This document shows positions 1 through 44,294 of a DNA stretch of 44,294 nt, in pieces (the stretch's first letter is position 1; the number at the start of each line of letters is the position of its first letter). The position numbers were made by a program, and so were the translations under genes. The notes beneath the pieces are model-generated. The model was not told where the DNA came from. It did not search any database and worked only from the letters and a program-made list of their open reading frames with translations. The stretch lies in NCBI GenBank assembly GCA_026414995.1, contig JAOAHY010000008.1, forward strand, positions 1-44,294, written 5' to 3'. The DNA is from Caldisericia bacterium. Its GTDB lineage: Bacteria; Caldisericota; Caldisericia; B22-G15.

Positions 1-820
1 CTTTTGCTCTCATCTCCTGTGTGAGGGCTTTCATTTCTTGTTCTCTTGCAACAGCCATTGCTCTTTTTTGTTCTGCCATTGCTTGATAAATTCTTTTATC
101 TGCTTCTGCTTGATCGATTCTTAATTTTGCTCCTATATTTTGTCCAACATCAACATCTGCAATATCAATTGAAAGAATTTCAAATGCTGTTCCTGTATCT
201 AAACCTTTTTCAAGAACAGTTTTAGAAATTCTATCTGGATTTTCTAAAACCTCTTTATGGGTCTCTGCTGAACCAATTGTTGTAACAATTCCTTCACCAA
301 CTCTTGCAATAATTGTCGCTTCTCCTGCTCCACCAACTAATCTATCAATATTTGCTCTAACAGTTACCCTTGCCTTTGCCTTAAGTTCAATTCCATCTTT
401 TGCAACTGCTGCAACAACTGGAGTTTCAATTACTTTAGGGTTTACACTCATTCTTACTGCCTCTAAAACATCTCTTCCTGCAAGGTCAATTGCTGCTGCC
501 CTTTCAAATGTAAGTGGAATTCCTGCTCTTTCTGCTGCAATCCAAGCATCAATTACTCTATCAACATTTCCTCCAGCAAGATAATGTGCTTCAAGTTTAT
601 CAACTGAAACAGAAAGACCTGCCTTTGTTGCTTTAATTAAGGGTAAAACAATTTTTGCAGGAACAACCCTTCTTAATCTCATTCCAATTAAATTAATGAG
701 TCCTACTGGAACACCTGCTGCAATCGATGCAATCCAAAGTCCTACTGGAATAAATGAAAAGAGAATTATTAAAAGTATTACAATGATAATCACTGTAAAC
801 CAAATTCCTAATCCAAACAT
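1..820 (-). CDS. floA: Flotillin-like protein FloA (partial, C-terminus missing)
   Basis: SPFH-family membrane scaffold protein thought to organise ordered lipid microdomains. The 273 visible residues start with a hydrophobic hairpin (about residues 5-45, beginning [13 protein letters not shown]), then the SPFH domain with the family stretch [17 protein letters not shown], and enter the Ala/Glu-rich coiled region ([15 protein letters not shown]) where the window ends. Family members are about 330 residues, so roughly 50-60 C-terminal residues lie outside. The ATG is preceded by a strong Shine-Dalgarno (AAGGAGGT, complement of 828-835). It lies just downstream of nfeD on the same strand, the standard FloA-NfeD pairing of many Gram-positive and thermophilic bacteria. 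Identification is by recognition of the family sequence. Confidence 0.93.
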
Positions 821-885
821 AAATAAACCTCCTTAAAAATTTTTTTTAAAAATTTTATTTTTGTGTAAGAAACAAAAGTAAAATT

Positions 886-2166
886 TTAGATTTTTTCAAC
901 TATAATTTTACCACCTTCGATTTTAATAACTTTTACTTTTGAATCTTTTTCTATAAACTCTCCAAGTGAAATTGCATCATATCTTTTTCCATCTATTTCA
1001 ATTGTTCCTGAGGGTCTTAAAGTTGTTAAAACTTTTCCTTCTTTTCCAATTAACTCTTCAAGTTGTGAATATGAAGTATAACCTTTTTCTGTTTTTAAAC
1101 TTTCTTTGAGACCTAATTTATTCCAAATTGGAAGTTTTGGAAATAAAAACAAAAGAATTATAAATAAAATAAGAAGAATTGATGCAACAATTCCAATTGA
1201 GTAAAGAGCTCTAGTTCCACCACCTAAGGTAAAGAAAATTGAAACAAAAATTAAAATAATACCTGCAATTCCAGTTAAACCAAATCCCGGTATTAAAAAT
1301 ATTTCAATTAAAAGAAGTATTACTCCTATTATAAACAAACCTACATAAAACCAATTTCCTAAACCTGCAATCATATGACCTCCAAAAAATAAAGTAAGGG
1401 ATATTAACCCCATTGTTCCTGGTACTCCAAAACCAGGAGTTGTTGCTTCAATTAATAGACCTAAAAATCCTATAACAAGCAAAATTTCTCTTATTGTGCT
1501 TTGAGTTATGAAGCGTGCGATTTTTTCTGTTAAAGAAAATTTAATATCAATAATTTCATAATTTTTTAGATTAAATTCATTTAAAATTTCTTCAATTGAG
1601 TTTGCTTCAAAATCAAGAAAACCTACTTTTTTTGCTAAATCACGTGAGAGTGTTAAAATTTCTCCTTTTTTAACAACACCCTCAATTTCAATTTCTTTAT
1701 CAACCATTGCTGCACCAATAAGTGGATCTCTTCCATTTGCTTCACAAGTTGACTCAAATTCTGCTTTAAGAGCAGAAATTGTTTTTTCTGTTGCTGGAAT
1801 TGGTTCTGCTGCGCCTATACTTCCACCAGAAGAAAAAACAATTTTTTTAGTTGCAAGAGTTATAAGAGCTCCTGCAGACCATGCTCTTCCTTTTATCCAA
1901 CCGATAGTTAAAACTCCTTTTGAATTTAACTCTAAAATTTTATCTCTTATTTGTGTTGCAGCATCAACTGCTCCTCCAAAGGTATCAACAACAAAAATTA
2001 CAGATTTTACTCCGTCTAAATTACTTAATGCTCTTTGAACATATTTTGATAAACCTAACTCAATTTCTCCTTCTATATGAATAATTAAAACTTTTTCATT
2101 TTTAGAATAAGTTAAATTAAAAATAAGTGAAATAAAAATTAATGTTAAAAACAAAATCCTTTTCAT
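886..2166 (-). CDS. nfeD: NfeD-type membrane-bound serine protease (long form)
   Basis: Long-form NfeD: a ClpP-like serine protease domain (about residues 25-210), several transmembrane helices (about 225-345) and a C-terminal OB-fold (about 355-426). A signal sequence is present (residues 1-21). The nucleophile is probably Ser97 in KGRAWSAGALI, matching the position and context of the Ser in the archaeal 1510-N protease. A Lys at 134 (SALKAEFE) could be the general base, but its alignment with the known Lys is not certain. DTFGGAVDAA at 61-70 is the oxyanion-region motif. Role inferred from the family: cleavage or quality control of membrane proteins with the flotillin FloA encoded downstream. 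A TATAAT (complement of 2173-2178) lies only 6 nt upstream of the ATG with no Shine-Dalgarno, suggesting a leaderless transcript. Confidence 0.92.
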   Translation of the reverse strand: MKRILFLTLIFISLIFNLTYSKNEKVLIIHIEGEIELGLSKYVQRALSNLDGVKSVIFVVDTFGGAVDAATQIRDKILELNSKGVLTIGWIKGRAWSAGALITLATKKIVFSSGGSIGAAEPIPATEKTISALKAEFESTCEANGRDPLIGAAMVDKEIEIEGVVKKGEILTLSRDLAKKVGFLDFEANSIEEILNEFNLKNYEIIDIKFSLTEKIARFITQSTIREILLVIGFLGLLIEATTPGFGVPGTMGLISLTLFFGGHMIAGLGNWFYVGLFIIGVILLLIEIFLIPGFGLTGIAGIILIFVSIFFTLGGGTRALYSIGIVASILLILFIILLFLFPKLPIWNKLGLKESLKTEKGYTSYSQLEELIGKEGKVLTTLRPSGTIEIDGKRYDAISLGEFIEKDSKVKVIKIEGGKIIVEKI

Positions 2167-2180
2167 AATTTAATTATAGC

Positions 2181-2197
2181 ATCATAAATTTTATGAT
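2181..2197. promoter_or_regulatory. 17-bp perfect palindrome between divergent promoters
   Basis: ATCATAAA-T-TTTATGAT, a perfect 8-bp inverted repeat around one central base. It overlaps the TATGAT/TAAAAT -10 candidates (2192-2202) of the plus-strand gene pair and lies just upstream of the minus-strand nfeD -10 (2173-2178). This placement suits an operator, for example for autoregulation of the putative toxin-antitoxin-like pair. In AT-rich DNA such palindromes can arise by chance, so function is inference. Confidence 0.45.
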
Positions 2198-2208
2198 AAA
2201 ATTTAAAC

Positions 2209-2415
2209 ATGATTAAAAATATCAAAAAATGGGAAGAGTTTGAAAAAGATTTAATAAAAAAAAGTAAAGTTGAAGTAAAAAAGAATTTTAAAATAGTAAA
2301 TGAACTTTATAGATTTTCAAAAAAGTTAGGAAAATTCAAAGTTTCTTTAGAAGGAATTGAAAAAGATATAAAATATGCTAGGGCAATAAATGGAATTAGA
2401 AAATTTAATAGTTAA
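2209..2415 (+). CDS. Small charged protein, possible antitoxin partner of the nucleotidyltransferase
   Basis: Not recognised as a named family. The 68-residue product is Lys/Glu-rich, without a signal peptide, cysteines or membrane segment, and reads as mostly helical (KKWEEFEKDLIKKSK). Its last 26 nt overlap the start of the downstream nucleotidyltransferase in another frame, so the two are almost certainly co-transcribed and translationally coupled. A -10 (TATGAT at 2192-2197, or TAAAAT at 2197-2202) lies 6-11 nt before the ATG and no Shine-Dalgarno is present, suggesting an almost leaderless mRNA. Small-gene-first overlap with a nucleotidyltransferase is the architecture of many type II or IV toxin-antitoxin modules. 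That role is inference. Confidence 0.6.
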   Translation: MIKNIKKWEEFEKDLIKKSKVEVKKNFKIVNELYRFSKKLGKFKVSLEGIEKDIKYARAINGIRKFNS

Positions 2416-2959
2416 AATTGGGAAAATTTTAGATAAAAAAAATATTCCGTATATGATTATTGGTGGACAGGCAGTTCAAATTTACGGTGAACCAAGATTG
2501 ACAAAAGATATTGATATAACAATTGGTTTAGACATTGATTTATATAACTTATTGATTGATGCAATTAAAAAAATAGGGTTAATTCCACTTATAGAAGATA
2601 TTGAAAATTTTATAAAAGATACTTATGTTTTGCCAACTTATGATAAAAAAACTGATTTTAGAATAGATTTTATCTTTTCAAATTCAAAATATGAAAAAGA
2701 AGCATTAAAAAGAGTTAATAAAATAAAAATTAAAAATTATGAGATTAATTTTGCTTCTTTAGAAGATTTAATAATTCATAAAATAATTTCGGGTAGGGAG
2801 AGAGATATTGAGGATATTAAAAATATATTAATAAAAAATAAATATTTTGACAAGGAATATATAAAAAAATGGCTTCAAGAATTTCAAGAAACTTTAAATG
2901 AAAATTTAATAGAAAAATTTGAAAATTTAATAAAAATTTTTAATCATAAGGGGTTCTAA
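2390..2959 (+). CDS. Nucleotidyltransferase of the DUF6036/AbiEii-like type
   Basis: Pol-beta-fold nucleotidyltransferase of 189 residues. The glycine motif IIGGQAVQIYG (about 23-33) is followed by a D-x-D metal pair at D40 and D42 (KDIDITI) and a third acidic residue at D93 (RIDFIFS). The LEDLIIHKIISGRERDIEDI segment is typical of the C-terminal half of DUF6036 or AbiEii-like proteins. It overlaps the preceding 68-residue gene by 26 nt, and its 3' end overlaps the convergent radical SAM gene by 20 nt. Known relatives include toxins that modify tRNA 3' ends or other RNAs (MenT, AbiEii) as well as uncharacterised enzymes. Which activity applies here cannot be read from the sequence. The fold assignment is good; toxin function is tentative. 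Confidence 0.75.
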   Translation: MELENLIVKIGKILDKKNIPYMIIGGQAVQIYGEPRLTKDIDITIGLDIDLYNLLIDAIKKIGLIPLIEDIENFIKDTYVLPTYDKKTDFRIDFIFSNSKYEKEALKRVNKIKIKNYEINFASLEDLIIHKIISGRERDIEDIKNILIKNKYFDKEYIKKWLQEFQETLNENLIEKFENLIKIFNHKGF

Positions 2960-3677
2960 CTTTTAAATTTTTGAAATAGATTTTTAGGGGCAACAAGATT
3001 TCTCTTGGAATTGGTTTTTTCCAAGGGTATCTTGTTGGTGTATTTAGGTGAACCTCATCAGGTTTGATTTCATTTACAAAATTTGCTATTTTTTCAATCT
3101 CATTTAAATTTATTTGAGTTATCATTATTTGAATATTAAATTTCCCCTTAAATTCTTCTTTTAATTTTTTAATTCCATATAAAATTTTTTCTATTTCTAT
3201 TCCTTCAATTGGTTTGTTAATTTTTTTAAAAGTATCTTCACTTATTGCATCAATTTTTACATCTATTATGTCAAAATTTAAAATGTCTTTTCTTACATCA
3301 TCAAGATAGAGAAGTGATGAATTTGTTAATAAAATAGTATTTTTATTGGGTTCAATTTCTTTTATTTTTTGAAGTACCTCTCCAATATTTTTTGCTAAGG
3401 TTGGTTCACCTGCACCTGAAAAAGTTATTACTTCAAAATCCTCTCTTAGAAATTTTTTAAACTCATTTATTAATAAATCTGTTTCAACAAAAATTTCTCT
3501 TTTAATTTTATGTGAACCTTTTCTCTCATTTATTGTAAATGGTCCAAGCTCACAATAGATACATGAAAAAGTACAATATCTTTTTGTTTTTCCTAAAAGA
3601 TTTATTCCTAAAGATTTTCCATATCTCCAAGAGATAACTGGTCCATAAATTAAATCTCTTGTTTCTCTCTCTTCCAT
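2940..3677 (-). CDS. Radical SAM protein, COG0731-like Fe-S oxidoreductase
   Basis: Radical SAM enzyme of 245 residues. The 4Fe-4S motif CxxxCxxC appears as CTFSCIYC at about residues 34-41 after LGINLLGKTKRYC. SAM-binding elements follow: TFSGAGEPTLAKNI (GGE-like motif) and LLTNSSLL. The N-terminal signature GPVISWRYGKSLGINLLG is characteristic of a family grouped with COG0731, distantly related to wybutosine-type enzymes, whose substrate in bacteria is unknown. It lies alone, divergent from ftsY with 24 nt between start codons and convergent with the nucleotidyltransferase. The shared intergenic region holds the palindrome ATGATATCAT (3686-3695), which supplies -10-like sequences to both genes. 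Confidence 0.82.
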   Translation of the reverse strand: MEERETRDLIYGPVISWRYGKSLGINLLGKTKRYCTFSCIYCELGPFTINERKGSHKIKREIFVETDLLINEFKKFLREDFEVITFSGAGEPTLAKNIGEVLQKIKEIEPNKNTILLTNSSLLYLDDVRKDILNFDIIDVKIDAISEDTFKKINKPIEGIEIEKILYGIKKLKEEFKGKFNIQIMITQINLNEIEKIANFVNEIKPDEVHLNTPTRYPWKKPIPREILLPLKIYFKNLKVRTPYD

Positions 3678-3701
3678 ACCTTAATATGATATCATTTAAA
3701 T

Positions 3702-4520
3702 ATGAATCTTTTCAAATTTTTTGAATTTATTAAAGGAAAAAAAGAGGAATTAGAAAGTTTTGAAGATTTTCTACTACTTTCTGGTTTTGGAATTGAATTT
3801 TCAGAGAAATTGATGAAAATTTATAAGAAAGGTGGAATTAAAGAAGTAAAAAAAAGTTTAAATGAAATTTTAGAGGGAAGTGAGAAAGATTTAAAGGTTT
3901 TAGATTTTTCAATTTATCTATTTTTAGGGGTTAATGGTGGTGGTAAAACAACATCAATTGCAAAACTTGGTAATTATTTTAAAGAGAGAGGAGAAAATGT
4001 ATTATTTATTCAAGGAGATACATTTAGAACTGGTGCAAATGAGCAATTAAAAATTTGGGGTGATAGAATTGGAGTTTCTGTTTTTATGGGAAGAAGAGGA
4101 GATGACCCAGGTAGTGTTATTTATGATGGGCTAAATTTTGGTTTAAATAGAGGCTATAAAAAATTTTTTATAGATTCTGCTGGTAGATTGGAAACAAAGA
4201 AGAACTTAATAGAAGAACTTAAAAAGATAAAAAGAGTGATTGAAAAAAATTTTACTGAGTTAACTGAGACTATTCTTGTTCTTGATTCAACAGAAGGTGA
4301 AAACCTCTATTCTCAAGTTGTAAAATTTAATGAAGCAATGAATATTACAGGATTTTTCATTACAAAAATAGATTCTACAATAAAACCTGGAATTCTTATT
4401 CCTATTTATGAAAAATATAAAATTCCATTTTTATTTTTATCATTTGGTGAGGATTTGAAAAGTTTTGAAAAATTTGATAGAGAAAAATTTATTGAATTAC
4501 TTTTTAAGGATTTTTCTTAA
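3702..4520 (+). CDS. ftsY: Signal recognition particle receptor FtsY (NG domain only, divergent)
   Basis: SRP GTPase of 272 residues that docks SRP-bound ribosomes at the membrane translocon. The helical N domain spans about residues 1-65. The G domain has P-loop GVNGGGKTT (76-84), DTFRTGA (106-112; usually DTFRAAA), EQLKIW, DSAGR (158-162; usually DTAGR), TKID (221-224) and the C-terminal GEDLKSFEKFD matching the FtsY GxxxDLxxF element. There is no acidic A domain. Several near-invariant positions differ, notably the second P-loop Gly and the closing DGTAKGG loop, which reads DSTIKPG. A TATGAT at 3685-3690 lies 11 nt before the ATG with no Shine-Dalgarno. The stop overlaps the convergent pflX-like gene by 4 nt. 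It resembles FtsY more than Ffh because no M domain follows. Confidence 0.85.
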   Translation: MNLFKFFEFIKGKKEELESFEDFLLLSGFGIEFSEKLMKIYKKGGIKEVKKSLNEILEGSEKDLKVLDFSIYLFLGVNGGGKTTSIAKLGNYFKERGENVLFIQGDTFRTGANEQLKIWGDRIGVSVFMGRRGDDPGSVIYDGLNFGLNRGYKKFFIDSAGRLETKKNLIEELKKIKRVIEKNFTELTETILVLDSTEGENLYSQVVKFNEAMNITGFFITKIDSTIKPGILIPIYEKYKIPFLFLSFGEDLKSFEKFDREKFIELLFKDFS

Positions 4521-5425
4521 ATATATTGAATTAGGTCTTCTTTAAAACCAAGTTCCTTAAAATATTTTAAAACTTCTAAAAATTCATCTCTTGTAATCCT
4601 TCTTCCTATTTCTCTATCACCAAGCGCTTTAAAACAAGGGTAATATTGTGTCATAAGTGAGATTGTTAATTCTTTGCCAATATTTTTATATAGATTTTCA
4701 AGTACTTTCTTTGAATTTTCAACATTATTGGGTAAAATTAAGTGTCTAACAATAACACCTTTTTCAATAATTCCATCTTTATTTAATTTCATAAATCCAA
4801 CCTGTCTCACCATTTCTTTTATTGCTTTTATATTTATTTCTGGATAATTTTCAGCATCTGAAAGGTGTTTAGCTAAATTTTTATCTCCATATTTTGCATC
4901 AGGAAGATATATATCGACTATACCCTCTAAATATTTTAAAATTTCAACTTTTTCATAACCAGATGTGTTATATAAAATTGGAATTTTTAAACCCATATCT
5001 TTTGAGATTGAAATTGCAAGAATTATGTGAGGAGAGTAATGAGTTGGTGTTACCAAATTTATATTGTGTGCACCAAGATTTTGAAGATTTAACATCATTT
5101 TTGCTAAATCTTCTATTTCATATTCCTCTCCCTCACCCAATTGACTAATTGAATAATTTTGACAAAAATTGCATTTTAATGAGCAATTTGTGAAAAATAT
5201 AGTTCCAGAACCTCTGAAACCTGAGATAGGTCTTTCTTCTCCAAAGTGGAGTGAATATGTGCTTATCTTTAATTTATAATCACTTTGGCAAAATCCTCTT
5301 TTTCCTAAAATTCTATTAACTCTGCATTCTCTTGGACATAAATCACAATGTGAAAGCCGAGTGAAAAGCTCAAAGCCCCTTTTTTTGATTTCCTTTGAAC
5401 TTAAAGAAAGATATGATGCGCTCAT
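4517..5425 (-). CDS. pflX: Radical SAM protein, pyruvate-formate-lyase-activating-enzyme-like (PflX family)
   Basis: Radical SAM enzyme of 302 residues in the PflX/COG1313 group. An N-terminal Cys cluster (CDLCPRECRVNR, about 28-39, and GFCQSD) precedes the 4Fe-4S motif CSLKCNFCQ (about 82-90), followed by QNYSISQLGEG and the LVTPTHYSP and PILYNTSGYE segments that are very characteristic of this family. The role is uncertain; proximity to a glycyl radical enzyme would be needed to call it an activase, and none is visible here. The ATG lies 3 nt after the mscS stop codon, so it is co-transcribed with mscS. No strong Shine-Dalgarno is seen, consistent with reinitiation. Confidence 0.85.
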   Translation of the reverse strand: MSASYLSLSSKEIKKRGFELFTRLSHCDLCPRECRVNRILGKRGFCQSDYKLKISTYSLHFGEERPISGFRGSGTIFFTNCSLKCNFCQNYSISQLGEGEEYEIEDLAKMMLNLQNLGAHNINLVTPTHYSPHIILAISISKDMGLKIPILYNTSGYEKVEILKYLEGIVDIYLPDAKYGDKNLAKHLSDAENYPEINIKAIKEMVRQVGFMKLNKDGIIEKGVIVRHLILPNNVENSKKVLENLYKNIGKELTISLMTQYYPCFKALGDREIGRRITRDEFLEVLKYFKELGFKEDLIQYI

Positions 5426-5428
5426 ATT

Positions 5429-6232
5429 CTATTTTTCTTTATCTTTTATATAAACCACCATTCTATTATAAGGAATCTCAATATTCTCTTTATCAAAAAT
5501 ATTTTTAATCTCTTCAAAAAACCTTCTCTTTGCACTCCACCTTTTTTCTTTATCAATTTTCATTTTAACAAGAATTGAAATTGTTGAATCATAAAATTTA
5601 TCAACTCCCATTATTTGAGGTTCTTCAAGAATTTCATTTTCATCTATTAATTTTTTACCAACTTTTAAAATTAACTCTTTCGCTTTATCTAAATTTATTT
5701 CATAAGAAAGAGGAAGTTCAACCCATAAAAATTGATCTCCATAACCATATTTTATAACTTTTCTAATCTCTCCATTAGGTATATAAAAAAGTTTTCCCTC
5801 ATAATTTCTTATAACTGTTTTTCTAATTCCAATTTCTTCAACTCTTCCTAAAATATCATCAATCTCAATTAGATCTCCAACAGAATAATAATTTTCCAGA
5901 ATTAGAAAAATTCCAGCAATTGCATCTTTAAAAAAAGTTTGACCTGCAAAACCGATAGCAATTCCAACAATACCACTTGCAGCAAGAAGAGGTGTAGTAT
6001 CTATATTAAAAATTTTTAGAAGATACCATATAAAAAGAAAAATCAAAAAATAGTCTAATACAGAAAAAATAAGTTTAACTAAAGTTAACCTTTTTTTGTA
6101 AATCTCTACTTTTTCATAAAATTTAATTATTTTTATTTTGATTATATTTAAAAAAATTTTTATTAATATAAAAATTGAAATTAGAACAATTAATTTAAGA
6201 ATATATTCTACATATTTTGAAAGAAAATTCAT
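5429..6232 (-). CDS. mscS: Small-conductance mechanosensitive channel, MscS family
   Basis: MscS-type ion channel of 267 residues that opens on membrane tension to release solutes on hypo-osmotic shock. Three transmembrane helices (about 8-30, 45-72, 78-100) lead into the pore-lining helix with Gly/Ala packing (AASGIVGIAIGFAGQTFFKD). The beta domain follows (YSVGDLIEIDDILGRVEEIG, then NYEGKLFYIPNGEI), then a C-terminal alpha/beta domain. The length is typical of the short form. The TATAAT -10 (complement of 6239-6244) is 6 nt from the ATG and there is no Shine-Dalgarno, suggesting leaderless translation. It is divergent from the LIV operon and first in a two-gene unit with the PflX-like gene. 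Confidence 0.92.
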   Translation of the reverse strand: MNFLSKYVEYILKLIVLISIFILIKIFLNIIKIKIIKFYEKVEIYKKRLTLVKLIFSVLDYFLIFLFIWYLLKIFNIDTTPLLAASGIVGIAIGFAGQTFFKDAIAGIFLILENYYSVGDLIEIDDILGRVEEIGIRKTVIRNYEGKLFYIPNGEIRKVIKYGYGDQFLWVELPLSYEINLDKAKELILKVGKKLIDENEILEEPQIMGVDKFYDSTISILVKMKIDKEKRWSAKRRFFEEIKNIFDKENIEIPYNRMVVYIKDKEK

Positions 6233-6256
6233 ATATAAATTATAACAAAAACATTA

Positions 6257-6292
6257 TTGACAATTTTAAAAAATATTTTAAAATATTGTCAA
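6257..6292 (+). promoter_or_regulatory. livJ promoter inside an inverted repeat
   Basis: TTGACA at 6257-6262 and TAAAAT at 6279-6284 are separated by 16 bp, giving a good sigma-A promoter with a predicted start near 6291 and an 85-nt leader before livJ. The -35 is the left half of an inverted repeat, TTGACAAT (6257-6264) and ATTGTCAA (6285-6292), whose second arm covers the predicted start site. Bracketing the promoter in this way suggests an operator for a dimeric regulator; this is inference. Confidence 0.6.
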
Positions 6293-6375
6293 TATGTGTA
6301 AAATAAAGTGAATTTAGTGAAGTAGCAAAAAGCAACCAAAATTGAGTATTAGAGAGAAAAGAAAAGGAGGTTTGT

Positions 6376-7608
6376 ATGCAAAAATCAACAAAATTTTTAG
6401 CATCACTTCTAATCATCACACTTTTTTTAACTTTAATTTCTTTTAGTTGGGGATGTACCAAAAAGGTACAGGAGAAAAAAGTAGTAAAATTAGGTTTTAT
6501 TGGACCACTAACAGGAAAATATTCAAAAATGGGAATTGGAGGAATGAATTCATTTAAACTTGCTGTTAAACAGTGGAATGAAAAACCAGACACTAAATAC
6601 AAATATGAAGTTGTAACATTTGATGATGAAGGAGTTCCTCAAAAGGGTGTTGAGGTTGCAACAAAAGCTTGCTCTGACCCAGAAATAATTGCAGTTGCAG
6701 CTCATTATAATAGTATGGTTGCAATTGCAACAACTGATGTATTCCATAAATTTGGAGTAGTAAATGTTGTTTGGGGTGCGGTATTACCATCAATTACTTA
6801 TGGAAATGATTATCCTGAAGTTTGTAGAGTTAATGGAACTCAGGTTGAACAAAATGAGGCAAATGCTAAACTTGTTGTTGATACACTTGGTTTTAAGAAA
6901 TTTGCAATAATTTATGATACAACTGATTATGGAAGAGGACACCTTCAATATTTTAAAGAGGCACTTGCAAGAAGAGGAATTACACCAATTGCAGAAGAAG
7001 GTATTGTTATTGACCAGAAAGATTTCACTACAGTTTTAACAAAAATTAAAGCACTTAATCCAGAAGTTATATATTTTGGTGGATTAACTCCAGAAGGTGT
7101 TAATATAAAACTTCAAATGGATAAACTTGGTATTAAGGCACAATTTTTAGGAACATCAGGAATTAAATCAGATGATTTTAATACAGCTCTTGGTGAACAT
7201 GCAGAAGGAGTTATTTGTATGTTAGATGGTGCTCCAGTTGATTATCTTCCAGGTGGAAAAGCGTTCATGGAAGCATATAACAAAGAAGGTTATGCTGAAC
7301 CACCAGAAGCATATGGTCCATTTGCTTATTGTGCAGCAAATATTTTAATTAGAGCAATTGAGAAGGTTGGTCCAGATAGAGCAAAAGTTATTGAAGAAGT
7401 AAATAAAACTGATTATGAAGATATTATTGGTAAAATTCACTTCAATGAATATGGACAAAACGATGTTCCACTTGCAACTCCATATGTAAGTCAAGATGGC
7501 AAATGGGTTCCTTGGCAAGATTCAGAATATGCAAAAGGAATAAGAACTCTCCCTGGTTTTGCATATAGAGAAGGAAAAGATTGGGTTAACCCTTACAAGA
7601 AGCCATAA
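6376..7608 (+). CDS. livJ: Branched-chain amino acid ABC transporter, substrate-binding lipoprotein
   Basis: Periplasmic-binding protein of the LIV (HAAT) importer, 410 residues. The N-terminus is a lipoprotein signal (MQKSTKFLASLLIITLFL, lipobox about SFSWGC, modified Cys about residue 27). The mature part opens with the LIV-family strand KLGFIGPLTGKYSKMGIGG and continues with the type I binding fold (VVDTLGFKKFAIIYDTTDYG, QKDFTTVLTKIKALNPEVIY). It captures extracellular amino acids, probably leucine/isoleucine/valine or related, for LivHMGF; exact specificity cannot be read. Strong Shine-Dalgarno AAGGAGG lies upstream. A terminator hairpin separates it from livH, which would give more binding protein than permease. 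Confidence 0.95.
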   Translation: MQKSTKFLASLLIITLFLTLISFSWGCTKKVQEKKVVKLGFIGPLTGKYSKMGIGGMNSFKLAVKQWNEKPDTKYKYEVVTFDDEGVPQKGVEVATKACSDPEIIAVAAHYNSMVAIATTDVFHKFGVVNVVWGAVLPSITYGNDYPEVCRVNGTQVEQNEANAKLVVDTLGFKKFAIIYDTTDYGRGHLQYFKEALARRGITPIAEEGIVIDQKDFTTVLTKIKALNPEVIYFGGLTPEGVNIKLQMDKLGIKAQFLGTSGIKSDDFNTALGEHAEGVICMLDGAPVDYLPGGKAFMEAYNKEGYAEPPEAYGPFAYCAANILIRAIEKVGPDRAKVIEEVNKTDYEDIIGKIHFNEYGQNDVPLATPYVSQDGKWVPWQDSEYAKGIRTLPGFAYREGKDWVNPYKKP

Positions 7609-7617
7609 AGAAAACCT

Positions 7618-7648
7618 AAGGGCAAGGGGCAACCCTTGCCCTTTTTTT
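7618..7648 (+). terminator. Intrinsic terminator/attenuator between livJ and livH
   Basis: An 11-bp GC-rich stem, AAGGGCAAGGG (7618-7628) with CCCTTGCCCTT (7633-7643), closes a GCAA tetraloop and runs into seven T (7642-7648). It sits 9 nt after the livJ stop and about 30 nt before livH. Since no promoter is obvious between them, partial read-through would set a high ratio of binding protein to membrane components. Confidence 0.9.
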
Positions 7649-7674
7649 ATTTTTGTATCTAAAAGGGAGGTTTG

Positions 7675-8622
7675 ATGAGCGGATTCTCTGTTATTTTACA
7701 AATAATTTTTAATGGAATAATGCTTGGAATTCAATATGCAATGGTTGCTGTTGGTTTTACTTTATTTAGAGGGGTTTTGAATGTTTTAAATTTTTCCCAT
7801 GGAGATGTATTTGCACTTGGAGCATTTGTTTCACTTATTATAATTTCAATGTTTGGTGTTATGACACTTACTGGTGGAGTTTATATAGGAGTTGTTGTTC
7901 TAATATTTCTTCTTTCAATGGTTACTCTTGGAATTATTGGAGTTATTCTTGAAAGGCTTGCAGTAAAACCAGTTTCAAAAGGTCCTGTTACTATGAGTTT
8001 ACTTGCAACATTAGGACTCGGAATTGCTATAAGAGAAGGTATAAGATTATTTTATCCTAGAGGTGGTGAATCAAAAAAATTTCCAGAACTTTTTCATAAA
8101 CTTTTTGAAAATACGAAAGGAGCTTTTGAGTTTAGTGGTGTTATTTTTAGATATGAAAATATCTTATTTTTAATAATTGGTGTTGTAGTTGTTTTTCTTC
8201 TCGCTCTTTTTATAAATAAAACTAAAATGGGTCTTGCAATTAGAGCAGTAGCTCAAGACCCAGAGTGTGCTCTTATGATGGGAGTAAATAAAGATTTTAT
8301 AATTGATATAACATTTTTTATTGGTTCTGCTCTTGCTGCTCTTGCTGCAATTCTTTATGGTCTTTATTATAACACTGTTGTTTTTGATATGGGTGCTATG
8401 ATGGGTGTTATTGGCTTATCCTCTGCAGTTTTAGGAGGTTTAGGTAATATTTATGGTGCAATTATTGGTGGATTTATATTTTCTATGACTGAGGCTCTTT
8501 CTGCTGCACTTATACCAAGAGGTTCAGAGTTTATGGATGTAATTGCTTTTGCAGTTGTTATTATTTTCTTAATATTTAGACCTTCTGGAATTCTTGGCGA
8601 AAAAGTTTATGAGAGGGTATAA
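7675..8622 (+). CDS. livH: Branched-chain amino acid ABC transporter permease LivH
   Basis: Inner-membrane permease of the LIV importer, 315 residues from ATG 7675. That start is preferred over TTG 7672 because it sits 4 nt from the GGGAGG Shine-Dalgarno instead of 1. About eight membrane helices are visible. Family signatures include GVLNVLNFSHGDVFALGAF near the N-terminus, TKMGLAIRAVAQDPE (coupling loop for the ATPase) and GAMMGVIGLSSAVLGGLGN near the C-terminus. It partners LivM to form the translocation path and takes energy from LivG and LivF. It is the first permease gene after the internal terminator. Confidence 0.95.
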   Translation: MSGFSVILQIIFNGIMLGIQYAMVAVGFTLFRGVLNVLNFSHGDVFALGAFVSLIIISMFGVMTLTGGVYIGVVVLIFLLSMVTLGIIGVILERLAVKPVSKGPVTMSLLATLGLGIAIREGIRLFYPRGGESKKFPELFHKLFENTKGAFEFSGVIFRYENILFLIIGVVVVFLLALFINKTKMGLAIRAVAQDPECALMMGVNKDFIIDITFFIGSALAALAAILYGLYYNTVVFDMGAMMGVIGLSSAVLGGLGNIYGAIIGGFIFSMTEALSAALIPRGSEFMDVIAFAVVIIFLIFRPSGILGEKVYERV

Positions 8623-8624
8623 AA

Positions 8625-9791
8625 ATGAAAAAGAATGGATTAATTAATTATTTAATAGTTTTATTTGTTGAAATTTTAGTTTACTTATACTTTATGATTT
8701 TTTTAAGAATTGAATCAATATGGATAATTATTTTTACAATTATCTTAATCGGAGCAATTCTTTATCTTTCTAAAAAATTTAAGAAGTTATTCGATCTTAT
8801 AACAGAAAGTTTTAAGAAAAATTCAAATTTTGCTATCTTTTTAATGGTTATACTTCTATTTTTATTTCCGTTTATTAGCAAATTACTCGTTCCTCTTTAT
8901 ATATATTGGCTTTTAATTGTTATTCAAACTTTTATTTTTGCAATTGTATCTCTTGGTTTAAATTTTCAGGTTGGTTCAACTGGAATTATGAATCTCGCTG
9001 CATCTGCGTTTTATGGAGTTGGTGCTTATACTGCAGGATACCTTGCTTTAAATTATAAACTTCCAGCAATTTTAACAATTCCTCTTGGTGGAATCGCTGC
9101 ATCTCTTTTTGGTTTACTTTTATTTATTCCAATTTTTAGAACAAGGGGACAATATTTTGCATTAATTACTCTTGCTTTTGGTTATATGTTTGTTTTATCT
9201 TTAAATAACCTTGCTTTTGTAGGAGGACCACAAGGACTTAAAAATATACCTTCAATTAAACTATTTGGTTATAATTTTCAAAAGGCTCCATTTGGCACTC
9301 ACTTTTATGTGAATTACTATTTTCTTGTTGTAATTATTTTACTTATAACTCTTCTATTTTTCCATAGATTATATAATTCATGGATTGGTTTAACACTAAA
9401 TTACATTAGAGATGATGAATCTGCGGCAAAAGGTTGTGGCGTTTTTACTAATAAGTGGAGATTAATTGCACTTCTTATAGGAAACTTTTTTATGGGAATT
9501 GGTGGGGCGATTTATGCTCATATGATTGGTTTCATATCTCCTCCAAACTTCACATTAACTTTAGGTCTAATGTTAATTTCAATTGTTCTTCTAGGAGGAA
9601 GTGATAATATCATAGGAGTCTTGGTAGGCTCATTTATTTTAGTTCTATTTCCAGAAAAATTGAGAGTTATAACAGAATATAGAGTAATGCTTTACGGACT
9701 TCTTATTGTTCTTGTCCTTATATTTAGACCTCAAGGTCTTATTCCTTTTAAAGAAAGAATTTATGATAAAAGATTTGTAGAGGAGAAATAA
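8625..9791 (+). CDS. livM: Branched-chain amino acid ABC transporter permease LivM
   Basis: Second permease subunit, 388 residues. There is a long N-terminal extension of hydrophobic segments (about 5-125) before the conserved core, which starts SLGLNFQVGSTGIMNLAASA and includes FRTRGQYFALITLAFGYMF, YIRDDESAAKGCGVFTNKWR (EAA-type coupling loop) and LLGGSDNIIGVLVGSF. It starts 2 nt after the livH stop with a GAGAGGG Shine-Dalgarno within the end of livH. It pairs with LivH in the membrane; livG begins 1 nt downstream, so the four genes are tightly coupled. Confidence 0.94.
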   Translation: MKKNGLINYLIVLFVEILVYLYFMIFLRIESIWIIIFTIILIGAILYLSKKFKKLFDLITESFKKNSNFAIFLMVILLFLFPFISKLLVPLYIYWLLIVIQTFIFAIVSLGLNFQVGSTGIMNLAASAFYGVGAYTAGYLALNYKLPAILTIPLGGIAASLFGLLLFIPIFRTRGQYFALITLAFGYMFVLSLNNLAFVGGPQGLKNIPSIKLFGYNFQKAPFGTHFYVNYYFLVVIILLITLLFFHRLYNSWIGLTLNYIRDDESAAKGCGVFTNKWRLIALLIGNFFMGIGGAIYAHMIGFISPPNFTLTLGLMLISIVLLGGSDNIIGVLVGSFILVLFPEKLRVITEYRVMLYGLLIVLVLIFRPQGLIPFKERIYDKRFVEEK

Positions 9792-9792
9792 A

Positions 9793-10599
9793 ATGGAGAA
9801 AAAGGTAATTCTTTATACTGAAAACATTGAAATGCGATTTGGTGGACTTTATGCTTTAAAAAATATAAATATAAAAATTTATGAAAATGAAATTCTTGGA
9901 ATGATTGGTCCAAATGGAAGTGGCAAAACAACTTTTTTTAATGTTATAACAGGATTTTATAAGCCAACTGGTGGAAATTTCTATTTTTTAGGTGAGAGGT
10001 TAACAGGAAAAGAGCCATATGAAATTATGACAAAAGGAATTTCAAGAACATATCAAGCAAGTAGAGTTTGCTTTGATTTAACAGTATTAGATAATATTTT
10101 AATTGGAACTCATTTTGTTCAGAAAAGTGGTTTTTCAAGCGCTCTATTTAATAGAAAAAAATTTTATAAAGAATTAGAAGATTATAAAGAAAAAGCAGTA
10201 AATCTTCTTAAAGTTTTTAACCCAGAACTTGTAAATAAACTTTATGTAAGAGTTGGAGGACTTCCATTTATTGATAGAAGAAGAGTTGAAATTTGTAGAG
10301 CAATGATTTCTGAACCAAAATTAATTCTTCTTGATGAACCATCTGCAGGAATGAATGCTGATGAAACTATGGAACTCATGGATGATATTGGAAAAGTTAG
10401 ATCGAAAATGAAAAATGTTACAATTTTTATAATTGAACATGATATGAAGGTTATAAGCACTGTTACAGAAAGGGTATATGCACTAAATTTCGGGCAAGTT
10501 ATTGCTGAAGGAACTTATGCTGAAGTCTCAAACAATATTGATGTAAAAGAGGCATATTTTGGTAAGGAGTTAGATAATGAGAGAAAATTTATTGCTTGA
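9793..10599 (+). CDS. livG: Branched-chain amino acid ABC transporter ATP-binding protein LivG (degenerate signature motif)
   Basis: ATPase subunit of the LIV importer, 268 residues. Walker A is GPNGSGKTT (39-47), the Q-loop SRTYQASRV (about 84-92), Walker B LILLDEPSAGMN (177-188) and the switch His in IIEHDM (about 214-219). The signature normally written L-[AP]-Y-G-Q/D-Q-R-R reads LPFIDRRR at 157-164 (nt 10261-10284), so the conserved Gly-Gln of the ABC signature is lost although flanking RRVEICRAM is intact. The partner LivF has a canonical LSGGE. One of the two composite ATP sites is therefore probably impaired, as in asymmetric heterodimeric ABC proteins. It overlaps livF by 23 nt. Confidence 0.94.
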   Translation: MEKKVILYTENIEMRFGGLYALKNINIKIYENEILGMIGPNGSGKTTFFNVITGFYKPTGGNFYFLGERLTGKEPYEIMTKGISRTYQASRVCFDLTVLDNILIGTHFVQKSGFSSALFNRKKFYKELEDYKEKAVNLLKVFNPELVNKLYVRVGGLPFIDRRRVEICRAMISEPKLILLDEPSAGMNADETMELMDDIGKVRSKMKNVTIFIIEHDMKVISTVTERVYALNFGQVIAEGTYAEVSNNIDVKEAYFGKELDNERKFIA

Positions 10600-11293
10600 A
10601 ATAAAAAATTTAACAACTGTTTATGGTCAAAATAAAATGCTAATTGATGTAAATATAAATGTGGAAAAAGGAAAAATTGTTTCTCTTCTTGGAAGTAATG
10701 GTGCAGGAAAGTCAACCTTAATTAAAGCAATTCTTGGCCTTGTAAAAGTAGTTGGTGGAAATATTGTTTTTGAAAATAAAGATATAACTCGAATGAGAAC
10801 TTTTGAAAGAATTGCACTTGGAATTTCAATTGCACCAGAGGGAAAAAGAATTTTTCCTAAAATGACAGTTCTTGAAAATTTAAAAATGGGAGCGTATCTT
10901 GTTAAAGATAAAAAAGAAATTGATAGAAGATTAGAAGAACTTGTTTTTCCTCATTTTCCAAGATTAAAGGAGAGATTATCTCAAGTAGCAGGAACTCTTT
11001 CTGGTGGAGAACAATCTATGTTAAATATTGGAAGAGCTCTAATGGCAAATCCTAAACTCATAATATTTGATGAACCATCTTTTGGTCTTGCTCCAATTCT
11101 TGTTCAGGAAACAGCAGAAATTATTCAAAAAATTAATAAAACTGGAATAACTGTTCTTTTGATAGAACAAAACGCTGTTATGGCTCTTGAAATAACAGAT
11201 TATGGATATTACCTTCAAAAAGGACAAATAATTGCACAAGGAACTCCAGAAGAGTTAAAGAAAGAAGAAATAATTAGAAAAGCATACTTTTAA
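10577..11293 (+). CDS. livF: Branched-chain amino acid ABC transporter ATP-binding protein LivF
   Basis: Second ATPase of the LIV importer, 238 residues. Walker A is LLGSNGAGKST (about 36-46), LivF hallmark IAPEGKRIFPKMTVLENLKM follows, then signature TLSGGEQSMLNIGRALM, Walker B LIIFDEPSFGLAP and LLIEQN (switch region, where LivF proteins have Gln after Glu). The start at 10577 is supported by AAGGAG at 10564-10569. It works as a heterodimer with LivG, and because LivG has a degenerate signature this subunit's LSGGE completes the probably hydrolytic site. Last gene of the operon, followed by a terminator. Confidence 0.95.
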   Translation: MRENLLLEIKNLTTVYGQNKMLIDVNINVEKGKIVSLLGSNGAGKSTLIKAILGLVKVVGGNIVFENKDITRMRTFERIALGISIAPEGKRIFPKMTVLENLKMGAYLVKDKKEIDRRLEELVFPHFPRLKERLSQVAGTLSGGEQSMLNIGRALMANPKLIIFDEPSFGLAPILVQETAEIIQKINKTGITVLLIEQNAVMALEITDYGYYLQKGQIIAQGTPEELKKEEIIRKAYF

Positions 11294-11302
11294 TTTAAAT
11301 TT

Positions 11303-11351
11303 AAGGTCAGGAGATTAAATCTTAATTTTATTTAAATTTCCTGACCTTTTT
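11303..11351 (+). terminator. Terminator of the LIV operon
   Basis: AAGGTCAGGA (11303-11312) pairs with TCCTGACCTT (11339-11348), followed by TTTTT (11347-11351). The 26-nt AT-rich loop is long for an intrinsic terminator, but the 10-bp stem is perfect. The T-tract overlaps the stop codon of the convergent M20 gene at 11350. Confidence 0.75.
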
Positions 11352-12518
11352 ATTTTAGATAATTAATTATAAAATTTGAAATAGCCAAAGTTCCAATAGG
11401 TAAAACTCTTTCATCAATATCGAACTTTGTATTATGATGGGGATATGGGTTTTCAACTTTTTTAGATGATAAAAATATATATAATCCTGGTATATTTTTT
11501 GTATAATATGAAAAATCTTCACCAACCATTGTTGGTTTTTTCAAAAACTTTATTTTGTTTTCATCAACTACCATTTTAGTTATTTCATAAAATCTGTCTG
11601 TTAATTCTGGATCATTTACAACAACTGGATAACCAAAGTGATATTCAAATTTATAATTTCCCCTAAAACTTTTTGTAATGTTTGAAATAATTTCTTCCAT
11701 TCTATTTCTAACATATACTCTTATATTTTCATCTAAAGTTCTTACAGTTCCTTCAATTTCAACAAGCTCTGGAATTACATTATAAGATGTTCCTCCTGAA
11801 ATTTTTCCAAAACTTATGACAGATGGAGAAAAAACTTCTATTTCTCTTGAAATAATTTCTTGAATAGATAAAACAATTTGAGAAGAAATATAAATAGGAT
11901 CGACACCTCTATGGGGAGTAGCACCATGAGTACCCTTTCCTAAAACTAAAATTTTAAAACTGTCAATTGAAGCCATAAAAGGACCTTTATATAAACCAAT
12001 AACTCCATTTTCAATTTCATCTATAAAATTTCCCACATGTATTCCTAAAATAGCATCAACTTTTGGATTTTCAAGAATTCCCTCATCTATTAAAAGTTTT
12101 GCTCCACATTCTTTCTCTTCACCTGGTTGAAAAATAAATTTTACCTTTCCATTTAACTTATCTTCATATTTTTTTAAAACTTTTGCAACACCTAAAACAA
12201 TAGCCATATGACCATCATGACCGCACGCATGCATATTTTCATTTTTAGATGAATAAGGAAGACCTGTTTCTTCTTTTATAGGTAAAGCATCCATATCACT
12301 TCTTATTGCAATCACTTTTCCATCTTTTTTTCCTATAATTGCACTAATTCCTGAGCAAGATTTATAATCCTTTATCTCTAAATTAAGTTTTTTTAATTCA
12401 TTTATAATATATTTTTTTGTTTCAGGAAGAGCCCAACTTCAGGAATTTGATGGAGATTCATTCTATGATTCATAATTTCATTTTCAATTTCTTTTACATA
12501 ATTTTTAATCTCTTCCAT
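11350..12518 (-). pseudogene. M20-family amidohydrolase/aminoacylase, frameshifted
   Basis: Metal-dependent amidohydrolase of the N-acyl-amino-acid/hippurate hydrolase group, broken by a frameshift near 12426-12435. From ATG 12518 (Shine-Dalgarno GGAGAAAC) the reading runs MEEIKNYV to HRMNLHQIPEVG and then hits a stop about 11 codons later. The downstream frame continues LPETKKYIINELKKLNL into an intact core with MHACGHDGHMA, FQPGEEKE, LGIHVG, THGATPHRG and GEDFSYYT, i.e. all metal and catalytic motifs. Family members read about PEVGFDLPxT here, so net 4 nt appear lost, possibly one copy of a TTCC tandem duplication. It may be a true pseudogene or an assembly error. It lies in one unit with the VOC and DNPH1-like genes. 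Confidence 0.85.
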
Positions 12519-12530
12519 TTTAGTTTCTCC

Positions 12531-13016
12531 TTATGAATAAATTTTTATTGGTTCTGGTTTTTTATAATTTTCAGTTTTATTGAAAATCTCAAGTACAAAA
12601 TTAAGGTCCTTTTCTGTTTTCATATGTGCAAAAAATTTTCCACTCCAAATTCCACTTTGATGTGGTTTTATACCCCTTTGATTAAAAAATTCATTAACTT
12701 TATTGAAATCTTTTATTTTAAAACCAATATGATGAAGTCCAGGACCATGATTTTTTAAAAATTCATAATAAACACTATTTTCATCAATTGGTTGAACTAA
12801 TTCAAGTTCAACTGATCCCATTTCACACATTGCAACAATATATTCAAATTCTCTATATTCATCATTTCTTTTCATTTCAACTGTTGTTTCTTTATCAATC
12901 TTATAAATTTTCCAAGGTCCAATTCCATACTCATCATTAAAAATTTTTAATGAGTTTTCTAAATCTTCAACAACAATTGCGATTTGAATAATTTCTTCAA
13001 AAAGTTTTTCTTTCAT
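12531..13016 (-). CDS. VOC-family protein, methylmalonyl-CoA-epimerase/glyoxalase-like
   Basis: Vicinal-oxygen-chelate fold protein of 161 residues with two beta-alpha-beta-beta-beta repeats. The first begins IIQIAIVVEDLENSLKIFND, where Gln11 replaces the His that is the first metal ligand in methylmalonyl-CoA epimerase. The second carries GPGLHHIGFKIKDF, supplying the His ligand; LELVQP and FVLEIFN supply Glu candidates. The metal site therefore seems Gln/Glu/His/Glu-like, as in several VOC subfamilies, and the reaction cannot be assigned with confidence. Shine-Dalgarno AGAGGTGA precedes the ATG. It lies between the DNPH1-like gene and the frameshifted amidohydrolase. Confidence 0.8.
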   Translation of the reverse strand: MKEKLFEEIIQIAIVVEDLENSLKIFNDEYGIGPWKIYKIDKETTVEMKRNDEYREFEYIVAMCEMGSVELELVQPIDENSVYYEFLKNHGPGLHHIGFKIKDFNKVNEFFNQRGIKPHQSGIWSGKFFAHMKTEKDLNFVLEIFNKTENYKKPEPIKIYS

Positions 13017-13029
13017 AAATTCACCTCTT

Positions 13030-13425
13030 TTAAAAATATTTATTTAATTTTTCTTTTAGATCTTTTAAATCTTTGTATCTTATCAATATAATTTCTGGGT
13101 TTCCATTTATCATTGCAGAAAGAATTTTACCTTCTTCTAAAAAAGCAATTACTCTTTTTTTGTTACAAAGTGCAAAAGCAATTTCAAAACCAACTCCAAG
13201 AGATGGAGAATTTACATCTGCGAGAAGAAGATCTGAATTTAAAAGAGCCTCAATATCTCTTTTAAAAATATCATTATCAGAGAAAAGGCTTTCTGAATAA
13301 GTAGGAATTAAATTAAATTCTGTTGTAATTGAATGGCCTTTTTCTTTTAAAAAATTATAAATATCTTTTATTAAATTATCATTTCTTGTACCACCCCTAA
13401 TTGAGAAAGCAAAGTATATCTTCAT
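13030..13425 (-). CDS. 2'-deoxynucleoside 5'-phosphate N-hydrolase (DNPH1/Rcl-like)
   Basis: Nucleoside 2-deoxyribosyltransferase-fold hydrolase of 131 residues. IYFAFSIRGGTRN at 3-15 matches the phosphate-binding SIRGG element that separates DNPH1/Rcl from true deoxyribosyltransferases. SPSLGVGFEIAFAL (about 73-86) contains the catalytic Glu81, and LSAMINGN is the C-terminal substrate element. Rcl enzymes cleave the N-glycosidic bond of deoxynucleoside monophosphates, including damaged or modified ones, so a nucleotide-pool cleaning role is likely. Shine-Dalgarno TGGAGGT precedes the ATG. It is the first gene of a minus-strand unit (DNPH1, VOC, M20) transcribed from a -10 that overlaps that of the divergent stress gene. 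Confidence 0.88.
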   Translation of the reverse strand: MKIYFAFSIRGGTRNDNLIKDIYNFLKEKGHSITTEFNLIPTYSESLFSDNDIFKRDIEALLNSDLLLADVNSPSLGVGFEIAFALCNKKRVIAFLEEGKILSAMINGNPEIILIRYKDLKDLKEKLNKYF

Positions 13426-13449
13426 AATACCTCCAATTTAATCTTTTTT

Positions 13450-13459
13450 ATTATATAAT
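13450..13459. promoter_or_regulatory. Overlapping divergent -10 boxes
   Basis: The palindrome ATTATATAAT contains a perfect TATAAT on the plus strand (13454-13459, 7 nt before the ATG of the universal stress gene) and a perfect TATAAT on the minus strand (complement of 13450-13455, 24 nt before the DNPH1-like ATG). Two polymerases could not occupy both, so the genes may be expressed in competition. The boxes are directly visible; mutual exclusion is inference. Confidence 0.6.
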
Positions 13460-13466
13460 ATTTTTT

Positions 13467-14285
13467 ATGAATAAATTATTTGAAAAAATATTAGTATCAC
13501 TTGAACCATCAGAAGAGTGGAAGATTTTTCTTTCATATCTTACAAAATGTTTTAAAGACTCAAAATTTTACATTCTCTCAGTTATTGATACAACAAAGTT
13601 TATTGGTAGAGGAATAAAACTATATGAAGATTATTTGACAGAATTAATTGAAAAATCTTTAAAAGATTATGAAGAGTTATTAAATGAAAAAAAAGTTGAT
13701 TTTGAGATAGTTTTAAGAAAAGGAAGAGTTAAAGATTCAGTATTTGATGAAGTAAAAGAAAAGGGAATAGATTTGCTTGTTATTGGAAGTCACTCTGCAG
13801 TTGGAGTTAAAAGATTAAAACTTGGAGGTATTGCAAAAGATATATTAATAAACTCTCACATTCCAGTTTTAGTAATGAATGCACTTGTTGAACCCTCTCT
13901 TAAACCTAAAATTTTAAATCCTACAACTGGAAGTCAATATTCATATGAAGCAACAATTTTTTCATTGAAATATGCAAAAAATTTTAATGGAAATTTAACA
14001 GTTCTATTTTTAATAAAAGATGAAAAAATAATAGAAAATTATATGGAAAGAGTAAAAATTGAAAGTGAAAAACTCTCTATTGATGTTAATTTTAAGATAT
14101 TTGAAAAAGATCCTCTTGAATCAATTTTGGAAAGCACAAAAGAGCATGATTTAATAATAGGCAGTAGAGGATATAAAGGTTTTAAATATAAATTAAGAAA
14201 CATTATTAAAGAATTTTCACTTGATTATATTGTAAGAAGCACAATAACTTTATCAGAAAAACCGATTCTTCTTATCTGCGATTAG
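13467..14285 (+). CDS. Tandem universal stress protein (UspA-like, two domains)
   Basis: Two Usp domains in 272 residues. Domain 1 (about 1-140) starts FEKILVSLEPSEEWK and ends with DLLVIGSHSAVGVKRLKLGG and HIPVLVMN, close to the ATP-binding G-2x-G-9x-G-S/T pattern. Domain 2 (about 148-272) starts KILNPTTGSQYSYEA and ends DLIIGSRGYKGFKYKLRNII and KPILLIC, more divergent. Usp proteins bind ATP or other ligands in stress and often accompany transporters. Here the ATG of an ArsB/NhaD-type transporter follows 9 nt after the stop, so regulation of that transporter is a reasonable guess. A TATAAT lies 7 nt upstream of the ATG with no Shine-Dalgarno, suggesting a leaderless mRNA. Confidence 0.87.
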   Translation: MNKLFEKILVSLEPSEEWKIFLSYLTKCFKDSKFYILSVIDTTKFIGRGIKLYEDYLTELIEKSLKDYEELLNEKKVDFEIVLRKGRVKDSVFDEVKEKGIDLLVIGSHSAVGVKRLKLGGIAKDILINSHIPVLVMNALVEPSLKPKILNPTTGSQYSYEATIFSLKYAKNFNGNLTVLFLIKDEKIIENYMERVKIESEKLSIDVNFKIFEKDPLESILESTKEHDLIIGSRGYKGFKYKLRNIIKEFSLDYIVRSTITLSEKPILLICD

Positions 14286-14294
14286 GAGAATATT

Positions 14295-15551
14295 ATGAAA
14301 AACGAAATTATTTCAATTTTAATTTTTATTTTATCTTATCTTTTGATAATTTTTGATATTTTACCAAGAACAATAATAGTTTTTTTCTCCGCTTCCATTT
14401 TAGTTTTATTAAAAATTTTAACTCCAAATGAAGCTCTATCTTTTGTAAATTGGGATGCAATAACACTACTTTTTGGTATGTTTACTCTTGTTATTACTTT
14501 AAAAGAGGTTAACTTTTTTAAAATTGTTGGAAATAGAGTTGTAAGAATTTTTGGTAAAAATTTAATTTTATTATTCATCTCTCTTTCACTTTTAACTGCT
14601 TTTCTATCTGCATTTATGGATAGTATAACTGTTATGATGTTTATATCTTCTTTAACAATAGAAATATCCAAAATTTTAGGTTTTAATCCAGTTCCATTTA
14701 TATTAATTGAAATCGTTTCATCAAATATTGGAGGAAGCTCTACAATGGTTGGAGACCCGCCAAATGTTATAATTGGTACATCTCTTGGTTTTTCTTTTAT
14801 AGACTTTTTAAAAAATGTAGCACCTATTTCAATTATTGTTCTTATTTTTAATATTATTTATTTTTTGTTTATTTTTAAAAATGATTTAAAGATAAAAATA
14901 AAAAAAGAGGTTGAGATAAAAAGAATTGAAATTAAAGATAAATATAGTTTTTTTGTTTCAATCTTTGTTTTTCTATTAACTGTATCACTTCTTGTTTTTC
15001 ATAAAACTATAAATATTTCTGTTGGAGTAATAGGGTTAATCGGAGCCTCTTTAGCTTTGTTTTTAAATGGAAATAGATTTAGAAATATATGGGAAAAAAT
15101 TGATTGGGATACTCTTTTGTTTTTCATTGGATTATTTATAATAGTTGGTTCTCTTGAAAAAGTTGGATTTTTATCTCAAATTACTAATTTTATGATTAAG
15201 ATTTTTAAAAATCCTAAAATTTTACCAAGTGAACTTCTTTTCTTTTCAGGCATTTTATCAAGTGTGGTTGATAATGTTCCACTTGCCTTTTCAATGGTCC
15301 CTATTATTAAAAATATGAGTGTATTAAAGGGAATACCAATTGGAGTACTTGCATGGGGACTTTCTCTTGGAACTGACCTTGGTGGTAATGGAACTCCAAT
15401 TGGTGCATCAGCAAATGTTGTTGCTTTGTCTATTCTTGAAAAAAGTGGAATAAGAGTTTCTTGGGGTTATTATCTTAAAAAAGTTTTTTTGGGTACAATT
15501 TTATCTCTTATTCTTTCAGGATTGCTACTTATTCTATTTCACAGGTTCTAA
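14295..15551 (+). CDS. ArsB/NhaD-type ion transporter (CitM/P-protein superfamily)
   Basis: Integral membrane transporter of 418 residues with about 11 helices in two inverted halves. Signatures: SFVNWDAITLLFGMFTLV in half 1; NIGGSSTMVGDPPNVIIGTS at about 149-168, the re-entrant substrate loop; WDTLLFFIGLFIIVGSLEK in half 2; DNVPLAFSMVP; and GTDLGGNGTPIGASANVVAL, the second re-entrant loop. The superfamily includes arsenite pumps, Na+/H+ antiporters and dicarboxylate carriers; the substrate cannot be decided by eye. AGGAG precedes the ATG and the gene follows the double Usp gene. Its 3' end overlaps the convergent glycosyltransferase by 18 nt. Confidence 0.88.
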   Translation: MKNEIISILIFILSYLLIIFDILPRTIIVFFSASILVLLKILTPNEALSFVNWDAITLLFGMFTLVITLKEVNFFKIVGNRVVRIFGKNLILLFISLSLLTAFLSAFMDSITVMMFISSLTIEISKILGFNPVPFILIEIVSSNIGGSSTMVGDPPNVIIGTSLGFSFIDFLKNVAPISIIVLIFNIIYFLFIFKNDLKIKIKKEVEIKRIEIKDKYSFFVSIFVFLLTVSLLVFHKTINISVGVIGLIGASLALFLNGNRFRNIWEKIDWDTLLFFIGLFIIVGSLEKVGFLSQITNFMIKIFKNPKILPSELLFFSGILSSVVDNVPLAFSMVPIIKNMSVLKGIPIGVLAWGLSLGTDLGGNGTPIGASANVVALSILEKSGIRVSWGYYLKKVFLGTILSLILSGLLLILFHRF

Positions 15552-16928
15552 AAAATAAATAAAAAGAGTTAAATCTGAATAAATGCCAAAGATAATTTTT
15601 GATGAACTATTTTCATCAAGATATTTTTTAATTTTTCCTTTTGGATCATATAAACTTAATAGATCACTTCCAACTTGAGAATAGACAAAAATTGTTGGTT
15701 TTTCTTCTTTTTCTAAAAAATTTAATGCAAATTCTATTTTTTTTGATGTATCAAACATGAAATTATTTAATGGAAGATCTAAAATATACTTAAATTCTCC
15801 AGTGATATTAAATGTATATCTATACATTTCATATTTGTTTAAAAAAATAACTTTTTTTCCATCTAATAAATTTTTTATTTGAGGTATTTCTGGATGACCT
15901 TTGATTAAACTAAAAGGAACAAATATATAAAACAAAATTATTAAAAAAATTAAAACTTTTTCTTTATATTTTTTAAAGAAAAAAGCCCCCTCTATTAACA
16001 AATAATAAGATGGAATGATAATAAATGATATGTAATGAAAATAAAGAGAACCAAAAATTTTTGTTATAGAAAAAAACATTATAAAATATGTAAAAAAGTA
16101 AAAAATCAGAAAAATTTTAAATTCATTTTTAAATTTTATTAATCCTAAGATTATTATAAAAACAAGAATAAAAATTATAAAAATAAACACTTCTTTTGAA
16201 TTTAAGAATAGATAAGAGAAAAAATCAGATAAAAAAGATTCAAAGGTTATATTGCCCCATCCTCTCGAAAGCTCAAATCTTCTTTTTAGTTGAATAAAAA
16301 ATATGTATGAAAATGGTAAATATATTATTCCACAAATTATAGAAGTAATAAAAGAAGACCACCTTTTCTTTATTAGAAAATATAAACTTTCAATAAAAAA
16401 GAGTGGAATAGTTAGGTGATGAGTAAGCATCATTAAAATATTTGATATAACAAAATGAATTTTATAAACTCTCTCTCCTTTTAAAAGATTAAAAAAGAAT
16501 AAAATTGAGAGTGAAGAGAGAAACAATGCAAGTGAATACATTCTTACAAGAGTTGATATGTAAAGAAAAAATGGAGATACAGTAATTAAAATACCAAGAT
16601 ATTTTGATTCATCCTCTCCTATAAATTCATTTAATTTAAATAGAATTATATAAATTGTTAATATACCAAAAACTAAAGATATTATTCTTAATAAGATTTC
16701 ATTATGAGGAAATATATAAAGAAATAAAGATAATAAAATGTGATATAGAGGAGGGTGAAAATCATTTAGAGAATTTAGAATTGCTGATATTAATCCTAAT
16801 GAAGATACTTTTGCAGACCATGCTTCATCTCCATAAATAAATTTAGGAATAAAAATTAAAAAGTTTGTTATTAAAAAAGCAACAATTAATAAGAAAAATA
16901 CCCTCTTTTTATCCAAAATTAATTTCAT
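15534..16928 (-). CDS. GT-C membrane glycosyltransferase (GT39/ArnT-like)
   Basis: Polyprenyl-phosphate-sugar dependent glycosyltransferase of 464 residues with about 11 membrane helices. The first periplasmic loop contains IYGDEAWSAKVSSLG, the acidic DE motif of the PMT/GT39 group, and FHPPLYHILLSLFLY, also typical. The C-terminal soluble part is about 110 residues. It would transfer a sugar from a lipid carrier to protein or glycan at the outer face of the membrane. The ATG at 16928 is chosen over an upstream TTG because a TATAAT (complement of 16935-16940) lies only 6 nt before it and would otherwise fall inside the coding region. It stands alone on this strand, divergent from osmC. Confidence 0.83.
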   Translation of the reverse strand: MKLILDKKRVFFLLIVAFLITNFLIFIPKFIYGDEAWSAKVSSLGLISAILNSLNDFHPPLYHILLSLFLYIFPHNEILLRIISLVFGILTIYIILFKLNEFIGEDESKYLGILITVSPFFLYISTLVRMYSLALFLSSLSILFFFNLLKGERVYKIHFVISNILMMLTHHLTIPLFFIESLYFLIKKRWSSFITSIICGIIYLPFSYIFFIQLKRRFELSRGWGNITFESFLSDFFSYLFLNSKEVFIFIIFILVFIIILGLIKFKNEFKIFLIFYFFTYFIMFFSITKIFGSLYFHYISFIIIPSYYLLIEGAFFFKKYKEKVLIFLIILFYIFVPFSLIKGHPEIPQIKNLLDGKKVIFLNKYEMYRYTFNITGEFKYILDLPLNNFMFDTSKKIEFALNFLEKEEKPTIFVYSQVGSDLLSLYDPKGKIKKYLDENSSSKIIFGIYSDLTLFIYFLEPVK

Positions 16929-16963
16929 ATTTAAATTATATAATAACAATTTTAATTAGATTA

Positions 16964-16992
16964 TTGAAAAAATTTTTCAATTATGTTATAAT
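16964..16992 (+). promoter_or_regulatory. osmC promoter with palindromic -35 region
   Basis: TTGAAA (16964-16969) and TATAAT (16987-16992) are spaced by exactly 17 bp. The -35 is the left arm of a perfect 17-bp palindrome, TTGAAAAA-A-TTTTTCAA (16964-16980), which covers the -35 and part of the spacer. A repressor bound there would block polymerase, as OhrR- or PerR-like regulators do at peroxidase promoters. The sequence does not match the usual OhrR or PerR box, and no regulator gene is adjacent. Confidence 0.65.
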
Positions 16993-17010
16993 TTTTTAAA
17001 GGAGGTTAAC

Positions 17011-17445
17011 ATGAAAGATATAACATTTGAAGCAAGCGTTGAATTAAAAGAAGGTTTAACATTTGAAGCTAAAACAAGAAACTTTTCGTTTATAATAGAT
17101 GAACCAGAAAATCTTGGAGGTAAAAATTTAGGACCAAATCCAGTAGAATATCTCTTATTTGCACTTGGTGGTTGTCTCGGAATTGTAATTCAAGTTGTTG
17201 CAAAAGAGATGAACTTGAAGATTGATAAAATAAAAATAAATTTAAGAGGAGAACTTAATCCTTTAAGATTTATGGGTAAAGACTTTTCAGAAAGAGCAGG
17301 TTATAAAAAGATAACTGTTGAAGTTGATATAAAATCAGAAGAATCAAAAGAAAAACTTCATGAACTAATTAAAAAAGTAGAAGAGAGATGTCCTATCTCA
17401 GATAATATAAGAAATGTAACACCTGTTGAGATTGTTTTAAAATAA
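17011..17445 (+). CDS. OsmC/Ohr-family thiol peroxidase
   Basis: OsmC-fold protein of 144 residues. Two conserved Cys are present: the peroxidatic one in LFALGGCLGIVIQVVAKE (about residue 55) and the resolving one in VEERCPISDNIRNVTPVEI (about 130). A conserved Glu is expected from NPVEYLLFAL. Relatives reduce organic hydroperoxides using dithiols. The subgroup is more like YhfA/OsmC than Ohr, but this is not certain. Shine-Dalgarno AGGAGGT and a TTGAAA-N17-TATAAT promoter precede it. It is a single-gene unit, with its stop 2 nt from the convergent cupin gene. Confidence 0.88.
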   Translation: MKDITFEASVELKEGLTFEAKTRNFSFIIDEPENLGGKNLGPNPVEYLLFALGGCLGIVIQVVAKEMNLKIDKIKINLRGELNPLRFMGKDFSERAGYKKITVEVDIKSEESKEKLHELIKKVEERCPISDNIRNVTPVEIVLK

Positions 17446-17447
17446 AA

Positions 17448-17783
17448 CTATTTTATATTCGGAATAATACAGAGAAACTCTAAATCACCTTCTCCTTCGT
17501 TTATAATTTGATGCTCTTTGTTAGGAGGTATATAAACAAAAAAGTTATTTGAAATATAATAATCTTCTCCATCAATATAAACTTTTCCATCTCCTTTTAA
17601 AATAAATATTTCATGTTCATAATTGTGGGAGTGTCTTGGAGAATTTCCACCTTTTTCAATTCTAAAGAATCTCAAGTGAAAGTTTGGCCCTTTAATAAGC
17701 CATCTAATGAAAGCATCTTTTGCTCCATGCATCTCAACAATTTCTTCTGGAACCTCAATGTAATTTTTAACAATTTTTTCCAT
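17448..17783 (-). CDS. Cupin-domain protein
   Basis: Single-domain cupin of 111 residues. Cupin motif 1 is about PRHSHNYEHEIFILKGDG (two His and a Glu as metal ligands) and motif 2 about FVYIPPNKEHQIINEGE (third His ligand). The N-terminal EVPEEIVEMHGAKDAFIRWLI is seen in a group of small cupins common in thermophiles and anaerobes with no fixed function. Shine-Dalgarno AAGGAGG lies before the ATG. It is the last gene of the rpsB-to-proS operon. Confidence 0.82.
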   Translation of the reverse strand: MEKIVKNYIEVPEEIVEMHGAKDAFIRWLIKGPNFHLRFFRIEKGGNSPRHSHNYEHEIFILKGDGKVYIDGEDYYISNNFFVYIPPNKEHQIINEGEGDLEFLCIIPNIK

Positions 17784-17786
17784 AAA

Positions 17787-18449
17787 TTAATCCTCCTTTG
17801 TTTCTAAAAATTTATCTTTTGCTATTTTTAATATAGTTTTTGCAATATCTTTATACATTTGAAAACGAAAGCGCCTTCCTTCTTTAACTCCTATTTTTTC
17901 CTCTTTCATAAGTTGTGTAACACCTTCAAGCATAACATATTTAACTTTTATTTTATTTCTCCAAAAATAATCTGATAAAAGAATTTCAAAACCATATCTT
18001 ACCTCTGGGTCATATTTAAAATTCTCCCAGATTTCTCTTGTCATTGCTCTTTGACCAGATAAAAATGGAGTTAGTTTATGTGAAATATCTGTTGCAAAGC
18101 GCCCCTTTTCAAAGATTCCACATGTTGTAAGATACTCTCCTTCAATTATTGGTCTTAAAAGTTCCGTAATATGATGTGATTTTAAACCAATTAAATCTGC
18201 ATCAAGAAAGAGTATTATATTTCCAGAACTATTTTTAACACCCTCATAAAGAGCATAACCTTTTCCTTTATTTTCTTTAAGATCTATAGTTTTTACTCCA
18301 AGTTTTTTTGCAATAATTCCAGTTTTATCTATTGAGCCATCATTAACTACAATAATTTCATCAACAAATGGGTTTTCAATTCCAACCTTTATTACATCTC
18401 CTATTGTTTTTTCTTCATTATATGCTGGAATTATCAAACTAATAATCAT
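17787..18449 (-). CDS. Family 2 glycosyltransferase (DPM1/GpgS-like)
   Basis: GT-A fold glycosyltransferase of 220 residues. The N-terminal SLIIPAYNEEKTIGDVIKVG binds the nucleotide; VNDGSIDKTG and KENKGKGYALYEG follow; the metal-binding DxD is FLDADLIGL at about 81-89. The C-terminal half contains TPFLSGQRAMTREIW, seen in a subgroup related to dolichol-phosphate-mannose synthases and glucosyl-3-phosphoglycerate synthases. There are no membrane helices, so the product is a soluble or peripheral enzyme. Donor and acceptor are not readable. It overlaps the end of proS by 11 nt and is 3 nt from the cupin gene. Confidence 0.85.
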   Translation of the reverse strand: MIISLIIPAYNEEKTIGDVIKVGIENPFVDEIIVVNDGSIDKTGIIAKKLGVKTIDLKENKGKGYALYEGVKNSSGNIILFLDADLIGLKSHHITELLRPIIEGEYLTTCGIFEKGRFATDISHKLTPFLSGQRAMTREIWENFKYDPEVRYGFEILLSDYFWRNKIKVKYVMLEGVTQLMKEEKIGVKEGRRFRFQMYKDIAKTILKIAKDKFLETKED

Positions 18450-20136
18450 AAATTTCTTTCCTTAAAAATTCTTTAATATCTTCTTTTTTGAATTTAAAAA
18501 TTTTATCATCAACTCTTTTTTTTACTTCAACTAAACCTTCATTTTCAAAGGTTTTACCAAAAATGATCTTATAAGGAATTCCAATTAAATCTGCATCTTT
18601 AAACTTCTCTCCAGGAGAAATGTCTCTATCTTCAAAAAGAACTTCAAAACCTTCATTTAAAAGTTCAAAGTAAAAATTTTCTGCTTCTTTTGCTGTTTCT
18701 ATATTTTGTGAAACTGGAATAACAATTATGTGGTATGGAGCTATAACATTTGTCCAAACAATTCCCTTTTTATCTGAGTATTGTTCAATTGTTGCTGCGA
18801 TAATTCTTCCGAGACCAATACCATAACATCCCATTATAAAAGGTTTAAGCTCTCCATTTTCATCTTGAAAATATGCTTTCATAGATTCAGAATATTTTGT
18901 CCCAAGTTGAAATGTATGTCCAAGTTCTATTCCAATTTTTTTAATTAGTTTTTCACCACACTTTGGACATGGATCACCATCTCTCACTTTTCTTAAATCA
19001 ATAAACTCTTTAACATCAAAATCTCTAGGATATGAAACATGTATATAGTGGTGATCTTTTTTGTTTCCTCCACACGCACCATTTTTTACATACTTTACTC
19101 TTGTGTCAGCAATAATCTCCCCAACATATCCAATTGGACCTGAAAAACCAAGTGGTGATTTTGTATATCTTTCAATCTCATTCTCATCTGCTAATCTTAT
19201 AGATTTAGCATTATAGAAATTTTTTAATTTAACTTCATTTATTTCATCATCCCCTCTTATTAAAACAAGAATTGGCTTTTCATCAATTATATATAAAATT
19301 GCTTTTATTAATCTATCTTCACTTAAGTTTAAAAATTTACTAACTTCTTCAACCTTTTTCATATTTGGTGTATAAACTAATTCTAGTGGTTCTTCATTTA
19401 AGACCACCTCTTTTATATCGCCACTTTTTGCTGCTTCAATGTTTGCTGCATATCCACATGTTGAACATACAACAAATTCACATTCTCCAATAGATGATTC
19501 TGCCACAAATTCATGAGAAATTTTTCCTCCAATTGCTCCAGAATCAGCTTCTACTGTATAATATTTTAATTTGAATCTATCAAATATTTTTTTGTATGCT
19601 TCAAATACTTTTTTGTATGTTTCAGAAAGATTATCCCATGAAGAATCAAAAGAATAAAGATCTTTCATTAAAAATTCTCTACTTCTCATTATCCCAAACC
19701 TTGGTCTTATCTCATCTCTAAACTTTGTTTGAATTTGATATAAAAGCTGTGGAAGATTTTTATAAGATCTAACACTATTCCTAACTAACATTGTAATTAT
19801 TTCTTCATGTGTTGGTCCAAGACAAAAATCTCTCCCTCTTCTATCTTTTAATCTAAAAAGTTCATCTCCATAAATATCCCATCTTCCGGTTTCATCCCAT
19901 GGTTCACGAGGAAGAAGAGCAGGTAAAATAACTTCTTGTGCTCCAATTTTATTCATCTCTTCTCTAATTATGTTTTCAACTTTTTTTAATACTTTAAAAC
20001 CAATTGGCAAAAAAGCATAAATTCCAGAACTAATTTGTCTTATAAGACCACCTTTTATCATTAATTTATGACTTATAGTTTCAGCATCTTTTGGGTCTTC
20101 TCTTTGAATAGGAACAAACAATTTACTTAAATACAT
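18439..20136 (-). CDS. proS: Prolyl-tRNA synthetase (bacterial type with editing domain)
   Basis: Class II aminoacyl-tRNA synthetase charging tRNA-Pro, 565 residues from ATG 20136. That start is preferred over GTG 20142 because AAGGAG lies 5 nt upstream of it. Motif 1 region GLIRQISSGIYAFLPIGF and motif 2 region TKFRDEIRPRFGIMRSREF are clear; motif 3 is MGCYGIGLGRIIAATIEQ. The INS editing domain between motifs 2 and 3 (about 225-385) carries CSTCGYAANIEAA and CPKCGEKL, a four-Cys arrangement also seen in other thermophile enzymes. The anticodon-binding domain follows (IVIPVSQNIETAKEA). It overlaps gene 20 nt-scale neighbours on both sides in the operon, touching ispG upstream and the GT2 gene downstream. 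Confidence 0.97.
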   Translation of the reverse strand: MYLSKLFVPIQREDPKDAETISHKLMIKGGLIRQISSGIYAFLPIGFKVLKKVENIIREEMNKIGAQEVILPALLPREPWDETGRWDIYGDELFRLKDRRGRDFCLGPTHEEIITMLVRNSVRSYKNLPQLLYQIQTKFRDEIRPRFGIMRSREFLMKDLYSFDSSWDNLSETYKKVFEAYKKIFDRFKLKYYTVEADSGAIGGKISHEFVAESSIGECEFVVCSTCGYAANIEAAKSGDIKEVVLNEEPLELVYTPNMKKVEEVSKFLNLSEDRLIKAILYIIDEKPILVLIRGDDEINEVKLKNFYNAKSIRLADENEIERYTKSPLGFSGPIGYVGEIIADTRVKYVKNGACGGNKKDHHYIHVSYPRDFDVKEFIDLRKVRDGDPCPKCGEKLIKKIGIELGHTFQLGTKYSESMKAYFQDENGELKPFIMGCYGIGLGRIIAATIEQYSDKKGIVWTNVIAPYHIIVIPVSQNIETAKEAENFYFELLNEGFEVLFEDRDISPGEKFKDADLIGIPYKIIFGKTFENEGLVEVKKRVDDKIFKFKKEDIKEFLRKEIYDY

Positions 20137-20138
20137 AT

Positions 20139-21179
20139 TCACTCCTTTTTAAGTAATTCTTTTTTCAAAAAAGGTATAATCTCTGATTCCTCAATTGATG
20201 TAATCATTTTACCATTTTTAAAAAATAATATTTTACCCCTTGTCATTGCAATTCCTATATCTGCATTTTGAGATTCGCCAATTGCATTAACTTCACATCC
20301 CATTACTGCAAGTTTTATTGGAATTTTGAGATTTGAAAAATTTTCTTTTACTTCTTTTAAAATTTTTTCAAAATTCTTGTTACATCTTGAACACTTAGGA
20401 CAAGATATTATTTCAATTCTATCTCTCTTTCTTAACGATAATGATTCTAAAATTTTTCTTCCAATCATTACTTCATAATAGGAGTAATTTGAAAGTGAAA
20501 CTCTTATTGTATCTCCTATACCCTTTAAAAGTAAATTTGATATTCCTATAGTTGATTTTATTATTCCATCTTCATCGCTTCCTGTTGCTGTAACACCAAT
20601 ATGAATAGGATAATTAAATTTTTCATATAGAATTTCGTTTATTTTAATTGTTTCAACTGGATCATCACTCTTTGCTGAGATCACTATATCAAAAAAATTT
20701 AGTTCCTCCAAAATTTTTACTTCTCTCTCAATTGATTCAATCATAATAGATATTCTATCACCCTCTTTTTTTTCGTAAACTAGAGATCCAACATTTGCAC
20801 CAACTCTAATAGGAATTCCTTTTCTTTTTGCTTCAAAAACAATTTTTTTAATTTTTTCACTATCTTTTATATTTGATGGGTTTAATCTAATTTTTTTAAC
20901 TCCAGCCTCCATAGCAAGAATAGCAAGTTCATAATTGAAATGTATATCAGCGATAATTGGAACTTTTGAATATTTAACAATTCTCTCAACATCTTCTATA
21001 CTTTTTTTATCTGGAACAGCAACTCTAATAAGATCAGCCCCCTCATCTATCATAAAATCAATCTCTTTTTTAATGTTTTTAAAATTTTTTAAGTCCCCCT
21101 TAATCATACCTTGAAGTAAAATTTCTCCGTCTCCTATTTTTTTATCTCCAATATAAAAAACTCTTTTTATTTTATCCAT
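20139..21179 (-). CDS. ispG: 4-hydroxy-3-methylbut-2-en-1-yl diphosphate synthase
   Basis: IspG/GcpE, the Fe-S enzyme of step 6 of the MEP isoprenoid pathway, 346 residues, the short bacterial form. A TIM barrel (about 1-245) contains DEGADLIRVAVPDKKSIED, PIIADIHFNYELAI and IRVGANVGSL. The C-terminal Fe-S domain has the cluster motif SCPKCSRC followed by MGCEVNAIGESQNADIG. It overlaps the end of rseP by 13 nt and touches proS. Together with dxr and uppS in the same operon it supports isoprenoid and undecaprenyl-phosphate supply. Confidence 0.97.
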   Translation of the reverse strand: MDKIKRVFYIGDKKIGDGEILLQGMIKGDLKNFKNIKKEIDFMIDEGADLIRVAVPDKKSIEDVERIVKYSKVPIIADIHFNYELAILAMEAGVKKIRLNPSNIKDSEKIKKIVFEAKRKGIPIRVGANVGSLVYEKKEGDRISIMIESIEREVKILEELNFFDIVISAKSDDPVETIKINEILYEKFNYPIHIGVTATGSDEDGIIKSTIGISNLLLKGIGDTIRVSLSNYSYYEVMIGRKILESLSLRKRDRIEIISCPKCSRCNKNFEKILKEVKENFSNLKIPIKLAVMGCEVNAIGESQNADIGIAMTRGKILFFKNGKMITSIEESEIIPFLKKELLKKE

Positions 21180-22174
21180 CTTAAAATATCAAAGAATGTT
21201 ACAAGAAAGAGAAGTCCAAGCAAAAATATAAAGCCAATTAAATGAACTAAATTTTCTTTTTCTGGTGGTACTCTTTTTTTTGTTATCCATTCATAAATGA
21301 GAAATGGAACTCTTCCTCCATCTAGAGCTGGTATGGGAAGAAGATTTGTTAGTGCAAGTAAAATATTTAAGATTGCTGAAAACCAAATTATTCCAAAAAT
21401 TCCAGCTGATTTTCCAATGTTTGAAGCAACTTGAACTATACCAACAGGTCCAACTACCCCTCCAGTTGCCTTACCTGTGATAAGTAATCTAATTGAAGAT
21501 AAAAATAGAAGCATAACTCTTAAAACTTCTTTAAATGAAAAATATATTGCTTCAAGAAAGTTTAGTTTTTCAAAACCACTTATAATTCCAATTACCCATC
21601 TATCTCCTTCTTTAATAGGTTTCACTATAAAATTTAATTTTTCTTCTCCTCTTTTTACAACAATCTTTATCTCATTTCCATTACTATTCTGAATTTCATT
21701 TCTTACATCATCCCATGTTTTTATCTCTTTATCATTAATAAATAAAATTTTATCCCCTTTCTTTAACCCAACTTGATAAGCAGGTGAAGCTTCTTGAACA
21801 GAGTATATTGTTGTTGAAAGATTATTAAAATCTCCAAAAGTTGAAAATAAAATTATAAAGATAATCAATGCAAGTAAAATGTTTGCAACAGGACCACCAA
21901 CAATTGTTAAAAATCTACTTTTAAGTGGTTTTTTGTAATATCCATCTGGAGTATCTAACTTATCATCCATTCCTTTTACCTTTACATATGCAAGAAAAGG
22001 AATAATCCTTAAAGAAAATAGTGTCTCATTTTTTGTATAAGAAAAGATTTTTGGTCCAAAACCAATACTAAACTCTTCAACTTGCATTCCACCTTTTTTG
22101 GCTGCTAAATAATGACCAAATTCATGTGCAATTGCTGCAATTGACAAAGCAATTATTGCGTAAATTATATACAA
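21167..22174 (-). CDS. rseP: Site-2 membrane zinc protease RseP
   Basis: Intramembrane metalloprotease of 335 residues. HEFGHYLAAKKGG at about 17-29 supplies the two His and the catalytic Glu; a PDZ domain spans about 115-195 (PAYQVGLKKGDKILFINDKE); LLPIPALDGGRVPFLIYE provides the third zinc ligand Asp. Four membrane helices are visible. It cleaves membrane-bound anti-sigma factors or signal-peptide remnants in other bacteria; no anti-sigma factor is encoded nearby. The start is TTG at 22174, supported by AGAGGTGA upstream, and it overlaps dxr by 10 nt. Confidence 0.96.
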   Translation of the reverse strand: MYIIYAIIALSIAAIAHEFGHYLAAKKGGMQVEEFSIGFGPKIFSYTKNETLFSLRIIPFLAYVKVKGMDDKLDTPDGYYKKPLKSRFLTIVGGPVANILLALIIFIILFSTFGDFNNLSTTIYSVQEASPAYQVGLKKGDKILFINDKEIKTWDDVRNEIQNSNGNEIKIVVKRGEEKLNFIVKPIKEGDRWVIGIISGFEKLNFLEAIYFSFKEVLRVMLLFLSSIRLLITGKATGGVVGPVGIVQVASNIGKSAGIFGIIWFSAILNILLALTNLLPIPALDGGRVPFLIYEWITKKRVPPEKENLVHLIGFIFLLGLLFLVTFFDILRWIK

Positions 22175-23307
22175 CTCATCACCTCTTTCATAACAATTTC
22201 TTTTGTTTCTTTTTTTAAATCTTCTAAAATAGATAAAGAAAATTCTCTTCTTTCAATTTTATCATAAACCTTTTTAAGAATTTTTCCTATTGATAAAAAT
22301 GAAATTTTTCCTTGAAGAAATAAATCTGTTAAAATGTCATTAGTGTATATAATTGAAAAAGGCTTTGATCCATTCTCTTTTCCTGCTTCAACTATTACTT
22401 CAAAAGAAGGGAATCTCTCTTTTTTAAATTCATAAAATGTTAAATTCTTTTTAAAATCAAATTTTTTATAAAAATTTCTTTCTCTTTCTGGAAATAAAAG
22501 AGCTCTTTGAATTGGATACCTCATATCTGGTTCATATAAAAGAGCAAAAACTTCACCATCAACAAACTCAACCATTGAATGAATTATACTTTCTCTATGA
22601 ATTACAACCTCAATCTTCTCATAGGGAACTTCAAATATTAAATTTGCTTCAACAACTTCCATTCCTTTGTTGAAAAGAGTTGCAGAATCAATTGTAATTT
22701 TTTTACCCATACTCCAAGTTGGGTGTTTAAGTGCATCTTCTGGTTTTATATCTTTTATTTCATCTTCACTCAAATCAAAAAATGGTCCACCAGATGCAGT
22801 AATTATTATTTTTTCAATTTCATCCTCATATCTTCCTAAAGTCAATTCCCAAATTGCATTATGTTCAGAATCAATTGGAATAAATTTTAAATTTCTTTTT
22901 TTTATTTCGTTCATTATTAATTTTCCTGCTGCTACAAATGACTCTTTGTTTGCAATAAATATTTCTTTTGAATGTTTAATTGTCTCAAGTATCCAAAATA
23001 TATCATCAAGTCCTCTTGATGCAAAAAAGATTATATCAATTTCGCTATCTTTTAAAACATATGGAAAAATTTCTCTAAATAGACCTGAATTTTTGGATTT
23101 TAATATATTTTTTAATTCATTTGCTTTGTTTTCATTATTTATTAGAACATATTTAGGTTTAAATTCATTATAGATATTAATTAAAGAACTTAAGTTTTCA
23201 TTTGCAGAAATACCTTCAAGTTTAAATTTTTGTTTAAAATTTCTTATAATATCAATTGTGCTTTGACCAATTGATCCAGTTGCACCAACAATAAAAATTT
23301 TTTTCAT
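22165..23307 (-). CDS. dxr: 1-deoxy-D-xylulose 5-phosphate reductoisomerase
   Basis: Second, committing enzyme of the MEP pathway; converts DXP to MEP with NADPH. The 380-residue protein starts with the Rossmann motif FIVGATGSIGQSTIDII. ANKESFVAAG, PIDSEHNAIWELTLGR (metal/substrate-binding Glu), ITASGGPFFDLS (flexible loop), HPTWSMGKKITIDSATLFNKG and HRESIIHSMVEF are all diagnostic. It lies between cdsA (4-nt overlap) and rseP in the conserved cell-envelope operon. Confidence 0.97.
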   Translation of the reverse strand: MKKIFIVGATGSIGQSTIDIIRNFKQKFKLEGISANENLSSLINIYNEFKPKYVLINNENKANELKNILKSKNSGLFREIFPYVLKDSEIDIIFFASRGLDDIFWILETIKHSKEIFIANKESFVAAGKLIMNEIKKRNLKFIPIDSEHNAIWELTLGRYEDEIEKIIITASGGPFFDLSEDEIKDIKPEDALKHPTWSMGKKITIDSATLFNKGMEVVEANLIFEVPYEKIEVVIHRESIIHSMVEFVDGEVFALLYEPDMRYPIQRALLFPERERNFYKKFDFKKNLTFYEFKKERFPSFEVIVEAGKENGSKPFSIIYTNDILTDLFLQGKISFLSIGKILKKVYDKIERREFSLSILEDLKKETKEIVMKEVMSCI

Positions 23308-24059
23308 AATATAAAATATAAAATAGGAATTGTAAAAATAAAACTATCAACTCTATCAAATAATCCCCCATGACCTAATATTATTTTTCCAGAATCTTTA
23401 ACTTTAAAATATCTTTTTATTGTTGATTCAAATATATCTCCTAAAAAAGATAAAAAAACTATTAATAAAGGAAAGTAAGATAGTTCAATTATTGAAAAAT
23501 TTTTAAAAAGCATATTGATCAATAAGAAGAAGATATAAAGAGATACTATACTTCCTAATAAACCTTCAAAACTTTTTCCAGGAGATATATGAGGCACAAT
23601 TTTTCTTTTACCAAAACTTTTTCCTATAAAATATGCAAAAATATCAGAAATCCATATAGAAATTATGATAATAAATGTTTTTAAAATTCCCTTTTCTTCT
23701 CTTAAAAGGAATAGATATAAAAATGGAAAGGTTGAAATAATTAAAAAAGAAAAAGGAAACAAAACTGAATTTAAGAAATTGTTAACATCATCTTTTTTAA
23801 TTAAAAAAACAATAAAAGAAAATAGAAGAAAGATAAAAATAGATATGTTAGTGTTTAAAATGTAAGGAACCAAAAGTATTGGAAAATAAAAATATTTATA
23901 ATCTAAATTTGAGATTTTACTAATTTCATAAAAAATTATAAAACTTAAAAATAATAAAAAAATTTTTAAAGAAACCCCTCCAAAATATAAAAATAAAATA
24001 AATGGTAATCCAAAATAAATTGCACCAATAACTCTATTTTTTAATTCAGATTGAACCAA
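23304..24059 (-). CDS. cdsA: Phosphatidate cytidylyltransferase
   Basis: Makes CDP-diacylglycerol from phosphatidate and CTP in the membrane, the precursor of phospholipids. About eight hydrophobic helices; the C-terminal CdsA signature is present as STIKRYFKVKDSGKIILGHG followed by GLFDRVDS, and SPGKSFEGLLGS matches the upstream conserved loop. Two TTG starts are possible. TTG 24059 is preferred because an AGGAG lies 11 nt upstream and the product then begins close to the usual ELKNRVIGAI; TTG 24086 would add nine residues. It overlaps the end of uppS in either case. Confidence 0.93.
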   Translation of the reverse strand: MVQSELKNRVIGAIYFGLPFILFLYFGGVSLKIFLLFLSFIIFYEISKISNLDYKYFYFPILLVPYILNTNISIFIFLLFSFIVFLIKKDDVNNFLNSVLFPFSFLIISTFPFLYLFLLREEKGILKTFIIIISIWISDIFAYFIGKSFGKRKIVPHISPGKSFEGLLGSIVSLYIFFLLINMLFKNFSIIELSYFPLLIVFLSFLGDIFESTIKRYFKVKDSGKIILGHGGLFDRVDSFIFTIPILYFIL

Positions 24060-24741
24060 AGCGCCTTTTTCTCCTTGAATATTCAATTATTGCTTTTTCA
24101 AACTCATTTTCATCAAAATCTGGCCAAAGAGTTTCAGTGAAATATAGTTCTGTATAAGATAATTGATATAGATAATAATTTGATATTCTAAGTTCTCCTG
24201 AAGTTCTTATTAGTAAATCTGGGTCCTTAAAAGGATATGTTAAAAGAAATTTTGAAAATTCTTCTTCATTTACCTTTTTAATTCCGCTTTCAATTATTCT
24301 ATTAACTGCTTGAATAATATCAAACTTCCCACCATAATTTAATCCAACAAGAAGTGTCATTTTATCAAAATTTTTTGAATTCTCTTCAACTCTTTCAATC
24401 TCTTTTATCACAAAATCTGGTAGTTCATCTTTTCTTGATAGAAATTTAACTCTTATCCCCTTTTCAACTATTTCATCAAATTCTTTTTGAATAACTTCTT
24501 TGAAAAGATTCATTAAAAAATTAACCTCTTCTCTAGGTCTTTTCCAATTTTCTGTTGAAAAAGCAAAAAGAGATAAAACTTTTATCCCCTTTTTATAAGA
24601 ATAGGTTACTGCTCTTTTAACTGCATTAACCCCTTCTTTATGTCCATATATTCTTGGAAGCCCCCTTTTTTCAGCCCATCTTCCGTTGCCATCCATTATT
24701 ATGGCAACAGATTCTGGAATAATCAAAGACTCTTTTTCCAA
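24046..24741 (-). CDS. uppS: Undecaprenyl diphosphate synthase (cis-prenyltransferase)
   Basis: Condenses isopentenyl diphosphate units onto farnesyl diphosphate to form the C55 carrier of cell-wall synthesis. The 231-residue protein has AIIMDGNGRWAEKRGLPRIY (catalytic Asp and diphosphate-binding Arg), FAFSTENWKRPREEV and the closing DLLIRTSGELRISNYYLYQL with LWPDF. The start is TTG 24741 with AAGGAAGAG upstream. It lies between frr and cdsA. Confidence 0.97.
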   Translation of the reverse strand: MEKESLIIPESVAIIMDGNGRWAEKRGLPRIYGHKEGVNAVKRAVTYSYKKGIKVLSLFAFSTENWKRPREEVNFLMNLFKEVIQKEFDEIVEKGIRVKFLSRKDELPDFVIKEIERVEENSKNFDKMTLLVGLNYGGKFDIIQAVNRIIESGIKKVNEEEFSKFLLTYPFKDPDLLIRTSGELRISNYYLYQLSYTELYFTETLWPDFDENEFEKAIIEYSRRKRRFGSI

Positions 24742-24750
24742 AACTCTTCC

Positions 24751-25302
24751 TTAACTTAAAATATCTTTTTCTTTTGCCTTTTCGTGATTTGACAAAATCT
24801 CATTATACTTATCAGTTAACTTTTGAATTTCATCTTGTAATCTATGACTTTCATCTTCTGAAATCTTTTTTTCCTTTTCACTTTTTTTAATTTTTTCAAT
24901 AGCATCTCTTCTTATGTTTCTTATTGATACTCTTCTCTCTTCTGTTAATCTTTTTACAAACTTAACAAGTTCTTGTCTTCTCTCTTCTGAAAGAGGAGGA
25001 AAGAAAATTTTAATTACATTCCCTTCTACCTGAGGGTTAAGTCCTAAATTTGCTTCATTTATTGCTCTTTCAATGTCTTTAATAATATTTTTATCCCATG
25101 GCTCAATAATTATTGTTTGAGGGTTAATTACATTAATTGATGCAACTTGATTTAAAGGAAGTTTCTGACCAAAATACAAGACTCTTATCTCTTCAAGTAT
25201 CACAGGGTTTGCTTTACCTAATCTTATTTTTGAAAACTCTTCAAGTAAATTTTTTTCAACCTTTTTCATTAATGCTTCTGTTTCTTGAATTATCTCTTTC
25301 AT
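24751..25302 (-). CDS. frr: Ribosome recycling factor
   Basis: Splits post-termination ribosomes with EF-G; 183 residues, the normal length. The three-helix-bundle signature is clear: MKKVEKNLLEEFSKIRLGKANP, PLNQVASINVINPQTIIIEPWD, GLNPQVEGNVIKIFFPPLSEE and RRQELVKFVKRLTEERRVS. It follows pyrH with 2 nt between genes in the classical rpsB-tsf-pyrH-frr order. Confidence 0.97.
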   Translation of the reverse strand: MKEIIQETEALMKKVEKNLLEEFSKIRLGKANPVILEEIRVLYFGQKLPLNQVASINVINPQTIIIEPWDKNIIKDIERAINEANLGLNPQVEGNVIKIFFPPLSEERRQELVKFVKRLTEERRVSIRNIRRDAIEKIKKSEKEKKISEDESHRLQDEIQKLTDKYNEILSNHEKAKEKDILS

Positions 25303-25304
25303 AT

Positions 25305-26012
25305 TTATCCTCCCTTAATAATTGTTCCTTCCTCTCCTAATATTGCTTTTATAATACCATCTTTTTTCTTTATATTGAAAACAATTACAGGTATATTTGT
25401 CTCTCTTGAAAGAGAAATTGCGGTTGGATCAAGTGCTCTTAAGTTTTTAATTAAAAATTCTGTAAATGTTATTTCTTTATAAAATTTTGCATCTTTATCT
25501 ATTTTTGGATCTGAAGAGTAAACACCATCAACACTTGTTCCCTTTAATATAACATCAGCACCTATTTCAGACGCTCTAAGTGCCGCTGCTGTATCTGTTG
25601 TAAAATATGGGTTTCCTGTTCCTGCTGCAAAAATAACAATTCTCCCCTTTTCAAGGTGTCTTACAGTTCTTCTTCTTATATATGGTTCACAAACTTCAGT
25701 TAAGGTTAAAGCAGATTGAACTCTTGTCTCTAAGCCCATTTTTTCAAGAATTGATTGAATTAGAAGTGCATTCATAATAGTTGCTATCATTCCAATATAG
25801 TCTGATGTTGCTCTATCTATACCAAGTTTTTCTCCAAGAACACCTCTCCAAATATTTCCACCACCAATAACAATTGAAATTTGGACCCCCATCTCCTTAA
25901 CTTTTTTAATTTGGAGACAGAGGTCCTTTATAAAATCTATATCATACTCCTCTTCTTTATTTCCTTTTAAAGCCTCTCCTGAAATTTTTAAGAGTATTCG
26001 TTTATAATCCAT
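25305..26012 (-). CDS. pyrH: UMP kinase
   Basis: Phosphorylates UMP to UDP; amino-acid-kinase fold, 235 residues. The N-terminal ILLKISGEALKG binds ATP phosphates; SIVIGGGNIWRG and RATSDYIGMIATIMNAL bind UMP; AAGTGNPYFTTDTAAALRA and LKGTSVDGVYSSDPK are diagnostic of bacterial hexameric UMP kinase. It starts immediately after the tsf stop codon. Confidence 0.98.
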   Translation of the reverse strand: MDYKRILLKISGEALKGNKEEEYDIDFIKDLCLQIKKVKEMGVQISIVIGGGNIWRGVLGEKLGIDRATSDYIGMIATIMNALLIQSILEKMGLETRVQSALTLTEVCEPYIRRRTVRHLEKGRIVIFAAGTGNPYFTTDTAAALRASEIGADVILKGTSVDGVYSSDPKIDKDAKFYKEITFTEFLIKNLRALDPTAISLSRETNIPVIVFNIKKKDGIIKAILGEEGTIIKGG

Positions 26013-26609
26013 TTACTCTTTTTCCCCAACCTCAAATCTTACAAATCTTCTTACTGTAATATTTTCTCCAAGTTTTGCAATTGCATCTTTAATAATATCA
26101 ATTACCTTTCTTTTATCATCTCTTATATATGGAAGTTCTAAAAGACAAACTTTTTTATAAAAATCCTCTAATTTTCCTTCAACAATTTTTTCAATTACTT
26201 GAGGAGGTTTATTCATATCTTTTAATTGTTCTCTTATAATTTCTTTTTCTTTTTCAACAACTTCTTGAGGTACATCTTCTCTTGAGATATATTTTGGTGA
26301 ATCAAATGCGATTTGAAGACATAACTCATTCGCAAGTTTTTTGAAATCATCTGTTCTTGCTACAAAATCTGTTTCACAGTTTAGTTCAACCATTACTCCA
26401 ATTCTTCCTCCAAGGTGAATATATGAGTGTATAATTCCTTGTCTTGTTTCTCTTCCAGCTTTTTTCTCTGCTTGTGCAAGACCTTTTTTTCTTAAATATT
26501 CAATTGCTTTTTCAACATCACCTTGAGTTGCCTCAAGTGCCTCTTTGCAATAAGAGATGCTTGCACCAGTTTTCTCTCTTAACTCTTTTATAAGTTCCAT
26601 ATTTGCCAT
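26013..26609 (-). CDS. tsf: Elongation factor Ts (short type)
   Basis: Nucleotide exchange factor for EF-Tu, 198 residues. LREKTGASISYCKEALEATQG is the N-terminal UBA-like domain and GRIGVMVELNCETDFVARTDDF contains the conserved core with the TDFV motif that displaces Mg2+ from EF-Tu. The protein has one core subdomain rather than two, as in Thermus and unlike the about 283-residue E. coli protein. The Shine-Dalgarno AAGGAGG lies at the end of rpsB, 3 nt upstream. Confidence 0.97.
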   Translation of the reverse strand: MANMELIKELREKTGASISYCKEALEATQGDVEKAIEYLRKKGLAQAEKKAGRETRQGIIHSYIHLGGRIGVMVELNCETDFVARTDDFKKLANELCLQIAFDSPKYISREDVPQEVVEKEKEIIREQLKDMNKPPQVIEKIVEGKLEDFYKKVCLLELPYIRDDKRKVIDIIKDAIAKLGENITVRRFVRFEVGEKE

Positions 26610-26612
26610 ATA

Positions 26613-27416
26613 TTATTCCTCCTTTTCTTCAATCTCGTTTTTGTTTAATCCTTCTTTCATAAACTCTTCAATTTCTTCCTCACTTGTTAAGAATAGTTCT
26701 TCAACCTTTTCTTCTTCGCGAGGAATTTCAATAACTTTTCCTTCTTTTCCTTCAATCACAGCATCTGCAATAGCAGAAGTTATTAATTTAATTGCTCTAA
26801 TTGCATCATCATTAGATGGAATTGGAATATCTGCAAGATCTGGATCACAATTTGTATCAACTATTGCAACAACATGTGATTTTACTTTTTTTGCTTCAAT
26901 TATTGCATTAACATCCTTTTTTGTATCAGCAACAAAAATTACCTTTGGAATTTTTGGAATACCTCTTAATCCACCAAATAGTTTAAATAGTTTATCTTTT
27001 TCTCTTTTAAACTCTTTAAGTTCTTTATATGAATATTTTTGTGTATCTCCCCTCTCTTCCATTCTTATCATCTCTTCTAATCTATCTATTCTTTTTCTTA
27101 TCTCATAGAAGTTTGTAAGTAATCCCCCAACCCATCTCTCATTTACATAGTACATTCCGCATCTTTCTGCTTCTTCTTTTACAACTTCCTGTGCTTGTTT
27201 TTTTGTTCCAACAAAAATAATAATTTCACCTTGCCTTATTAGATCTGAGACAAGTTTTGTTGCTCTATCAATTGCTTCTATTGTGTGTCTAAGGTCAAAG
27301 ATGTGAATCCCATTTCTTTCCATAAAAATAAATTTTTTCATCTTAGGATTCCATCTCTTGACCTGGTGTCCGAAGTGTGCACCAACTTCAAGAAGTTGTT
27401 TCATTGTTACTTGCAT
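26613..27416 (-). CDS. rpsB: 30S ribosomal protein S2
   Basis: Ribosomal protein uS2, 267 residues. MKQLLEVGAHFGHQVKRWNPKM, MKKFIFMERNGIHIFDL, YVNERWVGGLLTNF and VAIVDTNCDPDLADIPIPSNDD are diagnostic. The C-terminal about 35 residues are strongly acidic (EEEKVEELFL, EEEIEEFMKEG). The ATG at 27416 is preceded by AAGGAGG 8 nt upstream, and the gene is headed by a structured leader likely to respond to S2 itself. It is the first gene of the 12-gene operon. Confidence 0.98.
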   Translation of the reverse strand: MQVTMKQLLEVGAHFGHQVKRWNPKMKKFIFMERNGIHIFDLRHTIEAIDRATKLVSDLIRQGEIIIFVGTKKQAQEVVKEEAERCGMYYVNERWVGGLLTNFYEIRKRIDRLEEMIRMEERGDTQKYSYKELKEFKREKDKLFKLFGGLRGIPKIPKVIFVADTKKDVNAIIEAKKVKSHVVAIVDTNCDPDLADIPIPSNDDAIRAIKLITSAIADAVIEGKEGKVIEIPREEEKVEELFLTSEEEIEEFMKEGLNKNEIEEKEE

Positions 27417-27449
27417 ATAACATATTCCTCCTTTTAGGTTTTTGTCCTC

Positions 27450-27514
27450 CGCTTCGTCATCTTCTCTTCACACCTCTTGAATTTCAAGAGGCACCTTGAA
27501 GAGAATCAGAAGCG
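27450..27514 (-). ncRNA. Structured 5' leader of rpsB (candidate S2 autoregulatory element)
   Basis: Read on the minus strand, three stacked helices are perfect. The outer one is CGCUUC (27514-27509) with GAAGCG (27455-27450). The middle one is UCUCUUC (27504-27498) with GAAGAGA (27469-27463). The apical one is CCUCUUG (27491-27485) with CAAGAGG (27479-27473), closing a five-base loop. Internal loops of 4/7 and 6/3 nt separate them. It ends 33 nt before the rpsB ATG. Ribosomal protein S2 represses its own mRNA through leader structures in several bacterial groups. Whether this structure matches a described class is not known to me. Confidence 0.8.
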
Positions 27515-27535
27515 TGTGTTTTTAAAATCTAAATC

Positions 27536-27564
27536 TTTATATCATAATTAAACAATAAAATCAA
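27536..27564 (-). promoter_or_regulatory. rpsB operon promoter
   Basis: TTGATT (-35, complement of 27559-27564) and TATAAA (-10, complement of 27536-27541) are separated by 17 bp. The predicted start is near 27529, giving a leader of about 113 nt that contains the three-tier hairpin. Confidence 0.65.
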
Positions 27565-27573
27565 TATAAGATT

Positions 27574-28887
27574 TTATTCCATTACCCAAACCCAAAATGG
27601 TAAAACAAATATTTTTTTATTATCGATATATATTTCATCCTCTTCATCAAGAGTTATTATTTTTAAATTGTCACATTTTAATTCATTAGATGCTTTTTTT
27701 AAGGCATTTATTTCTCTTTCTTTTACTTTTAAGTCATTTATAGAAATTGTAACTTGAATAAGTTCCGTTATTTTACCATCAACTAAAGTTAAAAAATCTA
27801 CTTCGTTTTTATAATAATCTTTATAATAATAAATTTCATATAGTGGGGTTCTTATTTTTCTTTGAATTAATTCAATAAAAACAGCATTTTCTAAAATTCT
27901 TCCCATATCATCACTAAATTTGAAACCATATGCTTTTCTTAAACCAATATCAACAGTATAAATTTTCTTATTAGATAAATTTTGTTCTTTCAATGAATAA
28001 GAAAATTTTTTCAAAAAATAGAATATATTTGAGTCTTCTAAATAAGATATATAGTTAATCAATGTTTTTCTCGAAAGTTGATAATTTGTTTTAAACCATC
28101 TATACAATGAATTAATTGATAACAAAGTAGATACATTAGTAGTTAAATATTTAATTAGTTCTTTTAATAAAAAATTATTTTTAATTCTGTATCTTTCAAT
28201 AAGATCTTTTAAATACATTGTTTCTAAATAATCTTTTAAAATTCTTATTTTGGTTTCTTTATCTTCTTCAATTACGACTTCTGGAAAACCACCAAATTCA
28301 AGATATTGATTGACTAAATTTAATATTTTAAACCTATCCTCAGAATAAATAGTTTTTTTATCAATAATAATATTGTAATATTTAAAAATTTCCCTTATAG
28401 AAAAAGGGAGAATTTCATAATTTATAGCTCTACCTCTTAGTTGTGTAGCTATTTCTTTACTCATAAATTTTGATGATGAACCTGTTAAAAATATTCTAAA
28501 TTTTTGAGTATCATATAATCTTCTTACACCTATTTCCCAATCCTTTACATTTTGTATCTCATCAAAAAATATATAATTTATCTTTTTGTAAAATTCTGGA
28601 TAAAGTTCTTTATATGATTCATAAATAAGCTCTAGACCTTTTGAATCTATTGGAAGAAGGCGAGGATCGTCAAAGTTTAAATATATTATCTGTTCTTTTG
28701 AAACCCCCTTATTTAATAAATTCTTCATAACTTGATAAAGAAAATATGTTTTTCCAGATCTTCTTGGTCCTGTAATTGCTATAATTTTATTTGTGTTAAG
28801 ATTAATATTCAAATCTCTTTCTATTAACCAAGGTAAACTTTTTTCTTGTGATTCCAATATAACTCTTTTTATAATTGTTTTATCCAT
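27574..28887 (-). CDS. AAA_14/DUF4143 ATPase (archaeal-type ATPase family)
   Basis: P-loop ATPase of 437 residues with an N-terminal AAA_14 domain and a C-terminal DUF4143 nuclease-like domain. Walker A is ITGPRRSGKTYFLYQ, Walker B YIFFDEIQNVKDWEIGVR, and sensor 1 FLTGSSSKF. The C-terminal half ends in YYYKDYYKNEVDFLTL, a PD-(D/E)XK-like segment. The function of this widespread family is unknown; members are patchily distributed and often lie alone. ATG 28887 is chosen over the TTG at 28908 because AAGGAGG lies 6 nt upstream. The promoter region carries two copies of an 11-bp direct repeat. Its position upstream of a conserved ribosomal operon, on its own, suggests an acquired gene. Confidence 0.85.
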   Translation of the reverse strand: MDKTIIKRVILESQEKSLPWLIERDLNINLNTNKIIAITGPRRSGKTYFLYQVMKNLLNKGVSKEQIIYLNFDDPRLLPIDSKGLELIYESYKELYPEFYKKINYIFFDEIQNVKDWEIGVRRLYDTQKFRIFLTGSSSKFMSKEIATQLRGRAINYEILPFSIREIFKYYNIIIDKKTIYSEDRFKILNLVNQYLEFGGFPEVVIEEDKETKIRILKDYLETMYLKDLIERYRIKNNFLLKELIKYLTTNVSTLLSINSLYRWFKTNYQLSRKTLINYISYLEDSNIFYFLKKFSYSLKEQNLSNKKIYTVDIGLRKAYGFKFSDDMGRILENAVFIELIQRKIRTPLYEIYYYKDYYKNEVDFLTLVDGKITELIQVTISINDLKVKEREINALKKASNELKCDNLKIITLDEEDEIYIDNKKIFVLPFWVWVME

Positions 28888-28898
28888 GTTGTCCTCCT

Positions 28899-28942
28899 TA
28901 GGGGACAAAATTTTAAAAATATTGTATCATATAGGGGACAAA
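28899..28942. repeat. Direct repeat TAGGGGACAAA at a 33-bp pitch in the ATPase promoter
   Basis: TAGGGGACAAA occurs at 28899-28909 and 28932-28942, exactly 33 bp apart, about three helical turns. Between them are the minus-strand -10 candidates TACAAT (complement of 28921-28926) and TATGAT (complement of 28926-28931). The GGGG-containing unit stands out in very AT-rich intergenic DNA. One copy abuts the ribosome-binding site of the AAA_14 gene. Probably paired sites for a regulator binding one face of the helix; this is inference. Confidence 0.6.
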
Positions 28943-28960
28943 TTTCAAGAAAATTTAAAA

Positions 28961-28969
28961 TGATATAAT
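28961..28969 (+). promoter_or_regulatory. Extended -10 promoter of the D-aminopeptidase gene
   Basis: TGATATAAT is a perfect extended -10 (TG-n-TATAAT). No good -35 is seen at the usual distance. The predicted start, about 28976, gives a 23-nt leader containing GGAGGTG before the GTG start at 28999. Confidence 0.55.
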
Positions 28970-28998
28970 GATAAAGAAATTATTAATGGAGGTGAAAT

Positions 28999-29811
28999 GT
29001 GAAAATTTTTATCTCTGTCGATATGGAAGGAATATCAGGTTTAACTTACTGGAAAGAAAAAGAGGAAAAAATAGAAAAGTTTATGACAGACGAGGTTTTA
29101 GCAGTTATAGATGGTATAAAAGATTTTAATAAAGAAGCAGAAGTTGTTTTATGTGATTCTCATGCTTACGGAAGAAATTTAGATATAAAAAGGATATATG
29201 ATGATGTTAAAATAATTTCTGGTTATCCTAGAGAATTTTATATGATATCAGGAATTGATGATAGTTTTGATGCAGGGATGTTTATAGGTTATCATGCACC
29301 TGTTGGTTCATTAAATGGAGAAATGGATCATACATATTCAAGTTCAACAATATTTGAAGTTAAAATAAATGGAATTTCTATCGGAGAGGCAGAAATAAAT
29401 GGAGCGTTTCTTGGAGAATACAACATTCCAGTTGTTTTAATTTCAGGTGATGATAAGTTAAAAAATTTTTCTCAAAAATTTTTCCCTCAAACAAAATTTG
29501 TTATAACAAAAGAATCTCTTGGTAGATTTTCTGCAAAACTATATCACCCAGATTTAATTCATAAAATATTAAGAGAAGAAGCAAAAAATTCTTTAAAAGA
29601 AATAAAAAATATAAAACCATTAAAATTTGATAAACCTATAAAAATAGAAATAACTTTTATAAACACTTTAATGGCGGAATTTGCATCACTTATCCCATTT
29701 TCAAAAAGAGTAGATGGAAGAACTATTTCATTTGAAAGCACATCTTTTAAGGAGATTTATAATTTTTTAATGGCAAGTTTATCACTTGCCTATAATGCAA
29801 AAAATTTTTAA
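28999..29811 (+). CDS. dppA: M55-family D-aminopeptidase (DppA-like)
   Basis: Zinc-dependent peptidase releasing N-terminal D-amino acids, 270 residues, the family length. The N-terminal KIFISVDMEGISGL gives metal ligands D8 and E10; further ligands are H55 (CDSHAYGRN) and H99 (GYHAPVG), with Glu from SIGEAEINGA at about 130-132. Soluble, no signal peptide. The GTG start has a strong GGAGGTG. S-adenosylhomocysteinase begins 11 nt downstream, so they share a transcript. A role in recycling D-Ala-containing peptides from cell wall or diet is likely; the link with the second gene is unclear. Confidence 0.93.
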   Translation: MKIFISVDMEGISGLTYWKEKEEKIEKFMTDEVLAVIDGIKDFNKEAEVVLCDSHAYGRNLDIKRIYDDVKIISGYPREFYMISGIDDSFDAGMFIGYHAPVGSLNGEMDHTYSSSTIFEVKINGISIGEAEINGAFLGEYNIPVVLISGDDKLKNFSQKFFPQTKFVITKESLGRFSAKLYHPDLIHKILREEAKNSLKEIKNIKPLKFDKPIKIEITFINTLMAEFASLIPFSKRVDGRTISFESTSFKEIYNFLMASLSLAYNAKNF

Positions 29812-29822
29812 AGAGGTTAAAT

Positions 29823-31076
29823 ATGGAGTATGATATTTTAGATATATCATTAAGCGAAAAGGGTTTTAAAAAAATAATTTGGGCTCAAAATGAGATGAAA
29901 GTTTTAGAGGTGATAAAAGAGAAATTTAAAAAAAATTTACCCTTTAAGGGTCTAAAAATAAGTTGTTCTCTTCATATAACTCCTGAGACAGCAAATCTTG
30001 TTATAACTTTAAAAAAAGGAGGAGCAGAAGTTTTTTTGTGTGCTTCAAATCCACTTTCAACAAAAGATGATGTTGCTGCATCATTAGTTAAAGATTTTGA
30101 AATTCCAGTATTTGGAATTAGAGGAGAAGATAAAGAAACTTATTTTAAACACATTGAGAATGTTATATTAAAAGAACCAAATTTAACTGTTGATGATGGA
30201 GGAGACCTTACAGTTATGATACATGAAAATTTTAAAGATAAAACTCAAAAAATAATTGGTGGTACTGAAGAAACAACAACAGGTGTTATTAGATTGAGAA
30301 GTTTAGAGAGAGAAGGAATCCTTCTTTATCCTATCATTGCAGTTAACAATGCAAAAACTAAAAGGTTTTTTGATAACAGATTTGGTACAGGACAATCAAC
30401 AATTGATGGTTTACTTAGAGCAACAAATATTCTTCTTTCAAGTAAAACAGTTGTAGTTTGTGGATTTGGATATTGTGGAAAGGGAATTGCAGAAAGAGCA
30501 AGGGGAATGGGAGCACATGTTATTGTTTGTGAGGTTGATCCTGTGAAAGCACTTGAAGCATATATGGAAGGTTATGAAGTTATGAAAATTGATAAAGCAG
30601 TTCTTTATGGTGATATTTTTATTACAGCAACAGGAAATATAAATGTTATTAAAAAAGAGCACATTTTAAAAATGAAAGATGGAACAATTTTAGGAAACTC
30701 AGGGCACTTTAATGTGGAAATTGATATAAATGGTTTAAATGAAATTACTTTAGAAAAAAATGAGATAAGAGAAAATTTAACTGAGTATAAATTAATTAAT
30801 GGAAAAAAAGTATATTTGATTTCTGAGGGAAGGCTAATGAATTTAGGCGCAGCAGAAGGGCATCCCCCATCAGTTATGGATATGAGTTTTGCAAATCAAG
30901 CTCTTTCTCTTGAATACCTTGTTAAAAATAAAGAGAAACTTTTAAAAAAAGTTTATGATGTACCAGAAGAAATAGATTATGAAGTTGCAAAAATAAAACT
31001 TAAAACTCTTGGCATAGAAATTGATGAATTAACAAAAGAACAAGAAAATTATCTTAAAAGTTGGAAAATTTTATAA
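29823..31076 (+). CDS. ahcY: S-adenosylhomocysteinase
   Basis: NAD-dependent hydrolase splitting S-adenosylhomocysteine into adenosine and homocysteine, completing the SAM methyl cycle. The 417-residue protein has SCSLHITPETANLVITLKKG (substrate), DDGGDLTVMIHE, GTGQSTIDGLLRATN, the NAD-binding VVCGFGYCGKGIAERARGMG and GRLMNLGAAEGHPPSVMDMS. It lacks the C-terminal DHYRY tail of eukaryotic-type enzymes, as in archaeal and Thermotoga-like forms. A GAGGT ribosome-binding site lies before the ATG. It follows the D-aminopeptidase gene closely. Confidence 0.96.
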   Translation: MEYDILDISLSEKGFKKIIWAQNEMKVLEVIKEKFKKNLPFKGLKISCSLHITPETANLVITLKKGGAEVFLCASNPLSTKDDVAASLVKDFEIPVFGIRGEDKETYFKHIENVILKEPNLTVDDGGDLTVMIHENFKDKTQKIIGGTEETTTGVIRLRSLEREGILLYPIIAVNNAKTKRFFDNRFGTGQSTIDGLLRATNILLSSKTVVVCGFGYCGKGIAERARGMGAHVIVCEVDPVKALEAYMEGYEVMKIDKAVLYGDIFITATGNINVIKKEHILKMKDGTILGNSGHFNVEIDINGLNEITLEKNEIRENLTEYKLINGKKVYLISEGRLMNLGAAEGHPPSVMDMSFANQALSLEYLVKNKEKLLKKVYDVPEEIDYEVAKIKLKTLGIEIDELTKEQENYLKSWKIL

Positions 31077-31084
31077 AATAAAAT

Positions 31085-31159
31085 TGGTGGCCCCAGGCGG
31101 AATCGAACCGCCATTGCCGCCTTGAAAGAGCGGTGTCCTAACCGTTAGACGATGAGGCC
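31085..31159 (-). tRNA. tRNA-Glu (anticodon TTC)
   Basis: 75-nt cloverleaf on the minus strand. Acceptor GGCCTCA pairs with TGGGGCC, discriminator A and an encoded CCA (complement of 31085-31087). Anticodon stem CCGCT/GGCGG with loop CTTTCAA gives anticodon TTC. T-arm GGCGG-TTCGATT-CCGCC is intact. It is separated from tRNA-Lys by only 4 nt. The stems are GC-rich in a very AT-rich genome. Confidence 0.97.
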
Positions 31160-31163
31160 ACCA

Positions 31164-31239
31164 TGGTGAGCCGCGCAGGAATCGAACCTGCGACACCCGG
31201 CTTAAAAGGCCGGTGCTCTACCGACTGAGCTAGCGGCCC
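31164..31239 (-). tRNA. tRNA-Lys (anticodon TTT)
   Basis: 76-nt cloverleaf on the minus strand. Acceptor GGGCCGC pairs with GCGGCTC (one G-T), followed by A and encoded CCA (complement of 31164-31166). The D-arm contains GCTCAGTCGGTAGAGC; anticodon stem CCGGC/GCCGG with loop CTTTTAA gives TTT; T-arm GCAGG-TTCGAAT-CCTGC. It is transcribed first, ahead of tRNA-Glu. Confidence 0.97.
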
Positions 31240-31251
31240 AATTTCATATTA

Positions 31252-31279
31252 ATTTTACAAATTATTATAAATAAGTCAA
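31252..31279 (-). promoter_or_regulatory. Promoter of the tRNA-Lys/tRNA-Glu unit
   Basis: TTGACT (-35, complement of 31274-31279) and TAAAAT (-10, complement of 31252-31257) with a 16-bp spacer. The predicted start is about 31245, 6 nt before the mature 5' end of tRNA-Lys. The rest of the gap to phoU (31280-31487) shows no gene, repeat or clear terminator. Confidence 0.7.
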
Positions 31280-31487
31280 GATATTTTATGTTAAAAATCA
31301 TTGAAAAAATATAACTCCTTTTATAAAATAATAAAATTAGGAGAAAGAATTTGGTAATTAAGAATTTAGTTATAAAAAGAATGAAAAACTTCAATGGATG
31401 ATGAATTTATCAAAAGACAAGAGAAAGGAAAAATCAATTCAGGTCATTTGAAAAGGAGAAATAGATTAAGCAAAAAGTATAAGAGAA

Positions 31488-32156
31488 TTAGTATCTTGGT
31501 TTATGAGGATTTGTTTTTATAATTTTTCCTTCAAAAGCATAAATTGTTCTCTCACATAAATTTGTTATGTGGTCACCAATTCTTTCATAGTGTTGGCTAA
31601 TCTGAAGAAGCGCATTTGCTCTTTTTATATTTCTTGGGTCCTCAAGCATGTATGTTAATAGTTCTCTAAAAATTTGCGAATTTAGATCATCAATAAGGTC
31701 ATCTTCTTCAATTGTTATTTTACTTATCTCTATATCTTTTTCTAAAAATCCTTTAATTGCATTATCAAGCATTCTAATACATATATCTTTCATTCTTGGT
31801 AAATCTATTAAAGGTTTTAAATGTGGTTCATCTGCAATAGTCATAGTTATTTCAGCAATATCAACACAGTGATCTGCCATTCTCTCAAGGTCAATGTTAT
31901 CAAATAAAATTGCACTAATTGTTCTTAAACTTTCTGCCTTCGGATCTTGTGTTGCAATTATTTGAAGCGTTTCTTTTTCGAGTTCCATAGATTTTTCATC
32001 AATTAAGTCATCTCTATTAATTACTTCATTACACAAATTTTTATCTCTCTCTTTTAATGCTATAAAAGATTTTTCAATTTGATCTCTCACAATAAGTGAG
32101 AGGTTTACCAACTTCTCTTTTAAATATAAAATCTTCTTTTCTAAAATTTCACTCAT
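31488..32156 (-). CDS. phoU: Phosphate transport regulator PhoU
   Basis: Cytoplasmic regulator that links the Pst transporter to PhoR and shuts the Pho response down when phosphate is ample. The 222-residue protein is all helical, with two PhoU three-helix repeats. Each carries an E/D-rich metal motif: ILFDNIDLERMADHCVDIAE in the first and ALLQISQHYERIGDHITNLCE in the second. It is the last gene of the phoBR-pstSCAB-phoU operon, 18 nt after pstB, with AAGGAGAG upstream. Confidence 0.96.
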   Translation of the reverse strand: MSEILEKKILYLKEKLVNLSLIVRDQIEKSFIALKERDKNLCNEVINRDDLIDEKSMELEKETLQIIATQDPKAESLRTISAILFDNIDLERMADHCVDIAEITMTIADEPHLKPLIDLPRMKDICIRMLDNAIKGFLEKDIEISKITIEEDDLIDDLNSQIFRELLTYMLEDPRNIKRANALLQISQHYERIGDHITNLCERTIYAFEGKIIKTNPHKPRY

Positions 32157-32174
32157 CTTTCATACTCTCCTTTT

Positions 32175-32933
32175 TTATCCAATTTTACCAATAAGATACT
32201 CTTCTGTTTTTTTATTTTTTGGAACAGTAAACAAATCGGTTGTAGTTCCAAACTCAACTAAATCTCCAAGATAAAAGAATGCAGTATAATCAGATACTCT
32301 ACCTGCTTGTCCAATATTATGAGTTACTAATATAATAGTAACACTTTTTTTAAGTTCTATCATAAGTTCTTCAATTTTAAGAGTTGAAATTGGATCAAGA
32401 GCAGATGTTGGTTCATCTAAAAGCAAAATTTCTGGATTCATAGCAAGAGCTCTAGCAATACATAATCTTTGTTGTTGTCCTCCAGAAAGAAAAACTCCTC
32501 TTTTGAAGAGATTATCTTTTACCTCATCCCATAAACCACTTTTTTTGAGTGATTCTTCAACAATTCTATCTTTTTCTTCTTTTGAAAGTTTTACACCTGT
32601 TAAAATGTAACCTGCAATTACATTATCATAAATTGACATTGTTGGAAATGGATTTGGTTTTTGGAAAACCATACCTATTTTTTGTCTTACAATCATAGGG
32701 TCCATTTTGTATATATCTTCTCCATTCAAAAGAATTTCTCCCTCTACTCTTGCTTTAGGAACAAGTTCATGTAATCTATTAAGACATCTTATAAATGTAG
32801 TCTTGCCACAACCTGATGGTCCTAAAATTGAAGTTATTCTATTTCTGTAAATATCTAAATTTATATCATTTAAGACTTTATGTTCTCCAAAATAAGCATT
32901 TAAATTTTTAATTGATAAAATTACATTTTCCAT
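32175..32933 (-). CDS. pstB: Phosphate ABC transporter ATP-binding protein
   Basis: ATPase of the high-affinity phosphate importer, 252 residues, normal length. Walker A is [20 protein letters not shown]; the PstB-specific [18 protein letters not shown] is the Q-loop; signature [16 protein letters not shown]; Walker [33 protein letters not shown] is the switch region. It overlaps pstA by 13 nt, consistent with translational coupling. Confidence 0.98.
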
Positions 32934-33769
32934 CTTTTCTCCAAAAATCTTCCAATAATATTCATTGATAAAACAATTATAATTAAAATTATTGATGCTG
33001 CAAATGCTTGATTATGCCACTCCTTATATGGACTAGTTGCATAAACAAATATTACATAAGGAATTGTACTCATTGGTTTAAATATATTGAAATTTAAAAA
33101 TTGATTTCCAAATGCTGTGAATAAGAGAGGAGCAGTTTCACCCATTATTCTTGAAATTCCAAGTAAAATTCCTGTTACAATTCCAACAAATCCATAGGGC
33201 AAAAGAACCTTTAAAACAACTCTATAATATGGAGCACCAAGTGCAATTGCACCTTCTTTTATTTCTTGTGGAACCATGTTTAAAATCTCTTCAGTTGATT
33301 TGATAACAATTGGAAGCATCATAATAGCAAGTGCTACACTTCCAGATATAGCAGAAAAATGTTTCAGCGGTTTAACAACCCAAATGTAAGCAATTATACC
33401 CATAACAATTGATGGAATACCTTGGAGTGTATCAACTAAAATTTTTACAAATTCTGAAATTTTTGTCTCTTTAAATTCTGATAAGAAAACTCCAACAATA
33501 ATTCCAATTGGTATTGCAATTAAAGATGCAACTCCAACAATTATAAAACTTCCCACAATAGCATTTAAAATTCCACCCCCAGGTTCTCCAACTGGCCTAG
33601 GTAGAGAAATTATAAATCTTAAGTTTAAATATTTAAAACCTCTAATAAAAACAAAATAAATTATTAAAAATAAAGGAATTATTGAAAAATATGTAAAAAT
33701 TGTAACAATAGTTTTAAAAAATTTATCTTTTTTTATTCTACTTTCATAATCATGATGAGAAACATTCAT
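32921..33769 (-). CDS. pstA: Phosphate ABC transporter permease PstA
   Basis: Membrane subunit of the phosphate importer, 282 residues with six helices. [40 protein letters not shown] and the coupling loop [19 protein letters not shown] (EAA motif) are characteristic. It pairs with PstC. Gene order pstC-pstA-pstB is conserved; it starts 1 nt after pstC. Confidence 0.97.
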
Positions 33770-33770
33770 A

Positions 33771-34634
33771 TTAGAAAGAAACCTTTCTTATTATTATTCT
33801 TCCCAAAATATTAATAATAATTGAAATTAAGAAAAGAATTAAACCTATTTCAATTAAAGAAGAGAGATGTAAAGTTGAAGTTGCTTCTGTAAATTCATTT
33901 GCAATTAAACTCGCCATTGTTTGTCCAGGAGAAAATATGCTTGTTGGAATTCTATTTGCATTTCCTATTACCATCGTTACAGCCATTGTTTCACCAAATG
34001 CTCTTCCAAATGATAAGAGAAAGCCTCCAAAAATACCTTTAAATGAAAACGGAATAAGCACTCCTTTAATAACCTCAAATTGTGTTGCTCCAAGAGAAAT
34101 TGCACCTTCTTTTACCTCTTCAGGAACAAGAGAGAGTACCTCTTTTCCTATTGATGCTGAATATGGAATAATCATAATTGATAAAATCAAAGATGCAGTA
34201 AAAATCCCTACACCTATTGGTTGAATACCAGTTTTCATTTGTATATTTCTTATGAATGGTGCAAGAATAAATAGCCCCCAAACACCAATTACAACAGAAG
34301 GAATTCCAGCAATAAGCTCAATTAATGTTTGAATTAATTTTGAAATTGCTTTATTTTTTAAAATCTCAGATAAATAAATTGAAATAGAAAGCGAAAATGG
34401 TATTGTAATTAAAAGAGAAATAAAAGAAGTTAAAAGAGTTCCAATTATAAAAGGAACTGCTCCAAATTTTAGGTTGACAGGGTCCCACTCTTTTGTAAAA
34501 AGAAATTTTAATCCAAATTCTTTTAATGATGGGATTGATGAGAAAATAAGTGAAAGAAAAATCGCTGATAAAAGAAAAATCATTAAAATTCCACCAAGAA
34601 AAAGGACAATTTTAAAGACCCTGTCAACCTTCAT
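33771..34634 (-). CDS. pstC: Phosphate ABC transporter permease PstC
   Basis: Membrane subunit of the phosphate importer, 287 residues with six helices. FGAVPFIIGTLLTSFISLLI, LIELIAGIPSVVIGVWGLF and the EAA coupling loop LVPEEVKEGAISLGATQFE are diagnostic, as is GRAFGETMAVTMVIGNANR. It is 18 nt downstream of pstS and forms the channel with PstA. Confidence 0.97.
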   Translation of the reverse strand: MKVDRVFKIVLFLGGILMIFLLSAIFLSLIFSSIPSLKEFGLKFLFTKEWDPVNLKFGAVPFIIGTLLTSFISLLITIPFSLSISIYLSEILKNKAISKLIQTLIELIAGIPSVVIGVWGLFILAPFIRNIQMKTGIQPIGVGIFTASLILSIMIIPYSASIGKEVLSLVPEEVKEGAISLGATQFEVIKGVLIPFSFKGIFGGFLLSFGRAFGETMAVTMVIGNANRIPTSIFSPGQTMASLIANEFTEATSTLHLSSLIEIGLILFLISIIINILGRIIIRKVSF

Positions 34635-34652
34635 CTCTTATTTTAAATTATA

Positions 34653-35717
34653 CTACTTTATTGGTTTTCCACCAAAGGTTATACTTTTAATATTTTCTTC
34701 ATTAATTTTTTTGACAGCATCTGGTATTTTTCCATATAAAAGTTGTTCATTGTATTCTTGTGCTTCACTATTCATCCATTTTAAAAGATTAAAAAGTGCT
34801 TTTGCTCTATTTAAATCTCTTCCACCATAATTTTGCTCTTTATAAACAATAATCCATGTGAAACTTGATATTGGATATCCATCTGGGTTATCTGTGTCAA
34901 CTATTGAAACTTTTGTATGTTTTGGAATTGAAACATTTGCTGCAGCAGAAACTGCTTTTAAATCTGGATTAACAAATTTACCAGATTTATTTCTAACCAT
35001 AGCATAAGGCATTCCATTTTGTTCTGCATAAATTTTTTCTACATAACCTATTGCACCTGGTGTTTGTTGTACAATACCTGCAACACCAGCATTTCCTTTA
35101 CCACCTAAACCAACTTTCCAATTAAGTGATTTGCCTTTTCCCATTTCATTTTTCCATGTTTCACTCACCCTTGAAAGATAGTCACTAAAAACAAAGGTTG
35201 TTCCACTTCCATCTGACCTATGAGCAACTGTTATATCTAAATTTGGTAATTGAATATCTGGATTTAGTGATGTTATTCTTGGATCATTCCATTTTGTAAT
35301 TTTTCCCATAAATATATCTGCAATTACATCTCCTGTAAGTTTTAATTTTGGGTTTCCTGGTAAATTATAAGTAACAACAACTGCTCCAAGAGCAACTGGT
35401 ATATGAATTATTTCTGCCCCTGCCTTTTTTTCTTCCTCATCTGTCATTGGTGCATCAGTTGCTCCAAAATCAACAACTTTTTCAATTAATTGTTGTATTC
35501 CACCACCAGATCCAATTCCTTGATAGTTTACTTTTACTAAACCTTGAGTTTTAGTGTTATAAACATCAAACCATTTTGTATAAAGTGGTTGCGGAAATGT
35601 AGCTCCTGCACCTAAAAGTTCAACTGGTTGTGCTTTTTCCTCTTTTTTACAACCATAAAAAGATAATAATGAAACAACTAGCCCTAAAATAATAAGGCTT
35701 AAAAGAAACTTTTTCAT
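34653..35717 (-). CDS. pstS: Phosphate-binding lipoprotein PstS
   Basis: Extracytoplasmic phosphate receptor, 354 residues. A lipoprotein signal (MKKFLLSLIILGLVVSLLS, lipobox LSFYGC, Cys about residue 22) is followed by ELLGAGATFPQPLYTKWFDV, VNYQGIGSGGGIQQLIEKVV (phosphate-binding Ser/Gly loop), FGATDAPMTDEE and VAHRSDGSGTTFVFSDYL, all phosphate ligands in the family. AGGAGG precedes the ATG, and a Pho box with 11-bp periodic TTAACA repeats lies 37-86 bp upstream. Confidence 0.98.
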   Translation of the reverse strand: MKKFLLSLIILGLVVSLLSFYGCKKEEKAQPVELLGAGATFPQPLYTKWFDVYNTKTQGLVKVNYQGIGSGGGIQQLIEKVVDFGATDAPMTDEEEKKAGAEIIHIPVALGAVVVTYNLPGNPKLKLTGDVIADIFMGKITKWNDPRITSLNPDIQLPNLDITVAHRSDGSGTTFVFSDYLSRVSETWKNEMGKGKSLNWKVGLGGKGNAGVAGIVQQTPGAIGYVEKIYAEQNGMPYAMVRNKSGKFVNPDLKAVSAAANVSIPKHTKVSIVDTDNPDGYPISSFTWIIVYKEQNYGGRDLNRAKALFNLLKWMNSEAQEYNEQLLYGKIPDAVKKINEENIKSITFGGKPIK

Positions 35718-35753
35718 AAAAACCTCCTAAATAGTTCTTTCACAATTAAATTT

Positions 35754-35803
35754 TTACAATTATCTGTTAACTAAAATTAATTTTTTTGTTAATTTTCTGT
35801 TAA
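35754..35803 (-). promoter_or_regulatory. Pho box upstream of pstS, overlapping the end of phoR
   Basis: On the minus strand, hexamers start every 11 bp: TTAACA (complement of 35798-35803), TTAACA (35787-35792), ATTAAT (35776-35781), TTAACA (35765-35770) and TTGTAA (35754-35759). Three are identical and two are degenerate. This matches the Bacillus PhoP-type site, TT(A/C/T)A(C/T)A repeats with 5-bp spacers. The first two hexamers lie within or across the last codons and the TAA of phoR. A -10 candidate TTTAAT (complement of 35745-35750) follows. Confidence 0.85.
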
Positions 35804-37528
35804 ATTTTGAGGAAGTGTGATTTTAAATTTACTTCCTTTACCTAATTCGCTTTCAACATCGATTTTACCTTTATGAAGAGAAATTATATGTTTAACAATA
35901 GAAAGACCAAGGCCAGTTCCACCAGTTTTTCTTGATCTTGATTTATTAACAACATAAAATCTTTCAAAAATTCTATTCAAATGTTCTTTAGGAATTCCAA
36001 TTCCACTATCTTCAATTTCAAATATTGCATTTTCACTATCTTTTGAAAAAGTTATTTTTATATAACCTTTATCTGTATAATTTATTGCATTATCTAATAA
36101 ATTAATTAATGCTTGTTCAATTTTAAACTCATCTCCCCAAATTGTTGTATCATCTGATTTTATATCTACTATAACTTGAAGGTTCTTTTCTTTAATTTTA
36201 TTCTCAAATATTTTCAGAGTGTATTGTATAGTTTCTTTAAAATCAAATTTTTTTATTTCAAACTCTCTTTTCTCCTCTAATTTTGATAGAGTTAAAAGAT
36301 CATTTATAATATTAATCATTCTATCAATATTTCTTTTTATTATTTCTAAATAATTTTTGCTTTTAATTTCATCCTCAATTGTTTCTATAAAACCTTTTAT
36401 TGCCGTAATAGGTGTTTTTAACTCGTGTGATGCATCTTTTACAAAATCTCTTTTTATTTCTTCAAATTTTTTAATAGAGGTTATATCAAATATTGAAAAT
36501 ACCTTCTCTTTTGTTTTTTCAATTGAATTTTTACAAATTAAATAAAATTTATTTAATTTTTCAAACTCCAATTTTTCATAAGAGTCATTTTTTAAGCCTT
36601 CTTTAATAAAATTAATAATATCTAAATCTTTTATTATTTCCCAATAATATTTTTTTAAAACATTTTTTTCGTTAAAAAATTCTTCAAATTTTTTATTTGC
36701 AAATGTAATTTTACCCTGAGAGTCTATTACAAATATAACTTCACCAGTAGAAGTAAGAATTGAATTTAATCTTTCTCTATCTAATTCAACTTGAGTTAAG
36801 AGATTTTCAATTCTTTCTCCAAGAACATTTATATTTTCTCCTAACTCTTTAAACTCATCTTCTCTTAAAATAATCTTTTCTTTGTAATCTCCTGAGAGAA
36901 GTTTTGAAATTTTTAATTTAATAAGTTCTAGAGATTCTTTTAAATTTTTTGAATAAAGATAAAAGATATAAAAACCTATTAATAGTGAAATAATTGATAT
37001 TAAAGCAATTTCAAAAATAAGCATAATAATAACATTATTTAATTCTTTTAAAGATAAACTTACTCTTGAGATATAAATTTCATTATTTATATTTATTGGA
37101 ACAGCAATATAAAGCATATCCTCTTTTGTGGAAGTTGAAAATCTAATAGATTTACCTATATTCCCATTTAATGCTTCAATTATTTCTGGTCTTGTTTTAT
37201 GATTCTCCATTGTTTCAATATCCAAAATTGAATCTCCAAGAACAACTCCATTTTTATCAATAATTGTTATTCTAAAACCCTTAAGAGTTCTAATTTTCTT
37301 TACAAAATTATCTATTTCTTCAATTTTATTTGATTCAACAAGATTTTTAACCTCTTCTGAAATTGAATTAGCAATCATAATTAAATTAGATTCATAACTC
37401 TTAATAAATTCTCTTCTTATATAAATTGATGATATTGAGAGAATTAAAATAAATGAAATTAAAATTGATATTAAAATTTCTCTAATTAATTTTTTCTGTA
37501 GATTACTCTTCTTCAAATTTATATCCAA
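35789..37528 (-). CDS. phoR: Phosphate-responsive sensor histidine kinase PhoR
   Basis: Sensor kinase of 579 residues. Order: transmembrane helix 1 (about 17-37), extracytoplasmic sensor domain (about 38-162), transmembrane helix 2 (about 163-192), HAMP (about 192-245), PAS (about 255-350), HisKA with DASHELKTPITAIKGF (His368) and the ATPase domain (LLDNAINYTDKG, EIEDSGIGIPKEH, FERFYVVNKSR, TGGTGLGLSIVK). Context makes it PhoR: it lies between phoB (26-nt overlap) and pstS. Its last codons contain the first Pho box hexamers, so the pstS control region is built into its coding end. Confidence 0.94.
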   Translation of the reverse strand: MDINLKKSNLQKKLIREILISILISFILILSISSIYIRREFIKSYESNLIMIANSISEEVKNLVESNKIEEIDNFVKKIRTLKGFRITIIDKNGVVLGDSILDIETMENHKTRPEIIEALNGNIGKSIRFSTSTKEDMLYIAVPININNEIYISRVSLSLKELNNVIIMLIFEIALISIISLLIGFYIFYLYSKNLKESLELIKLKISKLLSGDYKEKIILREDEFKELGENINVLGERIENLLTQVELDRERLNSILTSTGEVIFVIDSQGKITFANKKFEEFFNEKNVLKKYYWEIIKDLDIINFIKEGLKNDSYEKLEFEKLNKFYLICKNSIEKTKEKVFSIFDITSIKKFEEIKRDFVKDASHELKTPITAIKGFIETIEDEIKSKNYLEIIKRNIDRMINIINDLLTLSKLEEKREFEIKKFDFKETIQYTLKIFENKIKEKNLQVIVDIKSDDTTIWGDEFKIEQALINLLDNAINYTDKGYIKITFSKDSENAIFEIEDSGIGIPKEHLNRIFERFYVVNKSRSRKTGGTGLGLSIVKHIISLHKGKIDVESELGKGSKFKITLPQNLTEN

Positions 37529-38180
37529 CTCCTCTCACATTTTTAATTAAATTTCCATAACTTTTTAATTTATCTCTTAGATGTTTTATATGAACATCAA
37601 TAGTTCTATCAATAACAATCTTATCCATTCCCCATAATATATCCAAAAGTTCTTCTCTTGAAAGAACTTCACCTTTTCTTTTATAAAGTGTTAGTAAAAT
37701 ATTAAATTCGGTTTTAGTTAAATCAATCTCCTCATCATTAATAAAAACTTTATACTTTTTTGGATAAATAATGAAATTTTCATTTATTTTTATTTTTTCC
37801 TCCTCTTTAATATGTTTTGTCCTTCTTAATAAAGCCTTTACTCTTGCTAAAAGCTCTCTTACTGAAAATGGTTTTACAATATAATCATCTCCTCCTATTT
37901 CAAAACCAACAACTTTATCTATTTCACTTCCCTTTGCTGTTAATATTATAACAGGTGTATTTGGATATTTATCTTTAATCAATTTTATAAGTTCGAACCC
38001 CTCAATATCTGGAAGCATAAGATCTATAATCATTAGATCAAATTTCTCCTTTTCTAATGCTTTAAGAGCACTTAGTCCATTTTCAAAAAGATATGTTTTA
38101 TAACCTGAATTCTTCAAGTTAATATCAATAAGATCTAAAATGTCTCTTTCATCATCAACTATTCCAATTTTTCCATTCAT
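37503..38180 (-). CDS. phoB: Phosphate regulon response regulator PhoB/PhoP
   Basis: OmpR-family regulator of 225 residues. Receiver: IGIVDDERDIL (D9, D10), phospho-acceptor D53 in MIIDLMLPDIEGFE, VIILTAKGSE and the Lys in DYIVKPFSVRELLARV. The winged-helix output ends HIKHLRDKLKSYGNLIKNVRGVGYKFEEE. ATG 38180 is chosen over TTG 38201, because the TATAAT at 38193-38198 (complement) would otherwise lie inside the gene and receiver domains usually start 4-6 residues before this strand. It should bind the Pho box before pstS. Confidence 0.95.
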   Translation of the reverse strand: MNGKIGIVDDERDILDLIDINLKNSGYKTYLFENGLSALKALEKEKFDLMIIDLMLPDIEGFELIKLIKDKYPNTPVIILTAKGSEIDKVVGFEIGGDDYIVKPFSVRELLARVKALLRRTKHIKEEEKIKINENFIIYPKKYKVFINDEEIDLTKTEFNILLTLYKRKGEVLSREELLDILWGMDKIVIDRTIDVHIKHLRDKLKSYGNLIKNVRGVGYKFEEE

Positions 38181-38226
38181 TTTCTTAATAAAATTATACA
38201 ATTTCTTTTATGTTAAAATTTAAAAT

Positions 38227-38973
38227 ATGAATAGCGATTTACAAAAATTAAAAAATCTTATTGAATCTTCTTATAATATTGTTGCTTTAACTGGTGCGGG
38301 AATTTCAACAAATGCAGGTATTCCTGATTTTAGAGGACCAATGGGAATTTATACAACTAAAAGATATGATCCAGAAAAAACATTTGATATAAATTATTTT
38401 TTTATAAATCCCCAATATTTTTATGATTTTGCAAGAGATTTTATAACACTTCTTGAAAAAGTTGAACCAACTTTTACTCATAAATTTCTCGCAAAGTTGG
38501 AAAAATCTGGAAAGCTTAAAGGAGTAATAACACAAAATATAGATATGTTGCATGAAAGAGCAGGAAGTAAAGTTGTAATAACTCTTCATGGTTCAATTGA
38601 AAAATCTTATTGCTTAAATTGTGAAAAAGAATATTCTCTTAATCAAATGAAAGAGAAGATAAAAAATGAAAAAATTCCAAAATGTGATATATGTGATGGG
38701 TTAATTAAACCAAATATTGTATTTTTTGGTGAAAGTGTTCATGATTTTGATAAGGCAATAGAACTTACCAATAAAAGTGATTTACTTCTTGTTATTGGAA
38801 CAAGTTTAAAAGTTTATCCAGCATCTTATATTCCAAATTATGCATCTGGAAAAATTGTTATTGTGAATAAAGGTGACATTTCTTTAAAACAAATAAAATA
38901 TGACCTTTATATAAATTCAGATATTGATGAAGTATTTAGAGAATTAGATGAAATTTTAAATTTGGAGGTTTAA
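38227..38973 (+). CDS. NAD-dependent protein deacylase (Sir2 family)
   Basis: Sirtuin of 248 residues removing acetyl or related groups from lysines with NAD+. NAD-binding GAGISTNAGIPDFRGP spans 23-38, followed by TQNIDMLHERAGS, the catalytic His in LHGSI and a zinc ribbon with CLNC and CDIC. FFGESVHDF and VIGTSLKVYPASY complete the Rossmann fold. The -10 (TAAAAT 38214-38219) is 7 nt from the ATG and no Shine-Dalgarno is seen, suggesting a leaderless mRNA. It is the first gene of a unit with ridA, an HD hydrolase and ogt. It could be called cobB; exact acyl specificity is not readable. Confidence 0.95.
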   Translation: MNSDLQKLKNLIESSYNIVALTGAGISTNAGIPDFRGPMGIYTTKRYDPEKTFDINYFFINPQYFYDFARDFITLLEKVEPTFTHKFLAKLEKSGKLKGVITQNIDMLHERAGSKVVITLHGSIEKSYCLNCEKEYSLNQMKEKIKNEKIPKCDICDGLIKPNIVFFGESVHDFDKAIELTNKSDLLLVIGTSLKVYPASYIPNYASGKIVIVNKGDISLKQIKYDLYINSDIDEVFRELDEILNLEV

Positions 38974-38974
38974 G

Positions 38975-39415
38975 ATGATTGAAGAAAGAATTAAAGAACT
39001 TGGATTTTCTTTACCAGAACCATCAAAACCTGTTGGTTCATACATTCCATGTAAAAGAGTTGGGAATTTAATTTTTCTATCTGGTGTCATTTCTGAAAAA
39101 AAGGGAAAATTAGGAAAAGATCTAAGTGTTGAAGATGGATATGATGAGAGTAAAAAAGTAATTTTAAAACTTCTTTCAAATTTAAAAGAATTTTTAGGAA
39201 CACTTGATAAAGTAAAAGAAATAGTTAGAGTTGAAGGATTTGTTGCATCTTCTGAAAATTTTTTTGATCAACCAAAGGTTATAAATGGTGCAAGTGATGT
39301 ACTTTTTCAAATTTTTGGTGAAAGAGGAAAACATTCTAGAATTGCAGTTGGTGTAAAAGAACTTCCTTTAAATTCGGCAATTGAAATTTCTATGATTGTG
39401 GAGGTTGAAGAATGA
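38975..39415 (+). CDS. RidA/YjgF-family protein
   Basis: Trimeric RidA-fold protein of 146 residues. Classical RidA destroys reactive enamines and imines from amino-acid metabolism. RVGNLIFLSGVISEKKGKLG and SRIAVGVKELPLNSAIEISM correspond to the core. The typical catalytic Arg would be in the SRIAVGVKELP segment. Sequence and length place it in the longer YjgF subgroup rather than archetypal RidA, so deaminase activity is likely but not proven. GGAGGT before the ATG lies within the last codons of sir2. Confidence 0.88.
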   Translation: MIEERIKELGFSLPEPSKPVGSYIPCKRVGNLIFLSGVISEKKGKLGKDLSVEDGYDESKKVILKLLSNLKEFLGTLDKVKEIVRVEGFVASSENFFDQPKVINGASDVLFQIFGERGKHSRIAVGVKELPLNSAIEISMIVEVEE

Positions 39416-39966
39416 ATAGAGAAGAAGCAATTAATTTAATCAAAGAGAGGCTTCAAGATGTAAATTTGATTAATCACTCAATAGCAGTTGGTGCAATTAT
39501 GAAAGGAGTTGCTAGATATTTAAACCAGGATGATAAAAGATGGGAGTTGTGTGGAATATTACATGACATTGATTATTCAGAAACAAAAGATGATCCTTTT
39601 AAACACTCCCTAATTGGTGGTGATATTTTAAAATCAATGGGTTTTGATGATGAATTTGTTAATGCTGTTAAATCTCATAATGAAAGACATGGAATTCCAA
39701 GAGATTCTTTGCTTGCAAAAGCACTATTTGCAATAGATCCTCTTTCTGGTTTAATTGTTGCGACTGCCCTTGTGATGCCTGATAAAAAACTTCAAAGTGT
39801 TAAAGTAAGTTCAGTTATGAAAAAATTTAAAACAAAAGAGTTTGCAAGAGGAGCCGATAGAGAACAAATAAAAACTTGTGAGACAGAACTTAATATTCCA
39901 CTTGAAAAAATTATTGAAATTGCACTTGAATCAATGAAGGAGATTGCAGAAGAAATTGGTCTTTGA
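39412..39966 (+). CDS. HD-domain phosphohydrolase
   Basis: HD-superfamily metal-dependent hydrolase of 184 residues. The His of NHSIAVGAIMKGVAR, the HD doublet in GILHDIDYSE and KHSLIGGDILKS with KSHNERHG supply the metal ligands. This subfamily (HDIG-type, linked with COG2316) has unknown substrates, probably nucleotides. The ATG overlaps the ridA stop by 4 nt (ATGA), and ogt overlaps its end by 23 nt. Confidence 0.87.
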   Translation: MNREEAINLIKERLQDVNLINHSIAVGAIMKGVARYLNQDDKRWELCGILHDIDYSETKDDPFKHSLIGGDILKSMGFDDEFVNAVKSHNERHGIPRDSLLAKALFAIDPLSGLIVATALVMPDKKLQSVKVSSVMKKFKTKEFARGADREQIKTCETELNIPLEKIIEIALESMKEIAEEIGL

Positions 39967-40456
39967 TGATTTATTAATTAATTTAGATTTTATAAATTTA
40001 AAAGTTAAGATAAAAGACAATAAAATAATTGGAACAGAAATTCTTTTTAATGGTGAAGAAAATTTTAATAGAAAATATAAAGAGATTATTGATGAGATAA
40101 AAAATTATTTTTATGGTAATAAAGTAAAATTTGATTTAAATTTTATATCATTTGACTCACTCACAAATTTTCAAAAAGAGGTTCTTATTCTTCTTTCAGA
40201 AGTCCCAAGAGGAAAGGTAACTACTTATAAAAATATTTCATTAAAACTAAAAAAGGAAAAAGTATATAGAGCAGTTGGAAATGTTATGAAAATAAACCCT
40301 TTTCCAATTATTATTCCTTGTCATAGAGTTATAAAAAGCGACCTCTCTTTAGGTGAATATCGTTATGGAAAAGATTTAAAAAGAAAAATTCTTGTTTTTG
40401 AAGGAGTTAAATTTTTAAATGAAAATGAGATCAAAAGAGAATGTGTTTATAATTAA
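39944..40456 (+). CDS. ogt: Methylated-DNA--[protein]-cysteine S-methyltransferase
   Basis: Suicide DNA repair protein transferring alkyl groups from O6-alkylguanine to its own Cys. The acceptor is in PIIIPCHRVIKSDLSLGEY (about Cys126). FQKEVLILLSEVPRGKVTTY and the Arg-finger segment YRAVGNVMKINPFP form the helix-turn-helix. The N-terminal about 65 residues are poorly conserved. No ATG is available; the start is uncertain between TTG 39944 (too close to AAGGAG) and TTG 39956. It is coupled to the upstream HD gene. Confidence 0.94.
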   Translation: MQKKLVFDDLLINLDFINLKVKIKDNKIIGTEILFNGEENFNRKYKEIIDEIKNYFYGNKVKFDLNFISFDSLTNFQKEVLILLSEVPRGKVTTYKNISLKLKKEKVYRAVGNVMKINPFPIIIPCHRVIKSDLSLGEYRYGKDLKRKILVFEGVKFLNENEIKRECVYN

Positions 40457-40460
40457 GAAG

Positions 40461-41180
40461 ATGAAGAAATTTATAATTTTTTTATTAATTTTATTTTCTA
40501 TTTCTCTTTTTTCCTGTAAAAAAGAGATAAAAACTATTAAAATTGGAATAAACATAGATTATCCTCCATTCTCATTTAAAGAAAATGAAAAATTGGTTGG
40601 CTTTAATATAGATTTTTTAAATCTTCTTTTAAAAGAGTTAAATTTGAAAGGTGAATTTTTAGAAATAAAGGATATTAATTTTGAAATTCTTTTAAATAAT
40701 GAAGTTCAATTTATAATAGGAGGATACCCTTTGAAATATAAATATCCTCAAGGTGTTTCAATAACTATGCCATATTTTGATCTCTCATATTATCTTATTT
40801 CAAGAGTCGATATGCCAATTGATTCAATTAATTCTCTTGAAGATAAAAAACTTATTCTTCCAATGTATACTTTTGCTGAAGAGATTGTCAAAAATGTAAA
40901 AAATCTTATAAAAATTCCTTATAAGAATTTTAATGAAGCAGTAATAAGTTTAGAAAATAAAGATGCAGATGCAATTCTTATTGAAAGAACATTTTTTGAT
41001 ATTTATAAATTAGATGAAAATAAATTTTTCAAAGCAAAAGTTTATGATAATGGGTTAGTTATTGTTCTAAAAGATGATAATAATGATTTAAGAAATAAAA
41101 TAAATAATGCAATTTCAAAGATAATCAATAGTAAAGATTATAAAAAATTAATTTTAAACTGGTTTGAGGAGGAGAGATGA
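40461..41180 (+). CDS. Solute-binding lipoprotein, family 3 (amino-acid type)
   Basis: Extracytoplasmic solute-binding protein of 239 residues. The N-terminal MKKFIIFLLILFSISLFSCK is a lipoprotein signal with lipobox LFSC. The SBP_bac_3 core shows KIGINIDYPPFSFKENEKLV, GFNIDFLNLLLKEL and a second-lobe ILIERTFFD. ATG 40461 is used, since reading from 40419 would place residues before the signal. No matching permease or ATPase gene is near, so it may serve a distant importer or a sensor. The stop overlaps the next ATG. Confidence 0.87.
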   Translation: MKKFIIFLLILFSISLFSCKKEIKTIKIGINIDYPPFSFKENEKLVGFNIDFLNLLLKELNLKGEFLEIKDINFEILLNNEVQFIIGGYPLKYKYPQGVSITMPYFDLSYYLISRVDMPIDSINSLEDKKLILPMYTFAEEIVKNVKNLIKIPYKNFNEAVISLENKDADAILIERTFFDIYKLDENKFFKAKVYDNGLVIVLKDDNNDLRNKINNAISKIINSKDYKKLILNWFEEER

Positions 41181-42184
41181 AAAAGTTTAGAGTTGCTGTT
41201 TATGGAACAGGTGCAATGGGAACTGGGATTATTTCTTTAATTCTTGAAAAAGAGAATTTAGAATTAGTAGGTGTAATTTCAAAAAGAAAAGAGAGAGAAG
41301 GTTTAGATGTTGGTGAAATTTTAGGAAGAGAGAAGATAGGAATTAAAATTGAATTAGATCCATTGCAAGTTATAAAAAAAGGTGTTGATGTTATAATTCA
41401 CTCAACTTGTTCAAGAGTAAAAGATGCTTATCCAGAGATTGTGCCTCTTTTAAAAAATAGAGTAAATGTTATTACAATTGCTGAAGAGATGTCTTATCCA
41501 TGGAGAGCATCAAAAGAACTTGCAGATTCACTTGATTCTATAGCAAAACAAGGAGGAGTATCACTTCTTGGAACAGGAGTTAATCCTGGATTTGTATTGG
41601 ATACATTAATTATTGCATTAACAGGTGTTATGAAAAAAATTGAAAAAATATATGCAAAAAGAGTTAATGACCTTTCTCCATATGGACCATCTGTTATGAA
41701 AACTCAAGGAGTTGGAACAACTCTAGATGAATTTAATGATGGCTTAAAAAGCGGTGAAATTGTTGGACACTTTGGGTTTCCTGAATCAATTAGTATGATT
41801 TGCGATGCTCTTAATTGGAAACTTGATAATATAATTGAATCAAGAGAGCCAATTATATCGAATGTGTATAGGAAAACACAATATGTTGAAGTAAAACCTG
41901 GAATGGTTGCAGGTTGTAAACATGTTGCGAAAGGGATTGTTAATGGTGTGGAGAAAATAATTCTAGAACACCCACAACAAATTTTACCTCACCTTGAAGG
42001 TGTTGAAACAGGAGATTATATTTTTATTGAAGGCGAACCGCCTATAAACTTTGTTAATAAACCTGAAATTCAAGGTGGAGTTGCAACAATTTCAATTGCT
42101 GTTAATATGATACCTCTTGTTTATGAAGCAAGACCAGGATTAATTACAATGAAAGATCTTCCTGTACCAAGATTTTTGGTTTGA
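41177..42184 (+). CDS. 2,4-diaminopentanoate dehydrogenase-like oxidoreductase
   Basis: Rossmann-fold dehydrogenase of 335 residues. The N-terminal FRVAVYGTGAMGTGIISLIL binds NAD(P). VIIHSTCSR, GTGVNPGFVLDTL, QGVGTTLDEFNDGL and HFGFPESISMI are characteristic of 2,4-diaminopentanoate dehydrogenase from ornithine fermentation and its wider dihydrodipicolinate-reductase-like family. No ornithine aminomutase or thiolase partner is in the window, so the true substrate may differ. GGAGGAGAG precedes the ATG, overlapping the lipoprotein stop codon. It is co-transcribed with neighbours on both sides. Confidence 0.85.
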   Translation: MKKFRVAVYGTGAMGTGIISLILEKENLELVGVISKRKEREGLDVGEILGREKIGIKIELDPLQVIKKGVDVIIHSTCSRVKDAYPEIVPLLKNRVNVITIAEEMSYPWRASKELADSLDSIAKQGGVSLLGTGVNPGFVLDTLIIALTGVMKKIEKIYAKRVNDLSPYGPSVMKTQGVGTTLDEFNDGLKSGEIVGHFGFPESISMICDALNWKLDNIIESREPIISNVYRKTQYVEVKPGMVAGCKHVAKGIVNGVEKIILEHPQQILPHLEGVETGDYIFIEGEPPINFVNKPEIQGGVATISIAVNMIPLVYEARPGLITMKDLPVPRFLV

Positions 42185-42768
42185 TGGTTATTAAAATTTT
42201 AACATTAATAATTTGGATTTTATGGTTGATTATCTATTGGGGAGGGGGTGTTAATTTATTTAAAACATTTATAAGGTCATATAAGATAAAATCATATTTT
42301 TATGATAAATTTTTTATTTTAGGACTTGTTATCTTATCCAATATAATGCTTTGGACAGGATATTTTTCAATAAGATTAAATTTAAACTTTAAAATCTATT
42401 TAAATGGAGATTTTTATAATATTTTCGGATTTTTAATGGTTTTAATTGGCGCTCTCTTATCTTTTTATGGAAAACTTCAAATGAGAGAATCTTGGAGCGC
42501 ATATACAAAACCAAATGATAAAATGATTATTATTGATAAAGGTTTATACTCGATTGTAAGACATCCTATATATCTATTTTCAATTTTTATGACTATAGGA
42601 ACTGTTTTAGTTTTTCCCTTTTTATGGAACTTTATTTGTGGTTTCTTAATGGTTCTTCTTTATATTTTTAAAATGAAATTTGAGGAAGAAATGCTTATTA
42701 AAACTGTTCCTGAGTATAAATATTATATGAAAAGGGTAAAATACAAACTAATACCATTTTTATTTTAA
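42184..42768 (+). CDS. Isoprenylcysteine carboxyl methyltransferase-like membrane protein
   Basis: Four- to five-helix membrane methyltransferase-like protein of 194 residues. The ICMT/PEMT signature is present: LYSIVRHPIYLFSIFM with MKFEEEMLIKTVPEYKYYMKR; His, Glu and Tyr in these segments bind SAM in relatives. Bacterial members methylate varied lipids or small molecules, with no fixed substrate. The ATG at 42184 overlaps the preceding TGA by one base, so it is translationally coupled with the dehydrogenase. It is followed by a weak terminator hairpin. Confidence 0.85.
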   Translation: MVIKILTLIIWILWLIIYWGGGVNLFKTFIRSYKIKSYFYDKFFILGLVILSNIMLWTGYFSIRLNLNFKIYLNGDFYNIFGFLMVLIGALLSFYGKLQMRESWSAYTKPNDKMIIIDKGLYSIVRHPIYLFSIFMTIGTVLVFPFLWNFICGFLMVLLYIFKMKFEEEMLIKTVPEYKYYMKRVKYKLIPFLF

Positions 42769-42794
42769 AAATCTTTTTTAGAAGGGTTTTTTTT
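42769..42794 (+). terminator. Probable terminator before nrdJ
   Basis: AAATCTTTT (42769-42777) pairs with GAAGGGTTT (42781-42789), with four G-T pairs, closing a three-base loop and followed by eight T. The stem is weak but well placed after the methyltransferase stop codon. Confidence 0.5.
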
Positions 42795-42799
42795 CTTTA

Positions 42800-42828
42800 T
42801 TGACTTATAATATATAGGGTTGTAAATT
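42800..42828 (+). promoter_or_regulatory. nrdJ promoter
   Basis: TTGACT (42800-42805) and TAAATT (42823-42828), spaced by 17 bp, resemble the tRNA promoter -35/-10 style. A TATAAT inside the spacer (42807-42812) is an alternative. The predicted start is about 42835, leaving about 28 nt with AAGGAGG at 42851-42857. That leader is too short for a cobalamin riboswitch. Confidence 0.55.
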
Positions 42829-42862
42829 AAAATAAAGACCTTTAATTATTAAGGAGGATATA

Positions 42863-44294
42863 ATGGATAAAAATATAAATCTTACACCTCAAGCAAAACT
42901 CGTTCTTGAAAAAAGATACCTTAAAAAAAATGAGAAAGGTGAGGTAATTGAAACACCTTTTGAATTATTTGAGAGAGTAGCAAGAGTAATCTCAAATATT
43001 GATAGAATTTATAACAAAGATGTAGATATTGAAAAAGTATTTGAAGAATTTTTAAATATGATGGTAAATTTAGAATTTTTACCAAATTCACCAACACTTA
43101 TGAATGCAGGTAGAGAATTAGGAATTCTTTCTGCTTGTTTTGTTCTCCCAGTTGGTGATTCTTTAACAGAAATTTTTGATGCGGTAAAATACACAGCTTT
43201 AATCCACCAATCAGGAGGCGGAACAGGGTTTTCTTTTTCAAAATTAAGACCTAAAGGTGATATTGTGAAATCAACTATGGGTGTTGCATCAGGTCCTCTC
43301 TCATTTATGGAGGTTTTTGATAAAGCAACTGAAACAATAAAACAGGGTGGAGTAAGACGTGGTGCAAATATGGGAATCTTAAGAGTTGACCATCCAGATA
43401 TTTTAGATTTTATAACAGCAAAAGATAAAGAAGGTGTTTTAACAAACTTTAATATTTCTGTAGCAATAACAGATTATTTTATGAATAAATATTTTAATGA
43501 TGAAGAATATGAATTAATAAATCCAAGAGATGGGAGAATTTGGAAAAAATTAAAAGCAAGAGAAGTTTTCGAGCTAATTGTTGAACACGCTTGGAAGAGT
43601 GGAGACCCAGGAGTCATTTTTATAGATAATATAAACAAGAAAAACCCAACTCCTCATCTTGGAGAAATAGAATCAACAAACCCATGTGTTGTAGGAGATA
43701 CATTAGTTTATACAGAAAGAGGTTTAATTAAAGCCAAGAATTTACAAAAAGGTTTAAAAGTTTGGGGTGGAGATGGTTGGAATGAAATTACTGAGGTTAT
43801 TAATAATGGGGTTCAAAAAGTTGATAAAATAATTATAGAATCTGGACTTAATTTAAGAATCACAAAAGACCATAAATTACTTACTGAGAATGGTTGGAAA
43901 AAACTAGAAGAAATAGAAAAAGGAGATAAAGTTTTTGTTCCATTAAATATGCCTGAGATCAAATCCAAAGATATAGATCTTGAATTTTATGAACTATTAG
44001 GTTATTTTTTAGGTGATGGCTCTTTAAGTAATACTAATCATATAACTCTTCATGTTGGAAATGAAAAGGAGCTAATTAAATATTTTTCACCAATTCTTAA
44101 AAAATATTCTGGTTCATCTTATGTTATTGAAAGAGATAATCAATATATATTAGACACCCATAGAAAAAACTTTGCTGATAAATTTAGAGAAATTTTTAAT
44201 ATTGAAATTTCTAATGCGCCAGAAAAATTTATACCTGATAAACTGCTTGAAAATGGAACTGATGCAATAAAGTCAATTTTAAGAGGCTTATTTA
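42863..44294 (+). CDS. nrdJ: Class II (adenosylcobalamin-dependent) ribonucleotide reductase, intein-interrupted, partial
   Basis: Reduces ribonucleotides to deoxyribonucleotides using adenosylcobalamin. The first 274 residues are extein: LEFLPNSPTLMNAGRELG, then LSACFVLPVGDS with the first redox Cys, IHQSGGGTGFSFSKLRP, GVASGPLSFMEVFDKATE, KQGGVRRGANMGILRVDHPD and SGDPGVIFIDNINKKN. It then reaches STNP, where the catalytic NPC(G/E) motif should continue; instead an intein starts at nt 43685. The remaining extein and the intein end lie outside the window. Shine-Dalgarno AAGGAGG. With no class I or III genes seen, this may be the main reductase (inference). Confidence 0.93.
   Translation, partial: MDKNINLTPQAKLVLEKRYLKKNEKGEVIETPFELFERVARVISNIDRIYNKDVDIEKVFEEFLNMMVNLEFLPNSPTLMNAGRELGILSACFVLPVGDSLTEIFDAVKYTALIHQSGGGTGFSFSKLRPKGDIVKSTMGVASGPLSFMEVFDKATETIKQGGVRRGANMGILRVDHPDILDFITAKDKEGVLTNFNISVAITDYFMNKYFNDEEYELINPRDGRIWKKLKAREVFELIVEHAWKSGDPGVIFIDNINKKNPTPHLGEIESTNPCVVGDTLVYTERGLIKAKNLQKGLKVWGGDGWNEITEVINNGVQKVDKIIIESGLNLRITKDHKLLTENGWKKLEEIEKGDKVFVPLNMPEIKSKDIDLEFYELLGYFLGDGSLSNTNHITLHVGNEKELIKYFSPILKKYSGSSYVIERDNQYILDTHRKNFADKFREIFNIEISNAPEKFIPDKLLENGTDAIKSILRGLF
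43685..44294 (+). mobile_element. Intein with LAGLIDADG homing endonuclease in nrdJ (partial)
   Basis: An in-frame protein intron begins after STNP with Cys1. Splicing block A is CVVGDTLVYTERGLIKAKNL; block B, with the catalytic Thr/His pattern, is LRITKDHKLLTENGWKKLEE. The homing endonuclease motif LLGYFLGDGSL (residues about 378-388, nt 43994-44026) is the first LAGLIDADG-type block. The C-terminal splicing block and the +1 extein residue lie beyond the edge. Insertion immediately before the catalytic Cys of NPC means the enzyme is inactive until splicing. Confidence 0.93.

Follow-up and report, generated by a model that had tools for sequence, protein, structure and literature searches.

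A probable four-register Pho box spans the end of phoR upstream of pstS in a Caldisericia bacterium and recurs in its relatives

The DNA analyzed here, hereafter called the window, is a stretch of 44,294 nucleotides from the genome of a Caldisericia bacterium. Its minus strand carries a phosphate uptake cluster in the order phoB-like, phoR-like, pstS, pstC, pstA, pstB and phoU (Table 1). Among titled records, the nearest relatives of PstS were found in a "Caldisericota bacterium" MAG (77% identity) and in another bacterial MAG (78%). The regulator has the Response_reg plus Trans_reg_C domain order of PhoB, and the sequence of its DNA-binding domain resembles the Escherichia coli PhoB structures 3t72, 1qqi and 1gxp (E 7e-15 to 8e-15). 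ArlR (E 9e-18) and YycF (3e-15) match this domain no worse than PhoB does, and the best full-length matches of the regulator are RegX3 and BaeR. The regulator scored below the PhoB cut-offs (222.1 against 270 for NF053854 and 209.6 against 296.2 for TIGR02154), as did the kinase below those for PhoR and PnpS (276.5 against 334.2 for TIGR02966 and 345.3 against 400 for NF046044). Because these phosphate-specific NCBIfam cut-offs were not reached and ArlR and YycF match at least as well, the naming of the two proteins rests on gene context. The ATG at 38180 is the likelier start of the regulator gene, which then shares about 46 bp with a divergent sirtuin-like gene (38227). Inspected by eye, the region upstream of phoB (38181-38226) holds one TTAACA and a TATAAT on the minus strand and no array.

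Table 1 Features of the phoBR-pst cluster and of the repeat array, in window coordinates
Feature	Position	Strand	Remarks
phoB/phoP-type response regulator	37503..38201	-	Response_reg + Trans_reg_C
phoR-type sensor kinase	35789..37528	-	single-Cache-like, PAS, HisKA, HATPase_c
Pho box unit 1, TTAACA	35798..35803	-	Leu-Thr codons near phoR end
Pho box unit 2, TTAACA	35787..35792	-	TAA at 35791-35789 is the phoR stop codon
Register 3, ATTAAT	35776..35781	-	2/6; decayed in the source genome
Pho box unit 4, TTAACA	35765..35770	-	promoter-proximal
Claimed fifth unit, TTGTAA	35754..35759	-	3/6; unsupported; overlaps the predicted -10
Predicted -10, AAAAAT	35750..35755	-	9 bp after unit 4; weak (4/6)
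Shine-Dalgarno of pstS, AGGAGG	35723..35728	-	by eye
pstS, phosphate-binding protein	34653..35717	-	TIGR00975, 383.6 bits, cut-off 205
pstC permease	33771..34634	-	NCBIfam cut-off passed
pstA permease	32921..33769	-	NCBIfam cut-off passed
pstB ATPase	32175..32933	-	NCBIfam cut-off passed
phoU	31488..32156	-	NCBIfam cut-off passed

On the upstream side of pstS the minus strand reads TTAACA-GAAAA-TTAACA-AAAAA-ATTAAT-TTTAG-TTAACA-GATAATTGT-AAAAAT; on an 11-bp lattice, registers 1, 2 and 4 are perfect TTAACA hexamers. An earlier note on this DNA had described a Pho box of five units here, three of them identical. The three identical hexamers and their exact 11-bp register were borne out, and the count of five was not: registers 3 and 5 match TTAACA at two and three of six positions. 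Moving register 3 by one base yields TTAATT (4/6), but the exact pitch is then lost. Background registers in relatives average 1.8-1.9 matches of six, so the matches of registers 3 and 5 in the source genome differ little from chance. The 18/18 match at registers 1, 2 and 4 occurs once in the window, both strands considered. In 200 first-order Markov resamples of the window this score was never reached (best 16), nor was the four-register sum of 20. The five-register sum of 23, taken alone, was met by four of the 200, and the upstream region has a GC content of 0.25, as would be expected if chance repeats or phased A-tracts in AT-rich DNA had produced the array.

Conservation contradicts an origin by chance. 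TTAACA-N5-TTAACA-N16-TTAAC is found at pstS in all five genomes of the family, the source genome among them, and the TTAACA of unit 1 is present in 5/5. G047, a member of another family, has TTAACC, TAAACA, TTAATG and TTAACA at four registers with a pitch of 11. All six genomes aligned (6/6) keep C5, the hexamer's sole G/C position, in units 1, 2 and 4, and arrays also occur in upstream regions with GC contents of 0.43-0.49 (for example G005 and G050), so that chance repeats or A-tracts retain a negligible probability. At register 3, relatives have TTTATA (G001-G003), TTAATG (G047 and G014) or TTAAAA (G005).

The survey covered 54 genomes of the phylum. A pst gene was taken up in 45 of these and nine were left out (G010, G013, G016, G018, G019, G022, G029, G037 and G048); 45 pst upstream regions, from 44 genomes, were read, with start codons picked by hand. 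A control set of 32 regions was formed without 13 regions of family f3 and without the second gene of G047 (score 19, start uncertain), and with G043 added. In the left-out family f3, 2 of 13 regions (G024 and G025) reach a score of 17. A genus set held one genome for each of 19 genera. The frames upstream were histidine kinases in nine of the ten tested, the exception being G045, and the pst upstream region of G014 scores 21. Across the 32 regions, TTAACA at pitch 11 ranked first of 4096 hexamers (mean best score 18.38), against a top score for any hexamer of 14.47-15.25 at pitches 9, 10, 12 and 13. Scores of at least 18 were obtained in 22/32 regions at pitch 11, in one at pitch 8 and in none at the remaining pitches from 7 to 16. 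In the genus set, 14/19 genomes attained this score at pitch 11, and pitches 8-10 and 12-14 each gave 0/19. Of 810 other segments taken from these loci, one scored as high; five genera fell under 18 (G006, G053, G042, G051 and G046). A short-pattern scan of the 54 genomes gave 21 matches against 43 for the reversed control, and by count the pattern is therefore not enriched. Thirteen of the 21, and all eight without a mismatch, sit upstream of a pst gene, some of them in genomes with a pst binding protein of another family, TIGR02136. The pst sites are set apart solely by exactness and location, not by pattern count.

The anatomy of the element was read from the 26 of the 32 genomes with a four-register score of at least 17. 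Mean matches of six at registers 1 to 4 were 4.88, 5.31, 4.00 and 5.04, values raised by the selection, and at the unselected registers 0, 5 and 6 they were 1.85, 1.88 and 1.81. The fifth unit was accordingly rejected, register 5 averaging the same as the empty registers on either side. By hand count, register 3 is the sole weakest in 15/26 and tied in 2/26; another register is weakest in 9/26, for example the first in G008, G009, G011 and G012. A TATAAT-like hexamer (at least 4/6) lies 9 bp past register 4 in 17/26, compared with 0-4/26 at each of the remaining offsets from 2 to 19, and the peak is the same with the 14 high-scoring genera. The counterpart of the weak source-genome hexamer is TATAAT in G001 and TATAGT in G002 and G003. 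Because registers 0, 5 and 6 are at background and the -10 peak falls at offset 9, the element consists of four registers and a -10 at a fixed distance. Pho boxes stand at a set distance of about 10 bp from the -10, and this element does too, with a weak hexamer in the source genome. A -10-like hexamer behind unit 4, together with the single base by which unit 4 differs from TTGACA, would also suit an ordinary constitutive promoter whose -35 is mimicked by TTAACA. However, the -10 follows unit 4 after 9 bp and not after about 17, phased copies would be superfluous, and the pitch of 11 holds across genera. A constitutive -35 was rejected on the spacing, which leaves this explanation largely refuted and highly improbable.

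In Bacillus subtilis, PhoP boxes consist of four repeats of TT(A/C)ACA-like hexamers about 11 bp apart, and by this description they are like the present array of TTAACA-like hexamers. The earlier note had likened the array to that of Bacillus PhoP; a site for a tandem array of an OmpR/PhoB-family regulator is well supported, and E. coli pstS shows this geometry too. There, in strain K-12, CTGTCAT, CTGTCAT, CTTACAT and CTGTCAC follow one another at pitch 11. The E. coli site shares with the present one four direct repeats, the pitch, a weaker third repeat (CTTACAT), a pst operon and a PhoB-family regulator, and differs in its repeat (CTGTCAT instead of TTAACA) and in the upstream gene (glmS instead of phoR). 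The limit of four registers is not clear-cut in E. coli, because the third register and the one after the fourth, TTGTCCT, match the consensus equally well (5/7 each). Published work puts 10 bp between the E. coli tandem repeats and the -10 downstream of them (PMC1906773), describes two 11-nt direct repeats per box with head-to-tail binding and similar features in B. subtilis (PMC4415409), and concludes that PhoB activates pstS via RNA polymerase recruitment, with structural models supporting a strict spacing to the core promoter (PMC10294691). Cyanobacterial SphR Pho boxes, as described in PMC1906773, share the pitch of 11 (tandem 8-bp repeats with a 3-bp linker) and differ in belonging to another phylum and in a footprinted profile with two repeats.

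The element is very probably a known kind of control site, a four-register Pho box with a decayed third register. Its direct repeats recur every 11 bp and precede pstS, a phosphate-starvation gene, and the same layout is seen in many relatives. With a probability of about 0.92, it is the site at the phoBR end from which the phosphate-starvation regulator activates pstSCAB-phoU. Against this reading stand the poor -10 of the source genome (AAAAAT), the low scores in family f3 and in five of 19 genera, a regulator and a kinase under their phosphate-specific cut-offs, and pattern counts that are hardly or not enriched. The array could alternatively serve the co-encoded OmpR-family regulator under a signal other than phosphate limitation, as a WalR- or VanR-like system beside pst would. 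WalR sites are likewise TT-rich hexamer repeats, the NCBIfam scores of the regulator are close (PhoB-type 222, VanR-type 207 and YycF 200, each below its cut-off), and the ArlR and YycF DNA-binding domains match it as well as PhoB does. Such a signal is nevertheless very unlikely, given that the array recurs before pst binding-protein genes across families, that the operon closes with phoU, and that pattern scans of the genome and a profile scored on 150 of 3692 candidates revealed no other convincing site.

From the array, its conservation and its gene context we infer the following course for a phosphate-starvation Pho box. Under phosphate limitation, PhoR would phosphorylate the PhoB-type regulator of its own cluster, whose winged-helix domains would bind head-to-tail, one per 11-bp repeat, on a single face of the DNA. 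The pair nearest the promoter would occupy the place of the -35 and recruit RNA polymerase to the -10 that begins 9 bp past register 4, so that pst would be switched on from a promoter inside the cluster. Register 3, decayed in the source lineage, would presumably be occupied cooperatively.

The phoR gene ends in ..CAA AAT TTA ACA GAA AAT TAA, its stop beginning 12 bases past the first base of unit 1, and the reading frame confirms the statement of the earlier note that the first two hexamers lie inside the final codons and the TAA of phoR. Its further point, that coding end and control site share bases, is true of the source genome, but the offset between the two varies among relatives. Measured from the first base of register 1 to the start of the stop codon in genomes scoring at least 17, the offset is +12 in G000, G004 and, from another family, G043; +1 in G001, G014, G015 and G050; +23 in G017; +5 in G007; and +2 in G008, G009 and G011, all with a weak first register. 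It is -4 in G002 and G003, -5 in G047, -7 in G005, -9 in G049, -14 in G012, -32 in G038-G041, -50 in G044, -74 in G045 and about -120 in G020 and G021. Within the family alone the values are +12, +12, -4, -4 and +1. Across relatives the stop position shifts and the box stays.

A TTAACA hexamer carries TAA from its second base. A step of 11 bp is not divisible by 3, so the frame of this TAA changes from one unit to the next, and units 1, 2 and 3 cover three frames. Where units 1-3 all contain TTAA, each of the three frames is closed (for example in G005, G014, G015 and G017); in the source genome, with register 3 decayed, units 1, 2 and 4 close two of the three. A phoR frame entering the box would often terminate there, since the TTAA units hold TAA in differing frames. 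In 8 of the 26 good-array genomes, from four families, the upstream frame ends at the TAA inside one of the box units. Control site and coding end share bases because box TAAs in different frames end phoR; the overlap is explained by arithmetic and does not require selection. This frame argument offers a simple explanation for operators extending over the ends of genes. It is unlikely that selection acts on the box in a double role, with the regulator array also stopping phoR translation in several frames; the odds are lowered because the perfect units here close two frames only. If this reading were true, an operator might encroach on an upstream gene without penalty. The same bases could also be read as a terminator or hairpin of phoR, for in the window the TTAAC of unit 2 has, by eye, an inverted copy in the GTTAA that overlaps unit 4. 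The G before unit 4 is missing in G001-G004 and G047 (ATTAAC or CTTAAC), so it is the direct repeats and not the palindrome that are conserved; the hairpin was rejected on this ground, and its probability is negligible.

The earlier note had also proposed the motif for a search of further Pho-regulon genes. The scan was run and, with patterns and with a profile scored on 150 of 3692 candidates, gave no second convincing site in the genome. A single exact copy of the three-hexamer pattern is present in the 1.27-Mb sequence, and the next best match has two mismatches. With up to two mismatches, the three-unit pattern gave 3 matches against 0 for the reversed control in the source genome and 11 against 9 in the five family genomes; with up to three, it gave 20 against 17 in the source genome, the last two comparisons showing hardly any enrichment. 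TTAACA-N5-TTAACA with at most one mismatch showed no excess in the genome (34 sites against 42). In each of the five family genomes a match with zero or one mismatch lies solely at pstS. A profile scored 32.6 bits at the pstS box and 14.4 bits at the next of 31 other matches; the 14 of these 31 second-tier matches that were read each overlap an open frame of at least 150 codons. With this number of candidates scored and the runner-up by pattern absent from its output, the profile scan was not exhaustive, and sites with fewer or weaker repeats would escape it. Within these limits, one operon with such an array was seen in the source genome. Two runners-up with two mismatches were rejected. By eye, C1:88702-88740 lies over a frame start in a ribosomal-protein-type gene cluster, and C4:75922-75960 (L143, G000) is intergenic, upstream of a glycosyltransferase-like gene; the sole family ortholog of the latter (one of four other genomes, G004) has a 12-bp step between its first two hexamers and no array.

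Among the matches listed from the open-licence literature, no Pho-regulon study of this phylum was found and no paper was titled for a Pho box over a phoR stop. The results provide an operator consensus and a promoter layout for the phosphate response of this phylum, to which the little-studied source bacterium belongs. Because relatives repeatedly show a layout resembling the one at E. coli pstS, the role of the weak repeat is testable by swaps. In family f3, two or three pstS-like genes stand in tandem in many genomes (L101-L108, for example G036:C19:46932-50828), and in G024 and G025 the box-like array follows the stop of a preceding pstS-like gene, not of phoR. Elsewhere in the window, a ribonucleotide reductase-like frame on the plus strand (42863-44293) is cut by the window end, and its translation contains what by eye appears to be an intein.
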